From the NCBI GenBank assembly GCA_944326085.1, contig CALVCL010000005.1:1-64000 (forward strand): DNA of 64,000 bases, given 5' to 3'. The stretch comes from an uncultured Tidjanibacter sp. (GTDB taxonomy: Bacteria; Bacteroidota; Bacteroidia; Bacteroidales; Rikenellaceae). The translations under genes and the position numbers were made by a program. The notes under the pieces were generated by a model that saw only the letters and a program-made list of their open reading frames with translations, was not told the DNA's origin and searched no databases. This document shows positions 1 to 64,000 of the stretch, one piece after another; the stretch's first letter is position 1; each line of letters starts with the position of its first letter.

Positions 1-102
1 ACTTTCTTCTCGCATATGCCGCCTTTTGCCCGACATATGCAATATTTCTCACCCCTTAAGCATGTCAATGAACTCATTCCTACGCCATAAGGCTTCGGAG
101 TG

Positions 103-176
103 TGGAGAATAAGGGAGTCGAACCCTTGACCCCCTGCTTGCAAAGCAGGTGCTCTAGCCAACTGAGCTAATTCCCC
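103..176 (-). tRNA. tRNA-Ala (anticodon TGC)
   Basis: The reverse complement folds into a standard cloverleaf of 74 nt. The acceptor stem begins GGGGAAT and pairs with ATTCTCC, followed by discriminator A. The anticodon loop reads TTTGCAA, giving anticodon TGC, and the T-arm has GGTTCGACTCC. The CCA end is not encoded, so it must be added after transcription. Its place after tRNA-Ile in the 16S-23S spacer is the usual bacterial arrangement. Confidence 0.97.
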
Positions 177-225
177 AGTGTTTCACAACGCTGAACATTC
201 AGCGCAAAATTTTAAGAACTCTTAG

Positions 226-299
226 TAGACCCGAGCGGATTTGAACCGCTGACCCCTACATTATCAGTGTAGTGCTCTAACCAACTGAGCTACGGGTCT
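226..299 (-). tRNA. tRNA-Ile (anticodon GAT)
   Basis: The reverse complement gives a 74-nt cloverleaf with acceptor AGACCCG pairing with CGGGTCT and discriminator A. The anticodon loop CTGATAA carries GAT. CCA is not encoded. It lies about 126 nt downstream of the 16S 3' end and upstream of tRNA-Ala, the standard Ile-Ala pair of rRNA operon spacers. Confidence 0.97.
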
Positions 300-425
300 G
301 TAAGGAAAACGGATTTACCGTATCTTCCTGCGGCCGTCCGGCATATCGGATCAACCTTCTATACTTTAATTGGAATGCCGAGAGAAAAAGAGCAGTGCGA
401 ATGTTCTTCAGTAATCACACTCTCC

Positions 426-1957
<1,532 letters not shown>

Positions 1958-2216
1958 ATATTTAATGTATCATTTAGAGTCCTGACTACTGAATTTCCTT
2001 TAAAGGAATTGAACATTGCTTATCTGCATTCTTTTTCTCTCAATCAAACCAATAAATCAAAGAACCGCGTTCGTTAACTCTTTCGAGCAATTTCGAACTG
2101 CCACTTATTTTCGTGGCCGTTTCGGATTGCAAAGATAAGAAGGATTTTCCTAACCTCCAAATTTATTTTTCAGAACCTTTAAGATTATCCCGCCGCATCG
2201 GCGTCTTATCTTGTTT
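1958..2216 (-). other. rRNA operon leader (transcribed 5' region)
   Basis: About 260 nt between the predicted rRNA transcription start and the 16S 5' end. It has no coding sequence. It should carry the leader and 5' processing-stem sequences of the precursor rRNA, but I could not assign individual sites with confidence. Confidence 0.6.
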
Positions 2217-2223
2217 GCGGGTG

Positions 2224-2254
2224 CAAATGTAGACACTTTTTCTGTGTCTGCAAA
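2224..2254 (-). promoter_or_regulatory. rRNA operon promoter (Bacteroidota type)
   Basis: In reverse complement there is a perfect -7 element TACATTTG (2224-2231), 19 nt, and then a -33 element TTTG (2251-2254). This matches the Bacteroidota primary sigma consensus TTTG-N19/21-TAnnTTTG. Upstream, CAAAC followed by T-tracts recurs at 2251, 2262 and 2273. On the transcribed strand these are A-tracts phased at 11 bp, as expected of an UP-like or bent element for a strong rRNA promoter. Confidence 0.85.
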
Positions 2255-2432
2255 CTTTTCGCAAACTTTTTTCAAACTTTTTTCAGCGCCATTGCGCCAA
2301 AGCAGACTTATCTATTTATCAAGCAACAACATACGCCCAAAACAAAAATGTATTTCCGACACCTTCACAGCAGAAATACCGATAACAGGCAGTCGAAAGG
2401 CCTGTAAAAAATTCGCCGCAGAACGGTGCCAA

Positions 2433-3356
2433 TCATTTTACACCAAAAAACAGACGCAGCAAGACAGGCGAAGGATGATACAACAATATTCTGTAGCGCA
2501 AAGGAAGTCTATATCCAATGCTTTCTATATGAGCCTTGAGGTCCGCAACAAACCTACCCGCAGTCCATGACAAATCATATCCTGCACTGCGTGCAACATG
2601 CTTCAATGCCTTAAGACGGCTTTTAATCCATAAAGGCATATAACGGCTGCGCTCACTGTCGGGAACATACTGCCACAGCAAATCATGGAACTCTGTTTCA
2701 TATTCTATTGTCGGCACAAACTTATGAATGCACGACATTGGATGCTGTCTATACACATATACAGACTTACCTATCACGCGCACCGGACGTTCATTTACGA
2801 AAGCCAACCTCAAATTGGCCATCATATCCTCTCCTTTCACTATACGCCTTGGAATATCGAATATGCCGTGTCCCTCGAAAAGCCTGCGATGATACAATTT
2901 CCCACACAACGAAAGAGGCAGTGCCGGATTGGTACCGACGAGCATTCCTTCCCTGTACTCATCGACCGTTACCATACGTTCGTTTTCGCCGATAACATTA
3001 CCGTCAAATCCGCCCACAACTATGTCAACTCCATTTGCAGCCTCATACAAATCCTGCAAAGCGGACATCGGCAGAGTGTCATCAGCATCAAGAAAACATA
3101 TCCACTCTCCCTGTGCTTCTCTGAGTCCGCAGGCACGTGCGGCCGTAACGCCACCATTGGGAGTGTGTATGACACGTGCCCGCGGCTCGGAAGCTGCACA
3201 CAAATCGCACAACTCTCCCGAACGGTCCCTGCTGCCGTCATCCACCAGCAACAATTCAAAATTTCGAAAAGTCTGCCCGGACACACTCCTGACACACTCC
3301 TCAATCCATTCCTGCGCATTATAAACAGGCACAATAACAGATACAGCAACTCCCAT
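2433..3356 (-). CDS. Family 2 glycosyltransferase
   Basis: Encodes 307 residues of a GT-A fold family 2 glycosyltransferase, which moves a sugar from a nucleotide-sugar onto an acceptor, usually in polysaccharide or glycolipid assembly on the inner face of the membrane. The N-terminus SVIVPVYNAQEW is the typical first strand. VDDGSRD (38-44) and the metal-binding motif DADD (90-93) are present. There is no membrane segment. The gene stands alone, with no other capsule or LPS genes beside it, so its acceptor is unknown. It reads toward the rRNA promoter, and no clear terminator lies between them. A -7-like TATATTTG in reverse complement lies at 3418-3425. Confidence 0.9.
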   Translation of the reverse strand: MGVAVSVIVPVYNAQEWIEECVRSVSGQTFRNFELLLVDDGSRDRSGELCDLCAASEPRARVIHTPNGGVTAARACGLREAQGEWICFLDADDTLPMSALQDLYEAANGVDIVVGGFDGNVIGENERMVTVDEYREGMLVGTNPALPLSLCGKLYHRRLFEGHGIFDIPRRIVKGEDMMANLRLAFVNERPVRVIGKSVYVYRQHPMSCIHKFVPTIEYETEFHDLLWQYVPDSERSRYMPLWIKSRLKALKHVARSAGYDLSWTAGRFVADLKAHIESIGYRLPLRYRILLYHPSPVLLRLFFGVK

Positions 3357-3564
3357 TACACGAACTTTATATTACGACATGGGCAACAGACAGATTGCCC
3401 GCAGATTAACAACCATGCAAATATATACTAAAATATACAACAGGGCATAAAAGCGACATGCATCCCAGCATTTAGCTACAGCGACCCGCGATTGCCGTTT
3501 GCAAAAAAAGTCGTAACTTTACAGAAAATGGCTAAAAACGCAAACTGTCAAAAACCATAATACA

Positions 3565-4962
3565 ATGTTTTCAAAAGAAACCTACACCAAACGCCGCGAA
3601 CTTCTGCGTGAACGCGTGTCGCGCGGCGGCATCATCCTGCTGCCCGGCAACAGCGAAGCTCCAAGGAACTATCCCGACAACGGTTATCATTTCCGTCAGG
3701 ACAGCTCGTTCCTGTACTTTTTCGGCATACAACAGCCTGACCTTGTCGGCATGCTCGACATAGACTCCGGTGAAGACTGGCTGTTCGGTGACGACCTCTC
3801 AATGGACGACATCATCTGGACCGGTCCGCAGCCCACAATCAGTGATCTCGGAGCCAAGTGCGGCGTCACCAGTACAGCATCGCTCGCCGCACTTCAGGAA
3901 ATGCTCACTCTCGCGATACGCAAAGGCCGCCACATACATTTCCTCCCGCCCTACCGTGCCGACAACAAACTGAAACTGAGCCGCTGGCTCGGCATCTCTC
4001 CCGATGCAGTGGCCGACCGCATATCCGTCGAACTGGCTATCGCCATAGTGTCGTTACGCGACAAAAAATCCGAAGAGGAAATCCGCGAAATCGAGGATGC
4101 CTGCGAAATAGGTTACCGCATGCACACTGCCGCGATGCGCATGTGCCGCCCCGGAGTATGTGAAAGGGACATTGCCGGAGCCATTGAAGGCATATCGCTC
4201 GAAATGGGAGAAGGCGTATCGTTCCACTCCATCGTCACACAGCACGGCGAAACACTCCACAACCACAGTCACAACGGCATTCTCGAGGACGGCCGCATGC
4301 TGCTGGTCGATGCCGGCGCCGAAAACCTGATGAACTACTGCAGCGACTTCACCCGTACATACCCCGTAAACGGAAAGTTCTCGCCCATGCAGCGCGACAT
4401 ATATAATATAGTCCTTGCGGCCAATACCCGCGCATTCGAAATGGCTCGACCCGAAATACTTTACAGGGATGTCCACTTTGGTGCGGTCCGCGTAATTCTC
4501 GAAGGCCTCAAGGAACTCGGACTTGTACGCGGCAACATTGACGACGCCATTGCAAAGGGTGCACACGCACTATTCATGCCTCACGGACTCGGCCACATGA
4601 TGGGTATCGACGTACACGACATGGAGGATATAGGCGAAGAATATGTAGGCTACGACCTTGAAACCGAACGCAGCGCACAGCTCGGAGTAAGCTGCCTGCG
4701 TATGGCGCGCCGTCTGAAACCCGGTATGGTAATGACCGATGAGCCAGGCATATACTTCATTCCGGCCTACATCGCCAAGTGGAAGGCTGAGGGTCTCAAC
4801 AAGGAGTTCATCAATTTCGACAAACTCGAACCGTACATGAACTTCGGCGGCATCCGTATCGAAGATGACCTTCTCATTACCGAAACAGGCAACCGCATTC
4901 TCGGCAAGCGCCGCATCCCGGTCACTGTCGAAGAAATTGAGACATTCATGGCAGGCGAATAA
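3565..4962 (+). CDS. pepP: Xaa-Pro aminopeptidase (M24B family)
   Basis: A 465-residue cytoplasmic metallo-aminopeptidase that removes N-terminal residues preceding proline. It has the two-part layout of the family: an N-terminal creatinase-like domain (about 1-160) and a C-terminal pita-bread catalytic domain (about 170-460). The dinuclear metal ligands are all visible: D249 in LLVDAG, D261 in CSDFTRTYP, H344 in PHGLGH, E393 in DEPGIY and E433 in GIRIEDD. Length is normal for the family. The gene is monocistronic, diverges from the glycosyltransferase across a 208-bp gap, and is followed by a hairpin terminator. Confidence 0.95.
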   Translation: MFSKETYTKRRELLRERVSRGGIILLPGNSEAPRNYPDNGYHFRQDSSFLYFFGIQQPDLVGMLDIDSGEDWLFGDDLSMDDIIWTGPQPTISDLGAKCGVTSTASLAALQEMLTLAIRKGRHIHFLPPYRADNKLKLSRWLGISPDAVADRISVELAIAIVSLRDKKSEEEIREIEDACEIGYRMHTAAMRMCRPGVCERDIAGAIEGISLEMGEGVSFHSIVTQHGETLHNHSHNGILEDGRMLLVDAGAENLMNYCSDFTRTYPVNGKFSPMQRDIYNIVLAANTRAFEMARPEILYRDVHFGAVRVILEGLKELGLVRGNIDDAIAKGAHALFMPHGLGHMMGIDVHDMEDIGEEYVGYDLETERSAQLGVSCLRMARRLKPGMVMTDEPGIYFIPAYIAKWKAEGLNKEFINFDKLEPYMNFGGIRIEDDLLITETGNRILGKRRIPVTVEEIETFMAGE

Positions 4963-4986
4963 CACCCACACGGCGTATCTGCACAG

Positions 4987-5023
4987 ACAGGAGCGGCAGC
5001 CCTTTCGGGACTGCCGCTCCTGT
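4987..5023 (+). terminator. Hairpin terminator after pepP
   Basis: Perfect 13-bp stem ACAGGAGCGGCAG / CTGCCGCTCCTGT, 25 bp after the pepP stop. The T-tract is short, so it is a weaker candidate than others in this window. Confidence 0.6.
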
Positions 5024-5041
5024 CCATTCTTACATGACTAT

Positions 5042-5072
5042 AAAAAACGGTGCAGACTTAACCTCCGCACCG
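5042..5072 (-). terminator. Terminator of the DUF3467 gene
   Basis: On the minus strand the stem CGGTGC / GCACCG with a 13-nt loop is followed by TTTTTTA. It starts about 20 bp after the stop of the DUF3467 gene. Confidence 0.55.
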
Positions 5073-5093
5073 CCAAATCATACAGGTACCCCA

Positions 5094-5402
5094 CTAAGCC
5101 TCGCCCATATTGAAGCCCTTTATCCCGTTGGGACCTCCCTGCGGAATATTGATGCGTCCGACATTGGACTCATAGCGTCCGATATTTTCCTGAAGCGAGA
5201 GCAACAGTCTCTTGGCATGTTCCGGAGTAAGTATTATCCTGCTTCTCACCTTTGCCTTTGCCTGTCCGGGAAGAACCGCCGCAAAATCAAGGATAAATTC
5301 CGAAGTCGAGTGTGAAATTATCGCAAGGTTGGCATAGTTGCCCTGTGCCACAGCAGCATCGAGTTCTATTTCGATTTGGTGTTTTTCGTTTGCCATATTC
5401 AA
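5094..5402 (-). CDS. DUF3467 family protein
   Basis: A small protein of 102 residues matching, by recall, the DUF3467 family of short cytoplasmic proteins of unknown function common in Bacteroidota. Features seen: an opening rich in acidic and polar residues, the stretch GNYANLAIISHSTSEFILDF, and RSRIILTPEHAKRLL in the middle. It has no signal peptide or membrane segment. ATG codons at 5402 and 5396 are both possible starts. The gene is isolated, with a terminator just after it. The function is unknown and I propose none. Confidence 0.8.
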   Translation of the reverse strand: MNMANEKHQIEIELDAAVAQGNYANLAIISHSTSEFILDFAAVLPGQAKAKVRSRIILTPEHAKRLLLSLQENIGRYESNVGRINIPQGGPNGIKGFNMGEA

Positions 5403-5521
5403 TTATATATTAATTGTCGGTTTTCAATATATATCGCAAAAGTATAAACAGCCCTACAAACTGCAACAGCCGAGCCGTTCAACTTATCGCCATTTTATCA
5501 ACAAATCCGGCATGCGTGCCG

Positions 5522-5974
5522 TCACTCCCTGTTGCGGGAATCAATCCATATTGTCACAGGACCGTCATTTATAAGTTCCACCTGCATGTCAGCACCGAAC
5601 CTGCCCGTAACGACCCTGCCGCCGAATACCGCCCTGACACGTTTCACAAACTTTTCGTACAGGGGCACAGCAACCTCTTCGCCGGCAGCCTTGATATAAG
5701 ACGGACGATTGCCCCTTTTGGTACATGCCAGAAGCGTAAACTGACTGACAACAAGAATTTCACCTCCGGCCTGCGATACATCGAGGTTCATTACTCCTGC
5801 CTCATCGTCGAATATACGGAGCTGCACTGTCTTTTTCACCAGCCACTCCAAATCATCCTCTGTGTCGTCGACCGCCACTCCGAGGAGCACGAGCATTCCC
5901 CTGCCTATCGATGCAACCTCATCGCCGCCGACCGACACCGATGCCCGTCTTACTCTCTGTATAAGTACCCTCAT
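5522..5974 (-). CDS. dtd: D-aminoacyl-tRNA deacylase
   Basis: 150 residues. Hydrolyses D-amino acids (and glycine mischarged on tRNA-Ala) from tRNA, a proofreading step in translation. The two family signatures are both present: SQFT at 77-80, whose Thr is at the active site, and NDGPVT at 136-141, the cross-subunit Gly-Pro motif. The start at 5974 gives MRVLIQRV, the usual family N-terminus; an upstream in-frame ATG at 5986 would add four residues and overlap the region of the polA stop. It is the last gene of the leftward run lrp-queD-polA-dtd, 15 bp after polA. Confidence 0.95.
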   Translation of the reverse strand: MRVLIQRVRRASVSVGGDEVASIGRGMLVLLGVAVDDTEDDLEWLVKKTVQLRIFDDEAGVMNLDVSQAGGEILVVSQFTLLACTKRGNRPSYIKAAGEEVAVPLYEKFVKRVRAVFGGRVVTGRFGADMQVELINDGPVTIWIDSRNRE

Positions 5975-5989
5975 ATCCTTCACCAAAGA

Positions 5990-8827
5990 TTAATGTGCTT
6001 CGAGCCAGTTCTCGCCGATACCGCAATCGACTTCGAGTCGGACCTTCAGCTCGGCGGCACCCTCCATGGCTTCGCGCACGATTGCCGTCACCTGCTCCTG
6101 CTCACTGCGCAGCATATCCACTACAAGTTCGTCATGCACCTGCAGGATGACTTTCGAACGTATGCCCTGACGTTCAAACTCACGGTAAATACGATTCATG
6201 GCGATTTTTATTATGTCGGCCGCACTTCCCTGTATCGGGGCATTTATGGCATTGCGCTCGGCAAGCGACCTCACCGTAGAGTTTCCCGAGCGTATGTCAG
6301 GCAGATAGCGGCGGCGGCCGAATATCGTCTCCACATAACCGTTCGCACGAGCCTCCTCAACGACACGCTCCATATATTCCTTCACTTTAGGGTAGGCCTT
6401 GAAGTAACCATCGATGATTTGCCGTGCCTCCGTAAGCGATATGTTGCCCATGCGCTGCTTCAGACCGAAAGCAGATATGCCGTATATTATGCCGAAGTTA
6501 GCCGTTTTGGCCTTGCGCCGGTGTTCCGATGTCACCTCTTCCAGCGGCATCCCGAAAAGTCTGGCAGCCGTGGCACGGTGAATATCCTCGCCGTGACGGA
6601 ATGCTTCGATAAGCGCCTCGTCTCCGCTCAAATGAGCCATGAGACGCAGTTCCACCTGTGAATAGTCGGCCGACAGCAGCACATGGTCGCTGTCGGAAGG
6701 CACGAACGCCTGACGTATACGACGTCCCTGCTGCGTACGGACGGGAATGTTCTGCAGGTTGGGATTTGTGGACGAGAGACGCCCCGTAGCCGTAACAGCC
6801 TGATTGAACGATGTATGCACGCGTCCTGTAACAGGGTTCACCAACTGCGGCAGCGCCTCTATGTAGGTCGAGAGCAGTTTTTTCATGCCTCTGTACTCCA
6901 GCACCATATTCACGACCGGATGACGGTCGGCAAGCGACGCGAGATACTCCTCCTCGGTACTGTACTGTTTTGTCTTGGTGCGTTTCGGCTTCGGGTCTAT
7001 GCGCAGTTTCTCGAACAGCACCACACCGAGCTGACGCGACGAATTGACATTCAATGACGGCTCGCCCGCCTCTTCCCTGATGCGTGCCTCCATGGCATCC
7101 ATCTCGGCTGTAAGTTCGCGACCGTATGCCCCCAGCTGCTCCGTATCGATTTTGACTCCGGTCAACTCTATATCGGCCAGTACGTCAATGAGAGGTTCCT
7201 CTATGTTTCTGTACAACGGTTCGAATGACGTACCTTCAATCTGCGGCCACAACACCTGTTTCAATCGGAATGTGACATCCGCATCCTCTGCACCATACTC
7301 GGAAATAGCATCGAGCGGCACACGGTCCATCGTTATCTGACGGACACCGCGTCCGATAAGTGTCTCTATTTCTATCGGAGAATAATTCAAATACAAACGC
7401 GCGAGATGGTTCATACCGTGACGCGACTCCGGGTCGAGTAGATAATGCAGTATCATGGTGTCGTACTTAAACCCTGCGACACGCACACCCGCAACGGCAA
7501 GCGCCATGATGTCGAACTTGATGTTTTGTCCTATCTTGGCTATGTCAGGATTTTCCAGCAACGGTCTCACTGCCGGCAACACTCCTTCGATATCGCCCTC
7601 CGATACCGGCACATACCAAGCCTCGCCGGCTGACATGCAAAACGATATGCCCACTATCCGGCTGGTGTGACAGTCGAACCCTGAAGTTTCCACATCGAAA
7701 CAAAATTCTGCCGCCGTTCCCAGACGTGTCACCATGGCGTACAACTCCTCGCGTGAGGTAACCGTATGGTATTCGTGCGGCGTATCGGCTGCTGTGGCAT
7801 ATCCTGCGACACTGTCGTCAAACATATCCTGCTGAGGCTTTATTGCTGCCGACTCCACCGTATCTCCGAACAGGTCTTTCTGCACGACAGCCCCCGACGG
7901 TTTTGCTCCATTAGCCTGCGGTAAAGTTACAGTTTCTGTTTTTGCAAAAGGTGACGGACGGCCGCTGTCCATTTCGCGCAGGAACATTCCGAAATCCAAC
8001 TCGCCGTAAACCTCACGCAATGCGTCGCAATCCGGCTCCTCCATCTGCAGCTGCGCAGGCACGAATTCCAGCGGTACATCGGTTGCTATCGTTGCAAGCT
8101 TCTTCGAGAGCAACAACTGCTCCTGTCCGGCAAGTATATTCTCACGCTGCTTACCCTTCAGTTTATCAGCATTGGCAAGTATCGCCTCCACGGTACCGAA
8201 TTCGTTCACGAGTTTCACGGCCGTTTTTTCACCTATCCCGGGCACACCCGGAATATTGTCGGCAGCATCACCCCACAATGCCAGTATGTCTATCACCAGA
8301 CGCGGATTGTCGATACCGTACATCTCCTTCAGCTGACTGCGGCCAACTATCTCTACTCCCTCTCCGCTGCGTTTCTGCTTGTATATATAAATATTGTCAC
8401 CGACGAGCTGTCCGAAATCCTTGTCAGGCGTAACCATGTAAACCTCATACCCTGCCGCGGCAGCCTTCGTCGAAAGTGTACCTATCACATCATCGGCCTC
8501 GTAACCAGGCACCTCAAGACACGGGATGTGCATCGCCCCGAGTATGCGCTTAATATAAGGCACTGCTACAATTATATCCTCGGGGGTTTCGCTGCGGTTA
8601 GCCTTGTAGGCAGGGAACAACTCGTTTCGGAATGTTTCTCCCTTAGGGTCGAAGGCAACGCCAAGATATTGCGGATGCTCCTTGATGATTATATCCCGCA
8701 AAAATTTCGTAAATCCGAACACGGCCGAGGTATTCATACCCTGCCTGTTACGCATGGGGCGCCCCATGAACGCATAGTACGACCTGTAAATTAGCGCGTA
8801 TGCGTCGAGCAGATATATTCTTTCCAT
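5990..8827 (-). CDS. polA: DNA polymerase I
   Basis: 945 residues, full length, with three domains. The 5'-3' exonuclease/flap domain (about 1-290) begins MERIYLLDAYALIYRSYYAF. The 3'-5' proofreading domain (about 350-540) keeps FDVETSGFD and YGAEDAD, so it should be active, unlike in some Gram-positive homologues. The polymerase domain has motif A (ADYSQVELRLMAHLSGD), motif B (RRKAKTANFGIIYG) and motif C (QVHDELVVD, near residue 900). It fills gaps after Okazaki primer removal and in excision repair. A linker of low conservation (about 290-350) separates the first two domains. It lies between queD and dtd on the same strand. Confidence 0.98.
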   Translation of the reverse strand: MERIYLLDAYALIYRSYYAFMGRPMRNRQGMNTSAVFGFTKFLRDIIIKEHPQYLGVAFDPKGETFRNELFPAYKANRSETPEDIIVAVPYIKRILGAMHIPCLEVPGYEADDVIGTLSTKAAAAGYEVYMVTPDKDFGQLVGDNIYIYKQKRSGEGVEIVGRSQLKEMYGIDNPRLVIDILALWGDAADNIPGVPGIGEKTAVKLVNEFGTVEAILANADKLKGKQRENILAGQEQLLLSKKLATIATDVPLEFVPAQLQMEEPDCDALREVYGELDFGMFLREMDSGRPSPFAKTETVTLPQANGAKPSGAVVQKDLFGDTVESAAIKPQQDMFDDSVAGYATAADTPHEYHTVTSREELYAMVTRLGTAAEFCFDVETSGFDCHTSRIVGISFCMSAGEAWYVPVSEGDIEGVLPAVRPLLENPDIAKIGQNIKFDIMALAVAGVRVAGFKYDTMILHYLLDPESRHGMNHLARLYLNYSPIEIETLIGRGVRQITMDRVPLDAISEYGAEDADVTFRLKQVLWPQIEGTSFEPLYRNIEEPLIDVLADIELTGVKIDTEQLGAYGRELTAEMDAMEARIREEAGEPSLNVNSSRQLGVVLFEKLRIDPKPKRTKTKQYSTEEEYLASLADRHPVVNMVLEYRGMKKLLSTYIEALPQLVNPVTGRVHTSFNQAVTATGRLSSTNPNLQNIPVRTQQGRRIRQAFVPSDSDHVLLSADYSQVELRLMAHLSGDEALIEAFRHGEDIHRATAARLFGMPLEEVTSEHRRKAKTANFGIIYGISAFGLKQRMGNISLTEARQIIDGYFKAYPKVKEYMERVVEEARANGYVETIFGRRRYLPDIRSGNSTVRSLAERNAINAPIQGSAADIIKIAMNRIYREFERQGIRSKVILQVHDELVVDMLRSEQEQVTAIVREAMEGAAELKVRLEVDCGIGENWLEAH

Positions 8828-8900
8828 CGATGACGATAGTATTTTCTGTATATGGAATTACCGCATGCGCGGCAATTGAAGACGTTTTGCCATTCGGTTG

Positions 8901-9353
8901 CTATATGTTGTCAGAAGCGAACCACTCCGCATATGATGTCGCCGTTTCATGCAGGCGCAGCGAAAACAACTCCACGCCTTCGGGCAGTTCCGGCGACAGC
9001 AAAGCGGCAAACCGCTCTACAAGGTTCTCGCACGTAGGCTGGAAATCGACTGCCCGTACCTTTTCGAAATGTGTTTCGAGTTCAGCAACCAACCTCACAT
9101 TAGAGTCGGTACGCCGCAACAGCATGCTATGGTCATAGACATCGACTATCAGCCGATTTACGATGCGCTTCAATACGCCAAAATCCATCACCATACCGTA
9201 CTTGGGATTCTGCGGATTATCGCACGGTGCTCCAATCACCGTGACAAACAACTTATACGAATGACCGTGTATCTCACGGCACGGCCCGTCATACCCCTCC
9301 AGCATGTGCGCCATCTCGAACGAAAACTCCTTTGTCAGCCTTATCCTGCCCAT
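8901..9353 (-). CDS. queD: 6-carboxytetrahydropterin synthase / PTPS-family enzyme
   Basis: 150 residues of the PTPS/QueD fold. QueD converts dihydroneopterin triphosphate to 6-carboxy-tetrahydropterin, an early step to queuosine. Zinc ligands H16, H29 and H31 are visible (FEMAH, then CREIHGH), and C25 in the CxxxHGH motif is the QueD-type catalytic cysteine. The C-terminal HETATSYAEW supplies the conserved substrate-binding glutamate. No other queuosine genes are adjacent, so a pterin role remains possible. It starts 7 bp after the lrp stop, which suggests co-transcription. Confidence 0.88.
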   Translation of the reverse strand: MGRIRLTKEFSFEMAHMLEGYDGPCREIHGHSYKLFVTVIGAPCDNPQNPKYGMVMDFGVLKRIVNRLIVDVYDHSMLLRRTDSNVRLVAELETHFEKVRAVDFQPTCENLVERFAALLSPELPEGVELFSLRLHETATSYAEWFASDNI

Positions 9354-9359
9354 ATCGTA

Positions 9360-9830
9360 TTATTCAAGGTATTTCACATCTATCTGGCGGCTGAACGACT
9401 GCACGAGCGATATGAACGTCTCGGTCTTCAGCACCCCTTCTATGGTAAGTATCTTTTCGAAAAGTATTTGCATAAGGTGTTCATTGTTAAGACAGTACAC
9501 CTTCAGCATCATGTTGTATTCGCCCGTAATGAAGTGGCACTCCACTATCTCGGGAATATCCTTCAATGCCTCAACCGTATGTCTGTAATGCGAAGGGTCG
9601 GCAACCCTTATTCCAATCAGGGCGCACACGTCGAAACCCAATTTTTTTGGGTCTATTTCGAGGCGCGATCCAAGTATCACCCCCATCTCATCCAGTTTCC
9701 TGACCCTCTGGTGTATTGCCGCACCGGAGATGCCGCACTCACGCGCTATCTCAAGAAAAGGCATGCGTGCATTCTTTATCAGATACTGAAGTATTTTGCG
9801 GTCTATCGCGTCTATAGATACCTTTGACAT
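9360..9830 (-). CDS. Lrp/AsnC-family transcriptional regulator
   Basis: 156 residues from the start at 9830 (MSKVSIDAIDRKILQYL). An earlier in-frame ATG at 9932 lies inside the kbl terminator hairpin, so the shorter form is preferred. The N-terminal winged helix-turn-helix (about 4-60, with ISGAAIHQRVRKLDEMGVI) is followed by an RAM ligand-binding domain (about 70-150), the usual feast/famine regulator layout. Such proteins form octamers and sense amino acids. It is the first gene before queD-polA-dtd and lies just downstream of kbl, a threonine/glycine catabolic gene that is a plausible target. The target is inference. Confidence 0.92.
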   Translation of the reverse strand: MSKVSIDAIDRKILQYLIKNARMPFLEIARECGISGAAIHQRVRKLDEMGVILGSRLEIDPKKLGFDVCALIGIRVADPSHYRHTVEALKDIPEIVECHFITGEYNMMLKVYCLNNEHLMQILFEKILTIEGVLKTETFISLVQSFSRQIDVKYLE

Positions 9831-9891
9831 AATCTTAATCTTTAAACCGCACGGTCGCCGCACGGCCCCAAACCGGATGACCTCCGCACAG

Positions 9892-9935
9892 AAAAAAACA
9901 TTCCCGCCCCATTTAAACAGGGGCGGGAACATGTT
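9892..9935 (-). terminator. Terminator after kbl
   Basis: On the minus strand a strong GC-rich stem, TTCCCGCCCC / GGGGCGGGAA with flanking ACA/TGT pairs, is followed by a run of seven T. It ends kbl transcription about 30 bp after its stop and separates kbl from lrp. Confidence 0.85.
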
Positions 9936-9961
9936 TCATGCGGCTGTATATTTGACCGCCC

Positions 9962-11149
9962 CTATTTGAGCACATTGAGTTCCTTGCCAACCTTTACGAA
10001 AGCATCCACACACTTGTCGAGATGTTCCCGCGAGTGGCCTGCAGAAACCTGTACCCTTATTCTGGCCTGCCCCTTCGGCACTACCGGATAATAGAAGCCG
10101 GTTACATAGATACCCTCTTCGAGCAATTTTTTGGCAAACACCTGCGACAGCGGAGCATCGTAAAGCATCACTGCGCATATTGCCGACTGTGTGGGTTTTA
10201 TATCAAAACCGGCAGCAATCATCCTGCCACGGAAATATTCTACGTTCTCAACGAGCTTGTCGTGCAAAGCATCGGACTCTTTCAGCATCTTGAATACCTC
10301 AAGGCTGGCACCTACCACTGCAGGCGGTACGGAGTTGGAGAAAAGGTAAGGACGCGAACGCTGACGGAGCAGTTCGATGATTTCCTTGCGGCCTGTGGTG
10401 AAACCGCCTATCGCACCACCGAATGCCTTACCAAGGGTACCGGTGATGATATCCACCTGACCGCGGAGATTGTACAATTCAGTGACGCCACGGCCTGTCT
10501 TACCTACAACACCTGCAGAGTGGCACTCATCAACCATCACCATTGCATCGTACTTGTTGGCAAGTTCGGTAATCTTGTCCATCGGGGCAACGTTGCCGTC
10601 CATCGAGAACACACCGTCAGTTACGATTATACGGAAACGCTGTGCCTGAGCAAGCTTGAGCTGCTTTTCAAGGTCTTCCATATCAGCGTTTGCATAGCGA
10701 TAACGAACAGCCTTGCAAAGCCTTACGCCATCGATGATGGATGCATGATTGAGCGAATCGGAAATGATTGCATCCTGCTCGGTCAACAGCGGTTCGAACA
10801 CACCTCCATTGGCATCGAAGCACGCTGCGTAGAGAATTGTGTCCTCGGTACCGAAGTAGTCGGCGATGGCAGCCTCGAGCTCCTTATGTATATCCTGCGT
10901 ACCGCAGATGAAACGTACGGACGACATGCCGTAGCCGCGTGCGTCCATGGCTTTCTTGGCCGCTTCCACAAGCCTCGGATTGTCGGAAAGACCCAGATAG
11001 TTGTTGGCGCAGAAGTTAAGTACCTTCTTGTCACCCACCTCTATTTCAGCCCTCTGTGGCGAGGTGATGATACGCTCCTCCTTGTAGAGGCCGGCTTCTT
11101 TGATGTCTGCAAGCTCTTTCTGCAGAAATTCTTTGATTTTACCGTACAT
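9962..11149 (-). CDS. kbl: Glycine C-acetyltransferase (2-amino-3-ketobutyrate CoA ligase)
   Basis: 395 residues of the PLP-dependent alpha-oxoamine synthase family. It converts 2-amino-3-oxobutyrate and CoA to glycine and acetyl-CoA, the second step of threonine breakdown. The PLP lysine is K241 in TGTLGKAFGG, and VDECHSAG (206-213) holds the Asp that contacts the cofactor ring. NNYLGLSDNP is the typical N-terminal signature. The family also includes serine palmitoyltransferase and BioF, but overall sequence and the ICGTQDIHKELE segment favour Kbl. No threonine dehydrogenase gene is adjacent. A -7-like element (TAATTTTG in reverse complement) lies at 11198-11205. Confidence 0.9.
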   Translation of the reverse strand: MYGKIKEFLQKELADIKEAGLYKEERIITSPQRAEIEVGDKKVLNFCANNYLGLSDNPRLVEAAKKAMDARGYGMSSVRFICGTQDIHKELEAAIADYFGTEDTILYAACFDANGGVFEPLLTEQDAIISDSLNHASIIDGVRLCKAVRYRYANADMEDLEKQLKLAQAQRFRIIVTDGVFSMDGNVAPMDKITELANKYDAMVMVDECHSAGVVGKTGRGVTELYNLRGQVDIITGTLGKAFGGAIGGFTTGRKEIIELLRQRSRPYLFSNSVPPAVVGASLEVFKMLKESDALHDKLVENVEYFRGRMIAAGFDIKPTQSAICAVMLYDAPLSQVFAKKLLEEGIYVTGFYYPVVPKGQARIRVQVSAGHSREHLDKCVDAFVKVGKELNVLK

Positions 11150-11328
11150 ATTTTATATTTGTTTTGGATATGTTTTCTGCATATTACAGTCTGAAAGCAA
11201 AATTAATGTTTATGCATCAAATCTCCAATAACCCCGCCGAAAATATAAATCACCCCCATCAGGTGACATACACGGCAGTCTGTAGCAATAAAAGCGGCAC
11301 AATAAGTACGGTATTCAGCTATTATTGC

Positions 11329-11336
11329 TAAATTTG
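11329..11336 (+). promoter_or_regulatory. Candidate -7 element for pgk
   Basis: TAAATTTG matches the Bacteroidota -7 consensus TAnnTTTG, 32 bp before the chosen pgk ATG. No TTTG is seen at the -33 position, so support is partial. Confidence 0.45.
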
Positions 11337-11368
11337 TATAATTAATGAACAGACCTAAAACATACGAT

Positions 11369-12628
11369 ATGAACACAATCGACACTTACGACTTTAAGGG
11401 GAAAAGGGCCATCATCAGGGTGGACTTCAACACACCGCTTGACGAGAACGGAAAGGTGACCGACGAAACACGTATTCGTGCGGCTATACCCACCATCAAG
11501 AAAGTACTCGCTGGCGGCGGCAGCGTAATCCTCATGACACACCTCGGCCGTCCCAAGAAAAACAACGATGCGAAATACTCGCTCGTTCACATCATTCCGA
11601 CCATAGAGAAACTCCTTGGCCAGAAAATCATCTTTGCAGGCGACTGCATGGGTGAAAAGGCCGCCCAACTGGCACGAAACCTCAAACCGGGTGATGTTCT
11701 CCTTCTCGAGAACCTTCGTTTCTATGCAGAAGAGGAAGGCAAGCCACGCGGTTTGGCTGACGATGCATCCGACGAAGAGAAGTCCGCCGCGAAAAAAGCG
11801 GTCAAGGAAAGTCAAAAGGAATTCGTCAAAAGGCTTGCTTCCTATGCCGATGTTTACATTAACGATGCATTCGGTACCGCGCACCGTGCACATGCCTCCA
11901 CAGCACTTATTGCGGCCTACTTCCCGAACGACAAACTGTTCGGCTATGTAATGGAAAACGAACTCAAAGCTATCGACAAGGTTCTTGAGGCTCCGCAACG
12001 TCCTTTCCTCGCCATTCTCGGCGGCTCCAAGGTTTCCACCAAAATTACAATTATCGAGAAACTCATGGACAGGGTCGACACGCTCATCCTCGGCGGCGGC
12101 ATGACATATACGTTTATGGTAGCACAGGATGGCAAGATAGGCAGCTCGATATGTGAACCCGACCAGTTCGAAACTGCCCGCTCGATACTTGCCAAGGCCA
12201 AAGAGAAAGGCATACAGGTAGTGTTGGCCGAAGACACTCTCGCAGCAAATGCCATAAGCGAGGATGCCGATACAAAAGAAGTACCGTCAAACGATATTCC
12301 CGACGGCTGGTCAGGTGTCGATATCGCATCCAAGGCAAAAGTAACATTCAGGGACACCATACTTAAAGCCAAAACTATAATGTGGAACGGCCCTGTCGGT
12401 ATTTTTGAAATAGACAAATTCGCTACCGGAACCAAGGCTGTTGCCGAAGCTGTTGCCGAAGCTACATCACACGGTGCATATTCTCTGGTAGGCGGCGGCG
12501 ACTCTGTTGCTGCAGTCAACAAGTTCGGCCTGGCTGACAAGGTAAGCTATGTATCGACCGGCGGCGGTGCACTGCTGGAGTACATTGAGGGAGCAGAACT
12601 TCCCGGTGTGGCAGCTATCCGCAAATAA
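11369..12628 (+). CDS. pgk: Phosphoglycerate kinase
   Basis: 419 residues. Transfers phosphate from 1,3-bisphosphoglycerate to ADP in glycolysis. The N-terminal signature [20 protein letters not shown] and HLGRPK bind phosphoglycerate. The C-terminal half has GGSKVSTKI and GGGDSVAA for nucleotide binding. The start at 11369 (MNTIDTYDF) fits the family better than the in-frame ATG at 11345, which adds eight residues and sits next to the candidate -7 element. An insertion rich in Asp/Glu/Lys (about 128-150) lies in the N-domain. The gene diverges from kbl. Confidence 0.96.
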
Positions 12629-12660
12629 CAAAAAACAATATTGGTATCTGAATATTAATG

Positions 12661-12684
12661 GGCGGTATTTGCATACCGCCTCTT
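12661..12684 (+). terminator. Terminator after pgk
   Basis: Eight-bp perfect stem GGCGGTAT / ATACCGCC with loop TTGC, followed by TCTTAATTTAT, 32 bp after the pgk stop. Confidence 0.65.
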
Positions 12685-12704
12685 AATTTATACACCCCAC
12701 AACC

Positions 12705-13643
12705 ATGCAACCAAAAGAAATTACAGAATTATCCATATTCGGCGAATACAAACAGACAGAAAACAGAGTTACAGCCGCCTTGTTTCATATTCTAAAGCAA
12801 GGAGACAAGGACTTGATAGCCTACCTTCTATCTCATGCAGACAAATACCTGCCGGACAATGAAATACATGTATATACACAAACCAAGAACAACGAATACA
12901 GTTCTGTACCAGACGGTATACTCTCATGCAACTTTTCATTTCAAATCATAATAGAGAGTAAGATTGTCACAAATTCCATTAAAGAAACCCAACTGAATTC
13001 TCACATCCAGCAAGCCACCACCGCAAATGCCTTCCTGATGTACTTAACACCCGACCCTATCCGCCCCGCCATATTAAACAATAAAGACATAATTTGGTTT
13101 AATTGGCAAGCCATATCCGACATTTTACGAAAATATGCCTCCGACTATCTATCTGGAGACAAGACTAATGACATATGCAGTTATCTCATAAACCAATTTA
13201 CAATTCTTTTAGAGAACCTACATCTCACCGAAGATGCAACCAATCGCGTAATCGTAGTGGGAGGCGCTTTTGGAGAAGAAGTCGCTTGTAAATATCTATT
13301 TTATGCATGTCAAAATCGACGCAATTTCAAACCGGCAAAATATCTTGCCTTCGCCCACCAAAATCGTATTAAATATTTGTTCGAGATCATTGATGGCCCT
13401 CACAACAATATCGACATAGCAGATGTAGTATCACATGAATACTTTGATGAGTTCGAGCCTGAATACAAAAAAATAAAACGCGAGTATTTTAAATTGCGTA
13501 TGGTTCATGAGTTCACCCCTGCAATACAAAATAACACAACCGACCGCAATGGCAGGAGGTGTGCTTTCACTCAAGGCCAACGATATGTATCATACGACAG
13601 CATCATAAAAGCACAATACACCTCCGAACTAGTCGCATATTAA
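12705..13643 (+). CDS. PD-(D/E)XK nuclease superfamily protein, orphan
   Basis: 312 residues. I do not recognise a named family, but the first 130 residues carry the pattern of the PD-(D/E)XK fold: E19 in a helix (TENRVTAALFHIL), P69-D70, then E84-S85-K86 on the next strand (IIIESK), and Q96 in the following helix. The remaining 170 residues are unassigned. There is no signal peptide or membrane segment, so it should be cytoplasmic. The base composition is clearly richer in A/T than the flanking genes, with frequent AAT, AAA and TTA codons, suggesting transfer from elsewhere. It sits alone between two terminators, with no partner methylase, helicase or transposase. A role in restriction, repair or phage defence is possible but not shown. 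Confidence 0.75.
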   Translation: MQPKEITELSIFGEYKQTENRVTAALFHILKQGDKDLIAYLLSHADKYLPDNEIHVYTQTKNNEYSSVPDGILSCNFSFQIIIESKIVTNSIKETQLNSHIQQATTANAFLMYLTPDPIRPAILNNKDIIWFNWQAISDILRKYASDYLSGDKTNDICSYLINQFTILLENLHLTEDATNRVIVVGGAFGEEVACKYLFYACQNRRNFKPAKYLAFAHQNRIKYLFEIIDGPHNNIDIADVVSHEYFDEFEPEYKKIKREYFKLRMVHEFTPAIQNNTTDRNGRRCAFTQGQRYVSYDSIIKAQYTSELVAY

Positions 13644-13671
13644 TATCAGTTTTTATAGTCGTCTAAAAACA

Positions 13672-13699
13672 AATGGGGGCATCTCTCGATGCCCCCATT
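13672..13699. terminator. Bidirectional terminator between the orphan nuclease-like gene and ilvE
   Basis: Stem AATGGGGGCAT / ATGCCCCCATT with a short loop. A-rich sequence precedes it and T-rich sequence follows, so it can serve both convergent genes. Confidence 0.8.
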
Positions 13700-13725
13700 C
13701 TTTCTTATCCGTATTGGAGGAAATA

Positions 13726-14751
13726 CTACAAACCTTCGATAACGGTGTTCCAGTTGTGCTTGTCTTCGATTTCGCCGTACTGGATACCCTGAAGAGTCTT
13801 GTAGAGTTTCTGGCTCCATTCACCTGCGGTCTTACCGTCACCGTAAACGATAGTCTCGTTGGTGTGAGGGTTGAAGATGCTACCGATAGGAGATATAACG
13901 GCAGCAGTACCGCAACATCCTGCTTCAGTGAACTGCGAAAGTTCCTCTATGCTGATTTTACGCTGTTCCACTTTCAGACCGAGGTCTTCTGCAATCTGAC
14001 GGAGGCTCTTGTTGGTGATGGACGGGAGCACCGAGTGAGAATCCGGAGTGACATACTTGCCGTCACGGATGCCGAAGAAGTTGGCAGCGCTACATTCGTC
14101 TACATACTGCTTGGTGGCAGGGTCAAGGAATACAACGCTCGAATAACCCTTCTGGTGTGCGATTTCGCCGGAGTCGAGGCTGGCTGCATAGTTACCACCA
14201 ACCTTAACGTGACCAGTACCCTTAGGAGCAGCACGGTCGTGATCGAAATCGATAATAACCTTGATGCAGTTGAAACCGTTCTTGTAGTACGGGCCAACCG
14301 GAGTTACGAATACTGCGAAGATATAGTCAGCCGACGGCTTAACACCTACCTGCGGACCTACACCGATAAGCATCGGGCGGAGGTAAAGCGATGCACCCGA
14401 GCCATAGGGCGGAATATAATCTGCATTGAGCTTAACAGCCTCGATGCAGGCTTTGGTAAAGAGCTCTACCGACGGAACTGCCATTTTGAGGTACTCACCG
14501 GAGTTAATCATCCTCTTTGCATTTTCCTCAACGCGGAAAAGCCTTACCTTACCGTCTACGCCACGGAAAGCCTTGAGGCCTTCGAATACTTCCTGACCAT
14601 AGTGGAGACAGGTAGAAGCCATGTGGATGTGCATGTTCTCATCCTGAGTGGAGTAGAGTTCACCCCATTTGCCATCCTTGAATTCGCACCTTACGTTGTA
14701 ATCGGTTTTAAAATAACCGAAGCCAAGCTCTGACCAATTGATGTTTTTCAT
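13726..14751 (-). CDS. ilvE: Branched-chain amino acid aminotransferase
   Basis: 341 residues of the fold-type IV PLP aminotransferases. Transfers the amino group between glutamate and the branched-chain 2-oxo acids, the last step of Val, Leu and Ile synthesis. The PLP lysine is K183 in GTGHVKVGGNYAAS. YGQEVFEGLKAFR (51-63) and the cofactor-binding ECSAANFFG are characteristic of the eukaryote-like branch used by many Bacteroidota. It follows metG on the same strand with a 55-bp gap, so read-through is possible. Confidence 0.95.
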   Translation of the reverse strand: MKNINWSELGFGYFKTDYNVRCEFKDGKWGELYSTQDENMHIHMASTCLHYGQEVFEGLKAFRGVDGKVRLFRVEENAKRMINSGEYLKMAVPSVELFTKACIEAVKLNADYIPPYGSGASLYLRPMLIGVGPQVGVKPSADYIFAVFVTPVGPYYKNGFNCIKVIIDFDHDRAAPKGTGHVKVGGNYAASLDSGEIAHQKGYSSVVFLDPATKQYVDECSAANFFGIRDGKYVTPDSHSVLPSITNKSLRQIAEDLGLKVEQRKISIEELSQFTEAGCCGTAAVISPIGSIFNPHTNETIVYGDGKTAGEWSQKLYKTLQGIQYGEIEDKHNWNTVIEGL

Positions 14752-14806
14752 TTCGGTTTAAATTATTTAGGTTTATAACTCAATTCACATTATTGCGTAG
14801 CGACCG

Positions 14807-16840
14807 TTAACCTACCACGCTGCCGTTTACCACTTCATTGTCCGGCTGCAGCAACACGAGTTTTCCGGTCGGGTCTGCTCCCATCAGTATCATGCCTTTC
14901 GACTCGATGCCCTTAAGTTCACGAGGAGCGAGGTTCACGAGCACGAGCACCTGACGGCCAACCAACTCTTCCGGTTTATAGTATTCGGCAATACCGGAAA
15001 CTATAACTCGGGTATCTACGCCCGTATCGACCGTAAGCTTAAGCAGCTTCTTGGTTTTGGCAACCTTTTCGGCAGCAACGATGCGCGAAACGCGAATATC
15101 CATTTTCTGGAAATCGTCGAATGCGATGGTATCCTTCTGCGGGTCTACCGTTGCATTGGCCGCTGCATTTGCAGCCTTGGCCTCTTCGAGTTTGCGAAGC
15201 TGTTTTTCTATAACGTCGTCCTCTATCTTTTCGAAGAGCAGTTCGGGCGTTCCGGTAGCATGACCGGCAGGAACAATGTCGGAATTTCCGAGTGCATCCC
15301 ATGCCAATGGCTCCATTGCAAGCATACGCCACATTTTGGCTGTCGTGAACGGCATGAACGGTTCAATGGCAATAGCCGTATTGGCAGTTATCTGGAGTGC
15401 GGTATTAAGAATTGTAGCCACACGTGCCGGATCTGTCTTGATGACTTTCCACGGTTCCGTATCGGCCAGATACTTGTTGCCGAGACGGGCGAAATTCATC
15501 GCATCCTTCAGCGCCTCACGGAAACGGTAATGTTCGATGTTGTCCTCCAGCGAAGCCCTCATGCGAGGCAGTTCGGCCAACACCTCCCTGTCGTAATCGG
15601 CAAGTTCGCCGGCTTCGGGCACACGACCCTCGAAATACTTTCCGGTGAGGACAAGGGCACGGTTCACGAAGTTACCGAGCACGGCTACCAACTCATTGTT
15701 GTTGCGTGCCTGGAACTCTTTCCATGTAAAGTCGTTGTCCTTGGTTTCCGGAGCATTTGCCGTCAACACGTAACGGAGCACATCCTGCTTCCCCGGCATA
15801 TCTTCGAGATATTCGTTCAACCATACCGCCCAGTTGCGCGATGTGGAAATCTTCTCACCCTCGAGGTTCAGAAACTCATTTGCAGGCACATTGTCGGGCA
15901 AAATGTAACCACCGTGTGCCTTGAGCATTGCAGGAAATACTATGCAATGGAATACTATATTGTCCTTGCCTATGAAGTGTACAAGTTTAGTGTCTTCGCT
16001 TTTCCAATACTTTTCCCAATCGGGTGTCAGCTCCTTGGTAGCTGAAATATAGCCGATAGGCGCATCGAACCACACATAAAGAACCTTGCCCTCTGCTCCT
16101 TCAACAGGAACGGGAATGCCCCAATTCAGGTCACGGCTCACGGCACGCGGCTGAAGTCCGCCATCGAGCCAGCTCTTGCACTGACCGTACACATTGGTTT
16201 TCCACTCCTTGTGTTCATCGAGTATCCAGTGACGCAGGAAAGCTTCATGTCTGTCGAGCGGTAGATACCAGTGCTTGGTCTCCTTGAGGACTGGCTTGGA
16301 ACCGGAGATAGTGCTGCGGGGATTTATAAGGTCTGTAGCGTTGAGAGTGCTGCCGCACTTTTCGCACTGGTCTCCGTAAGCGCCTTCACTGCCGCACTTG
16401 GGGCAGGTGCCGGTAATATAACGGTCGGCAAGGAATACTCCAGCCTCCTCGTCATAGTACTGCATCGAGGTTTCCTCTGTAAACTCACCTTTCTTGTAGA
16501 GTTCCAGGAAGAAGTCCGAAGCGGTTTTGGCATGCACCGGCGACGTGGTACGCGAATAAATATCGAACGATATGCCGAGCCCCTCGAACGATTCCTTTAT
16601 TATCCTGTTATATTTATCAACGACATCCTGAGGGGTCACACCTTCGCGCCGCGCCTTTATCGTAATTGGCACGCCATGCTCGTCAGAACCGCACACCCAT
16701 ATGACATCCTTCCCTTTCTTGCGAAGATAACGCACATATATATCCGACGGAATGTATACACCGGCAAGGTGTCCTATGTGTACGGGCCCATTCGCATATG
16801 GAAGAGCTGATGTAACGAGATATCGTTTAAATTCTTTCAT
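14807..16840 (-). CDS. metG: Methionyl-tRNA synthetase
   Basis: 677 residues. Charges tRNA-Met. The class I signature HIGH is at 21-24, and the second signature reads KISTS (in [11 protein letters not shown]), a variant of KMSKS. A zinc knuckle is formed by CPKCG and CEKCG (about 145-162). The C-terminal 110 residues form a Trbp111-like OB-fold tRNA-binding domain ([18 protein letters not shown] onward), which also supports dimerisation. The length fits the long, two-knuckle form. A -7-like element (TAACTTTG in reverse complement) lies at 16868-16875, just before the start. Confidence 0.98.
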
Positions 16841-16867
16841 TTAGGTTACGGAAGTGCTGTATTGCTA

Positions 16868-16875
16868 CAAAGTTA
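16868..16875 (-). promoter_or_regulatory. Candidate -7 element for metG
   Basis: The reverse complement reads TAACTTTG, matching TAnnTTTG, 28 bp before the metG start. The nearest TTTG upstream is 24 nt away, longer than the usual 19-21. Confidence 0.45.
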
Positions 16876-16927
16876 TCGTTTATTTTCTATTAATGCTTAC
16901 AAATTGTAGTTTTTATCTGCGGGCACA

Positions 16928-17833
16928 CTATTTCCTGAACGTATCGAAGCCTTCGCCGTAGACACCCCTTACGCTGCCCATGGTGATAAATGCCTTCGAA
17001 TCGAGGGCCTTAATCTTGTTAAGCATGTATGTAGCCTCATTCTTGCGCACGGCCACCATAACAACCTTTACAGGTTTCTTGGTGAACCAGCCCATACCAT
17101 CAAGAATGGTAACACCACGGTGCAGGTCGCTGGTAATGAGGTCTGCAATTTCCTCGTAATGTTCAGACATGACGAATATCTGTGCCGACTGCTTGTTGCC
17201 ATCGAGGAATACATTGGCCAAAGTACTGAATATAAGGGTAAACACCATACCGTATATCACAGTAGCCATATCGCCGTCGGGGAGGAAATAGGATGATGCG
17301 ATGATGATGCAGTCCGTGATGAGCACCACGCGGCCATAACTTACGTTACGGTACTTATTCACAATCATTGCCACGATATCCGAGCCACCGGTACTACCTC
17401 CCTGCATCAGCACAAGACTGACACCAAATGCGGCACATGCAGCGCCGAGTATTGAAGAAAGGAGTTTGTCGTCGGCAAGACCGAGTATATTATCGGGAAT
17501 GACACCCTGCATTACACCCATGACAACAGACATGAGAATAATTGCATAAATGGTTTTCACACCGAACTTGGCACTAAGAATTATAACCGCCGCAAGCACA
17601 AGCAGGGCATTGATTATAAAATAGCTTACACCGATCGGCACGCCGCCGTCGACACCGCCCGTTGCATAGTATACAAGCAAGGACAAACCTGTGGCACCGC
17701 CACCAATGCCATCGGCAGGCAGGATTACGCCTACCCAGGCAAAAGAATAAAAGATTACGCCCACCGTAATGAGGACCCACTCTTTAATCGTCTGCGTCAA
17801 CGACGTCTTGTTGATGTCGAGTTTTTTCGTCAT
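16928..17833 (-). CDS. YitT-family membrane protein
   Basis: 301 residues. Five or six hydrophobic segments fill the first 190 residues, and a soluble DUF2179 domain closes the protein (about 220-295, with GVTILDGMGWFTKKPVKVVMVAVRK in pieces typical of the family). The glycine-rich ADGIGGGATGLSLL and QGGSTGGSDIVA segments are family hallmarks. YitT proteins are common and their transport substrate is not established. The gene diverges from priA and has its own candidate promoter in the 149-bp gap. Confidence 0.9.
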   Translation of the reverse strand: MTKKLDINKTSLTQTIKEWVLITVGVIFYSFAWVGVILPADGIGGGATGLSLLVYYATGGVDGGVPIGVSYFIINALLVLAAVIILSAKFGVKTIYAIILMSVVMGVMQGVIPDNILGLADDKLLSSILGAACAAFGVSLVLMQGGSTGGSDIVAMIVNKYRNVSYGRVVLITDCIIIASSYFLPDGDMATVIYGMVFTLIFSTLANVFLDGNKQSAQIFVMSEHYEEIADLITSDLHRGVTILDGMGWFTKKPVKVVMVAVRKNEATYMLNKIKALDSKAFITMGSVRGVYGEGFDTFRK

Positions 17834-17883
17834 AAATCTTGGTATAGGTTATTTATTATGGTTTTCAACAGTCATTTACGTCG

Positions 17884-17917
17884 CAAAACTAATACAAATT
17901 CCGATAGATTATCCAAA
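17884..17917 (-). promoter_or_regulatory. Candidate promoter of the yitT-like gene
   Basis: In reverse complement, TTTG (17914-17917), 22 nt and TAGTTTTG (17884-17891) resemble the Bacteroidota -33/-7 pair. The spacer is one base longer than usual. Confidence 0.5.
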
Positions 17918-17953
17918 TTGCGCATCAGGCGATGTTTTTTTAACCTGCGTAAG

Positions 17954-17961
17954 TATCTTTG
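17954..17961 (+). promoter_or_regulatory. Candidate -7 element for priA
   Basis: TATCTTTG matches TAnnTTTG and lies 21 bp before the ATG at 17983. Its presence argues against the upstream in-frame TTG at 17959 as a start. Confidence 0.5.
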
Positions 17962-17982
17962 CAACACAACGCTCACTCTTAC

Positions 17983-20247
17983 ATGCAACAATATGCCGAC
18001 ATAGTGGTACCTATCGCACGCGGTCCCTTTACATTCCATATAGGCGACCGTGCAGACGAACTGACGCCCGGCACAGGCGTCGAAGTAGAGATAGGATCAC
18101 GCAAACGCTACATGGGAATAGTATGGCGGCTGCATGACGACAAACCCAAATTTGCCACTAAAGCAGTGGGACGCACCATGACATGCGTCCCACTGCTCAA
18201 CGCGATGCAAATGCGTTTCTGGGAATGGGTAGCGTCATATTACATGTGTACATTGGGCGACGTCATGCGCTTCGCGCTCCCTTCGGCATTAAAGCCGTCA
18301 GGACTCTCCGAGGAGGAGTTACGCCGCGACGAATACCGTCCGGCCACTGTCAGCCATATAAGGCTCGGTAGTGCCGTACGCAATGCGGAAGCACTGCATG
18401 CAGCCTGTGAAAGTCTGAAAAGGTCGAAGGCACAGTATAAGGCTCTCATGGAGCTGTGTTCGCATTTCGAGGACGGAGGACTGTCCGGCGGCAGTTTGCC
18501 GCGCAGCGAATTGTCTGCCTCCTCACAAACAATCAAAAAACTTGTCGACAAAGGCATCATCGAAACATACGACGAAGAGGCGGCCGTCCTTGCCGCCACA
18601 CGTGAGCATCGCCAAAAATACGAAACCGCGACGCTTACTCCGGCACAGCGCAAAGCGCTCGACGAAATACGCCACAGTTTCGACACACGGGAATGCACGC
18701 TGCTTCAGGGCGTAACAGGAAGCGGCAAAACCGAAATCTACATGCACCTCATTGCCGACATGCTTGCCGGTGGGCGCAGTGTACTCTACATGATGCCCGA
18801 AATTGCCATGACATCGCAGCTCGTGGCCCGCATCCGCGCCGTGTTCGGTCACCGTGTTACGGTGTACCACTCAAAGATGAGCGACCGCCACAGAGCCGAG
18901 GTTTACCGTCGTCTGCTGGCATCCGACGGCGGCGAACTTGTACTCGGAGTACGTTCAGCCATATTTTTGCCACTCCCGTCACCGGGGCTCATCATAGTCG
19001 ACGAGGAACATGACGCGAGCTACAAACAGTCAGACCCTGCTCCACGCTACAATGCCCGCGACTGTGCCGTATGGCTGGCACACGCCAGCGGAGCCAGATG
19101 CCTGCTTGCCAGTGCAACTCCATCCATAGAAAGCTACGTAAACGCCACGGGCGGCAAGTACGGCTTTGTCACCCTCAACGAGCGATACGGCAGCGCACTA
19201 CTGCCGCGAATTACCATATCCGACTCGCTGCGTGCCTTCAAGCGCGGCGAACGCAGACTGCATTTCGACAAGGCATTGCTAGACCGCATGACCGCCACCC
19301 TCGCACGCGGCCGCCAGGTGATGCTGTTCCAGAACCGCCGCGGTTTTGCCCCATGGGTAGAATGCCCGCAATGCAGCTGGGTGGCCAAATGTCCGCGATG
19401 CAGTGTCACCCTCACATATCACAAACAGGGCGGACGCATGCAATGCCATGTCTGCGGCTATTCCTCCACTGCACCTGCTGTATGTCCCAAATGCGGCACA
19501 CCATCACCGCGCATGCTGGGCCTCGGCACGGAAAAGGTTGAGGAAGAGACAGCAACACTCTTTCCCGATGCACGCATACTGCGTCTCGACCGCGATACGG
19601 CAACCTCGACATCACGCTACGAACATACCGTCACAGACTTCGAACGCGGAGCCGCCGACATTCTTGTCGGAACCCAAATGATTACCAAAGGATTCGATTT
19701 TCCAGGGCTGGAACTCGTCGGCATTCTCAATGCCGACAACATGCTCAACTTCCCAGATTTCCGCGCTTCGGAACGCGCCTACCAAACCATGACACAGGTA
19801 GCCGGACGTGCCGGCAGAAGCGGACCCGACGGCGAGGTGGTAATACAGACTTCGCAGCCCGATCACCCCGTAATACGTCAGGTGCAGACCCTCGACTATG
19901 AAGGTATGGTCAACATGCAGCTTGCCGAGCGCAGCATATTCGGATATCCTCCCTACGGACGCCTCATCAAGATTATCATGCGGCACCGTGACGAACGTCT
20001 GCTCAACGAGACCGCAGCATGGCTCGCCGCACGTACCCGCGAACTGTTCGGAAACCGCGTATTCGGCCCGCATGCCCCGTTGATAGAAAAGGCCGGAGGC
20101 GAAAGTTTCATGGAGATAATGCTCAAAATAGAAAACGGCACTTCCGCCGCCAAGGTCAAGGAAAGGCTTGCAAAAATCATATCCGCCGCATCACGCCACG
20201 CAAACTATAAACGCGTGACCGTATTCTGCGACATAGACCCACAGTAA
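17983..20247 (+). CDS. priA: Primosomal protein N' (replication restart helicase)
   Basis: 754 residues. PriA binds stalled forks, unwinds with 3'-5' polarity and loads the replisome. The N-terminal DNA-binding region (about 1-200) is followed by the superfamily 2 helicase core with Walker A GVTGSGKTEIY and Walker B VDEEHDASYKQ. The zinc-binding cysteines CPQC, CPRC, CHVC and CPKC sit between the two helicase lobes as expected. Motif VAGRAGRSG is motif VI. The start at 17983 (MQQYADIVVPIARGPF) fits the family. It is followed 14 bp later by cobO. Confidence 0.96.
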   Translation: MQQYADIVVPIARGPFTFHIGDRADELTPGTGVEVEIGSRKRYMGIVWRLHDDKPKFATKAVGRTMTCVPLLNAMQMRFWEWVASYYMCTLGDVMRFALPSALKPSGLSEEELRRDEYRPATVSHIRLGSAVRNAEALHAACESLKRSKAQYKALMELCSHFEDGGLSGGSLPRSELSASSQTIKKLVDKGIIETYDEEAAVLAATREHRQKYETATLTPAQRKALDEIRHSFDTRECTLLQGVTGSGKTEIYMHLIADMLAGGRSVLYMMPEIAMTSQLVARIRAVFGHRVTVYHSKMSDRHRAEVYRRLLASDGGELVLGVRSAIFLPLPSPGLIIVDEEHDASYKQSDPAPRYNARDCAVWLAHASGARCLLASATPSIESYVNATGGKYGFVTLNERYGSALLPRITISDSLRAFKRGERRLHFDKALLDRMTATLARGRQVMLFQNRRGFAPWVECPQCSWVAKCPRCSVTLTYHKQGGRMQCHVCGYSSTAPAVCPKCGTPSPRMLGLGTEKVEEETATLFPDARILRLDRDTATSTSRYEHTVTDFERGAADILVGTQMITKGFDFPGLELVGILNADNMLNFPDFRASERAYQTMTQVAGRAGRSGPDGEVVIQTSQPDHPVIRQVQTLDYEGMVNMQLAERSIFGYPPYGRLIKIIMRHRDERLLNETAAWLAARTRELFGNRVFGPHAPLIEKAGGESFMEIMLKIENGTSAAKVKERLAKIISAASRHANYKRVTVFCDIDPQ

Positions 20248-20261
20248 CACGCCAACGATTC

Positions 20262-20780
20262 ATGGAAGAGAGAGGATACATACGCATATATACAGGAAAC
20301 GGACAGGGTAAAACTACTGCAGCATTCGGTCTTGCCGTCCGAGCCCTTGAAGCAGGACGCAGCGTATTCATAGGGCAGTTCGTAAAAAGCATGAAGTACA
20401 ATGAAACGGGACTTACCAACCACTACCCCGCATTGACAATAAAGCAATACGGATGCAGCTGTTTTATCAACCGTTCCCCCGCATCGGAAGATGCCGAAGC
20501 CGCCGCCCACGGCTGGGAAGAGTGCCGCAGGTTTCTGAAGGAGGGCACATTCGACATGGTGGTTCTCGACGAACTTAACATAGCCCTGTTTTACGGACTT
20601 CTATCCAGCGAGGACATACTTGCCGGACTACGCGAACGCGACAGCCGCGTCGAGGTTGTCATTACAGGCCGCTATGCACCGCAGAAACTTATTGACGCCG
20701 CCGACCTCGTGACAGAGATGCGCGAGGTAACCCACTACTACAGCCGCGGAGTACTATCGCGCTTCGGGTTTGACCGATAG
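20262..20780 (+). CDS. cobO: Cob(I)yrinic acid a,c-diamide adenosyltransferase
   Basis: 172 residues of the CobA/CobO/BtuR family. It adds the 5'-deoxyadenosyl group to corrinoid cobalt to give the active B12 coenzyme. The P-loop GNGQGKTT is at 12-19, and the central strand FDMVVLDELNIAL holds the Walker B-like segment. The length is normal. No other cobalamin genes and no cobalamin riboswitch are seen nearby; it lies 14 bp after priA and is probably co-transcribed with it. The gene ends 10 bp from the convergent BAHD gene. Confidence 0.92.
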   Translation: MEERGYIRIYTGNGQGKTTAAFGLAVRALEAGRSVFIGQFVKSMKYNETGLTNHYPALTIKQYGCSCFINRSPASEDAEAAAHGWEECRRFLKEGTFDMVVLDELNIALFYGLLSSEDILAGLRERDSRVEVVITGRYAPQKLIDAADLVTEMREVTHYYSRGVLSRFGFDR

Positions 20781-20790
20781 GACTTTCGGT

Positions 20791-22095
20791 TCAAAACTCC
20801 ACACCATATCCGCGCAACACCTCGGCGAACATTTTCCGTGCTCCCGCGGCATCCATTATCTTACCGAGACTGCCCGTAAACAACACCTCTACACCGGGCC
20901 TGTCAGATGGCATGGGCCAAAACCTTATCTGGTCCGGCAGGTCGTGAGGCAGCACCGCCACAAGTTCTCCTTCGCCAAAATCGACGTTATATAGCGGAAA
21001 TTTCATAAAATCGTTGATATACAGCGTAGTGGGACGCTTCGCCGTCATTCCAGCAAGATCAAACACCAACATCGGCAACTTATAATATACGGCATTGAAA
21101 TATAAGGCAGCATACCGCGCCAACTCTTCACCGCCATTCCCGAACAATCTGGAGAGCATTACATTCTCCTTCTCCACAATATCATACAGTGTGTCGCCAG
21201 CATGAAATTCCACCATCACATTGCATACGGCATTACCGGAAAAAGCCGACGTCACACCACCCGTCCGCCCGCGCATGTCGACAGTGGTCACGAGCTGACA
21301 TTTTATGTCGTCCGCATGGTGCAATGCCATAAAACAGGCCTTTACCGTCAGGGCCGACAGCAATGTATGCATGCCGAAACTTCTGCCGTGACGTGCGGCA
21401 AAGGCGTCACGAAAACGTTCCAAAACGGCAAGCGGCAATTCCACCGACTTCGCCCTGCGCATCAATGTTCCTGTAATCCTGCCGACAACGGCATCGACAA
21501 GCTGCCCAATCCCCAAATGGCTCCATCCTGCCTGTGCAATGGTTCTCTCAACATCTGCACGAGACATTCTGCCAACCGCACCAAACAAGGTATTATCCAG
21601 CGAAGGTTTCTGCGGTCGGATACCGCGGCACAAACACCCCCAGTTATCAACCATGCCGTAAAAGGCGGCACCGTCCATCACCACATGGGCTGCCCAGACG
21701 CTTAACACCGTACCGTCAGCAAGATAGGTTACACGCACACTCAACAATGGCGCCTTACCTGCCCTCACTCTGCGCATGTTCATCCCAGCTCCGAACCTTA
21801 CCGCCGCTTTAGGCATTGCCGCAACTGCAGCAACATTCAGACGAGGTTCATCATCCACGGCAAATGATACTCCGGAATTGTCAAAACGAATACGCTTCAT
21901 GCCGTCAATACGTCCGCCAAGCTGCGGATACATATCCAATATCTGCCCCAGTCCGTCACGCAGCAACTTTTCATCGAGTTTGCCTCGGAACAGCCACGTG
22001 CCGCGTATCACCATACCGGCACATGACACATCAAGAACTGACAAACCGTACTCTCCCGACAATCCGCATTGCGCCCTTACAACAACCTTCTTCAT
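20791..22095 (-). CDS. BAHD-type acyl-CoA-dependent acyltransferase
   Basis: 434 residues. The pattern matches the BAHD transferase family (PF02458-like), which moves acyl groups from CoA thioesters to alcohols or amines and is best known from plants and fungi. Visible hallmarks in the right order and spacing: the catalytic HVVMD (HxxxD, 137-141) followed by G; VDMRGR (272-277) then SGNAV (287-291), as in the VDxRxR...GN segment; and FPLYNVDFGEGE with DFGEG at 372-376, the BAHD DFGWG motif with Trp replaced by Glu. Both halves of the pseudo-symmetric fold are present. Soluble, no signal peptide. The start at 22095 is preferred over 22125. Substrates cannot be told from context. Confidence 0.85.
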   Translation of the reverse strand: MKKVVVRAQCGLSGEYGLSVLDVSCAGMVIRGTWLFRGKLDEKLLRDGLGQILDMYPQLGGRIDGMKRIRFDNSGVSFAVDDEPRLNVAAVAAMPKAAVRFGAGMNMRRVRAGKAPLLSVRVTYLADGTVLSVWAAHVVMDGAAFYGMVDNWGCLCRGIRPQKPSLDNTLFGAVGRMSRADVERTIAQAGWSHLGIGQLVDAVVGRITGTLMRRAKSVELPLAVLERFRDAFAARHGRSFGMHTLLSALTVKACFMALHHADDIKCQLVTTVDMRGRTGGVTSAFSGNAVCNVMVEFHAGDTLYDIVEKENVMLSRLFGNGGEELARYAALYFNAVYYKLPMLVFDLAGMTAKRPTTLYINDFMKFPLYNVDFGEGELVAVLPHDLPDQIRFWPMPSDRPGVEVLFTGSLGKIMDAAGARKMFAEVLRGYGVEF

Positions 22096-22210
22096 ATCCG
22101 AATATTTTCTACGCAAGGTATACAAAACCCTTCAACATTACAACGGCATACACATTCGGAGCAAAACAACATTTTTTATTATATAACAATTGTTGTTTGT
22201 CATTATTTAT

Positions 22211-22218
22211 TAAATTTG
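22211..22218 (+). promoter_or_regulatory. Candidate -7 element for the LRR lipoprotein gene
   Basis: TAAATTTG matches TAnnTTTG and overlaps the left arm of the inverted repeat at 22213. Several TTG/TTTG words precede it (22190-22199), but none is at the ideal spacing. Confidence 0.5.
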
Positions 22219-22252
22219 TTAAAGCATAATTTAAACTATGCTTTAACAAATT
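22213..22252. repeat. 16-bp perfect inverted repeat, possible operator or mRNA 5' hairpin
   Basis: Arms 22213-22228 and 22237-22252 (AATTTGTTAAAGCATA and its exact complement) are separated by 8 bp. The repeat lies between the divergent BAHD and LRR lipoprotein genes, ends 19 bp before the lipoprotein ATG and overlaps a candidate -7 element. A second short palindrome AACAATTGTT is at 22185-22194. It could be a repressor site or a hairpin at the start of the lipoprotein mRNA. It lacks a G/C-rich stem, so it is unlikely to be a terminator. Confidence 0.8.
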
Positions 22253-22270
22253 ATCCTAAAGTCAGAAAGT

Positions 22271-23428
22271 ATGAAAAAATTTTTCAATTTATGCTGTGTG
22301 GCAATGGCATGCACTGCAATGATGTCATCATGCCAGAATGACGTAGAATACACCGGCCAACTTCCAACAGTGACAACAGATGCTCCCACCGAGATAACCG
22401 CAAATTCCGTATCAATTGACGTAAACGTATCGGGAGAAAACATCACCGACAGTGGTGTATGCTACTCAACCGAACAGGAGCCTACTATCGACGACATGAT
22501 AGTAAGCGAAGGCAAACACGTCGGCAAACTCACCATCACCATTACCGACCTTACCCCCGAGACAGTATATTACGTACGCGGTTATGCCACCAACCCCGTC
22601 GGTACTGCCTACAGCGAAACACAGACTTTCACTACAATAGCTATCGACGAGACCATCGAATTCTCCGACCCGATATTTGAACAGTACTGCCTTACAGAGT
22701 TCGATGCGAACAATGACGGCAAGATTTCCCTTTCGGAAGCCAAACGCGCAACCAACATAACAATCAACCAGAAAGGTATATCCTCGATTGACGAAATACA
22801 CTACTTTACCGAACTTACACAACTTGTATGCAACGACAACAATCTCACCTCAATAGATGTCAGCAAGAACGCCAAACTCACCATGCTCTACTGTCAGAAC
22901 AACAAACTGACATCGATTAACGTCAACAATTCCAAACTTGAAAACCTCAACGTAGGCAACAATCAGCTCACAACACTCGATCTCAGCGGCAGTCCACGAC
23001 TAACGACATTGAACTGCGACGACAATCAGCTCTCTACGCTTGACATCAGCAAATGTCCGGCTCTTACAGACCTTTACTGCCAGGCCAACCAACTGTCGGA
23101 ACTGAACCTGTCCCGCAATACCAAACTGACTATCCTTGTCTGCTCATCCAATCCCATGACATCACTCGACGTAACCAAGAATACAGCCTTAACGGGTATT
23201 AGCTGTTCGGCGTGCCAACTGACATCTCTCAACCTCACATACAACACGGCGCTGGAAACGCTGATATGCGACGATAACCTGTTCACCACACTTGATGTCA
23301 GCTCCGCTACAGCACTGCTCCTACTCTACTGCAATGACAACCCCCACCTCGAAACTCTTGTAATGGGAGCAGGGCAGTCCATCTCTATCCTCGACAAGGA
23401 CGACCATACGCAGATAATAACCAAATAA
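22271..23428 (+). CDS. Surface lipoprotein with leucine-rich repeats
   Basis: 385 residues with a lipoprotein signal (MKKFFNLCCVAMACTAMMSS, lipidated C21). The residues after the cysteine, QNDVE, resemble the acidic lipoprotein export signal that sends Bacteroidota lipoproteins to the cell surface. A fibronectin III-like domain (about 32-127) is followed by an EF-hand-like loop DANNDGKISLSE (145-156) and about nine 21-residue repeats (180-370) of the form LxCxxNxLTxLDVSxNxxLxx. The repeat type is like internalin-J and many Bacteroidota surface proteins. Such proteins usually bind other proteins or glycans; the ligand is unknown. It is followed by a strong terminator. Confidence 0.88.
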   Translation: MKKFFNLCCVAMACTAMMSSCQNDVEYTGQLPTVTTDAPTEITANSVSIDVNVSGENITDSGVCYSTEQEPTIDDMIVSEGKHVGKLTITITDLTPETVYYVRGYATNPVGTAYSETQTFTTIAIDETIEFSDPIFEQYCLTEFDANNDGKISLSEAKRATNITINQKGISSIDEIHYFTELTQLVCNDNNLTSIDVSKNAKLTMLYCQNNKLTSINVNNSKLENLNVGNNQLTTLDLSGSPRLTTLNCDDNQLSTLDISKCPALTDLYCQANQLSELNLSRNTKLTILVCSSNPMTSLDVTKNTALTGISCSACQLTSLNLTYNTALETLICDDNLFTTLDVSSATALLLLYCNDNPHLETLVMGAGQSISILDKDDHTQIITK

Positions 23429-23444
23429 TCTTTCCAGACTTATC

Positions 23445-23481
23445 AAAACAGGGAAGATGCGGACCGCATCTTCCCTGTTTT
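23445..23481. terminator. Terminator after the LRR lipoprotein gene
   Basis: A nearly uninterrupted 18-bp stem, AAAACAGGGAAGATGCGG / CCGCATCTTCCCTGTTTT, ends in T-runs on both strands. Confidence 0.88.
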
Positions 23482-23495
23482 GATATACGACACAA

Positions 23496-23523
23496 AAGGC
23501 GCACCTATTTTTCGGTGCGCCTT
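23496..23523 (-). terminator. Terminator of the zinc metallopeptidase gene
   Basis: Ten-bp stem AAGGCGCACC / GGTGCGCCTT with an 8-nt loop, followed on the minus strand by TTGTG. It lies 23 bp past the stop of the protease gene. Confidence 0.7.
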
Positions 23524-23546
23524 ATGATTTGCATTGCTATTACTGT

Positions 23547-24221
23547 CTACTCGCGGCGGGCTATGCCTATGTAATATAACAGCGTTGCAATTGCGCTGAT
23601 GGCAGCCACAACATAAGTGCTTGCAGCCCATTTCAAAGCCGTACCGGCCTGCGTCAGTGCCTGACCGCTGAGCGTACCGCTCGACCCGAGCCACTGCATG
23701 GCACGTGCCGATGCGTTGAACTCCACCGGCAACGTCACAAGTGAGAATACGGCCGACATGGCAATCATGGCAATACCGAGCCAAAACACGGCCGGCATCG
23801 TATTAATAAGAAACAGCCCGAACAGTATCACAATAAAGGCCCACTGCGACGAAAAACTGATTACGGGCACAAGAGCCGAACGCAAACGCAACGGAGCATA
23901 TTCGCAGGCATCCTGCAAAGCATGTCCGGTTTCATGGGCAGCCACCGCAGCGGCAGCGACACTCGTAGAATTGTAAACGCTTTCGCTGAGATTTATGGTC
24001 TTGTTGGCGGGATTGTAGTGGTCGGTAAGGTGACCTCTGGTAGATATCACCTGTACATTGTAAACACCGTTTTCACGAAGCATCTTTTCAGCCACCTCCC
24101 TGCCCGTCAATCCACCGGCCATGGGAACTTTGGAATATTTGGAAAAAACGGACTGGAGCTTGCCCTGCACGATTAAACCCACAATTCCAATAACAATAAG
24201 CAATATCCACTCTATCGACAT
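23547..24221 (-). CDS. Membrane zinc metallopeptidase, YugP family
   Basis: 224 residues, PF04298-like. An N-terminal membrane segment (about 4-20) is followed by a soluble part with the zinc motif HETGH near residues 106-110 (AAVAAHETGHALQDA) and three or four further membrane segments. SKVPMAGGLTGREVAEKML and the conserved DHYNPANKTINLSE before the zinc site are typical of the family. It is predicted to cleave membrane-near proteins; no substrate is known. The gene stands alone. Confidence 0.9.
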   Translation of the reverse strand: MSIEWILLIVIGIVGLIVQGKLQSVFSKYSKVPMAGGLTGREVAEKMLRENGVYNVQVISTRGHLTDHYNPANKTINLSESVYNSTSVAAAAVAAHETGHALQDACEYAPLRLRSALVPVISFSSQWAFIVILFGLFLINTMPAVFWLGIAMIAMSAVFSLVTLPVEFNASARAMQWLGSSGTLSGQALTQAGTALKWAASTYVVAAISAIATLLYYIGIARRE

Positions 24222-24320
24222 AAACGAACAAATTAATTACTTAACTACAGACAATAAACGCACAATCCGCCGAACTATTGTATCCGTACGGAAATCTCAT
24301 CGGCCAACAAATCATGTCCG

Positions 24321-25085
24321 CTACATCTCCTTTTTGTTGTAATAGGAGTTGGCCTGCGATATGGGAGTTACAACCACCTCATCGACATTGACATGCGCCG
24401 GCTGTGTCACCGCCCACAATATAATCTGTGCGATATCCTCGCCCTTGAGCGGACGTATGCCTTCGTACACCTTGTCGGCTTTTTCCTTGTCTCCATGGAA
24501 ACGTATGATGGAAAATTCAGTTTCCACTTTTCCCGGACGTATCTCGGTAACTTTCACGCCGGTACCGAGCAGGTCGATACGCATACCGCGGCTGAGCGCA
24601 TGCACGGCATGCTTGGTTGCACAGTAAACATTACCGTTTTCATAAGCCTCCGTTCCAGCTATCGAGCCCAGGTTGACGATGTGTCCGCCACCTTGCTTTG
24701 CCATACGTTCGGAGATTATGCGGGCCATATAGATGAAACCCTTGATGTTGATGTCTATCACTTCGTCCCAGTTGCGCACGTCGCCTTCCTGAAACTTCAC
24801 CAGGTCAGTCGCACGACCGGCATTGTTGACAAGTATATCTATGTGGCGATACTCCTCCGGCATGGAATCGAGGGCAGCCAGACCGCGCCGATAATCCCTC
24901 ACGTCAAAGCACATCACATGTATCTTGGTACCGTAAGCATTTTTCAACTCTTTCTTGAGTTCGCGGAGGCGTTCGGCACGACGACCGGTAACTATAAGGT
25001 CATAATCGCCCGTCGAAGCGAACAGCCTTGCAGTCGCCTCACCTATTCCGGAGGTAGCTCCGGTTATCATTGCTACTTTTTTCAT
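24321..25085 (-). CDS. Short-chain dehydrogenase/reductase (YdfG-like)
   Basis: 254 residues. Classical SDR with the NADP-binding TGATSGIG (8-15), NNAG, and the catalytic Ser/Tyr/Lys in GSIAGTEAYENGNVYCATKHA (YxxxK). An Arg-rich stretch after the first strand (TGRRAERLRELKKEL) favours NADP(H). Closest by recall to YdfG, which oxidises serine, threonine and 3-hydroxy acids. The start at 25085 is chosen since the extra 20 residues of the longer frame do not fit the family. It diverges from the permease gene. Confidence 0.9.
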   Translation of the reverse strand: MKKVAMITGATSGIGEATARLFASTGDYDLIVTGRRAERLRELKKELKNAYGTKIHVMCFDVRDYRRGLAALDSMPEEYRHIDILVNNAGRATDLVKFQEGDVRNWDEVIDINIKGFIYMARIISERMAKQGGGHIVNLGSIAGTEAYENGNVYCATKHAVHALSRGMRIDLLGTGVKVTEIRPGKVETEFSIIRFHGDKEKADKVYEGIRPLKGEDIAQIILWAVTQPAHVNVDEVVVTPISQANSYYNKKEM

Positions 25086-25182
25086 ATCACTCGGATTGAA
25101 CACCTTATTTTGCGTAAAGCTACGAAGAAAGACGTGAAAATACAATTTCGCGCGGTAGTTTTAAATCATGCACCATTTGCAT

Positions 25183-25190
25183 TAACTTTG
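25183..25190 (+). promoter_or_regulatory. Candidate -7 element for the LolC/E-like permease gene
   Basis: TAACTTTG matches TAnnTTTG, 34 bp before the first ATG. No clear -33 TTTG is seen. Confidence 0.45.
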
Positions 25191-25224
25191 CGGTACGGCA
25201 CGTAAGGCTGCATCCACGCAGCAT

Positions 25225-26493
25225 ATGCCGACCGAATTACCCATGCACCGAATAAACACAGAGATGTTCATTGCGCGGCGCATCTCGTCGCGCGGCGCAG
25301 GCAAAACCAATGTCATGGTGCGCATCGCCACGCTCACCGTTGCCTTAGGCATGGCCGTGATGATACTCGCCATGTCGGTTGTCATGGGCTTCAAGCACGA
25401 AATAACAGCCAAACTGGTTGGGTTCGGCGCACATGTAAAAATCACCAGTCTGCACTCCAACAATTCACTCGAGACCGATCCCATACGCATCGACACGATA
25501 CTGATGTCCGACATATCATTGCTGCCGAATTTTGCATCCATAGCGCCATACGCACTCAAAGGCGGCATGTTGAAGACCTCCGATGCGATACAGGGAGTGG
25601 CCCTCAAAGGTATAGGTCCCGACTACAACACCTGTTTCATCGGTGCCCACCTGCTGCGCGGCACACTCCCCGAGGTAAGCAATGAGACACGTACCAAAGA
25701 CCTGCTCATTTCCGAGAATATAGCACGGCTCATCGGGCTCGATGTAAACGACAGGGTGGAGATACTGTTCATCAATACCTCGCGTCCCGTACGCCGCGAC
25801 CGTTTCAAGATATGCGGCATCTATTCCACCGGCATGGATGAATTTGACAATTCCATGACATTTACCGACATACGCAACATACAGCGTCTCAACGGCTGGG
25901 ATGAAGAGCAGATATCGGGCTACGAAGTGATGACAGATGATTTCGGACGGCTCGACGAGTTCACCCAATCGGTTTACGATGCAGTATTCGACAACGCCGA
26001 GCACACAGACGATGTACTGAAGGTCGAAGACATCGTAACCCTTAATCCTAACACATTCGACTGGCTGCGTGCCCATAATGTCAATGCGGCAGTGATAATC
26101 GTAATAATGCTGCTCGTCGCTTTCCTCAACATGGTATCCGCCATGCTCATAATACTGCTTGAGAAGACATCAATGATAGGTGTGCTCAAGGCACTCGGCA
26201 TGCGCAACCGCAACGTGCAGAAAGTGTTTATCCTGCGCTCGGGCAAAATAATCCTGCGGGGTATCGCTGCCGGCAACATCATAGGACTGGGCCTGGCCGC
26301 AATACAGCACTGCACGGGACTCATAAAACTCGACAGCACAGGCTACATGCTGTCCGAAGTACCTATAAGCTTCGACTGGGAATGGTGGCTGGCGCTCAAC
26401 ACGGGCATTCCGTTCGTCATGCTGCTGCTCATGGCCATACCGGCATTGGCTGTATCGGCCGTAAAACCCGAAAGAACCATAAGATACCAATAA
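25225..26493 (+). CDS. LolC/LolE-like ABC transporter permease
   Basis: 422 residues of the FtsX/LolC permease type. One membrane segment near residues 35-58 is followed by a large periplasmic domain (about 60-285), then three membrane segments (about 288-315, 345-365, 390-412). In LolCDE such permeases lift lipoproteins from the inner membrane for transfer to the outer membrane. The ATPase gene is not adjacent. ATG codons at 25225 and 25243 are both possible starts. The next gene, menG, follows after 55 bp, so this may begin an operon of four genes. Confidence 0.85.
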   Translation: MPTELPMHRINTEMFIARRISSRGAGKTNVMVRIATLTVALGMAVMILAMSVVMGFKHEITAKLVGFGAHVKITSLHSNNSLETDPIRIDTILMSDISLLPNFASIAPYALKGGMLKTSDAIQGVALKGIGPDYNTCFIGAHLLRGTLPEVSNETRTKDLLISENIARLIGLDVNDRVEILFINTSRPVRRDRFKICGIYSTGMDEFDNSMTFTDIRNIQRLNGWDEEQISGYEVMTDDFGRLDEFTQSVYDAVFDNAEHTDDVLKVEDIVTLNPNTFDWLRAHNVNAAVIIVIMLLVAFLNMVSAMLIILLEKTSMIGVLKALGMRNRNVQKVFILRSGKIILRGIAAGNIIGLGLAAIQHCTGLIKLDSTGYMLSEVPISFDWEWWLALNTGIPFVMLLLMAIPALAVSAVKPERTIRYQ

Positions 26494-26548
26494 CTCCCAT
26501 CGACCGTTATATTACAATTAATACAAGACATAAGGCCGCTCCAAAAAC

Positions 26549-27253
26549 ATGGACAACAACAAAAAAGAACAGGTACGCAAAATGTTCGACAGTATCGCTC
26601 CAAGGTACGACCTGCTGAACCATCTTCTGTCGTTCGGCATAGACCGTCAGTGGCGTCGACGCACTGTGTCGTTCGTGGCTGCCGGACATCCGCACGACAT
26701 ACTTGACGTAGCTGCCGGCACAGGCGACATATCAATCGCCATGGCCCGACGAATACCCGGAACGACAATAACAGGCATTGACCTCTCCGAGGAGATGCTT
26801 GCCGCCGGCCGCACAAAAGTGTCGCACCGCAAACTGGACAACCGCATCACTCTGCTGTGCGGCGATGCGGAACGCATGCCGTTTGCCGATGCTTCGTTCG
26901 ATGCTGTCACCATAGGATTCGGCATACGCAACTTCAGCGATATAAAGGCCGGACTTGCAGAAGCCTACCGCGTGCTGCGGTCGGGCGGAAAACTGTTCAT
27001 ACTCGAATTTTCCACTCCGCACGGCATGGTATTCGGCCCACTGTACAGGTTCTATTTTCACAGGATACTGCCGGTGATAGGACGTCTCATATCAAAAGAC
27101 AGCTCGGCATACACATACCTGCCTAACTCGGTGGACCATTTTCCGGATAATTTACTATTTTTGCAAATGTTGGAGCATGCAGGATTTTCCGACTGCAAGG
27201 CACACAGGCAAATGCGTGGCATAGCCTATATTTACGAAGGGGAGAAAAAGTAA
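26549..27253 (+). CDS. menG: Demethylmenaquinone methyltransferase
   Basis: 234 residues, UbiE/MenG family. Adds the last methyl group in menaquinone synthesis using S-adenosylmethionine. VRKMFDSIAPRYDLLNHLLS at the N-terminus is the family signature. The SAM motif I is DILDVAAGTGDISIAMA, and GFGIRNFSDIKAGLAEAYRVLRSGG is the second family signature. Anaerobic Bacteroidales use menaquinone, which supports MenG over UbiE. Its stop overlaps the start of the next gene by one base. Confidence 0.95.
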   Translation: MDNNKKEQVRKMFDSIAPRYDLLNHLLSFGIDRQWRRRTVSFVAAGHPHDILDVAAGTGDISIAMARRIPGTTITGIDLSEEMLAAGRTKVSHRKLDNRITLLCGDAERMPFADASFDAVTIGFGIRNFSDIKAGLAEAYRVLRSGGKLFILEFSTPHGMVFGPLYRFYFHRILPVIGRLISKDSSAYTYLPNSVDHFPDNLLFLQMLEHAGFSDCKAHRQMRGIAYIYEGEKK

Positions 27254-27726
27254 TGAAGCGCCAAATCTCAATATTCATAGCTGCTGTATGTGCCGCGATT
27301 GCGTTGTCGGGATGCATTCGTATGGATGACATCGTACTGCACGGTGTATCCGACTTTGACGTGTCGCTGCAAGGTTCTCCTTCCGTAAGCGTAACCCTTG
27401 ACGTGGAAAATACCTCAAGCTACAATCTTTCCTTACATGATGCCTCATTCACCGTTACCGACCGCAATGGCAGCACGATAGGCAAGGCGATGGTTAGAGA
27501 TGCGCTCGATCTTCCACGCCGCAGCCGTACGGACCTTCACATCCCGATGAAACTTACATTCGACAATCCATTTAAGGCCTTGTCAATAGCAGGCGACATA
27601 GTCGGCAATGCCCCGTCACTTTTCGTTACGGGCAGTGTCACGGTAAAAGCCGGTTGCATCAAAAAGAAATTCAAGGCAGAGATGGTTCCATTCATGGAGT
27701 TTATGAAATATTTCTACGGTGAATAA
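27253..27726 (+). CDS. Lipoprotein with LEA14-like domain
   Basis: 157 residues. Signal peptide ending ALSGC, lipidated C21. The mature part resembles the LEA type 2 / water-stress fold (NDR-like beta sandwich): SVSVTLDVENTSSYNLSLHDASFTVTD is the typical opening. Function in bacteria is unknown; the domain is found in envelope proteins. It is translationally coupled to menG (shared A of TAATG). Confidence 0.75.
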   Translation: MKRQISIFIAAVCAAIALSGCIRMDDIVLHGVSDFDVSLQGSPSVSVTLDVENTSSYNLSLHDASFTVTDRNGSTIGKAMVRDALDLPRRSRTDLHIPMKLTFDNPFKALSIAGDIVGNAPSLFVTGSVTVKAGCIKKKFKAEMVPFMEFMKYFYGE

Positions 27727-27733
27727 ACACGAC

Positions 27734-28303
27734 ATGAAAGGCTCGCTAATAAAATACATGCTGACGGCACTTATCGCTGCGGCTGCATCCGGATATGTGC
27801 ACGGTCAAGACATTGCATCATTCCGTCAAACTCTGGCCCAGCCCGACTCGCTGGGTACCGTAGTCACCGTTTCGGAATACGGTAAGGCGGCAGATGCTAT
27901 CCGCATATATGACCAAAGCCCCAAAGCCGACGAAATATCCGGATACAGAATAAGAATATTCTTCGACAACGGTCAGAATGCCCGCAATGAGGCCATTGCC
28001 ACACAGGAACGCTTCAGGGAGGAGTTTCCAGGCATTCCAACATTTCTCGAATACGACAACCCGTCATATATTGTCACCGTAGGAAACTGCATTACAATGG
28101 ACGAAGCACTGTTGCTGTGGAATGAAGTAAGACGCAGCTTCAGCACGGCATTCCTATGGCGCGGGCAAATACCGATAGAGGAACTGTTAAGACGCGAGAA
28201 GTTGCCTATAGACAGCGCCGCGATGTCCACAGACTCTCTGTCGAATGCCGCACACGAATTTATGCCGCTCGGTACGGGAAACGACGGATATCGTCTAAAG
28301 TAA
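27734..28303 (+). CDS. Secreted SPOR-like domain protein
   Basis: 189 residues from the ATG at 27734; an earlier GTG at 27719 would overlap the previous gene by 8 bp. Signal peptide (MKGSLIKYMLTALIAAAASG, cleavage near VHGQD). Residues about 70-145 (GYRIRIFFDNGQNARNEA, then YIVTVGNCITMDEALLLWNEV) look like a SPOR domain, which binds denuded peptidoglycan at division sites. The remainder is unassigned. It sits last in the apparent permease-menG-lipoprotein-SPOR operon. Confidence 0.7.
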   Translation: MKGSLIKYMLTALIAAAASGYVHGQDIASFRQTLAQPDSLGTVVTVSEYGKAADAIRIYDQSPKADEISGYRIRIFFDNGQNARNEAIATQERFREEFPGIPTFLEYDNPSYIVTVGNCITMDEALLLWNEVRRSFSTAFLWRGQIPIEELLRREKLPIDSAAMSTDSLSNAAHEFMPLGTGNDGYRLK

Positions 28304-28360
28304 CTGACAATAAACACACGCCAATAACATTCATCCAACAATTTTAAATTTTAAACAGCT

Positions 28361-28651
28361 ATGAAAAAAGCAATGTTTATATGTGCCGTGGCAATGGCAG
28401 CACTTGTGATGGTTTCTTGCGGCAACAAGAATGCAAAAAAGGCAGAAGCAAAGGCTGTCGAGACTGAAGTTGTAGCAAGCGAAGCTTGCTGTGCCAACGC
28501 TGCCTGCACCTGCGAAAACTGCACCTGCGCTGCAGAGTGCCCCTGCGAAGAGTGCAAATGTGCCGACTGCGAGTGTGCTCAGACCTGCACAACGGCATGC
28601 GGCGAGGCCTGCGCTGAAACAGCAGAACCCGCAGCCCAGCCCGCAGAATAG
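28361..28651 (+). CDS. Cysteine-rich small lipoprotein
   Basis: 96 residues. The signal MKKAMFICAVAMAALVMVSC ends in a lipobox with lipidated C20. After a short Lys/Ala/Glu linker, residues 43-84 hold 15 cysteines in CxC, CxxC and CxxxC spacings mixed with acidic residues, then an Ala/Pro/Glu tail. The density and spacing recall metallothioneins, but I recognise no family. The likely place is the outer membrane or its periplasmic face; metal binding or a redox buffer are possible roles. The gene is transcribed alone, with a terminator just after it. Confidence 0.85.
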   Translation: MKKAMFICAVAMAALVMVSCGNKNAKKAEAKAVETEVVASEACCANAACTCENCTCAAECPCEECKCADCECAQTCTTACGEACAETAEPAAQPAE

Positions 28652-28688
28652 TTGCAACAACACATTGCGGAACTGAAATCCCAATACC

Positions 28689-28719
28689 AAAGGGTGTATG
28701 TCACCGACATACACCCTTT
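28689..28719 (+). terminator. Terminator after the cysteine-rich lipoprotein gene
   Basis: Perfect 14-bp stem AAAGGGTGTATGTC / GACATACACCCTTT with a 3-nt loop, followed by CCTGTTTT. Confidence 0.85.
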
Positions 28720-28759
28720 CCTGTTTTCGGAGAACGAGCGGCACATGTAATTTTTTGCT

Positions 28760-28767
28760 TATCTTTG
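28760..28767 (+). promoter_or_regulatory. Candidate -7 element for the DEAD-box helicase gene
   Basis: TATCTTTG matches TAnnTTTG, 20 bp before the ATG. No -33 TTTG at the right distance is seen. Confidence 0.5.
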
Positions 28768-28787
28768 CCGCCTGAAAATACGAAAAG

Positions 28788-30707
28788 ATGACTGATGACA
28801 TGCAGGGCTTCGACTCGTTAGGCCTTTCGCAGGCAATGCTGCGGGCTGTCGAAGCCAAAGGGTTCGAGCTTCCCACACCAATCCAAAGGCTCACAATCCC
28901 AATACTTCTCAAAGGAGAAAACGACATCATTGCACAATCGCAGACCGGTACAGGCAAGACTGCCGCATACGGTCTTCCTGTCATGCAGCAACTCACCAGA
29001 AGTGCCGACAAAGTACAGGCACTCGTCCTGGTTCCAACCCGCGAACTGGCACTTCAGGTGGCCGGAGAATTAATCTCCTACAACAGCGAAAAACGGCTTT
29101 CCATCACAGCCATATACGGCGGCGCATCCATAAGCGAGCAGCTGCGACGCCTGTCCAAAGGTGTCGACATAATTGTAGGTACTCCAGGGCGCATCATAGA
29201 CCATATATGCCGCGGAACCCTGTCGCTGTCATCGCTACAATACCTGGTTCTGGACGAAGCGGACGAGATGCTCAACATGGGCTTCATAGAGGACGTCGAG
29301 GAGATAATGTCGCATACTCCGGCAGGGAAACGCACGCTGCTCTTTTCGGCTACCATGCCGCAGCGCATCATGGAGCTGTCTAAAACATACATGCACGACA
29401 CAGAAATTGTACGCGTGGCTGCGGCACAACTGACGGCCGACCTGACCGACCAGATATATTTCGAGGTACGCGAAAGCGACAAGCTCGATGCCCTGACACG
29501 TATCATAGACATTACACCGGAGTTCTACGGCATAATTTTCACACGTACCAAGGTAGGCACAGACGAACTTGTATCGCGCCTACTCGAACGCGGCTATTCA
29601 GCCGAGGCTTTGCACGGCGACATTTCGCAGGCTCAGCGTGAAAAGGTACTGGCCAAGTTCCGTAACAAACAAGCCAACATTCTTGTTGCCACCGACGTTG
29701 CAGCCCGCGGAATAGACATCAGCAACCTCACTCATGTAATCAACTACTCGCTTCCGCAGGACTCGGAAAGCTACGTACACCGCATAGGACGTACCGGCAG
29801 GGCCGGCAATCAGGGTACGGCAATAACATTCATATCCTCATCCGAAATGCGACGTTTCGGCTTCATGCGGCGCGACATCAAGGCCGACATCCGCCGTGAG
29901 GAACTGCCCTCGCCACAGGATATCGTTGCCACGAAACGCCAACACATAAAGGATGAACTGCGTGAAATAGTCGCCGGCAATTCCTATGCAGCATGCAGCG
30001 ACATGGCTGCCGAACTGCTTCAGGAATACTCACCGGAGGTAGCACTCGGTGCTCTGCTGCAACTTGCCTTCAGCAGTGACCTCGACGAAACGAAATATCC
30101 CGAGATACGTTCCTTCTCGGTTGACCGACGCGGCACGGCGCGTCTTTTCATAGCCATAGGCCGTGATGACGGTTACGATGTACGCAAACTCGTAGCTCTG
30201 CTCAAACGAGAGTGCGGACTGCGGGACAAGCACATAAACGACATAAAACTCGGTGACAGCTATTCTTTCGTGAGCGTTCCGTTCAGCGATGCGGAAGAGG
30301 TGGTTAACTCGCTCAACAAGCTACGGCGGGGTAAACGTCCTTTGGCCGAAATTGCAGACCGCAAACGCAGTGAAACCGAGGACGATAACGTATCCAAAAA
30401 GCGCAGGTCCAAAGGAAAGCGCGGCAAAGATACGGCCAATGACACCCAACCAGACAACTGCAAAGAAACGGAGCGTAAATCCATCCGCCCCTCCGACATG
30501 AAGGAGCCCACTGCGGAACGCTCCTCAAAGAAGGACAAAATGCAAAAGCACGATACCCACAATACACGCACAAAGGACAAGACAAGCGAGGGGCATGTTT
30601 CCACATATGCGCCGACATTCAACAACGGCGGCTTTGACTGGTCGCTGTTCGAGAAGAACGGCAACCGCTGGAACGACCGTCCTCCAAAAAGCAAGAAAAG
30701 GAAATAA
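28788..30707 (+). CDS. DEAD-box RNA helicase
   Basis: 639 residues. The two RecA-like lobes (about 1-370) have the Q motif (FELPTPIQ), Walker A SQTGTGKT (51-58), VLDEADEML (DEAD box), SAT and HRIGRTGRAG. A DbpA-type RNA-binding domain follows (about 455-530: YDVRKLVALLKRECGLR, SYSFVSVPFSDAEEVV). The last 110 residues are a Lys/Arg/Glu/Asp-rich tail of low complexity ending GNRWNDRPPKSKKRK. The layout matches DeaD/CsdA proteins that act in ribosome assembly, RNA decay and growth in the cold. Confidence 0.94.
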   Translation: MTDDMQGFDSLGLSQAMLRAVEAKGFELPTPIQRLTIPILLKGENDIIAQSQTGTGKTAAYGLPVMQQLTRSADKVQALVLVPTRELALQVAGELISYNSEKRLSITAIYGGASISEQLRRLSKGVDIIVGTPGRIIDHICRGTLSLSSLQYLVLDEADEMLNMGFIEDVEEIMSHTPAGKRTLLFSATMPQRIMELSKTYMHDTEIVRVAAAQLTADLTDQIYFEVRESDKLDALTRIIDITPEFYGIIFTRTKVGTDELVSRLLERGYSAEALHGDISQAQREKVLAKFRNKQANILVATDVAARGIDISNLTHVINYSLPQDSESYVHRIGRTGRAGNQGTAITFISSSEMRRFGFMRRDIKADIRREELPSPQDIVATKRQHIKDELREIVAGNSYAACSDMAAELLQEYSPEVALGALLQLAFSSDLDETKYPEIRSFSVDRRGTARLFIAIGRDDGYDVRKLVALLKRECGLRDKHINDIKLGDSYSFVSVPFSDAEEVVNSLNKLRRGKRPLAEIADRKRSETEDDNVSKKRRSKGKRGKDTANDTQPDNCKETERKSIRPSDMKEPTAERSSKKDKMQKHDTHNTRTKDKTSEGHVSTYAPTFNNGGFDWSLFEKNGNRWNDRPPKSKKRK

Positions 30708-30716
30708 TCACAGCCT

Positions 30717-30763
30717 AAAAACAGTAAGTCCGCGTATGCAATATACGCGGACTTACTGTTTTT
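30717..30763. terminator. Bidirectional terminator between the helicase and marC-like genes
   Basis: A 17-bp perfect stem ACAGTAAGTCCGCGTAT / ATACGCGGACTTACTGT flanked by A-run and T-run, between two convergent genes. Confidence 0.9.
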
Positions 30764-30779
30764 ACAATTAGAGATACAA

Positions 30780-31442
30780 TTACAACACGGTAAGGTTGAA
30801 TATCTTGGCAATACCGGTTACCAATATCTGTATGCCGATACAGAAGGTAAGGAATGCTATCATTTTGTTCAGTATCATACTTGCCGACTCGCCTATTTTC
30901 TTCATCATGCGCGAACCATTCAGGAGTACCAGATAAAGCAGGAAAAGCAGCAGCAATATTGCAGCCACCATAAGAAGATAATGCAACACCGTAGTCAGGA
31001 AATCGACATCATCCGGTATTGTGGCCATAAGCGTGAATATCACCGATATGGCTCCAGGCCCTACTCCTATCGGGAACGACAGCGGGTAGAACAGTCTCAT
31101 ATTGAAAGCATTCATATCAACAGGCACATCTGTCGACGATCTAGACACATTGGAAGCCATCAGCATATCGTACCCTGTTTTACATATGATAATACCGCCA
31201 CCGACCTGTATAACCGGCACAGCCAAACCAAACAGCAGCAATATCAAATGACCGAGCAATATACTGCCCAGACAGATAAGCAGGCAGTTAAAAAATATCT
31301 TGCGGGCCGCTATTTTCAAATGCTGGTTGTCGAACTCCTCTATGTAACTGCTCAACAAAAGCCCCTGGCTCAACGGATTTATTACAGGGAAAAGAGTAAG
31401 TAAAGCCGACACGAAGGTATATATTACAGTATTTACTGTCAT
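30780..31442 (-). CDS. MarC-family integral membrane protein
   Basis: 220 residues with six hydrophobic segments. The opening TLFPVINPLSQGLLL corresponds to the conserved NP motif of MarC, and YPLSFPIGVGPGAISVIFTL is the matching motif of the second half. The transport substrate of this family is not established; the name comes from a region once linked to antibiotic resistance. The gene reads in the same direction as the upstream nucleotidyltransferase, 36 bp away. Confidence 0.9.
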   Translation of the reverse strand: MTVNTVIYTFVSALLTLFPVINPLSQGLLLSSYIEEFDNQHLKIAARKIFFNCLLICLGSILLGHLILLLFGLAVPVIQVGGGIIICKTGYDMLMASNVSRSSTDVPVDMNAFNMRLFYPLSFPIGVGPGAISVIFTLMATIPDDVDFLTTVLHYLLMVAAILLLLFLLYLVLLNGSRMMKKIGESASMILNKMIAFLTFCIGIQILVTGIAKIFNLTVL

Positions 31443-31478
31443 AGCATTGCTTTACATTTAAACGACGATTGCCCAATG

Positions 31479-32381
31479 TCACCAAAGACGTTCCGGATAC
31501 TCGCCGGCTTTGGTCAATGCGGCAAGACTGTCTACCACATACTGTCTGTCAGCCGCATACGTCACGCCGAACCAATTCGCTGCTGTACTGAGTACCTTCA
31601 CACCTGCCTTGCCCGAATGTATTGCCTCATTCACCACATAAGGTATGTAAAATTCACTCTTGAGTTCATCGCCACGCTGCCGCAGGAAATCTTCAAACAG
31701 CCTGCCGGAGAGTTCGAAATAATCGGGAGTGAAGCCCCACATGTTCATCGAGACCGGAGTATCTTCATCCAGCACGTGATATTCATCGTTTTCGTCTCGG
31801 AATATTATGCCGCGTCCCTCCTGACGGCGTATGTCGGTACGTTCAGTTACCGAAGTCAGGAAGCCGTCGGCATCCTTCTCGCACACGCCGCGCGAAACGG
31901 AACCGCTCTCCGACAACGTGTTGCCCACACGGTAGCCTACCATGCAGAATTGTCCCGCCTTGTCAGCCTTCGAAAGGAAATCGGCAAGTGTCACGAATGC
32001 GTCACGGCCATAGAAGTCATCGGCATTGATTACAGCGAAAGGCTCGTGTATGACCTCGCGGGCCATCAGCGCGGCATGGCCAGTACCCCATGGTTTCTCC
32101 CTGCCCTCCGGGACAGAAAACCCTTCGGGAAGAGCATCCACCGATTGGAATACCACATCCACAGGAATGCGTCCCTCATATTTGGACAATACCTTGTCGC
32201 GGAATTCCCTTTCGAAATCGTGCCTGATTACAAACACAACCTTGCCGAAACCGGCACGTTCGGCATCGAACACCGAATAATCCATAATGGTTTCGCCCGC
32301 CGGGCCTACGCCATCGAGCTGCTTGAGACCGCCGTAACGTGAGCCCATACCAGCAGCCATTATCAAAAGAGTAGGTTTCAT
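31479..32381 (-). CDS. Sugar nucleotidyltransferase-like protein
   Basis: 300 residues from the start at 32381 (MKPTLLIMAAGMGSRYGG). The N-terminal AAGMGSRYGGLKQ is the nucleotide-binding signature of NTP-transferases, and INADDFYG holds the metal-binding Asp pair. GTGHAALMA fits the sugar-binding part. By recall it belongs to a Bacteroidota group annotated as nucleotidyltransferase rather than a well-defined UTP-glucose-1-phosphate uridylyltransferase. The product could be an NDP-sugar; the substrate is uncertain. A -7-like element lies just upstream on the minus strand. Confidence 0.85.
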   Translation of the reverse strand: MKPTLLIMAAGMGSRYGGLKQLDGVGPAGETIMDYSVFDAERAGFGKVVFVIRHDFEREFRDKVLSKYEGRIPVDVVFQSVDALPEGFSVPEGREKPWGTGHAALMAREVIHEPFAVINADDFYGRDAFVTLADFLSKADKAGQFCMVGYRVGNTLSESGSVSRGVCEKDADGFLTSVTERTDIRRQEGRGIIFRDENDEYHVLDEDTPVSMNMWGFTPDYFELSGRLFEDFLRQRGDELKSEFYIPYVVNEAIHSGKAGVKVLSTAANWFGVTYAADRQYVVDSLAALTKAGEYPERLW

Positions 32382-32399
32382 TGCTAACGTTTTACGCTG

Positions 32400-32407
32400 C
32401 AAAGATA
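32400..32407 (-). promoter_or_regulatory. Candidate -7 element for the nucleotidyltransferase gene
   Basis: The reverse complement reads TATCTTTG, matching TAnnTTTG, 19 bp before the chosen start. It overlaps the longer frame's extension, which supports the shorter start. Confidence 0.55.
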
Positions 32408-32468
32408 ACCTTATTGTCTCATAATGTTATTAAAAAAACGATTTATCCTTCCCTGAAACACAACCGTC

Positions 32469-33509
32469 TCAATGTCTGTCACCGACGGCATTCTTCCTAT
32501 TGAAAATATTATAGCGGGCAAGAAGCCTGTTCCTGCGCGACATCATGACAAACTCAAGCAACAGAAACACCAATGCCCCACCTAAAAAATACTGGTAACG
32601 TTCGTCGTACTCCTCGAACACCATCTGCGACAGCGAAGCCGACCGCGTATCGTTGACCCTGTCTATTATCTCCTGCAATCCTATCGAACGGCTTCCGGCC
32701 CTTACATATGCGCCGCCGGTAATGACAGCAACTTCCTGCAAAGTCTTCTCGTCAAGTTTCGACACCACTATTTCGCCATTCTCATCCCTTATGAAGTCGT
32801 CACCAATTTCGATTGGTGCACCCTCCGGAGTGCCCATCCCTATGGTGTATATAGTCACTCCCTGTGCTGCAGCGTGACGTGCTGCAGCAATAGGGTCGTC
32901 CTCGTGGTTTTCACCATCGGTAATCAAAATCACCACGCGACTGCCTTCGCTCCCCGACGAAAACGATGACGTGGCCAGCGATATGGCGCTGCCGAGAGCC
33001 GTACCCTGCTTGGACACCATATCGGGCGAAATCTGCGCCACGAAATTGCGCGCCGTAAGGTAGTCGGACGTTATCGGGAGCTGTACATAGGCATCGCCTG
33101 CAAAGACTATAACCCCCACCTTGTCCTCCTTGAGTCCTTCGAGCACCTTTTCGACGGCATACTTGGTACGCTCCAGTCTGTTAGGTTCAAAGTCGGACGC
33201 CAGCATCGAGTTGGACACATCGACGGCAAGCATAATCTCCACACCCTCGCGCTCCACTTCCTTGAGTTTGGAACCGAGCTGCGGACGCGCCAACGCAAAC
33301 GCCAGCAGTGCCACGGCCAGCATAAACATCACGGTCTTGTTGCGCACCCGCGACGGCGAGGCATCTGGCATCAATGCCGTCACCGTAGCCGGATTTCCGA
33401 AACGTTCCAGTCTCTTGCGGCGTGAGCGTACGGCAAGCACAAACACTACCGCCAACAGCGGCACCACAATCAGCAGATACAAATACTCCGGTACTGCGAA
33501 CCTAAACAT
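32469..33509 (-). CDS. batB: BatB-like von Willebrand factor A membrane protein
   Basis: 346 residues. Membrane segments lie near residues 10-27, 60-75 and 308-328, with a VWA domain between (about 90-280). The MIDAS metal site begins DVSNS (DxSxS) and continues with the Thr and Asp of GTALGS and ITDGENHEDD. Bat proteins in Bacteroidota were linked to aerotolerance and act with MoxR ATPases. It is the last gene of the six-gene cluster starting at moxR, 90 bp after batA. Confidence 0.88.
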   Translation of the reverse strand: MFRFAVPEYLYLLIVVPLLAVVFVLAVRSRRKRLERFGNPATVTALMPDASPSRVRNKTVMFMLAVALLAFALARPQLGSKLKEVEREGVEIMLAVDVSNSMLASDFEPNRLERTKYAVEKVLEGLKEDKVGVIVFAGDAYVQLPITSDYLTARNFVAQISPDMVSKQGTALGSAISLATSSFSSGSEGSRVVILITDGENHEDDPIAAARHAAAQGVTIYTIGMGTPEGAPIEIGDDFIRDENGEIVVSKLDEKTLQEVAVITGGAYVRAGSRSIGLQEIIDRVNDTRSASLSQMVFEEYDERYQYFLGGALVFLLLEFVMMSRRNRLLARYNIFNRKNAVGDRH

Positions 33510-33599
33510 TTCACGTATGGTTTTTATCTGCGGCTGCGCACTCCTCCATGCATGTTCATACGCACCCGCGCTGCATTAATTCAAATCAACAAATAACGG

Positions 33600-34595
33600 C
33601 TACGGCAATCGTTTGAGCCAGAGATAACGCAACAGAAACTCCACAACGAGCAACACAAATGCCCATATCATATACCGTCCTGCCAGTTCCGTGTTGGTCA
33701 TGTACTCGCTGGTTTCGACCCTGCTGCGTTCCATTTCGTTTATCTGTCCGTATATCGCCGAAAGGGCCGTCTCGTCGGTAGCCCTGAAATATTCTCCGCC
33801 TGTCAGCGAGGCTATCTCCTTCAGCACAGCCTCGTCAATCTCCACCTGCATGGGAACATACCGTACCGTACCCCACATGTCCTGCACCGGATAGGGGGCC
33901 TGTCCCTGCGTTCCCACGCCTATTGTGTAAACCCTGATGCCATACGAAGAGGCAATGTCAGCCGCCGTAGCAGGCGACACCTGTCCGGCATTGTTCACGC
34001 CGTCGGTCAGCAATATCACCACCTTGCTCTTTGCGTTGCTCTCGCGCAGACGGTTCACGGCCGTTGCCAAACCGTTGCCAATCGCAGTACCGTCCTCTAT
34101 CATACCTGTACGGAGCTGTCCGAGCAGTGTCTGCAGCGTACTGCGGTCGGTGGTAAGCGGACTTTGGGTAAAACTCTCGCCGGCAAACGCCACAATACCG
34201 ATACGGTCATTGGGACGGTCGGCAACAAACTTGGCCGCAACATCCTTTGCAGCCGTTATACGGTCCGGTTCGAAGTCGCGTGCGAGCATACTGGTCGATA
34301 CGTCCATTGCCAGCACTATGTCGATACCTTCCGTCGTTGTGGATGTCCCTTTCTCGGAATTCTGCGGACGCGCCAGCGCCACTATCAACAGCGCCACCAC
34401 AATACACCTCAGCACAAACGGCAGATGACGTCCCCAGTACCTCGCACCGCGCGGCACACCGACCAATGGTGACACCGTAGAGATGCGTACCGCTGCATTT
34501 CCCTTGCGGCAGCGCCACAAATAGAGCGCAACCATCGGCACCAACACTGCCAACAGCCACAGGAGTTCCGGATTGGCAAACTGAGTTATTTTCAT
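33600..34595 (-). CDS. batA: BatA-like von Willebrand factor A membrane protein
   Basis: 331 residues. Two N-terminal membrane segments (about 10-26 and 58-76), a VWA domain (about 90-285) with the MIDAS motif DVSTS, and a C-terminal membrane segment (about 307-325). PELLWLL at the N-terminus and ALARPQNSEKG before the VWA domain are typical for BatA. It lies between the TPR gene and batB, on the same strand with gaps of 34 and 90 bp. Confidence 0.88.
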   Translation of the reverse strand: MKITQFANPELLWLLAVLVPMVALYLWRCRKGNAAVRISTVSPLVGVPRGARYWGRHLPFVLRCIVVALLIVALARPQNSEKGTSTTTEGIDIVLAMDVSTSMLARDFEPDRITAAKDVAAKFVADRPNDRIGIVAFAGESFTQSPLTTDRSTLQTLLGQLRTGMIEDGTAIGNGLATAVNRLRESNAKSKVVILLTDGVNNAGQVSPATAADIASSYGIRVYTIGVGTQGQAPYPVQDMWGTVRYVPMQVEIDEAVLKEIASLTGGEYFRATDETALSAIYGQINEMERSRVETSEYMTNTELAGRYMIWAFVLLVVEFLLRYLWLKRLP

Positions 34596-34629
34596 TGCTA
34601 TACCTTACTGTTTTCGTTCCGAACCACAC

Positions 34630-35526
34630 CTACCAGTTCTTGCCCGAAGCAGCAACCCCGACGGCACGCTGGGCATTCACCTTCTCTCGCGTCCTGTCCT
34701 CCTGCTGCTGCAAGGCATCGAGAATGTTTTCAGCATCCTCACGGCTTATCTGACCCTCCCGCGGCTGCCGGTGCCCGTCACCATCGCGACGGTCGGGATT
34801 GTCTCCGTTCCCATTATCCGGCCTGTCGTTGTCCTGCCGGCGGTCTCCGTCACCGTTTTGGTCATTCCGGTCATTCTGTCCGTTGTTACTATCATTGTCG
34901 CCCTGCCTGTTTCGGTCGCCATTGTTCCGGTCATTCTGACCTTCATCGTTATTGTCCTGACCGTCGTCACCATTCTGCTGATTTTGCTGGTCCTGGTTCT
35001 GCTGGTCCTGACCGTTATTCCCCTGCCGGTTCTGGTCGTCCTGCTGGCTTTGATTATTCTGGTTATCCTGATTATTCTGCTGGTTCTGCTGCTGGTCCTC
35101 AAGCAACTTCTGAACATAAGCCAGATTATACTTGGTCTCAAGGTCATCGGGACGTGCACGCAGCGACTGCTTGTAACTCTCCGCAGCCTCCTGCAGTTTC
35201 TGCTGGGCGAACAAGGAATTGCCCATGTTGTGATAGACTCTGGACATCTGCTCGGCCGACAGCAAAGGCGACCTTGAAAGCGAATCGAAAACCTGCGACG
35301 ACTCCTCGTAGCGTCCCTGCTTGTAAAGCGCATCGCCGAGGTTGAAAGCCGCTTCGTACGATGCAGGCTGCTTTTCCAATGCGGCGCGGTACTTCTCCTC
35401 GCTGCCTTTGTAGTCCTGCTCCTCATAGGCGCGGTTGCCGGAACGTATGCTGCTGCGCTCACGGTAATCCTGTGCAAAAGCATCGCCGCACCGAACGAGC
35501 AGTACGGCCAACAACACCGTCCGCAT
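34630..35526 (-). CDS. TPR protein with a long Gln/Asn/Asp-rich region (BatC-like)
   Basis: 298 residues from the start at 35526 (MRTVLLAVLLV signal peptide, cleavage near AFAQD); a start at 35556 is also possible and would overlap the upstream gene. Three TPR-like repeats (about 30-140: SGNRAYEEQDYKGSEEKYRAALE, then two similar units) are followed by about 115 residues made mostly of Gln, Asn, Asp, Gly and Arg, then a short conserved-looking end (SREDAENILDALQQQEDRTREK) which is typical of BatC. It belongs to the Bat cluster but lies before batA instead of after batB. Confidence 0.8.
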   Translation of the reverse strand: MRTVLLAVLLVRCGDAFAQDYRERSSIRSGNRAYEEQDYKGSEEKYRAALEKQPASYEAAFNLGDALYKQGRYEESSQVFDSLSRSPLLSAEQMSRVYHNMGNSLFAQQKLQEAAESYKQSLRARPDDLETKYNLAYVQKLLEDQQQNQQNNQDNQNNQSQQDDQNRQGNNGQDQQNQDQQNQQNGDDGQDNNDEGQNDRNNGDRNRQGDNDSNNGQNDRNDQNGDGDRRQDNDRPDNGNGDNPDRRDGDGHRQPREGQISREDAENILDALQQQEDRTREKVNAQRAVGVAASGKNW

Positions 35527-35542
35527 CACGAATATCCTTGCA

Positions 35543-36532
35543 CTACTTGCTGCCATCGCCGTTATCCTCCTCTGTTTCTTCCGCATCTTCCTGCGGCAGT
35601 TCCTTGGTGTCCTCAACGAAATAATATGCCGCATAGTACAGGCTCTCGTTTTCGTCAGCATCGGGAGTATGCTTGGCAAATTTCACGAGGTCTGCCGTTC
35701 TCAGAATATCCCTCAGTCCGCGACGGTCCTTCTCATCAAGCGGCATCGGAGCCACGGCACGCATTATCTCATCGGAGGTCATCTCCATGGCATTCACACC
35801 GTAACGGCCGTTGATATATGTCCTCACTATGTCAGTCAATCCGGTATAGTACGCCTTCGTACGGCCGCTCTGCCACAGTTTCTGATTATGCAGCGTCTCG
35901 AGGTCCTCTATTGCCCTGACATGCGGCGGTATATACGGCACAGGAGTACCATCTTCCCTAACGCTCCTGCCGCGCGAAGATATCCAGCGTCTAACAAGCA
36001 GCGCCACGGCCGCCACAAGCAATGCGCCCATGAACGTCCACATCACATAACCCGAAAACTCCTCCACCAACAAAGGGGTCTCCTCCGGTGCCTTGATATC
36101 GTAAATAGTGCTGTTGTCGGTATCTACCGGAAATGTATTCACGACAATATGGAGAGGTTCGGCCGAATAAAGCGTATCTGTCACATTCTTGTCGCCGTAC
36201 AATATCGGGAAACGGCCGAGGTCGAACGATCCGGCCGTAAAAGAAGTCAGCTCATATGTTTTGGTGAGTGTCTGCTGCCGTCCTTCGGTTCGTACCGTAT
36301 CAAGCGGCGACTCGTACAGCACCTCCATGCCGCCTTTTGCAAGACTTTGGGCCACATCGGGAAGTCCGATGACCTGCATCATGTCCTTCTCTATGGCTAT
36401 CTCTATAGAGAAGCGGTCGCCTATCAGCACGGTATCGGCAGTAATGCGGGCGCGTACCTCGGGAGGCACTGAAGCCGATGCCGTCGCCGTGACAGCCACC
36501 GCGAAGAGTATGGAGGCTAATTTCCTAATCAT
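35543..36532 (-). CDS. Bat-cluster membrane protein (DUF4381/BatD-like)
   Basis: 329 residues. Signal peptide MIRKLASILFAVAVTATASA, a periplasmic beta-rich domain (about 20-165, VRARITADTVLIGDRFSIEIAIE), one membrane segment (about 172-192) and a cytoplasmic part with YYTGLTDIVRTYINGRYGVNAMEMTSDEI in pieces, a helical region common in DUF4381-type proteins of MoxR clusters. It ends in an acidic tail. The start at 36532 overlaps the DUF58 stop as ATGA, so the two are translationally coupled. Confidence 0.78.
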   Translation of the reverse strand: MIRKLASILFAVAVTATASASVPPEVRARITADTVLIGDRFSIEIAIEKDMMQVIGLPDVAQSLAKGGMEVLYESPLDTVRTEGRQQTLTKTYELTSFTAGSFDLGRFPILYGDKNVTDTLYSAEPLHIVVNTFPVDTDNSTIYDIKAPEETPLLVEEFSGYVMWTFMGALLVAAVALLVRRWISSRGRSVREDGTPVPYIPPHVRAIEDLETLHNQKLWQSGRTKAYYTGLTDIVRTYINGRYGVNAMEMTSDEIMRAVAPMPLDEKDRRGLRDILRTADLVKFAKHTPDADENESLYYAAYYFVEDTKELPQEDAEETEEDNGDGSK

Positions 36533-37410
36533 CTCCTTTTGAAAAGTTTTATGAGGGCCTTGACATAATCTTCGTCCGTGGCTACCGACACGCTGTCCAC
36601 CCTGCTGCGGGCGAGCGCGGACTGCAGTCTGCGGCTGTTCTCCTCCCATGCCATACGGTAACTTTCGCGCACGGAGCGCAGCGAAGTATCAACCCACAGT
36701 TTGACACCCGTTTCGGCATCCTGCAGTTCCATGACACCGACATCGGGCAATTCCGCATCGCGACGGTCGTACACCCTTATCCCGACTATATCGTGCTTGC
36801 CGGACGCAATTTTGAGCGACTCCTCAAAACGGTTCTCATTTCCTGCCGGTTCCATAAAGTCAGAAAGCATAAATGCCGTACAGCGCTTCTTGAGCGCATT
36901 GGTAAGATAGCGCAGCGGCTCCGACAATGCCGTACCGCTGTGCTGCGGCACAAACTCTATAAGTTCGCGTATTATCATCAATATGTGCGAACGGCCCTTT
37001 TTCGGCGGTATGAACTTTTCAACCCTGTCGCTGAAAAATATGCATCCGACCTTGTCGTTGTTTTCCGTTGCCGAGAAGGCAAGAACGGCAGCAATCTCGG
37101 TAATGATGTTTTTCTTCACCTTGTCGGCCGTACCGAAAAGGCGCGACCCGCTGACATCCACAAGGAGCATCATTGTTAGCTCGCGTTCCTCCTCGAACAC
37201 CTTTATGTATGGTTCGCGGCTGCGGGCCGTGACATTCCAGTCAATGTCGCGCACATCATCGCCCACGCGGTATTCACGCACCTCGCTGAAGGCCATGCCA
37301 CGCCCCTTGAAGGCACTGTGGTAGTGGCCGGCAAAGATGTCATTGCTCAAACCGCGCGTCTTTATCTCAATCTTGCGTACCTGCCTTATTATGTCGCTGC
37401 TGTTCTCCAT
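36529..37410 (-). CDS. DUF58 domain protein of the MoxR/Bat cluster
   Basis: 293 residues from the start at 37410 (MENSSDIIRQVRKIEIKT). The conserved DUF58 core FKGRGMAFSEVREYRVGDDVRDIDWNVTARS is read in pieces around residues 35-65, and a VWA-like second half has DVSGSRLFG with a DxSxS metal site. Such proteins are standard partners of MoxR ATPases. It starts 13 bp after the moxR stop. Confidence 0.92.
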   Translation of the reverse strand: MENSSDIIRQVRKIEIKTRGLSNDIFAGHYHSAFKGRGMAFSEVREYRVGDDVRDIDWNVTARSREPYIKVFEEERELTMMLLVDVSGSRLFGTADKVKKNIITEIAAVLAFSATENNDKVGCIFFSDRVEKFIPPKKGRSHILMIIRELIEFVPQHSGTALSEPLRYLTNALKKRCTAFMLSDFMEPAGNENRFEESLKIASGKHDIVGIRVYDRRDAELPDVGVMELQDAETGVKLWVDTSLRSVRESYRMAWEENSRRLQSALARSRVDSVSVATDEDYVKALIKLFKRR

Positions 37411-37423
37411 GACGGATGTTACG

Positions 37424-38422
37424 CTACGGCACCTCAACCGCGTTGAGAATGTCGGTTATTATCTCCTCCGTGGTCACATTCTCGGCCTCCGCCTCATAGG
37501 TAAGCCCTATGCGGTGACGCAACACGTCATGACACACGGCCCTTACATCTTCCGGTATGACATAGCCGCGGCGGCGTATGAAGGCATAACTCTTGGCAGC
37601 CTTGGCAAGCGATATGCTCGCACGCGGCGAACAGCCATAGGCTATCATTGGAGCCAGTTTCTGGAGTTTGTACTCCTGCGGCTCACGTGTCGCGAATATT
37701 ATGTCGATTATATACTGTTCTATTTTTTCGTCCATGTAAACGTCGGACACCACCCTGCGGGCCTTTACTATGTCGTCCGGCTCGATGACCTTCGACGGTT
37801 CCGGCCATCCGCCTTCACAAAGGTTCATACGGATAATGTCGCGCTCCTCCTGCTTCTTCGGATATGTTATCTTAACCTTCAGCATGAAACGGTCAACCTG
37901 CGCCTCGGGCAGCGGATAGGTACCTTCCTGTTCGAGCGGGTTCTGCGTTGCCATCACCAGGAACGGTTCGGGCAGGCGGTAGGTCTCTTCCCCTATCGTC
38001 ACCTGACGCTCCTGCATGGCCTCGAGCAATGCACTTTGCACCTTGGCAGGAGAACGGTTTATTTCATCGGCCAGCACGAAGTTGGCAAATATCGGACCGC
38101 GCTTTACATAAAACTCCTCCTGCTTCTGCGAATATATCAGCGTACCGATGATATCGGCCGGCAAAAGGTCAGGAGTAAACTGTATTCGGCTGAAACGTGC
38201 ATCCACCGCCTTGGCGAGCGTGTTTATGGCAAGCGTTTTGGCCAGGCCCGGCACACCTTCGAGCAGTATGTGCCCGTTCGACAGCAAGCCTATCAGAAGA
38301 GCATCCACGAGGTGCTTCTGTCCTACGATAACCTTGCCCATCTCCCTGGTGAGCGTATCCACGAAAAAGCTTTCGCGTTCGATGCGCTCGTTCAGTTCGT
38401 TGATGTTTACTACGTCGTTCAT
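37424..38422 (-). CDS. MoxR-family AAA+ ATPase
   Basis: 332 residues. AAA+ module with Walker A GVPGLAKT, Walker B LADEINRSPAK and sensor ATQNPLEQEGTYPLPEAQVDRF (read in pieces), followed by the lid domain. MoxR ATPases are thought to act as chaperones that mature metal-containing or multi-subunit complexes with help from VWA proteins. It is the first gene of the cluster moxR-DUF58-DUF4381-like-TPR-batA-batB. Confidence 0.94.
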   Translation of the reverse strand: MNDVVNINELNERIERESFFVDTLTREMGKVIVGQKHLVDALLIGLLSNGHILLEGVPGLAKTLAINTLAKAVDARFSRIQFTPDLLPADIIGTLIYSQKQEEFYVKRGPIFANFVLADEINRSPAKVQSALLEAMQERQVTIGEETYRLPEPFLVMATQNPLEQEGTYPLPEAQVDRFMLKVKITYPKKQEERDIIRMNLCEGGWPEPSKVIEPDDIVKARRVVSDVYMDEKIEQYIIDIIFATREPQEYKLQKLAPMIAYGCSPRASISLAKAAKSYAFIRRRGYVIPEDVRAVCHDVLRHRIGLTYEAEAENVTTEEIITDILNAVEVP

Positions 38423-38615
38423 TTGCGAGTTCTTATATTTCGTATCTTTCTGTCACTTTTCACGCCGGAAAGGAGCACCCTCCGCCTCCGGCTCTTGCGG
38501 TGTAATAACGATCGGCTCACAAAATTAGTATAAAAAACACATTTTTTACAGCCCCCATCCGCATCCGCCGTCAACACATCCTTCAGCATAGGAATAGAGT
38601 TACGACGATTTTGCG

Positions 38616-38623
38616 TACCTTTG
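38616..38623 (+). promoter_or_regulatory. Candidate -7 element for the UvrD-like helicase gene
   Basis: TACCTTTG matches TAnnTTTG. An in-frame TTG at 38621 overlaps it and so is unlikely to be the translation start. Confidence 0.5.
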
Positions 38624-38652
38624 CAGTTCCGTCCCCATAGGATGGCAAATAC

Positions 38653-38658
38653 AGGAGG
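38653..38658 (+). promoter_or_regulatory. Shine-Dalgarno sequence deciding the UvrD-like start
   Basis: AGGAGG lies 7 nt before the ATG at 38666. It is complementary to the anti-SD of the 16S rRNA in this window. Most genes here have no such site, since Bacteroidota rarely use one, so it points strongly to 38666 over the ATG at 38642. Confidence 0.75.
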
Positions 38659-38665
38659 ACAGCAA

Positions 38666-41098
38666 ATGCCGCATTTTACAGATACTCTCAATCCTGCCCA
38701 GCGCGAGGCCGTACTCAACTACGACAAGCCGTCGCTTATCGTGGCCGGCGCAGGTTCGGGCAAAACGCGCGTGCTTACCAGCCGCATAGCATACATGATC
38801 GAACAGGGCGTACCTCCAGGCTCGATACTTGCCCTCACCTTCACCAACAAGGCCGCCCGAGAAATGCGCGAACGTATCGAGAAAATCGTCCCTGACGGCA
38901 GGGCGCGCTATATCTGGATGGGAACATTCCACTCCGTATTCTACCGCATACTTCGACAGGAGGCCACGAAACTCGGTTTCGATGCCAACTTCACCATATA
39001 CGATACGGCCAACAGCGAGAACCTGCTCTCCACAATCATCAAGGAGCGCAACCTGAACACCGATGAATACAAACCGCGCGAGATACACTCGCGCATTTCG
39101 CTGGCAAAAAACAACCTCGTCACCGCCGAAGCCTACGCAGCCAATTCGTCGTTCCTTGCCGAAGACCGTCAGCGCCGCAGACCTGAGTTCTCGGCCATAT
39201 TCCTCGAATATGCGCGCCGCTGCAAGGCCAACAATGCCATGGACTTCGACGACCTGCTGATATACACCAACATACTTTTCCGCGACTTCCCCGAAACACT
39301 GACCAGTTACCAGCAGCGCTTCCGCTATATTCTCGTGGACGAGTATCAGGACACCAACTATGCACAGTATCTAATAGTACGCAGGCTTGCACAGTCGCAT
39401 TCCAACGTATGCGTGGTGGGTGACGATGCACAGAGCATATACTCCTTCCGAGGAGCCAAGATAGAGAACATACTCCGCTTCCAGAACGATTTCCCGTCGG
39501 CCAAGGTATTCAAGCTGGAACAGAACTACCGCTCCACGCAGAACATAGTGAATGCCGCAAACAGCATCATAGCCAAGAACAACCGCCAGATACCCAAGAA
39601 TGTCTTCTCGGAGAACGACACCGGCGACAAGGTCAAGGTGCTTCAGGCCTACACTGACCAGGAGGAGGCCATCATGGTGGCCGACTACATCAAACGCGAA
39701 GGCAGTGTCAACGGCGGCAAGTGGGACGAAATAGCGGTCCTCTACCGCAACAACTCCCAGTCGCGTTCGATAGAGGATGCTCTGCGCCGCCGCGATGTGC
39801 CTTACAAGATTTACAGCGGACACTCATTCTACGACCGCAAGGAAATCAAGGACCTCGTGGCATACTTCCGGCTCATTGTCAATCCGCGCGACAACGAAGC
39901 CCTGCGCCGCATAATCAACACTCCGGCACGAGGCATAGGCTCCGTCACCATATCACGTCTGGCCGCCGCAGCGGCCGAAAGAGGCATAAGCATGTGGGAA
40001 GTACTGGAGAAAATCGATGAGGAGGCAATACCCGAGCTCAAAACGGCTGCCAAAAAACTGGGAGAGTTTGCAGGACTGATACGCTCCCTGTCGCTGGCAC
40101 GCAGCGGCATGCAGCTCTACGACTTCGGCATGGAGGTAGCCACCCGTTCAGGACTTATAGCAAGCTACCGTCTTAACCCGTCACCCGAATCGGAAAGTGC
40201 CCTCGACAACATTGGCGAGCTGCTCGCCTCGATGCAGAACTTCAAGGAGGAACGCATTGTACTTTCCTACGAGGACGAAAGTGATGGTGACAGCGATGCT
40301 GAACCCACCGTCGAGGAGTGGCTGCAGAACATCTCCCTGATGACCGACATGGACAAGGACTCTGAAGGTTCCGAAAACCGCGTAGTGCTGATGACCGTAC
40401 ACTCGGCCAAAGGCCTTGAGTTCGACACGGTGTTCATAGTAGGCGTGGAGGAGAACCTCTTCCCGAGCATCATGAGTGCCACTTCGCAGGACAAGCTCGA
40501 AGAGGAACGCAGGCTGTTCTACGTAGCCGTCACGAGGGCACGCAAAAAGGCATTCGTATCGTTCGCGCGACAGCGTTTCAAATGGGGCAACACGGAGTTC
40601 TGCAATCCGAGCCGCTTCATCACCGAGATGGACGAGCGATATGTTGATCTGCCGTCCGACATGGAACGCTGCGATGACAACGACACCGATGACGACACTC
40701 CGTCGCCACGACGCCGTTACGGACAGGAAGGCCGCAGCAACGAAGAATGGGGACAACGCCGTCCGTCAAGACAGTCGGGAAGCTACCGTTCCCAAAGGCC
40801 TGAGGCTCCGCAGCGTCCGGCACCGCGCATCGTACCCGTCACGCCCGACCCGAGCACCATGCGCAGCATTGGCAGCCGAAAGGTAACTACCAGCGAGCCA
40901 AACACTACACAAGGCTCCGCCGTACAATCGCGCTACAGCATCGGAATGACAGTTGAACATTCAAAATTCGGACGCGGCGAGATAATAAATATCGAGGAAA
41001 TGCCCTCCGACATAAAAATAACCGTTATATTTGCCGACCCAACTTGTGGCAAGAAAAGCCTGTTGAGCAAATACGCAAACCTGAAAATTATAGACTAA
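38666..41098 (+). CDS. UvrD/PcrA-like DNA helicase
   Basis: 810 residues. Superfamily 1A 3'-5' helicase for repair and replication conflict. LNPAQREAV opens the Q motif, Walker A AGAGSGKT is at 27-34, Walker B is LVDEYQDTNYAQY, and motif IV-VI segments (LEQNYRSTQNI, MTVHSAKGLEFDTVF, RRLFYVAVTRARKK) are all in place. A disordered acidic and Arg-rich stretch (about 660-750) leads to a C-terminal Tudor-like domain (VEHSKFGRGEI...), the part that binds RNA polymerase in PcrA. It diverges from moxR. Confidence 0.95.
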   Translation: MPHFTDTLNPAQREAVLNYDKPSLIVAGAGSGKTRVLTSRIAYMIEQGVPPGSILALTFTNKAAREMRERIEKIVPDGRARYIWMGTFHSVFYRILRQEATKLGFDANFTIYDTANSENLLSTIIKERNLNTDEYKPREIHSRISLAKNNLVTAEAYAANSSFLAEDRQRRRPEFSAIFLEYARRCKANNAMDFDDLLIYTNILFRDFPETLTSYQQRFRYILVDEYQDTNYAQYLIVRRLAQSHSNVCVVGDDAQSIYSFRGAKIENILRFQNDFPSAKVFKLEQNYRSTQNIVNAANSIIAKNNRQIPKNVFSENDTGDKVKVLQAYTDQEEAIMVADYIKREGSVNGGKWDEIAVLYRNNSQSRSIEDALRRRDVPYKIYSGHSFYDRKEIKDLVAYFRLIVNPRDNEALRRIINTPARGIGSVTISRLAAAAAERGISMWEVLEKIDEEAIPELKTAAKKLGEFAGLIRSLSLARSGMQLYDFGMEVATRSGLIASYRLNPSPESESALDNIGELLASMQNFKEERIVLSYEDESDGDSDAEPTVEEWLQNISLMTDMDKDSEGSENRVVLMTVHSAKGLEFDTVFIVGVEENLFPSIMSATSQDKLEEERRLFYVAVTRARKKAFVSFARQRFKWGNTEFCNPSRFITEMDERYVDLPSDMERCDDNDTDDDTPSPRRRYGQEGRSNEEWGQRRPSRQSGSYRSQRPEAPQRPAPRIVPVTPDPSTMRSIGSRKVTTSEPNTTQGSAVQSRYSIGMTVEHSKFGRGEIINIEEMPSDIKITVIFADPTCGKKSLLSKYANLKIID

Positions 41099-41128
41099 CA
41101 CACATATTAACCATTAATATTGATTAAA

Positions 41129-41920
41129 ATGAAAAGAATGTTTAAAAGCGTGCTTGCTATTGCGACAATAGCAACAACCGTATTCTTCGCATCTTGCGAA
41201 TCGAACACAACAACTACCCCTCCTCCCACAAATGAGCTTACCGGCAATTACACTCTCTCCGCAACCCCCATTTTTGCAAATACTGAGGCAAAAGACCCTG
41301 ACGCGGCTGCCATCTCTTTCGGAGAAGGAATGAACCTCAAATATTCTGACATAAACACTCTGCTTATCGGTCTCTCTATGACCGAGACAGGCGTAACCGG
41401 CACCGTTACCTTTAATGAAAACGGGACCTTCACCATGTCGCTCACAGACACTGAAACCAGCGAGACAATAGAGTTCCCTGGCGAAACTGGCAATGCCATC
41501 TCTTACACTGCCAACAGCGACAACACCATTACCTTCACTCTCAGCTCTGCAACTGTTGACAACATGCTCGACACTGAGTCTGACCCGGAAACTGCCGCAG
41601 CCATCAAGATGATGCTCGCCAACTTCTCCTCGCCCATCTTCGCTTACAACACCGATGCCAACACGCTTGCTATAAATCTCAACTATTCTCTCATTGAGGG
41701 CAAGTTTAGCGTATTCGTAGACCTCGATATGCTCAAAGCTACTGTAAGCAGCATCGACGAGGAAACTTTGAACGCCATCATCGCCATGCTTCCCCAGGAT
41801 GATGAAACAGCAGCAACTATCGCCCAGCTGCTTCCCTTCCTCATGCCGCAGATTGGCCCCATGCTTGAAGGCTACAACACTCTGGAAGTAGGGCTTTTCG
41901 TTACTGCCGTTGCCGAATAG
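41129..41920 (+). CDS. Putative lipoprotein, unknown family
   Basis: 263 residues from the ATG at 41129; an earlier TTG at 41120 is in frame. Signal MKRMFKSVLAIATIATTVFF and lipobox cysteine C23 (FASC). A Thr/Pro linker (TTTTPPPTNELTGNYTLS) leads to a beta-rich domain with many Thr, Ser and Asn residues, which by its pattern (GTVTFNENGTFTMSLTDTE) resembles lipocalin-like or DUF4923-type domains of Bacteroidota. I recognise no exact family. It lies 30 bp after the helicase gene and is followed by a terminator. Confidence 0.75.
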   Translation: MKRMFKSVLAIATIATTVFFASCESNTTTTPPPTNELTGNYTLSATPIFANTEAKDPDAAAISFGEGMNLKYSDINTLLIGLSMTETGVTGTVTFNENGTFTMSLTDTETSETIEFPGETGNAISYTANSDNTITFTLSSATVDNMLDTESDPETAAAIKMMLANFSSPIFAYNTDANTLAINLNYSLIEGKFSVFVDLDMLKATVSSIDEETLNAIIAMLPQDDETAATIAQLLPFLMPQIGPMLEGYNTLEVGLFVTAVAE

Positions 41921-41940
41921 CCATCCAGCAGAAATATTGC

Positions 41941-41970
41941 AAAGAGGTACCGAATGGTGCCTCTTTTTTT
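41941..41970 (+). terminator. Terminator after the lipoprotein gene at 41129
   Basis: Eleven-bp stem AAAGAGGTACC / GGTGCCTCTTT (one G-T pair) with loop GAAT, followed by a run of T. Confidence 0.85.
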
Positions 41971-41976
41971 GTATAT

Positions 41977-42028
41977 ATAATATGCAGACGGGGGCGGACA
42001 ATCTTGTCCGCCCCCGTCTGCATATTAT
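41977..42028. terminator. Second, very strong bidirectional hairpin before the RND operon end
   Basis: A 24-bp perfect stem from ATAATATGCAGACGGGGGCG onward with a 4-nt loop, only 7 bp after the preceding terminator and just past the stop of the PG0541-like gene on the minus strand. With convergent transcription it can act for both sides; the flanks are A/T-rich rather than pure T. Confidence 0.75.
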
Positions 42029-42036
42029 ATGATATT

Positions 42037-42330
42037 CTAGATTGCGTCTGTCACCTCCCAGACAAATGCCCTCATTCCCTGCATCTGCGTTTCCTTCTCC
42101 ATTTTGCGAAGTGCTTCCATAACCGGCGGGAGCTTGGCATCCTCCACTACGGCAAGAACCGTTGCGTTCATTGCAGGCCATGTATGCGAGCCCATATGCG
42201 GCTCGCCATTAACCGTCCCGCGGCCATACGTGAGCGGAAACAAAGTGTATCCTCTTACGCCATAATGGTCAAGTACCCAGTTGATACGTTCCGTCAATGT
42301 CATGTTGTATGATATGAACAATGCTTTCAT
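42037..42330 (-). CDS. PG0541-type transporter-associated protein
   Basis: 97 residues. By recall this matches the small PG0541 family found next to RND efflux genes in Bacteroidota. The fold looks PII-like: MKALFISYNMTLTERINWVLD at the start and TVLAVVEDAKLPPVMEALRKM at the end both follow the alternating strand-helix pattern of a ferredoxin-like fold. GSHTWPAMNATVLAVV holds conserved His and Trp. It could sense a small molecule or regulate the pump, but no function is proven. It is the last gene of the operon, 60 bp after the RND gene, with a palindromic hairpin in the gap. Confidence 0.8.
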   Translation of the reverse strand: MKALFISYNMTLTERINWVLDHYGVRGYTLFPLTYGRGTVNGEPHMGSHTWPAMNATVLAVVEDAKLPPVMEALRKMEKETQMQGMRAFVWEVTDAI

Positions 42331-42348
42331 CTCTATTCAATTGATGTT

Positions 42349-42376
42349 GCCGTACGGAGGCATGCCTCCGTACGGC
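42349..42376. repeat. 28-bp perfect palindrome between the RND and PG0541 genes
   Basis: GCCGTACGGAGGCA and its complement join directly to form a 28-bp palindrome (about 12 paired bases in RNA). No T-run follows it on the minus strand, so it is unlikely to stop transcription. It may be a processing or stability element in the operon mRNA. Confidence 0.8.
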
Positions 42377-42390
42377 TGCTTGATTAATTT

Positions 42391-45300
42391 TTACTTTTTA
42401 CCGACATAAGAAGCACGCAGACGGCGATGCTGACGTTTGATACCGAAACCTCCAAACAGCGAATACATCACCGGCACGACAACGAGTGTCAATATTGTCG
42501 AGAATGTCAAACCGCCTATCACGGCCACACCCATCGGCTGCCACAACTCAGAGCCTTCACCGATACTGAGCGCCATAGGGAACATACCGAGAATTGTGGT
42601 GATGGCAGTCATGAGCACAGGGCGGAGACGGCTCTTGCCGGCCGCAACCACGGCCTGGTTAATACTGTAGCCGCGCTCGCGCAGCAGGTTGGTGTAGTCT
42701 ACCATAACGATACCGCTCTTCACCACAATACCGACAAGCATTATCGCACCGAGCAGTGCCATAAGGCTGAGCGACGTACCCGTAAGTGCAAGTGCGAAGA
42801 ATACACCCGGCACGGCGAGGATAATGGTAATCATTATGATGAACGGGTACACGAACGATTCGAACTGCGTAGCCATGACCACATACACGAGGAGAACTAT
42901 CAACACGAAAAGCACCATCATATCGCCAAAGGATTCCTGCTGGTCCTCGAGAGTACCGCCAACCTCTACGAATACATCATCGGGCAGTACGTAATCGGCC
43001 AATATGGCGTTAACCTGTTCCACCACCGAACCGAGTGCCACTCCGTCGCCGAGCATCATGGTGACATTCACAACCCTCTGACGGTTCTCTCGTTCGATTG
43101 TAGGCGGTGCAAACTCCTCTACTACCTTACCGACATCACCGACACGAATGGCACGCCCCTGCGAATTGTATACTATGATTTCCTCAATGTCCTGCACCGA
43201 CAGGCGATAAGGTTTGGCATACCTTACCACAATATCATACTCATCGCCATCTTCACGGTAAAGACTGGCCGTATAACCGTTTATACGGTTACGAACCGCT
43301 GCCGACACGGTGGTGCTGTTAAGCCCGTAATATGCCAGCATGCGGCGGTCGAGTTCCACATTGAACTCGGGACGCATCTCGTCGCGCGACACCTGCACGT
43401 CCCTCGCACCGTCAATCTGCTCAAACCTTTCGCGCAGGTCGGCCGCAATGGCATTAGTCTGGTCGAAGTCATAGCCGAATACCTTGACTTCAAGATTGGC
43501 TGCCGAACCGAGTCCGGCACTACCCATCCCCATACTTCCACCCGGGGTTACGGTAAAGCGCTTGAGTTCAGGTATCCTATCAAGTTCCTCACGCAATTCA
43601 TCGGTGATTGTAAAAATCGACTTGTCACGTTCGTGTGCTTTCGGGAACTTAAGCGTATAGTTTATGATATATGAGCCGGAACTTGTCATGGCCGAGAATG
43701 CCGTCGTTTCGGAAGGTGAACCGGCACTGGTAGAGACTCGTTCAACGTATGGATACATGGTATGTATCATAGTGTCTATCTGACGGGCAATCTTCTTGGT
43801 ATATTCCAGACCTGTATTCTGTTCCAGCTCTACCACCATGCTTATCGAACCGTTATCGGACACAGGCATGAAGTCGCTCGGCACTTTCGTTGCCACGAAA
43901 ATACCGGCACAGAAAATCACCAGCACGCTGCCCATAATCAGTCCCCTGTGCTTGACTGCCCACGAAAGCGCCGCAGCGTACCAGTTGTCGAGCCTGTCGA
44001 GGAAACGGTCTATCGGCTTGAAGATTATTCCTAAGCCCTTATATGTGTGAATGTCTCCGCTCCTGAGCATCTGCGACGACAGCATAGGTGTCAGCGAAAT
44101 TGCCGTAAGCGTGGAAACAGACACTATTATCGATACCATCCATCCGAGTTCCTTGAATAGAATACCGGCCATACCGGATGTAAGCGTCAGAGGCAGGAAT
44201 ACCGCCACCACAGTAAGCGTGGTAACTATAACCGACAACCACACCTCATTGGTACCGTATATGGCCGCCTCCTTGGCCGAAGAGCCTCGCTCCATATGCG
44301 TGGTAATATTCTCCAGCACCACTATGGCATCATCCACCACCATACCTATTGCAATGGAGAGCGAACTGAGCGAAATGATGTTTATCGTCGAGCCGGTCAG
44401 ATACAGGTATATGAAGCCTGTCAAAAGCGATATGGGGATGGTAATACATATTATGAGCGTCGCCCTCCAGCGCCCGAGGAAGAACATCACAACGAGCACC
44501 ACGAATATGAAAGCGAACATGATTGTCTCGGTCAGAGAGTTGATACTGTCACGTATGCTCTCCGAACCATCCATGAGCACGCTTATCTCCACATCAGGCG
44601 GAAGCGTTTGCTCTATTGCGGGGAGTTCTGCAAATATTTTGTCGACTATCTCAACCGTATTGGCGCCCGACTGCTTCTGGACTATGACACGTACACCCTT
44701 GCGGCCGTTGATACGTTCATCAAGGGTCTCCTCTTCTATGGTATCCTTTATGACAGCCACGTCCCGCAGGAATATGTCTCGCCCGCCGTAACTCGATACG
44801 AGTACATCGTACAGTTCGTCGCTAGTATCGAACTCCCCGTCAGTCTTGACATTTATGGTATTGTTGCCTATATCTATCGTACCGGCCGGCATATTGACAT
44901 TCTCTGCAGCTATTATCTGGCCGAGCTGCTCGACTGAGAGATTGTACGCCTCCATCTTGCGCGGGTCGACATATACCTGCACCTCACGCACCGGCGCACC
45001 CATCATACTCACCGAGCCGACCCCTTCGACACGGTTGAGACGGTCAACGAGCTGCTCGTCGAGCATTTTGTAAAGTCCCATATAGCTGTCATCAGCCGTT
45101 ACTGACAATACGGCTACAGGCATCATCGAGCTGCTGAACTTGTATATGATAGGGTCATCGACATCATCAGGCAACAGGTCGCGTGCACGGTCAACGGCAT
45201 CGCGTATATCGTTGGCGGCCACATCAAGGTCGGTGCCCCATTCGAATTCAAGCACGATAATCGAGAAATTATCCTCCGAACGCGACGTGATGTCCTTAAG

Positions 45301-45528
45301 GTCCTCTACAGTATTCAGATTGTCCTCCAACACTCGCGAAATGTTGGTTTCTATGTCCGAGGCATTGGCACCCGGATAGGTCGTAATCACCGAAATGGCC
45401 GGAAGGTCCATTTCAGGATACATGTCTATGGCAAGGCTACGCAGCGAGAATGCGCCGAGTATCATCACCATAATGAATATCAGCAGTGTGGAAATAGGCT
45501 TCCTTACCGCACTTTCGTAAATTTTCAT
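42391..45528 (-). CDS. RND efflux pump inner-membrane subunit
   Basis: 1045 residues, AcrB-type. Twelve membrane segments in two repeats, with large periplasmic loops at about 35-335 and 560-860. MKIYESAVRKPISTLLI is the usual opening, and the proton-relay pair D399-D400 lies in SIAIGMVVDDAIVVLEN of segment 4. AcrB-type pumps expel drugs, bile salts and other amphiphiles using the proton gradient. It forms a tripartite complex with the MFP and TolC proteins encoded just upstream. Confidence 0.96.
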   Translation of the reverse strand: MKIYESAVRKPISTLLIFIMVMILGAFSLRSLAIDMYPEMDLPAISVITTYPGANASDIETNISRVLEDNLNTVEDLKDITSRSEDNFSIIVLEFEWGTDLDVAANDIRDAVDRARDLLPDDVDDPIIYKFSSSMMPVAVLSVTADDSYMGLYKMLDEQLVDRLNRVEGVGSVSMMGAPVREVQVYVDPRKMEAYNLSVEQLGQIIAAENVNMPAGTIDIGNNTINVKTDGEFDTSDELYDVLVSSYGGRDIFLRDVAVIKDTIEEETLDERINGRKGVRVIVQKQSGANTVEIVDKIFAELPAIEQTLPPDVEISVLMDGSESIRDSINSLTETIMFAFIFVVLVVMFFLGRWRATLIICITIPISLLTGFIYLYLTGSTINIISLSSLSIAIGMVVDDAIVVLENITTHMERGSSAKEAAIYGTNEVWLSVIVTTLTVVAVFLPLTLTSGMAGILFKELGWMVSIIVSVSTLTAISLTPMLSSQMLRSGDIHTYKGLGIIFKPIDRFLDRLDNWYAAALSWAVKHRGLIMGSVLVIFCAGIFVATKVPSDFMPVSDNGSISMVVELEQNTGLEYTKKIARQIDTMIHTMYPYVERVSTSAGSPSETTAFSAMTSSGSYIINYTLKFPKAHERDKSIFTITDELREELDRIPELKRFTVTPGGSMGMGSAGLGSAANLEVKVFGYDFDQTNAIAADLRERFEQIDGARDVQVSRDEMRPEFNVELDRRMLAYYGLNSTTVSAAVRNRINGYTASLYREDGDEYDIVVRYAKPYRLSVQDIEEIIVYNSQGRAIRVGDVGKVVEEFAPPTIERENRQRVVNVTMMLGDGVALGSVVEQVNAILADYVLPDDVFVEVGGTLEDQQESFGDMMVLFVLIVLLVYVVMATQFESFVYPFIIMITIILAVPGVFFALALTGTSLSLMALLGAIMLVGIVVKSGIVMVDYTNLLRERGYSINQAVVAAGKSRLRPVLMTAITTILGMFPMALSIGEGSELWQPMGVAVIGGLTFSTILTLVVVPVMYSLFGGFGIKRQHRRLRASYVGKK

Positions 45529-45570
45529 CAGTCCTTACATATTACGTGTGAAAAACTTTCAGACGCCGCA

Positions 45571-46596
45571 TTATTCAGCCATCACCTCAACAGCCATACC
45601 GGCGTGCAGACGCGCCGCACCGGCTATTACCACATCTTCTCCCTCCTTGAGACCGGATAATATCTCCATGCGGTCGCCGACCTGACGGCCCACGCTGACC
45701 ATGCGACGGCTTACGACACCGTCCTCCACAACATACACATAACGTTCATTCGTACCGGCCAGACGCTGCACGGCAACATCGAGTACGGTAATGTTATCCT
45801 CCTCGCCCATATTGAACATTGTGCGGGCATACATGCCGGGGCGAAGAGTAAGTTTCTCGTTGGGAATCGTAACCTCGACTTCAAAGGTACGCGATGAAGC
45901 ATCGAGAGCAGGGGCTATGCGTGTCACCTTGCCGACAAATACCTTGTCGGGATACACATCAGCCCTGACCTCGACAGGCATTCCCATATATACATCAGGG
46001 AAATACTGTTCCGACACGAAGACGTAGGCCTTGAGCGGGTTCATCTGCATGATTTGATAAATTCCCGTACCGGAAGTCTGCGAATAGAGGTCGCCCTCCT
46101 CATTGTAACGTGCCGTAACGACACCGTCGAACGGACTACGGAGAGTAAGGTTGTCGGCAAGATTGGCCACCGTTTCACGCAGCACGTTTATCTGAGTTTC
46201 GGTAGCGTCCATCTCCTGCTTGGAGATACCGCCCGTCTCATACACAGGCTTCATACGGGCATAATTGAGTTCCGTATTTGCCAGTTGGAATGCATTGGTA
46301 TTGTACTGCGTCTTCTCCAACTCGGCCAGTATCTGCCCCTCCTTGACCATATCACCGACCTCTACATTCAGCTGCTCTATACGGGCAATCACGGAAGGGA
46401 CAATCTGCGTCTGCTTGTTTGCCTCCAGATTGGCAGTGAAGTCCACCGACTGTGCCACACGCTCCATGCGCGCCTTTTCAATCTTGACCGACACAGGCTT
46501 CTGTTCCGTGTCCTCCACTTTCTTCTTCTCCTTGCATCCGGTAAATGCTGCGACCGACAACACTATTGCCATTGCCGCTAAAAGGGTTTTCCTCAT
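45571..46596 (-). CDS. RND efflux periplasmic adaptor (membrane fusion protein)
   Basis: 341 residues. Lipoprotein signal ending in AFTGC (C21). Order of parts: beta-barrel start, lipoyl half (VSVKIEKARMERVAQSVDF), alpha-hairpin, lipoyl half (LRSPFDGVVTARYNEEGDL), beta-barrel (VEVRADVYPDKVFVGKVTRI) and membrane-proximal domain. The hairpin is short. It links the RND pump to the TolC channel. It lies 42 bp before the RND gene. Confidence 0.95.
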   Translation of the reverse strand: MRKTLLAAMAIVLSVAAFTGCKEKKKVEDTEQKPVSVKIEKARMERVAQSVDFTANLEANKQTQIVPSVIARIEQLNVEVGDMVKEGQILAELEKTQYNTNAFQLANTELNYARMKPVYETGGISKQEMDATETQINVLRETVANLADNLTLRSPFDGVVTARYNEEGDLYSQTSGTGIYQIMQMNPLKAYVFVSEQYFPDVYMGMPVEVRADVYPDKVFVGKVTRIAPALDASSRTFEVEVTIPNEKLTLRPGMYARTMFNMGEEDNITVLDVAVQRLAGTNERYVYVVEDGVVSRRMVSVGRQVGDRMEILSGLKEGEDVVIAGAARLHAGMAVEVMAE

Positions 46597-46640
46597 AATT
46601 ATAGACTGTTTTTGTCATTTACATTCATAACCCGCACATC

Positions 46641-48119
46641 TTACTCCCCGTCCACTTCGTAGTCGAGGCCTACTATCTGTTCATAATCCGCCTGTGCCGC
46701 AAGATAATCGTACACGGCCTGGGTATAGTTGAGCTGCGCCTGCGTAAACTGAAACTGCGACGTATTCAGTTCCAGTATGGTTCCCATGCCTCCCCTGTAA
46801 CGGACATTGGATATGTCGAATGCCTTTCGTGCCTGTGCCATGGCAGTCTGGTTGGCTTCCATGCTGCTTCGCGCCGTAATCAGATTGCTTATGGCCGTGC
46901 GAACCTCCATGCCGGTAGCCTCCTCCTGATACTCGCGCTGCATGCGAAGCTGTTCTATGGCAATACGGGCCTGCTTAACCTGACTGTTTATCTTGTTGCC
47001 GGAAAATATAGGTATCGAAATGCTGACACCGACACTTGCCGGATGCTGCCACCAGAAACTGTTGGAACTTCCCGTGGAGTAACCGCTTTCCGACATTGAG
47101 GAAAGCAGTCGGTTGAGGTCACTCATTCCGGACGGTCCGAGCGCCGTAGTCACCGCATTGACAAGATTGGGATAATCTCCCAGCGACACTCCTCCGAACA
47201 TGTCGCCGAAGCCCATGTCTCCGAAATCTATCTCCGGCATATCGTTACCGTAGAAGCTTATCGTACCGAACGCCGATATGGTAGGTATTCGCTGTGCATT
47301 GGCGGCACGCAGCTGTGCCTCCAGCATACGTTCCTGTATCTCTAGTGAACGCAGCGTGGTATTGCCGCTGATATCGGTGGAATAGACAGCGGAGCTGTTG
47401 ACAATTTCGTCGGAATAGTCGTCAAGGCTGCCTACAAGCTCTATCTCAACATCATTCGGCATGCTGAGCAGCATGTGCATATACAGATAGGCCACTTCGA
47501 TGGAACCCTGCGTCTGTATGATGTTGGGCTTTATGGAACTTAGGTTCGACAATGCTGTGAGGTAGTCGTATTCCGAACCAAGCTGGGCCTCATACATATT
47601 CTTGGCATTTGCCACGGTCTCCTCCATGAGAGCCTCGCTTTCGTGCAGCACGTCGAGCGACTCGTTCAGAAGCAGTATATTGTAGTATGCCTTGCGCACC
47701 TCGTTTACCATCGACAGCCGCGACGAACGTGCCGACTCCACGGCATCAGCCATCTGAGCCTCGTTCAGTTGGAGTGCTGCGTATACGGCAGGCACGAACA
47801 ACGGCACTGCCAATGTGGCGCCTACAGTTATGGTATTGTCGGCACCGAACGAAAGGCCGCTCTTGGACATCTTCTGCTTCACAATCGAGTAGCTGTAATC
47901 TCCCGAAGCCGACAGTGACGGCAAAAGGTTGCCTACCGTTTCGCGTCTTGCGTAATCCTGACGCTCCACCTCCATGTCGGCGATTTTGATTGTCGGATTT
48001 TCATCGAGAGCTATCTTTATAGCCTCGTCAAGAGTCAGTGTCACCTTTCGTGAACTCTCCTGCGCAGCCAGTACGAAGGCCATGCACACCGCAACGGCGG
48101 TCAAAACAATTCTTTTCAT
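46641..48119 (-). CDS. TolC-family outer-membrane efflux protein
   Basis: 492 residues. Signal peptide MKRIVLTAVAVCMAFVLA, cleaved near AAQES. Two repeats of the TolC fold: LTLDEAIKIALDENPTIKIADMEVER and a matching C-terminal copy ending GTILELNTSQFQFTQAQLNYTQAVYDYL (read in pieces). A Gly/Ser/Met-rich loop (about 290-345) carries DFGDMGFGDMFGGVSLG. It forms the exit duct. It follows the TetR gene after 3 bp and precedes the MFP gene after 44 bp. Confidence 0.95.
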   Translation of the reverse strand: MKRIVLTAVAVCMAFVLAAQESSRKVTLTLDEAIKIALDENPTIKIADMEVERQDYARRETVGNLLPSLSASGDYSYSIVKQKMSKSGLSFGADNTITVGATLAVPLFVPAVYAALQLNEAQMADAVESARSSRLSMVNEVRKAYYNILLLNESLDVLHESEALMEETVANAKNMYEAQLGSEYDYLTALSNLSSIKPNIIQTQGSIEVAYLYMHMLLSMPNDVEIELVGSLDDYSDEIVNSSAVYSTDISGNTTLRSLEIQERMLEAQLRAANAQRIPTISAFGTISFYGNDMPEIDFGDMGFGDMFGGVSLGDYPNLVNAVTTALGPSGMSDLNRLLSSMSESGYSTGSSNSFWWQHPASVGVSISIPIFSGNKINSQVKQARIAIEQLRMQREYQEEATGMEVRTAISNLITARSSMEANQTAMAQARKAFDISNVRYRGGMGTILELNTSQFQFTQAQLNYTQAVYDYLAAQADYEQIVGLDYEVDGE

Positions 48120-48122
48120 TAT

Positions 48123-48764
48123 TTACAGTGTCGTCTTGTTTGCAATATCTGGCAGTATGTTCTCATCTATGTACCGTCGGCCTGCTTCCGTCGAGATACC
48201 CCTAAGGAAAAGCATTACGGCCATATGCATCCGAACAGGACCCTTATCCTCATTCCCCATCTGTGCCGAAATGGCAACATCAGACAAATCCTGATGCAGC
48301 CCGTACAAGTAACGCACGAAATTACGCGCCATAAATTCCGTATCTATACACCCGAGGAACAATCCTGTCTCTATACCCCTGCGCATACGCATGTCGCTTG
48401 TTTTCACCACGGCATCATAATAGCTGCGTATCACGTCATCGAATATCTTCGGATAAAATTTCATCAGATCCAGTACCACTTTTCTTGCCGAAGTCCTGAA
48501 ATCGGCTCCGTGCTCGCACGCTATACGAAATTCATCAATAACATTGCGTGCATGGCTCATCTGTTCGGCCAATCGTGCACAGATGGTGTTCAAATAATAT
48601 TTCACGGTCTGTCGCACAAGATCTTCCCTGTCGGCAAAATTCTCATACAGCGTACGTTTAGATATTCCGCACGCCACGGCAATATCGTCCATACGCACTG
48701 ATTTTATCCCCATATCATAAAACATGACAAGGGCTCTTTCAATAATTCTTTCCCTTAATTCCAT
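48123..48764 (-). CDS. TetR-family transcriptional regulator
   Basis: 213 residues from the start at 48764 (MELRERIIERALVMFYDMG). The helix-turn-helix (about 8-52) reads IKSVRMDDIAVACGISKRTLYENFADREDLV, matching TetR. The ligand domain is unlike well-known members. The first gene of the efflux operon; it very likely represses the operon and its own promoter and is released by a pump substrate. This is inference from position. A -7-like element TACTTTTG (reverse complement, 48794-48801) lies 30 bp upstream. Confidence 0.93.
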   Translation of the reverse strand: MELRERIIERALVMFYDMGIKSVRMDDIAVACGISKRTLYENFADREDLVRQTVKYYLNTICARLAEQMSHARNVIDEFRIACEHGADFRTSARKVVLDLMKFYPKIFDDVIRSYYDAVVKTSDMRMRRGIETGLFLGCIDTEFMARNFVRYLYGLHQDLSDVAISAQMGNEDKGPVRMHMAVMLFLRGISTEAGRRYIDENILPDIANKTTL

Positions 48765-48793
48765 ACTTACCCATGACAATAACCATCCGACCA

Positions 48794-48801
48794 CAAAAGT
48801 A
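48794..48801 (-). promoter_or_regulatory. Candidate -7 element of the efflux operon
   Basis: The reverse complement reads TACTTTTG, matching TAnnTTTG, 30 bp before the TetR start. A TTTG (48817-48820) lies 15 nt upstream, a shorter spacer than usual. Confidence 0.45.
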
Positions 48802-48938
48802 CAAAAACCAGAAAAACAAAAAAAGTTTTCAGGTTCTCTTTCCATATTCCTTCATGTTAGATCCTGCGACGTACATAATTGGAAGAAAACGACAGATTGT
48901 TTTTGCCATACCGCATCGAATGTCTCGTTCAAATGGAA

Positions 48939-48946
48939 TATATTTG
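48939..48946 (+). promoter_or_regulatory. Candidate -7 element for the DUF5106-like lipoprotein gene
   Basis: TATATTTG matches TAnnTTTG, 33 bp before the ATG at 48979. It lies inside a longer open frame and supports the downstream start. Confidence 0.5.
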
Positions 48947-48978
48947 TATTTTATCCAAAACAACAAAAAACATCGCAT

Positions 48979-49548
48979 ATGACAATATCACGCACAATGG
49001 CTTGTCTGCTGGCTGTTGCAGCAGCATCGGCAGTTCTGCTTACCTCATGCAATGGCAAAGCATCCAAAAAGGAAACGGCAGCACCACAAAAGGAAACGGT
49101 ACGCAACCCGCACACAGGCAATCCGATGTTCATACACATCTCTGCCCCCGCTTCCCTGACTGACAATGCCGCCAGGACCGAATATATACTCTCCCACTAC
49201 TGGGACAAGGTGTCCCTGCGGGATTCGTTATGGATAAATTCATATAAGGAGATGGATATGGCAATTGTACGTTTCCTATCGCTGGCACGCGCAAATCCGG
49301 ACCAGAAAGTATCCGAAAAGGCCATAAGAGACATGGTAAACTTAATGCAGACAGAAGCAACCCCAAAGGTATATGACATGATGTCGGGTATATTGGACAA
49401 ATACCTGTACGGGCCCAACTCAGAGCTCCGCAACGACAGATACTACACGATAATTCTCGACGAACAGCTCAAAAACCCAAACCTTTCACCGGCCCAAAAA
49501 GCCACTGCCCGCGAAAAGCTACATACCATAACGAAAAGCCGTCAGTAA
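48979..49548 (+). CDS. Lipoprotein with a DUF5106-like domain
   Basis: 189 residues from the ATG at 48979; the longer open frame from 48724 runs through the promoter region and the divergent TetR start and is not used. Signal peptide with lipobox LLTSC (C24). Residues about 60-185 (ARTEYILSHYWDKVSLRDSLW, then YLYGPNSELRNDRYYTIILDE) resemble the DUF5106 domain, which in many Bacteroidota proteins precedes a thioredoxin-like domain. Here no thioredoxin part follows. Function unknown. Divergent from the efflux operon with a shared 214-bp promoter region. Confidence 0.75.
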   Translation: MTISRTMACLLAVAAASAVLLTSCNGKASKKETAAPQKETVRNPHTGNPMFIHISAPASLTDNAARTEYILSHYWDKVSLRDSLWINSYKEMDMAIVRFLSLARANPDQKVSEKAIRDMVNLMQTEATPKVYDMMSGILDKYLYGPNSELRNDRYYTIILDEQLKNPNLSPAQKATAREKLHTITKSRQ

Positions 49549-49571
49549 TAAAAGTTACAACCACACATATC

Positions 49572-49614
49572 GAAACAATAGCGGCAGGCCGTATAAGCCT
49601 GCCGCTATTGTTTC
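49572..49614. terminator. Bidirectional terminator between the lipoprotein and subtilase genes
   Basis: An 18-bp perfect stem GAAACAATAGCGGCAGGC / GCCTGCCGCTATTGTTTC with a 7-nt loop, between two convergent genes. Confidence 0.88.
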
Positions 49615-49631
49615 ACAAGACATATATCTGG

Positions 49632-52391
49632 TTAACGCTTCACAAATGTTGTGCTATAACGTTCTCCATTGTACTCCACTAAAATAGAGTATATACCTGG
49701 AGCAAACGACGAAACGTCATTGCCAGTGGCCACACCGCCGTCAAATGCAACAGCAAATTCGGCAACCTTCCTTGCTGCCGCATCGTATACGGTCACAGCG
49801 GCATTACCGTCCGCACCGATAAGGTTAATGTCAAGTATATCATCCACAGGGTTGGCCGCAACAGACAAGTCGGCAGCTCCTCCACTCGTTTTGTCCGCCA
49901 CAACATGAACCTCTACCACAACGCTGACTGCCGTACCTGCAGCATCGGTGCTTGTAACAGTAATTTTGGCAACACCTTTCCTGTGACCCGTTACGACAAG
50001 GGTATCTCCCTCAATAGCGGCAGAAGCTATTTCGTCATTGGAACTTGATACGGCAAACGTTCCATCGACTATGCCTGCGACTGCAAACAGTTCCTCAATC
50101 GGCAAACGGGAAACAAACGGCTCGTCCGCCTCATTGCCAGACAATTCGACATGTGCCACAACCTGGGGAGCAAATTCCTGAACCCTCACAAACATGTTGC
50201 CGGATGCCGTTTCACCGAAACTGTCGGTAACCGTAAAAGACACCATGGTCTCTCCTACTGCAATGGCTGTCATGGTCAACATGCTGCCCTCCATGAGAAG
50301 CCTTACCACTGCAGGTTCACCTTCCTTTATCTCTGCCGAATAAGTAAGGGCATCATTGGGAAGGTCGGCATCGGTGAAATAGTCCGACATATCCATTGTC
50401 AATACATTGGGATTCTCTCCGCTTTGGGGAAACGTCTGCATGTACAACTGCCCTACCAACGACGGAGCCACATTGGCCGTGGTAACTTCCACCTCCTCAT
50501 AACTATCGGAAACAGACTCGAAACGGTCAATGGAATATACACGAAATACATAGTCCGAATTGTGTTCCAGTCCTGTTATGTTGAACTCGACTACCTCGCC
50601 TACCGCAGCAGCGTTATCTATCATTGTGGTTTCCCAGCTGTCAGTGTCGGCAAGAGCATACTCCACTTTGAAGCCTGCTACAGACAGGCCGTTGCCATCG
50701 GCCGGTACCGTTACCTCAAGGTTTACAACGCCTCCACCCGGAGCCTCGGCGACGACATTGTCGGGAGCGGCAGGAGCGGCAGGCTTTTCCAAACCTATCA
50801 TCGAGGCATCAATCAATCCGACACCCATTCCATCAGCCACAGACGACTCCTGATATTTCCCAATAGGCCGATAGCAACGCATAAGGCGTTCCTTGACCTC
50901 TTCCGCCGTAAGGCCAGAAGATTGACCGCCATACTTGGAGATTATGAGAGCCGCAATACCGGATACCTGAGGACATGCCATGGAGGTACCAGCCTTGTAT
51001 CCGTACGCGCTGCCATCGATTGTGCTGTAAACCTTGCCCACTTCCCCAAACAGTTGAGTATCCATATCACCGGTAGCGCCACCAGGTGCACTCAGGTCCG
51101 TACCGGCACCATAGTTGGCAGACTGGGCTTTGACATAATCGGGACGTATGGACGACACTGCTATCACGTTCTCGTCCGTAGCAGGCAGCGCTGCACTGCC
51201 GGAGTAAGAATTACTGGTAGAAAAACAGATTATACCTCCGTCTACAGGGCCTATGAACGTATCGTTCTCGCCGTCACCGTCATTGTCGGCCCAACCGGCA
51301 TTATCTACAAAATACTGGAATGCATCGGTAAGTTCCTTTGGAACGCTGGAAAAATTCATACTGTAATTCCAACTGTTCTGGCTTATCACGGCCCCGTGAT
51401 CGGCAGCATACACATAGGCGGCAGGTGCAATCACAGCCTCTTCATCTTCCTGAAACATTTGACAGGACATAATCTTTACGCCATCGCCCTTACCGGTACC
51501 GCCTGCAACACCTGCAACACCGATACCGTTGTTATTTTCCGCCGCAATTATACCGGCTACATGCGTACCGTGCCCGCCGGGGACTATATCGGGCGATGAA
51601 ACCCTGAAGTTCCAACCATGCAGATCATTGTAATATGCATCCTCTCCTTCTACTCCGGGCGAAGGATTTGTCCACATATTGGCCTGCAGGTCGGGATGGT
51701 CCCACTGCACGCCCTGGTCCATAACGGCCACTATCACATCAGGACTGCCTGCACCATACAGCTCCCATGCATCAAACAGGTTTATATCCGCCCCTGCCTT
51801 GGCAACAACTTCGCCACGAGCATTGGTCATTGTCCCGTCATTGTGGAAGTTCCACTGCCACGGCAGATATGGGTCATCATACGGCATGGCATCCTGACTG
51901 CCGCCCCAATACGACACCGGAGCATCTGCCTGCACAATGGCATCATCTCCCTCGGACGGCAGCACGGCCTTATATACAGGGCTTACATACTCTATCCCCT
52001 CCAATTCATTGACCCCTGCAGCGGCACGCGACACTGGGACTCCCTCATCGAATACAATATCGTACCAAAGATGCAGTCCATATTTACGGTGACGTGCCTC
52101 ATACTTCCTATCTTCAGGGAATACCCTGCGGACTTCCGTTGCACCCCATGCGGCAGCGAGTTTATCGAGTGCAGGGTTACCGGTCTCGACAGCCCCGCGG
52201 GTAAACGTACCAGTATTGAGTTCCTCAGTCTCGTCGGCAAGTTTAATTCTAACCACACCTGGCACTATTCCATCGTTGTAACTATCCACTTCCGTTCTGC
52301 TGCCATCGCTGTACGAAGGAGCCACGCGGTCAGTAACGCAGGATACGGACAATGCCGCCACTGCAAAAACAGATAACCAATATCGTTTCAT
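49632..52391 (-). CDS. Subtilisin-like serine protease with Fn3 and type IX sorting domains
   Basis: 919 residues. An N-terminal signal ends in SVSC, giving a lipobox with C18. After a propeptide-like region (about 40-145), the S8 catalytic domain (about 165-515) has the triad D225 (AVMDQGVQWDHPDL), H274 (GGHGTHVAG) and S470 (GTSMACPQVSG), with N394 as the likely oxyanion residue. An Fn3-like domain (about 535-640) and beta-sandwich regions follow. The last 80 residues (LSVAANPVDDILDINL... ending YSTTFVKR) are a type A sorting domain of the type IX secretion system. A lipobox and this tail are an unusual pair. Monocistronic. Confidence 0.92.
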   Translation of the reverse strand: MKRYWLSVFAVAALSVSCVTDRVAPSYSDGSRTEVDSYNDGIVPGVVRIKLADETEELNTGTFTRGAVETGNPALDKLAAAWGATEVRRVFPEDRKYEARHRKYGLHLWYDIVFDEGVPVSRAAAGVNELEGIEYVSPVYKAVLPSEGDDAIVQADAPVSYWGGSQDAMPYDDPYLPWQWNFHNDGTMTNARGEVVAKAGADINLFDAWELYGAGSPDVIVAVMDQGVQWDHPDLQANMWTNPSPGVEGEDAYYNDLHGWNFRVSSPDIVPGGHGTHVAGIIAAENNNGIGVAGVAGGTGKGDGVKIMSCQMFQEDEEAVIAPAAYVYAADHGAVISQNSWNYSMNFSSVPKELTDAFQYFVDNAGWADNDGDGENDTFIGPVDGGIICFSTSNSYSGSAALPATDENVIAVSSIRPDYVKAQSANYGAGTDLSAPGGATGDMDTQLFGEVGKVYSTIDGSAYGYKAGTSMACPQVSGIAALIISKYGGQSSGLTAEEVKERLMRCYRPIGKYQESSVADGMGVGLIDASMIGLEKPAAPAAPDNVVAEAPGGGVVNLEVTVPADGNGLSVAGFKVEYALADTDSWETTMIDNAAAVGEVVEFNITGLEHNSDYVFRVYSIDRFESVSDSYEEVEVTTANVAPSLVGQLYMQTFPQSGENPNVLTMDMSDYFTDADLPNDALTYSAEIKEGEPAVVRLLMEGSMLTMTAIAVGETMVSFTVTDSFGETASGNMFVRVQEFAPQVVAHVELSGNEADEPFVSRLPIEELFAVAGIVDGTFAVSSSNDEIASAAIEGDTLVVTGHRKGVAKITVTSTDAAGTAVSVVVEVHVVADKTSGGAADLSVAANPVDDILDINLIGADGNAAVTVYDAAARKVAEFAVAFDGGVATGNDVSSFAPGIYSILVEYNGERYSTTFVKR

Positions 52392-52457
52392 TGAACCTTA
52401 ATTAAATATCAAACACAAACACCCACGGGATACGCCGCGGACAAGACATGCCATTTA

Positions 52458-52465
52458 CAAAGATA
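52458..52465 (-). promoter_or_regulatory. Candidate -7 element of the subtilase gene
   Basis: The reverse complement reads TATCTTTG, matching TAnnTTTG, 67 bp before the subtilase start. No -33 TTTG is visible. Confidence 0.45.
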
Positions 52466-52554
52466 ATTATTTATGCGTGAAAAACATTTGCCTGCCACAT
52501 TCTTTCATGCACATTTTCCTGCTACGCCCGCCATTTGCAATACGGCAGGCATCT

Positions 52555-53670
52555 TTACTTTTTAGTACGCCTCGCAAACCACCCTACGCGCTTTTTAGGC
52601 TGCTTGGATGCCATCTCTTCCAGACGCTCCTCCTCCATGTCCTGCGGGGTCATCAACTTAAATTCGCGATAGTATATCTTAATAAGCAGAATGAACAACG
52701 ATATAAGCAGCGGACCAAAAATGATACCCCAAAAACCGAACAGCGGAATACCCATGAACACTCCGAAAATGACTATCAACGGATGTGTGTCGGTCATCCA
52801 TTTATTAAGGAATATACGCACCAGGTTATCAGCATTGGCAATAACAAGTATTCCACACAATATCAACAACATACCATGCCAAAAACTACCATTAACGATA
52901 ATAAATATACCAAGCGGCGCACTGATTATGACCGACCCGACAATAGGAATTAGTCCCGCTATGGCAGTAAGAAAAGCCCAAAAAGCGACATGCTGTATTC
53001 CGAAAATCCAGTATATGAGCGCAGCAGCAAGGCCCTGACCCAACATTATTATCGGTATTCCCACCGCATTGCTGTAGATGATATTGGAAATTTCACCCAT
53101 CACCATATCGCGGTTCTCTCCACTGAACGGATTGTAGCGTCCAATCTTGCGTTCCAGCTTACGCGAATTGGCAAGCATGAAATAAAGGATGATTATCGTG
53201 AACAGAATGTTTATCAGAAAACTGTACGTTGTATTTATCACCGATCCCACACCCTTTGTGATGTACGACACGGCATCCGAAAGATACGTAGGCGGTATCA
53301 CGTCGAACGGCAGCTTGTCATTCAGCAAATCGACCACATCGTCAAACCCCGAAATGATGGCTTTAACATCCACGTTTGTCAATTCCGAAGCCACAACCCT
53401 AAGAAGGCCGAACAACAGGCCGACAAGCAGCAGCGAGGCCCCTGTCACCAAAAGCAGCGATGCAATCCATGGACGCCAGCTATAGCGTTCGACCAGACTG
53501 TGCTGTAGCGGCCTAAGCACAATATATATTGTTATGGCACCGAGGAACGAACCCAACACAAAGGACAGTTCCTGTAACATCACAACACCCATTACTATCA
53601 ACACCGCCAAAAAAAGCAGCTGACGGAAAAAAATGTTGTTTCTCTTCAATACATCGTCCAGTTCATCCAT
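52555..53670 (-). CDS. AI-2E family membrane protein
   Basis: 371 residues with about eight hydrophobic segments in the usual PerM/UPF0118 pattern and a longer soluble region between segments 3 and 4. IIFGPLLISLFILLIKIYYREF near the end and GIPLFGFWGIIFGP are family motifs. Some members export autoinducer-2 and others sodium; the function here is open. The C-terminal tail is rich in Lys/Arg. No neighbour suggests a substrate. Confidence 0.9.
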   Translation of the reverse strand: MDELDDVLKRNNIFFRQLLFLAVLIVMGVVMLQELSFVLGSFLGAITIYIVLRPLQHSLVERYSWRPWIASLLLVTGASLLLVGLLFGLLRVVASELTNVDVKAIISGFDDVVDLLNDKLPFDVIPPTYLSDAVSYITKGVGSVINTTYSFLINILFTIIILYFMLANSRKLERKIGRYNPFSGENRDMVMGEISNIIYSNAVGIPIIMLGQGLAAALIYWIFGIQHVAFWAFLTAIAGLIPIVGSVIISAPLGIFIIVNGSFWHGMLLILCGILVIANADNLVRIFLNKWMTDTHPLIVIFGVFMGIPLFGFWGIIFGPLLISLFILLIKIYYREFKLMTPQDMEEERLEEMASKQPKKRVGWFARRTKK

Positions 53671-53846
53671 ATGGCTATCTTGTCATTTATCTATTACACA
53701 GGCTTAATGCGTCTCAACGAAGCATTTAAGTTGTACTGCAACTTGCAGGCCAAATGCGGATAAATATAACAATTTAGTTTCACAACACGCAACATTACTG
53801 CCGACAACATGTCGTTAAAACCTTCTACATGAAAAAAAGTATTTTT

Positions 53847-53878
53847 TTTGTTTTTTTATAAAAAACGCAATATATTTG
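53847..53878 (+). promoter_or_regulatory. tRNA-Pro promoter (Bacteroidota type)
   Basis: TTTG (53847-53850), a 20-nt spacer, then TATATTTG (53871-53878) match the Bacteroidota -33/-7 consensus with ideal spacing, 16 bp before the tRNA. An A/T-rich tract lies upstream and inside the spacer. Confidence 0.87.
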
Positions 53879-53894
53879 CACCCGCTATTGAGAG

Positions 53895-53969
53895 CGGGAT
53901 GTAGTTCAGTCCGGTTAGAATGTTGGTCTGGGGGACCAAAGGTCGCTGGTTCGAGTCCAGTCATCCCGA
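53895..53969 (+). tRNA. tRNA-Pro (anticodon GGG)
   Basis: Cloverleaf of 75 nt. Acceptor CGGGATG pairs with CATCCCG, discriminator A. The anticodon arm TTGGT-CTGGGGG-ACCAA carries GGG. The T-arm has GGTTCGAGTCC. CCA is not encoded. It is a single gene with its own promoter and terminator. Confidence 0.97.
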
Positions 53970-53971
53970 CA

Positions 53972-54003
53972 AAAGGCTGTTTGCGGTGCAGACAGCTTTT
54001 TTT
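53972..54003 (+). terminator. Terminator after tRNA-Pro
   Basis: Stem GCTGTTTGC / GCAGACAGC (one G-T pair) with loop GGT, followed by seven T. Confidence 0.85.
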
Positions 54004-54075
54004 GTTTATTCCAAAAACACATCGCCCCCCACAACACCAAAAGTGCCGCACAAAATTTACTGCGACATTACGCTG

Positions 54076-55101
54076 TCAAAAGAACTCCTCACGAAAAGCA
54101 TATTCCTCCCTGAAACGTTCGAACTGTTCAGGATTGTACTTCAACAACTGCGATTGCGTCTCTACATCGAAATAGGCACACATGGATGAACGCATATCGT
54201 CCCAACCAATCGTTCTTCGCTCCACCCTGCGTACACCTTCAGGATACCATCCCTCCAAAGGCAGACCGAATCTGCGGGCCACGGCCGATATCACTGCTGC
54301 CGACGCATTGGCCTTACCCTGTACCGAATAACCTGCAATATGCGGTGTCGCAAATACCGCCCTCTCGAGCAGTTCGCGGTCTATCGACGGCTCTCCTGTC
54401 CATGTATCCACCACCGCACGGCAGCAACCGTTACGCACCGCTTCTTTCCAAAGCATTTCATCTACAATCCCGCCGCGCGACGAATTGAGCACCACGGCGC
54501 CATCACGCAACGCGGCAAAAAAATCAGTTCCGCCCAATCCGGCAGTGGCATGTCTGCCCTCTTTAGTCATCGGCACATGGAAAGTAACTACATCTGCCTG
54601 TGCGGCCAACTCCGCAAGCGGCACGAAACCTTCTTTTCTGCCGAGTCCTTCCGCTTCCTCTCTCGGAGGATCGGACCGCAGAACACGGAAGCCCCAATCT
54701 GCAGCGGCGTGTTCCACAAGCGAACCTACATGACCAACGCCTACTATACCAAGCGTCAAATCCGCAGGACAACGGTCGCCCACTACGGAAGCGAGTACGG
54801 CAGACACCCACTGCAACACACCTCCGGCGTTGCAACCGGGAGCCGACACGACCTCCACTCCTGCATCACGACACCATTCACTGTCGATATGGTCCATGCC
54901 AATGGTAGCCGTTGCCACCATACGTACCCTTGACCCTGCCAGCAATGTTTCGTCACATCTTGTACGTGTACGCACCAGGAGTGCATCGGCATCCTTCACA
55001 TCCTCCGCTGTTATACTGCGTCCCGGAAGATACACCACCTCGGCAAAAGGTTCCAGAACTCCGTTTATATAAGGTATTTTGCTGTCTGCGACTATCTTCA
55101 T
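54076..55101 (-). CDS. pdxB: Erythronate-4-phosphate dehydrogenase
   Basis: 341 residues. Oxidises 4-phosphoerythronate in the DXP-dependent pyridoxal phosphate pathway. The NAD-binding glycine motif is GIVGVGHVG, and the opening MKIVADSKIPYINGVLEPFAEV with TATIGMDHID is characteristic of PdxB among D-isomer-specific 2-hydroxyacid dehydrogenases. HIAGYSVQGKANA holds the catalytic His. It is the last gene in the leftward run dapD-PCMD-barrel-birA-pdxB, 30 bp after birA. Confidence 0.92.
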   Translation of the reverse strand: MKIVADSKIPYINGVLEPFAEVVYLPGRSITAEDVKDADALLVRTRTRCDETLLAGSRVRMVATATIGMDHIDSEWCRDAGVEVVSAPGCNAGGVLQWVSAVLASVVGDRCPADLTLGIVGVGHVGSLVEHAAADWGFRVLRSDPPREEAEGLGRKEGFVPLAELAAQADVVTFHVPMTKEGRHATAGLGGTDFFAALRDGAVVLNSSRGGIVDEMLWKEAVRNGCCRAVVDTWTGEPSIDRELLERAVFATPHIAGYSVQGKANASAAVISAVARRFGLPLEGWYPEGVRRVERRTIGWDDMRSSMCAYFDVETQSQLLKYNPEQFERFREEYAFREEFF

Positions 55102-55131
55102 GACACTATCGTTTACAGTGCAAGCAACTGA

Positions 55132-55860
55132 CTATATGATAAACTCTATCTCCTTGAACAGGAACTCCTCGTCTTGGCCGTCTATCGTAACCTTCAGCCT
55201 GCCGTCTGCCTCGGTGCCTCGTATCACGCCTATGACCTCGCCACGCCCTGGAATGAAAAAGCGCGACGGCACCCCACGCCTATAAAGCAATGCATGATAA
55301 TCGGCAGCCAGCCTGTCTCCCTTGCCTGCTTCAAGCATACCGTAACGGATACGAAGATTGGCATACAAGGCATCGAAAACCTCCATGACAGCATATTTGC
55401 TCCCCGTGACGGTAGCCATGGAACAAGGGTTGGGCAACCATGCGGGAAAATCCGTTTGGTTGACGTTAACGCCGATTCCGGAGATGGTTCGTGACAAATG
55501 GCCTCCGCTCAGACTGTGCTCTATCAGTATGCCGCAAATTTTGCTGTCCCCGACATAAATGTCGTTGGTCCACTTTATACGGGCATCGATACCATATCCT
55601 GCCAAGGTATCGGTCACGGCAAGTGCCGACACCTCGGAAAGCATGAACTGTTCCGATGCTGGGACAAACACCGGTTCGAAGACTATGCTGAACGTCAGGT
55701 TTTCGCCTGCCGCACTCTCCCACTTGTGGTCGCGCTGTCCGCGCCCTGCCGTCTGACGCTGTGCAATCACGGCCGCACCGTGGTCGTAGCGCACCGTGTC
55801 GGCCGCCTCGATATTTGTGGAACAGCACTCTTCGAGTACAGTCACATCCTCCCATGCCAT
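55132..55860 (-). CDS. birA: Biotin-acetyl-CoA-carboxylase ligase, monofunctional
   Basis: 242 residues. Attaches biotin to carrier proteins. AGRGQRDHKW matches the GRGR-type biotinyl-AMP loop, and KWTNDIYVGDSKICGILIE is the central catalytic segment with the conserved Lys. There is no N-terminal winged-helix domain, so it cannot act as the classic biotin repressor. A small C-terminal SH3-like domain closes the protein (about 195-240). It starts 2 bp before the end of the intergenic gap to the barrel gene, so the genes are tightly packed. Confidence 0.94.
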   Translation of the reverse strand: MAWEDVTVLEECCSTNIEAADTVRYDHGAAVIAQRQTAGRGQRDHKWESAAGENLTFSIVFEPVFVPASEQFMLSEVSALAVTDTLAGYGIDARIKWTNDIYVGDSKICGILIEHSLSGGHLSRTISGIGVNVNQTDFPAWLPNPCSMATVTGSKYAVMEVFDALYANLRIRYGMLEAGKGDRLAADYHALLYRRGVPSRFFIPGRGEVIGVIRGTEADGRLKVTIDGQDEEFLFKEIEFII

Positions 55861-55862
55861 GC

Positions 55863-56771
55863 CTATTTCTTTTTGAATGGGTTCTCGTCATACCTCAGGA
55901 ACGAATAGCTTATCATAAGCGTTCCCCTCATATGAAGCATCTTGTAATCGAGATAGTTGCTGCCCCTGCGGAAAATATCCTTGAAGCCCATGGAAACACG
56001 AGCCGTCATCTTCACTCTCGGCACAATCTGCCACTCATAACCCAGCAGCATACCTGCATCCCAATGGCCAAGATAGTCGTTGAAAACAGGCATTGCATCA
56101 GGCGGCACGGGGCTGTCAGGGGTCACTATTATCGGAGTCTCCGATGGATTGTTGGTATTTTCAACAAGGCCCTTGAAAGGTGTGGTATTGAAATTTCCCT
56201 TTATGATATAGCTGAAATATCCGCCAAGATACACACGGCTACGACCGCCGTTGAAGTTATATCCCACGTATACGGGAACCTCTATCATGGAGAAATCCAT
56301 CACCATGTTGGCTGTACCGCGAAAACGCATTATAAGGTCCTCCCCGTCAGGGTTCGGCATTCTGAACTGCTGGCCGGACACCCATGCATCGGCATCTATC
56401 CCCACCTGCTTGTAAGTAATCTCTGCAGAAAGTGCAAGCCTGTAAGGCAACTGTGCCGTAAATGACACTCCGAGTGATGGATTGAGCCTCGGCACGGCAC
56501 TCATCTTCATGGTGCTTGCCCTCATATTACTTGGCGGCCACGGCACGGCACCACCTATATCGACACCCACATGCACGCCAAAAGCATATTTCGATGGCTG
56601 GGCGGAAACATGCCGCATCAATTTTCTGGCTTCGGCATCGACACGATGCTGATAATCGGCCGTACCTATCAATGCTGTAGTATCAGCCACCATTGCCGGT
56701 GAAGCGGCAACGGTACCGACGGCCAAAATTGCCGCCGCCGATACCAATATCTTGAACAACCTATTCTTCAT
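55863..56771 (-). CDS. Outer-membrane beta-barrel protein (PorT-like)
   Basis: 302 residues. Signal peptide MKNRLFKILVSAAAILAVGT, cleaved near ASPA. The rest is an outer-membrane beta-barrel with alternating strands (YAFGVHVGVDIGG, PYRLALSAEITYKQVGI, FSMIEVPVYVGYNF, RSRVYLGGYFSYII, PRVKMTARVSMGFKDI) and an aromatic C-terminal strand (LMISYSFLRY). It matches the general outer-membrane beta-barrel group (PF13568-like) that includes PorT. The gene start overlaps the end of the PCMD gene by 11 bp. Confidence 0.82.
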   Translation of the reverse strand: MKNRLFKILVSAAAILAVGTVAASPAMVADTTALIGTADYQHRVDAEARKLMRHVSAQPSKYAFGVHVGVDIGGAVPWPPSNMRASTMKMSAVPRLNPSLGVSFTAQLPYRLALSAEITYKQVGIDADAWVSGQQFRMPNPDGEDLIMRFRGTANMVMDFSMIEVPVYVGYNFNGGRSRVYLGGYFSYIIKGNFNTTPFKGLVENTNNPSETPIIVTPDSPVPPDAMPVFNDYLGHWDAGMLLGYEWQIVPRVKMTARVSMGFKDIFRRGSNYLDYKMLHMRGTLMISYSFLRYDENPFKKK

Positions 56772-59694
56772 AAACCAACCTTACATTATCCACTTTCAAT
56801 ATGGAACCTACGGCTCCGACATACAAATCGCCTTTCGAGGAAGAGGAGAATGTCACCGTCAGATGAGTATAATCCGGATACACTCCTTCGTACTCAAGCG
56901 GCACAAATACCGTAGTCCACTGACTGTCGGCCAATACCGTATCAACGGTAGCTTCGTTGTCGAGCGTACCGGCCTGCGTACCCACTATTACCTGACCTCG
57001 TGCCACACTGACGGCATTGTTGTCGGGATGTATCGTCCCGTCGGAACGATTGCCGTGGAAGACAAGTTCCTCACCGGAATTGTTCTGCCTGATAAGTTCT
57101 ATGGCCAGCGTACCGCTGTCGCTCGATGCTCCGTTGCCCGGATGGTACCATACATCGGCCTGCATGCCCTTGATTTGCTTATTGGACGAGAACGGAATAC
57201 CGTAGAACATCATCTTCACAGGGTCATTCATGCTGGCCAGGGCGCTCGAGCTGTCGAACCAGCCAAGGAAAAGCGAGCCGGCAGCAAGCCTTCCGATAAG
57301 CGTATTTTGAGTTTCGAGCTGTACCGCATAGCCCTGTCCCGGGGCACCATTGGTCTGGGTCGTACCCTCAACCTTGACGGGTGAGGTCATGTTGGCCGAT
57401 GCCCAATACGGACTGCCATTTATGCCTTTGGGAAGCAACGTGGTCGAATTGGACCACTGCTCGAAGGTATAATTCTGAAGCTGCGGCATATACGATGTCC
57501 TTATGGTCCACTCCTGCGTTTCACCGTTCTGTGCTGTAACGGTAAATGTCTTGTCCCCTACCTCAAGAAACTCTATGGTTCCGGAGCCATATTCATCAGT
57601 AATGTCGCATGTCGCCTTATACGACAGGCCCATACGGATGTTCATTGCCACAGGGAAGGTTCCGACCGAAGTAAAGTTAACCGATATCACGGCATTGTCA
57701 TGGTCTATGCCGACTACTTCGGCACCGAATCCGCTGCCGGAGAACGATACGATATTGAATGACGTCACATCCGTACCTACCTCCTTCAACGGCGGACGAA
57801 GCATAAATGTCCACTCCTGACTTGCATTGCCGCTCTCGGAAACAACTTCAACAATGTTCACGGCATCGGGCGAAGCAAACACCAGCGGAGCGAGGCCACC
57901 GTTCTGCGATGCAATGCGGGCATATTCCGATACGGTGTACTCCAATGCGAACGACATCGGATAACCGCCCGCATCATCCGCTATGTTAAGTGTGACGGTA
58001 CGGGCTTCGCTGTCTATCGTGACAGGCTCCATGTCATCGAGCCTAACGGTATATGGTCGCAACTCACGCACCGTAACGCCATACAGGCTGCATTCGTCCG
58101 ATGCCGCAGGTTCGCCGTTGGTCCAGTCCCTTATGACCACCTTCCATTCGGTCACAACACCGTCGGCAGACTGAACGCCGAACGTTTTAGGCGTCTTCCA
58201 CGAATCATTGCCTTCCCATAAGAAAAGCGGCACATTGACCAGCGATGCCCCGTTGCTGACCTTTATGCTGACCGACGTAAGTTCCAGTTTCCATGTGCCG
58301 CCGCCCAGGCTAGCCGCATTATGCACCTCGACAGCACGCAGATATATGCAGTGGTTGGTATTGTCGATATCGGCTGTCAGATTCTCATCCATCACTATGG
58401 CAGGATAGTCCGAACCGAAAAGCGACTCCTTCACTGTAGATGCCGTATATTGATATGAAAACGACAGCACGGTAGACATGGGCGAGGTATACTCTTCCAG
58501 CACCACCACCCAGCGGCGTGCTATGCCGTCAACGGTATCGAGCATCCAGAACTCCTTGACATCGTCCATACCGAAGAACGGCATGTTTTTCACATCGCCA
58601 ACCAACGAAACATACTGCGGCACGGGTATCTCAAGTCCCACCGAGATGGGGAACACCGTACTCGACAGCGTGCTTATATACAGTTTCAAGGTGTCGGCCG
58701 CCACATATTCCGTTGACTCTCCATTCGCCAACAACGCTTGCATGGTTTCAACGCCGACATTTTCACCCTCAACGCCTTCTCCATCTTCTCCGGCATTGTC
58801 ATCCACTCCATCGGAAATTTCTTCCTTCGAAGCCGAGAAGCTATACTCCTCTATCGAAAAGCCCTTGCTTCCAGGTTCGGCCGCCAGACCGGCAAGGTTG
58901 GTACGCTCAAGCATCGCTTCAGTAATTCCGGGTGTATTGACATTCACGACAGGGAGTTCCGACATGCCGAACGACCATGTCTTGACAGTGCCGTCGAGGG
59001 CCTTGACATCGAACAGGAAACGTTCGCTGCCATCGACGAATTCATATTCGGTCGTACCGTTGCCCTCCAATGTAGCCCCGTCACTCAGCGTAAACACCGG
59101 TGTAACGGTCATCGGAAATGTGGGATTGACAACATTGAGTGTCACCAGATTGCCCTCACCCGCAACATCACTGCTGGCAACGGTGAGAATATCGGCCAAT
59201 ATGACTCCTTCCGGCACGGAATTGAAGGAGACTGCCGGAACGACCTCGGCATCGCTTGACGAAGCCTCGTAATCTATCTTGAACGTATATTCCCTCGGCA
59301 TGCCGCTCAAAGCCTGCACATAGAATTTTGGCTCCTGAAATATGTAATTGCCATACTCATCAAGGAGCGGCTCGGTACCGTCGGCTCCGCCGCGCTCGAT
59401 GTCTATCACAATCCAGTCGTTGAAATCAAGCCCCGTAACACGGTCTATCGGGTTTTCGAAAACGGGATATCCCTTGATGTACAGCGGGAAGTTGTGTATA
59501 CCGTAAGATACGGGAATATATATGGTATTGCCGTCCATTACGGCCTCGCCAATCTCGATCTCCCCGTCGGTACCCTTGTGTTCCGTTATCTCGAACGAGA
59601 ATACGGCATTGTAGTCGTTCAGCCCCTCAATGTCGCTGCATGCACACAGCAGCACGGCCAAGGCCGACAACATAATGTGAACATATTTTCTCAT
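56761..59694 (-). CDS. Large modular surface lipoprotein with a PCMD domain
   Basis: 977 residues from the start at 59694 (MRKYVHIMLSALAVLL, lipobox cysteine C19). The residues after the cysteine are SDIEGL, which fit an acidic surface-export signal. About six Ig-like modules follow (roughly 25-145, 150-248, 270-402, 405-525, 530-635, 640-735); five end in a Trp on a strand of type EWTF/RWVVV (W240, W395, W517, W628, W729). An acidic linker lies at 289-317. The last 240 residues match the PCMD domain (putative carbohydrate metabolism domain; TFEQWSNS opens it). A role in glycan binding is plausible, not shown. Confidence 0.84.
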   Translation of the reverse strand: MRKYVHIMLSALAVLLCACSDIEGLNDYNAVFSFEITEHKGTDGEIEIGEAVMDGNTIYIPVSYGIHNFPLYIKGYPVFENPIDRVTGLDFNDWIVIDIERGGADGTEPLLDEYGNYIFQEPKFYVQALSGMPREYTFKIDYEASSSDAEVVPAVSFNSVPEGVILADILTVASSDVAGEGNLVTLNVVNPTFPMTVTPVFTLSDGATLEGNGTTEYEFVDGSERFLFDVKALDGTVKTWSFGMSELPVVNVNTPGITEAMLERTNLAGLAAEPGSKGFSIEEYSFSASKEEISDGVDDNAGEDGEGVEGENVGVETMQALLANGESTEYVAADTLKLYISTLSSTVFPISVGLEIPVPQYVSLVGDVKNMPFFGMDDVKEFWMLDTVDGIARRWVVVLEEYTSPMSTVLSFSYQYTASTVKESLFGSDYPAIVMDENLTADIDNTNHCIYLRAVEVHNAASLGGGTWKLELTSVSIKVSNGASLVNVPLFLWEGNDSWKTPKTFGVQSADGVVTEWKVVIRDWTNGEPAASDECSLYGVTVRELRPYTVRLDDMEPVTIDSEARTVTLNIADDAGGYPMSFALEYTVSEYARIASQNGGLAPLVFASPDAVNIVEVVSESGNASQEWTFMLRPPLKEVGTDVTSFNIVSFSGSGFGAEVVGIDHDNAVISVNFTSVGTFPVAMNIRMGLSYKATCDITDEYGSGTIEFLEVGDKTFTVTAQNGETQEWTIRTSYMPQLQNYTFEQWSNSTTLLPKGINGSPYWASANMTSPVKVEGTTQTNGAPGQGYAVQLETQNTLIGRLAAGSLFLGWFDSSSALASMNDPVKMMFYGIPFSSNKQIKGMQADVWYHPGNGASSDSGTLAIELIRQNNSGEELVFHGNRSDGTIHPDNNAVSVARGQVIVGTQAGTLDNEATVDTVLADSQWTTVFVPLEYEGVYPDYTHLTVTFSSSSKGDLYVGAVGSILKVDNVRLVYEE

Positions 59695-59735
59695 GTAACA
59701 AATCTCTTTCATTTCACTTGCATTTCGACGAACGG

Positions 59736-60569
59736 CTATACCGGCACGTCGAAATCCCTCAACGCATCGTTGAGCGAGGTTTTCATATCGGTACTCTCCC
59801 TGCGCTGACCGATAATCAACGCACATGGTACCCCGTACTCGCCGGCTGGGAACCGTTTGCTGCATGTCCCGGGAATTACTACCGAGCGCGGCGGAACATA
59901 TCCATGATATGTCACCGGCTCGCTGCCCGACACATCTATAATCTTTGTCGATGAGGTTATCACAGTACCTGCACCTATCACCGCTTCACGGCAAATTCTC
60001 GCACCCTCCACAATGACGCATCGCGACCCTATGAAACAGTTGTCCTCTACGATTACCGGTGCGGCCTGTACGGGTTCGAGAACACCGCCTATGCCGACAC
60101 CGCCGCTGAGGTGTACGTCCTTGCCTATCTGTGCGCACGACCCTACCGTAGCCCACGTATCTATCATCGTCCCCTCGTCGACATATGCACCTATATTAAC
60201 ATACGAGGGCATCATCACCACGCTGCGTGCCAGGTATGCGCCATAGCGTGCCACAGCCGGCGGCACCACTCTCACACCGTATTCGCGATAGCCGTGCTTG
60301 AGATCCATCTTGTCATTGTATTCCATCTCCCCTGCAGTCGTCTGGCGCAACTCGCGTGTAGGGAAATAAAGGATTACAGCCTTCTTAACCCAATCGTTCA
60401 CACGCCAGCCGCCATTGCCGTCAGGTTCGGCCGCACGCAGTTCTCCCCTGTCAAGCAGGTCTATCACCTCGTTCACTGCGGCCTGTGCCTCCAAATTGCG
60501 GAGCAAAGTGTGGTTTTCCCACAGTTTTTCTATGATGCCCTGCAGTTCTTCTCGGTTAACATTATCCAT
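59736..60569 (-). CDS. dapD: 2,3,4,5-tetrahydropyridine-2,6-dicarboxylate N-succinyltransferase
   Basis: 277 residues. Adds succinate to tetrahydrodipicolinate in lysine and diaminopimelate synthesis. The C-terminal left-handed beta-helix is visible as hexapeptide repeats (VNIGAYVDEGTMIDTWATVGSCAQIGKDVHLSGGVGIGGVLEP in pieces), and VEDNCFIGSRCVIVEGARI is the DapD-specific active-site region. The length matches the usual 275. It is the first gene of the five-gene leftward run. The aspartate kinase at the window's right end feeds the same pathway. Confidence 0.96.
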   Translation of the reverse strand: MDNVNREELQGIIEKLWENHTLLRNLEAQAAVNEVIDLLDRGELRAAEPDGNGGWRVNDWVKKAVILYFPTRELRQTTAGEMEYNDKMDLKHGYREYGVRVVPPAVARYGAYLARSVVMMPSYVNIGAYVDEGTMIDTWATVGSCAQIGKDVHLSGGVGIGGVLEPVQAAPVIVEDNCFIGSRCVIVEGARICREAVIGAGTVITSSTKIIDVSGSEPVTYHGYVPPRSVVIPGTCSKRFPAGEYGVPCALIIGQRRESTDMKTSLNDALRDFDVPV

Positions 60570-60694
60570 ATATACAATACTTTACACTTGTCTTGACAAA
60601 ATAATCAAGGGGTAAAATTAACATTTTTCCCAAATATAGGTGAATATTTAGCACAAAGATACCCTGCACCAAACGACAAGTCAGATAAGTTTTG

Positions 60695-60702
60695 TACTTT
60701 TG
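60695..60702 (+). promoter_or_regulatory. Candidate -7 element for the prolyl oligopeptidase gene
   Basis: TACTTTTG matches TAnnTTTG, 58 bp before the ATG. A -33 TTTG at the right spacing is not seen. Confidence 0.45.
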
Positions 60703-60760
60703 TTTGTATTATAGGTGGAACTACAACCGCCGAAATTTCACACATCAAACAATATAACCG

Positions 60761-62929
60761 ATGAACAAAACCACGATTTACATCACACTGGCCGCCGCAT
60801 GCATGGCAACGGTCGGATGCTCCTCACAGAAGAAAATGGAAATCAAGTTGAAACCATATCCGCAAACGGCCAAGGTGGACGTTACGGACAACTACCACGG
60901 CACAGTGGTCGCAGACCCGTACCGCTGGCTGGAGGATGACAACTCGGCCGAAACGGCAGCATGGGTGGCCGCCGAAAATGAAGTTACGTTCGATTACCTT
61001 TCGCAAATACCATACCGTCAGGCCATCAACGACCGCCTCATGGAACTTTGGAACTATGAGAAGATAGGCGCGCCCACCAAAATAGGCAATCACTACTTCT
61101 TCTTCCGCAATGACGGTCTTCAGAACCAGAGCGTACTCTACATCATGGACAGTATCGACGACCCGAACCCGAAGGTATTTCTCGACCCGAATGAACTGTC
61201 CGAAGAGGGTACCGCTGCTCTCGGCAGCATATCATTTTCCAAAGACGGCAAATACATGGCCTACGGACTTTCTCGGTCTGGCTCCGACTGGACCGACATA
61301 TATGTAAAGGAAGTTGAATCGGGACGTCTCCTCGGCGATGTGGTACGCTGGCTCAAATTCTCCGGTGCAAACTGGGACACCGCATCCGAAGGCTTCTACT
61401 ACTGTGCCTATGACAAGCCCGAAAAAGGCGCCGAACTTTCCGGCCAGAACCAGTTCCAGAAGGTTTATTACCACAAGCTCGGCACTCCGCAATCGTCCGA
61501 CAAACTGATTTACGAGGACAAGGAACACCCGCTCCGCTACTTCAACGGATATGATGATGGCGACACCGGCGAATACATCTTTGTAGACGCTTCGGAAGGC
61601 ACCTCCGGCAGTGCACTCATGTTCAAGCGCAAGAACGACAGGGGACCTTTCCGTACTATTTTCAAAGGCTTCGAGAACGAGTATGCACTTGCAGAGGTGA
61701 GGGACGGCAAAGCCTACATCTACACCAACGAGTCAGCGCCAAACTTCAAACTCCTCTGCATGAACCTCGACTTCAACCGCAAAACCAGCAAGGAGATACT
61801 GCCCGAAGACTCGGAACGCATGCTGCAGAATGTCTCCTTCGTGGGTGACTACATAATAGCCATTTACCTGGAAGATGCCTCCAGCAAGGTATACCAGTAC
61901 AATCTCGACGGGACCCTCGTACGTGAGATAGAGCTTCCAGGCATAGGTTCCGTATCTGGTTTCGGCGGCAGGGAGGATGCAACCGAGACATTCTATACCT
62001 TCACATCGTTCACCACTCCTGCAACCATATACCGCTACGACCTTGCCACAGGCGAATCGACGCTGTTCGCACAACCGAATGTCAAGTTCAACCCCGATGA
62101 GTTCACAACAGAACAAATATTCTTCGAAAGCAAGGACGGCACTAAGGTTCCCATGTTCGTCTCCTACCGCAAGGGCATCAAAATGAACGGCAAGAACCCA
62201 ACCTACATCTACGGTTACGGAGGCTTCAACGTACCGCTGATGCCGTCGTTCAGCTCTACCAACATCGCCATGATGGAACAGGGTGCGATATACGTATCAG
62301 TCAACCTTCGCGGCGGTAACGAATACGGCGAAAAATGGCATCAGGCCGGCATGCTTGCCAACAAACAAAATGTCTTTGATGACTTCATCGCAGCAGCCGA
62401 ATACCTCATCGACAACAAATACACATCGCCAAAGAAATTAGCCCTCTCGGGTGGCTCCAACGGCGGGCTGCTCGTAGGTGCCTGCATGACACAGCGGCCT
62501 GACCTCTATGCCGTCGCATTCCCGCAGGTGGGCGTGCTCGACATGCTCCGCTACCACCTCTTCACCGTAGGCTGGGGATGGGCTGTAGAGTACGGTTCCA
62601 GCGATGACCCCGAACAGTTCGAATACATATACAGGTATTCCCCGCTGCACAACATCAAGGACGGCACATGCTATCCCGCCACCCTCATCCTCACAGGCGA
62701 CCATGACGACCGCGTAGTACCGGCCCACTCGTTCAAGTTCGCCGCACGCATGCAGGAGGCACAGGGCTGCAGCAACCCGGTACTCATCCGCGTAGGCATC
62801 AATGCGGGTCACGGAGCCGGCAAGCCCACAGCAAAACGCATCGCCGAAGCGGCCGACATACTGTCGTTCTTTTTCTGGAATACCGACTCTGACTATTCCG
62901 CAGCCAACGACAGCACCCCTGCCGAATAA
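60761..62929 (+). CDS. Prolyl oligopeptidase, lipoprotein form (S9A)
   Basis: 722 residues. Lipoprotein signal with TVGC (C20). The enzyme cleaves short peptides after proline. A seven-bladed propeller (about 90-430) sits before the hydrolase domain. The catalytic Ser lies in SGGSNGG (near 555), the Asp in GDHDDRV (near 642) and the His in AGHGAG (near 684). DPYRWLEDDNS near the N-terminus is a family hallmark. The lipid anchor suggests work in the periplasm or at the surface on short peptides, consistent with amino acid scavenging. Followed by a strong terminator. Confidence 0.94.
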   Translation: MNKTTIYITLAAACMATVGCSSQKKMEIKLKPYPQTAKVDVTDNYHGTVVADPYRWLEDDNSAETAAWVAAENEVTFDYLSQIPYRQAINDRLMELWNYEKIGAPTKIGNHYFFFRNDGLQNQSVLYIMDSIDDPNPKVFLDPNELSEEGTAALGSISFSKDGKYMAYGLSRSGSDWTDIYVKEVESGRLLGDVVRWLKFSGANWDTASEGFYYCAYDKPEKGAELSGQNQFQKVYYHKLGTPQSSDKLIYEDKEHPLRYFNGYDDGDTGEYIFVDASEGTSGSALMFKRKNDRGPFRTIFKGFENEYALAEVRDGKAYIYTNESAPNFKLLCMNLDFNRKTSKEILPEDSERMLQNVSFVGDYIIAIYLEDASSKVYQYNLDGTLVREIELPGIGSVSGFGGREDATETFYTFTSFTTPATIYRYDLATGESTLFAQPNVKFNPDEFTTEQIFFESKDGTKVPMFVSYRKGIKMNGKNPTYIYGYGGFNVPLMPSFSSTNIAMMEQGAIYVSVNLRGGNEYGEKWHQAGMLANKQNVFDDFIAAAEYLIDNKYTSPKKLALSGGSNGGLLVGACMTQRPDLYAVAFPQVGVLDMLRYHLFTVGWGWAVEYGSSDDPEQFEYIYRYSPLHNIKDGTCYPATLILTGDHDDRVVPAHSFKFAARMQEAQGCSNPVLIRVGINAGHGAGKPTAKRIAEAADILSFFFWNTDSDYSAANDSTPAE

Positions 62930-62960
62930 ACTGCACCGCAATCCGATACAGAATGCGATA

Positions 62961-63000
62961 TCTAAGTCTCCACGAAACTACGTGGAGACTTAGATTTTCT
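62961..63000 (+). terminator. Terminator after the prolyl oligopeptidase gene
   Basis: Fourteen-bp stem TCTAAGTCTCCACG / CGTGGAGACTTAGA with a 6-nt loop, followed by TTTTCTTT. Confidence 0.88.
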
Positions 63001-63083
63001 TTAAAGGGCAAAACGGCGGCCAGTGTCCCATACAAGACAAGGAACAAAACGGCGGGTGACATTCCCGCACAAAAAGCCATATT

Positions 63084-64000
63084 ATGAAAGTTTACAAATT
63101 CGGCGGAGCATCCGTCAAGGATGCCAACGGAGTACGCAACATAGCCTCCATAATCAGCAGAGAGGAAGGCAGGCTTTTCGTCATCGTATCCGCCATGGGC
63201 AAAACCACCAATGCGCTCGAACACCTGCTCGACTCATTCTACGACGAACAGCGTGGCGAAGCCCTCACGCGTCTTCAGGAAATTGTCGATTTCCACAACA
63301 ACATACTGGCCGCCCTGTGGGGACATCAGGCGCTGCCCGAACGCGTGGCACGCTTCTACATGGAACTCGAAGAGATAATAGCCACCGCAAAACCGGACAT
63401 GCGACCCTACGAGGTATGGTATGACCGCATAGTAAGCTACGGTGAACTCATATCTACTGCCATAGTCTCGGAATACCTTGCTACGGCAGACATTCCCAAC
63501 TGCTGGATAGACATGCGCGAATGCTTCGTGACCAGTGCCAGACACAAGGATGCCAACGTTGACCTCGAAAAGTCGGCCGCTCGACTGCGCCCGCTTGTCG
63601 ACAAATCGCAGTCCGGAGTATATGTCGGACAAGGCTTCATAGGTGCCACCGAAGACGGCACTCCGACCACAATCGGCAGGGAAGGTTCCGACTATTCGGC
63701 TGCCGCGACAGGCTACATCCTCGATGCCGAAAGCGTAACCATATGGAAAGACGTGCGCGGTATACTGAACGGAGACCCGAAAATTTTCGATGACGTGGAG
63801 CTTATTCCCGAGATGAGTTATCTCGATGCCATAGAACTTGCCTACAGCGGTGCGCAGATAATCCATCCGAAGACCATAAAGCCCCTTCAGAACAAGGAAA
63901 TACCTCTGTATGTGCGTTGTTTCCTCGACCCTGCGCTTCCGGGCAGCGTCATAAAGGCCAATGCTGCAAGGCGCTGCGACATACCGATACTTATCGTAAA
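63084..64000 (+). CDS. Aspartate kinase, 3' end cut by the window
   Basis: 305 residues are visible from the ATG at 63084 and the frame stays open to the edge. The opening MKVYKFGGASVKDANGVRNI is the aspartokinase nucleotide-binding signature; FVTSARHKDANVD and IGREGSDYSAAATGYIL follow as in the catalytic core, and WKDVRGILNGDPKIF is the Asp-binding region. It phosphorylates aspartate, the entry to Lys, Met and Thr synthesis. Whether it is a single enzyme or fused to homoserine dehydrogenase cannot be told here. No leader or attenuator is visible in the 84 bp after the terminator. Confidence 0.93.
   Translation, partial: MKVYKFGGASVKDANGVRNIASIISREEGRLFVIVSAMGKTTNALEHLLDSFYDEQRGEALTRLQEIVDFHNNILAALWGHQALPERVARFYMELEEIIATAKPDMRPYEVWYDRIVSYGELISTAIVSEYLATADIPNCWIDMRECFVTSARHKDANVDLEKSAARLRPLVDKSQSGVYVGQGFIGATEDGTPTTIGREGSDYSAAATGYILDAESVTIWKDVRGILNGDPKIFDDVELIPEMSYLDAIELAYSGAQIIHPKTIKPLQNKEIPLYVRCFLDPALPGSVIKANAARRCDIPILIV

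Follow-up and report, generated by a model that had tools for sequence, protein, structure and literature searches.

BAHD acyltransferases form a large family in plants and have been studied almost only there, less in fungi. The locus described here raises the question of whether a gene of a gut bacterium encodes a genuine member of this family and, if so, what a solitary bacterial copy might do. The window, the whole stretch of 64,000 nucleotides that was analysed, comes from an uncultured Tidjanibacter species of the Bacteroidales. The interval 20791..22095 holds a single complete open reading frame, on the minus strand (22095..20791), which begins with ATG and encodes 434 amino acid residues; on the plus strand, stops interrupt that frame. 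The gene belongs to the known BAHD family, whose bacterial members have received little study. A search of the open-access literature, which did not extend to subscription papers, yielded no work on a member from Bacteroidota.

Family assignment by sequence and structure

Pfam, a PDB profile search, and a structure model compared by Foldseek place the gene in the BAHD family. In Pfam, residues 5–406 of the 434 match PF02458 with 61 bits (E = 1.1e-16), the cut-off being 22.7, and all eight homologues scanned exceed the cut-off as well. The NCBIfam scan matched no model to the protein. Plant BAHD enzymes are the best matches of a single-sequence PDB search, and when a profile built from an alignment of eight bacterial homologues was used, all 28 chains found were plant or fungal BAHD-family proteins (best E 8.8e-23). 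An AlphaFold2 model, run on an eight-row alignment, has a mean pLDDT of 90.4 and a pTM of 0.90. It shows the two-lobed fold, with the catalytic motif in a loop between strand 128–136 and helix 142–156, at the interface of the lobes. The 50 best Foldseek matches in the PDB all belong to the BAHD superfamily, led by Selaginella HCT (E 1.7e-26, TM 0.76/0.79, 17% identity).

These results bear out a first-pass annotation of this DNA, which had proposed BAHD membership and had suggested a profile search against PF02458 and the condensation families, as well as comparison of a predicted structure with HCT. It had also named what would speak against membership: a best match to NRPS condensation or CAT families, or loss of the two-lobed fold. 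Both were looked for, and neither was found.

The motifs quoted in that annotation, HVVMDG, VDMRGR, SGNAV, and FPLYNVDFGEGE, are all present and in BAHD order; the strand, which it had left unstated, is the minus strand, and this holds for every motif that follows. HVVMDG, residues 137–142 (21670..21687), is the catalytic HxxxDG motif, recognised in the sequence, the model, and the homologue alignment. The PDB profile and the homologue alignment identify VDMRGR, residues 272–277 (21265..21282), as the counterpart of the plant D-x-R-x-R motif, and FSGNAV, residues 285–290 (21226..21243), as the counterpart of plant YFGNA/V. Residues H137, D141, and G142 of the first motif, R275 and R277 of the second, and G287, N288, and A289 of the third are invariant in the 10 bacterial homologues.

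The structural DFGWG motif is present only in part, as DFGEG, residues 372–376 (20968..20982), seen in the sequence and the homologue alignment; the D, F, and both G residues are kept and the Trp is replaced by Glu, just as the annotation had reported. F373 and G374 are invariant in the 10 homologues, and the Trp position is occupied by E, T, R, or G, never by W (0/10). The missing Trp is therefore usual in this subfamily and does not point to inactivity. The homologue alignment also reveals a signature of the Bacteroidales subfamily, PHDLPD...WP, residues 383–394 (20914..20949), in which P383, D385, L386, D388, W393, and P394 are invariant among the 10 homologues.

Comparison with characterised proteins places the bacterial protein as follows. 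Plant BAHDs, such as the HCTs 6dd2 and 5kjt and the triterpenoid saponin acetyltransferase AmAT7-3 (8h8i), resemble it in length, in the two-lobed fold, and in the order of HxxxDG, D-x-R-x-R, FGNA, and DFGxG. It differs from them in its low identity (~13–18%), in lacking the Trp of DFGWG and an accompanying pathway, in the P-x-DLPD...WP signature near its C-terminus, and in having Asn for the Thr of the HCT acceptor site. The fungal trichothecene acetyltransferases of the TRI101/TRI3 type (2zba) are CoA-dependent HxxxD enzymes of the same superfamily, but the profile match to them is weak (E 0.0014), and TRI-like_N remains below the cut-off. The closest relatives are nine loci in Tidjanibacter and two other Bacteroidales families whose proteins have 27–42% identity, share the motifs and the signature, and belong to the same subfamily.

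The superfamily fold and the HxxxD core are also common to NRPS condensation domains, CAT, and PapA5, so that a relative of these proteins, or of wax-ester synthases, could merely resemble a BAHD enzyme. Among Pfam families, PapA_C, like TRI-like_N, gives a sub-threshold hint (13.4 bits against a cut-off of 30). On the other hand, no condensation, CAT, or WES family is matched at E values up to 1, and the window motif has a single His (A-HVVMD), whereas condensation domains are described as having HHxxxD (PMC10619693). The gene stands alone, with no carrier-protein context, and a CAT subunit has ~220 residues compared to 434 here. Taken with the PF02458 and structure results, which refute such a relationship, this leaves the resemblance reading with a negligible probability.

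Distribution, context, and history of the gene

The first-pass annotation had also held that the family is rare in bacteria and that no pathway genes adjoin this copy. The claim of rarity is broadly right, the distribution in Bacteroidales genome surveys being patchy. The surveys were made within Bacteroidota, on partial samples that included some incomplete genomes. An intact gene occurs in 4 of 23 Tidjanibacter genomes, and one further genome, G011, has a decayed remnant (G011:C67:38211-38516) of ~100 C-terminal residues with one stop. The gene was found in none of 245 other Rikenellaceae genomes. A sample of the order (393 genomes) added convincing members only in G308 and G565, and in a sample of the phylum (395 genomes) the window genome was the sole match. 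The family of G308 (f42) has genuine members in 5 of 358 genomes and that of G565 (f4) in 1 of 8, giving six homologues in two Bacteroidales families besides Rikenellaceae. The BAHD proteins of the congeners G015 and G007 recur in ‘Candidatus Tidjanibacter faecipullorum’ and an uncultured Rikenellaceae bacterium, whose contigs were matched by the alignment query; the single-protein query matched none. Weak matches in G650, G1083, and G1140 were dropped: they either fell short of the cut-off, in a short and unrelated frame, or lay within frames of more than 2,000 residues; an AMP-binding motif in the frame of G1083 makes an NRPS likely there.

The absence of adjacent pathway genes is likewise confirmed by the neighbours, which are housekeeping or unrelated genes: YitT, PriA, CobO/BtuR, an LRR protein, a Zn-peptidase, an SDR, an FtsX-like permease, and UbiE, with MetG also nearby. 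By neighbourhood reading, the gene for the CobO/BtuR corrinoid adenosyltransferase (20262..20780, plus strand) is convergent with the BAHD gene and 10 bp from its stop. On the other side, an open reading frame for the LRR protein (22271..23428, plus strand), probably a lipoprotein to judge from a Cys near its N-terminus, is divergent. Both genes are outside the system considered here. The intergenic region between the BAHD and LRR genes, 175 bases, is AT-rich.

The position of the gene is not constant in the genus. In G004, G007, and G015, and for the remnant in G011, the BAHD gene directly follows a gene that we take to be DUF5606-like; a LuxR-type regulator gene flanks the remnant on its other side. 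In the window genome, the site after the DUF5606-like gene is empty, and the BAHD gene lies between cobO/btuR and the LRR gene. The most similar DUF5606-like proteins (77% or more) belong to the species that carry the BAHD gene or its remnant and to G001, which lacks the BAHD gene at that site. This pattern fits a single gain in a Tidjanibacter subclade, after which the gene was in places lost, decayed, or moved; independent gains are a possible alternative. Since one congener (G011) lost the gene by decay, the gene is dispensable.

The loci of the homologues differ. Among the contexts read, we found no partner gene that recurs outside Tidjanibacter and no conserved neighbourhood hinting at a substrate. 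These contexts, read by eye, include purD with a response regulator; CorA with Rnf-like genes; an alpha/beta-hydrolase with ABC genes; and a response regulator with TetR/efflux-like genes behind it. Approximately 3.3 kb from the G1085 homologue, tandem 153-residue open reading frames with the same visible sequence (L055:9886-10976) resemble an IS200/IS605-type transposase.

Where the gene is kept, the protein is functionally constrained, and relatives of the window gene show purifying selection. The dN/dS ratio is 0.15 for the closest pair, G308/G1062, and 0.23 for G007/G015; the value of 0.25 for the window gene and G004 is a weak estimate alone, with dS near saturation, so that the strongest estimates come from homologues rather than from the window gene. 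The GC content of the gene (0.52; GC3 0.55) is similar to that of its neighbours, and among homologues it tracks host GC from 0.36 to 0.66. For this reason, and because no plant protein exceeds ~18% identity, the gene is unlikely to be a contaminant or a recent arrival from a food plant; the occurrence in three Bacteroidales families and the PriA, BtuR, MetG, and UbiE flanks led us to the same rejection. In the gene tree, G565 (f4) groups with G308/G1062 (f42) with 100% support, and the other f42 members fall elsewhere. Several deep forks are weak, and thus the tree does not separate transfer from ancient loss.

Proposed activity and alternatives

We propose, with considerable confidence, that the gene encodes a functional, cytosolic, two-lobed, CoA-dependent BAHD acyltransferase that works alone, an optional gene that gut Bacteroidales have acquired, lost, and relocated; we infer its chemistry from that of characterised BAHDs. 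In these, a His acts as general base in an attack on acyl-CoA (PMC6203249, PMC10619693). By analogy, a small acceptor would be held between the two lobes, and His137 of HVVMDG would deprotonate its hydroxyl or amine. Acyl-CoA would bind through the central channel between the lobes, and the acceptor would attack the thioester, so that CoA is released and an ester or amide forms. Our best guess is that the acyl group is short or aromatic and that the acceptor is a diffusible small molecule, either the cell’s own or taken up. The first-pass annotation had offered phenolics, sterols, or an envelope compound as conceivable targets; these, too, are guesses.

A BAHD fold alone is no proof of acyl transfer, since in plants the fold also serves lyases (EPS1) and subunits of wax complexes (GL2, of the CER6-GL2 complex), and both appear among the Foldseek matches to the model. 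A lyase or a structural partner is nevertheless very unlikely here, given that HxxxDG is complete in 10 of 10 bacterial homologues and no elongase-like partner was found near the window gene. A transferase of the HCT/HQT type, which would pass hydroxycinnamoyl groups from CoA to shikimate or quinate and act on plant phenolics in the gut, is suggested by plant HCTs being the best Foldseek matches; that rank is unspecific, as no other class of BAHDs has so many solved members, and identity to HCTs is only 16–18%. The acceptor site of SmHCT consists of the Arg372 handle, Thr385, and Trp387 (PMC6203249). The PDB profile and homologue alignment, read with this paper, align the segment from R354 to N361 (21013..21036, minus strand) with HCT acceptor-site positions. 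R354 aligns with the handle; Arg is kept there in Tidjanibacter, but several homologues have F, Y, or K instead. In place of Thr stands Asn361, which does not vary among the 10 bacterial homologues, and in place of Trp stands Phe363; the acceptor-pocket residues of HCT are not retained as a set. Both the replacements and the inconstant handle argue against a shikimate/quinate transferase, which we regard as highly improbable.

A solitary optional gene could serve in detoxification or in decorating a compound of the cell. Detoxification would be a more specific version of the proposed acyltransferase: the enzyme would inactivate a xenobiotic, such as a dietary phenol or an antibiotic, by O- or N-acylation, as CAT does. 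The lone, patchy gene, found at differing loci even within one genus, is in line with this, as is the G1362 homologue, which is followed, on reading by eye, by genes for a TetR-like regulator and outer-membrane efflux-like proteins. However, efflux surroundings occur in one context only among those read, and neither a mobile element nor a resistance gene was found beside the window copy; we hold this version to be possible but doubtful. It is tempting to go further: the bacterial proteins would form a BAHD subfamily of their own, marked by the P-x-DLPD...WP signature and by a conserved acceptor pocket with its invariant Asn361, carried as a single mobile gene in gut Bacteroidales and acylating a small molecule that comes from the diet or the host. 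We consider this rather unlikely; if true, the gut microbiota would have a new way of modifying drugs or phytochemicals.

The broader acyltransferase assignment gives the subfamily a wider interest: it may modify small molecules in the gut, it offers an outgroup for the evolution of plant BAHDs, and, with its confident model, it supplies an experimentally easy and probably soluble enzyme.

Carriage by phages or plasmids was also considered and set aside. Viral contigs contained no related locus, and viral structures gave weak partial matches only; no Bacteroidales plasmid was matched. The only plasmid match was a distant Streptomyces protein (27% identity over 36% of the query), which indicates that PF02458 occurs in Actinomycetota too. 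This unannotated PF02458 protein (L045:3935-5290; 63.5 bits) is encoded on a 2.35-Mb Streptomyces linear plasmid, NZ_CP109481.1, where a transposase-like open reading frame adjoins it.
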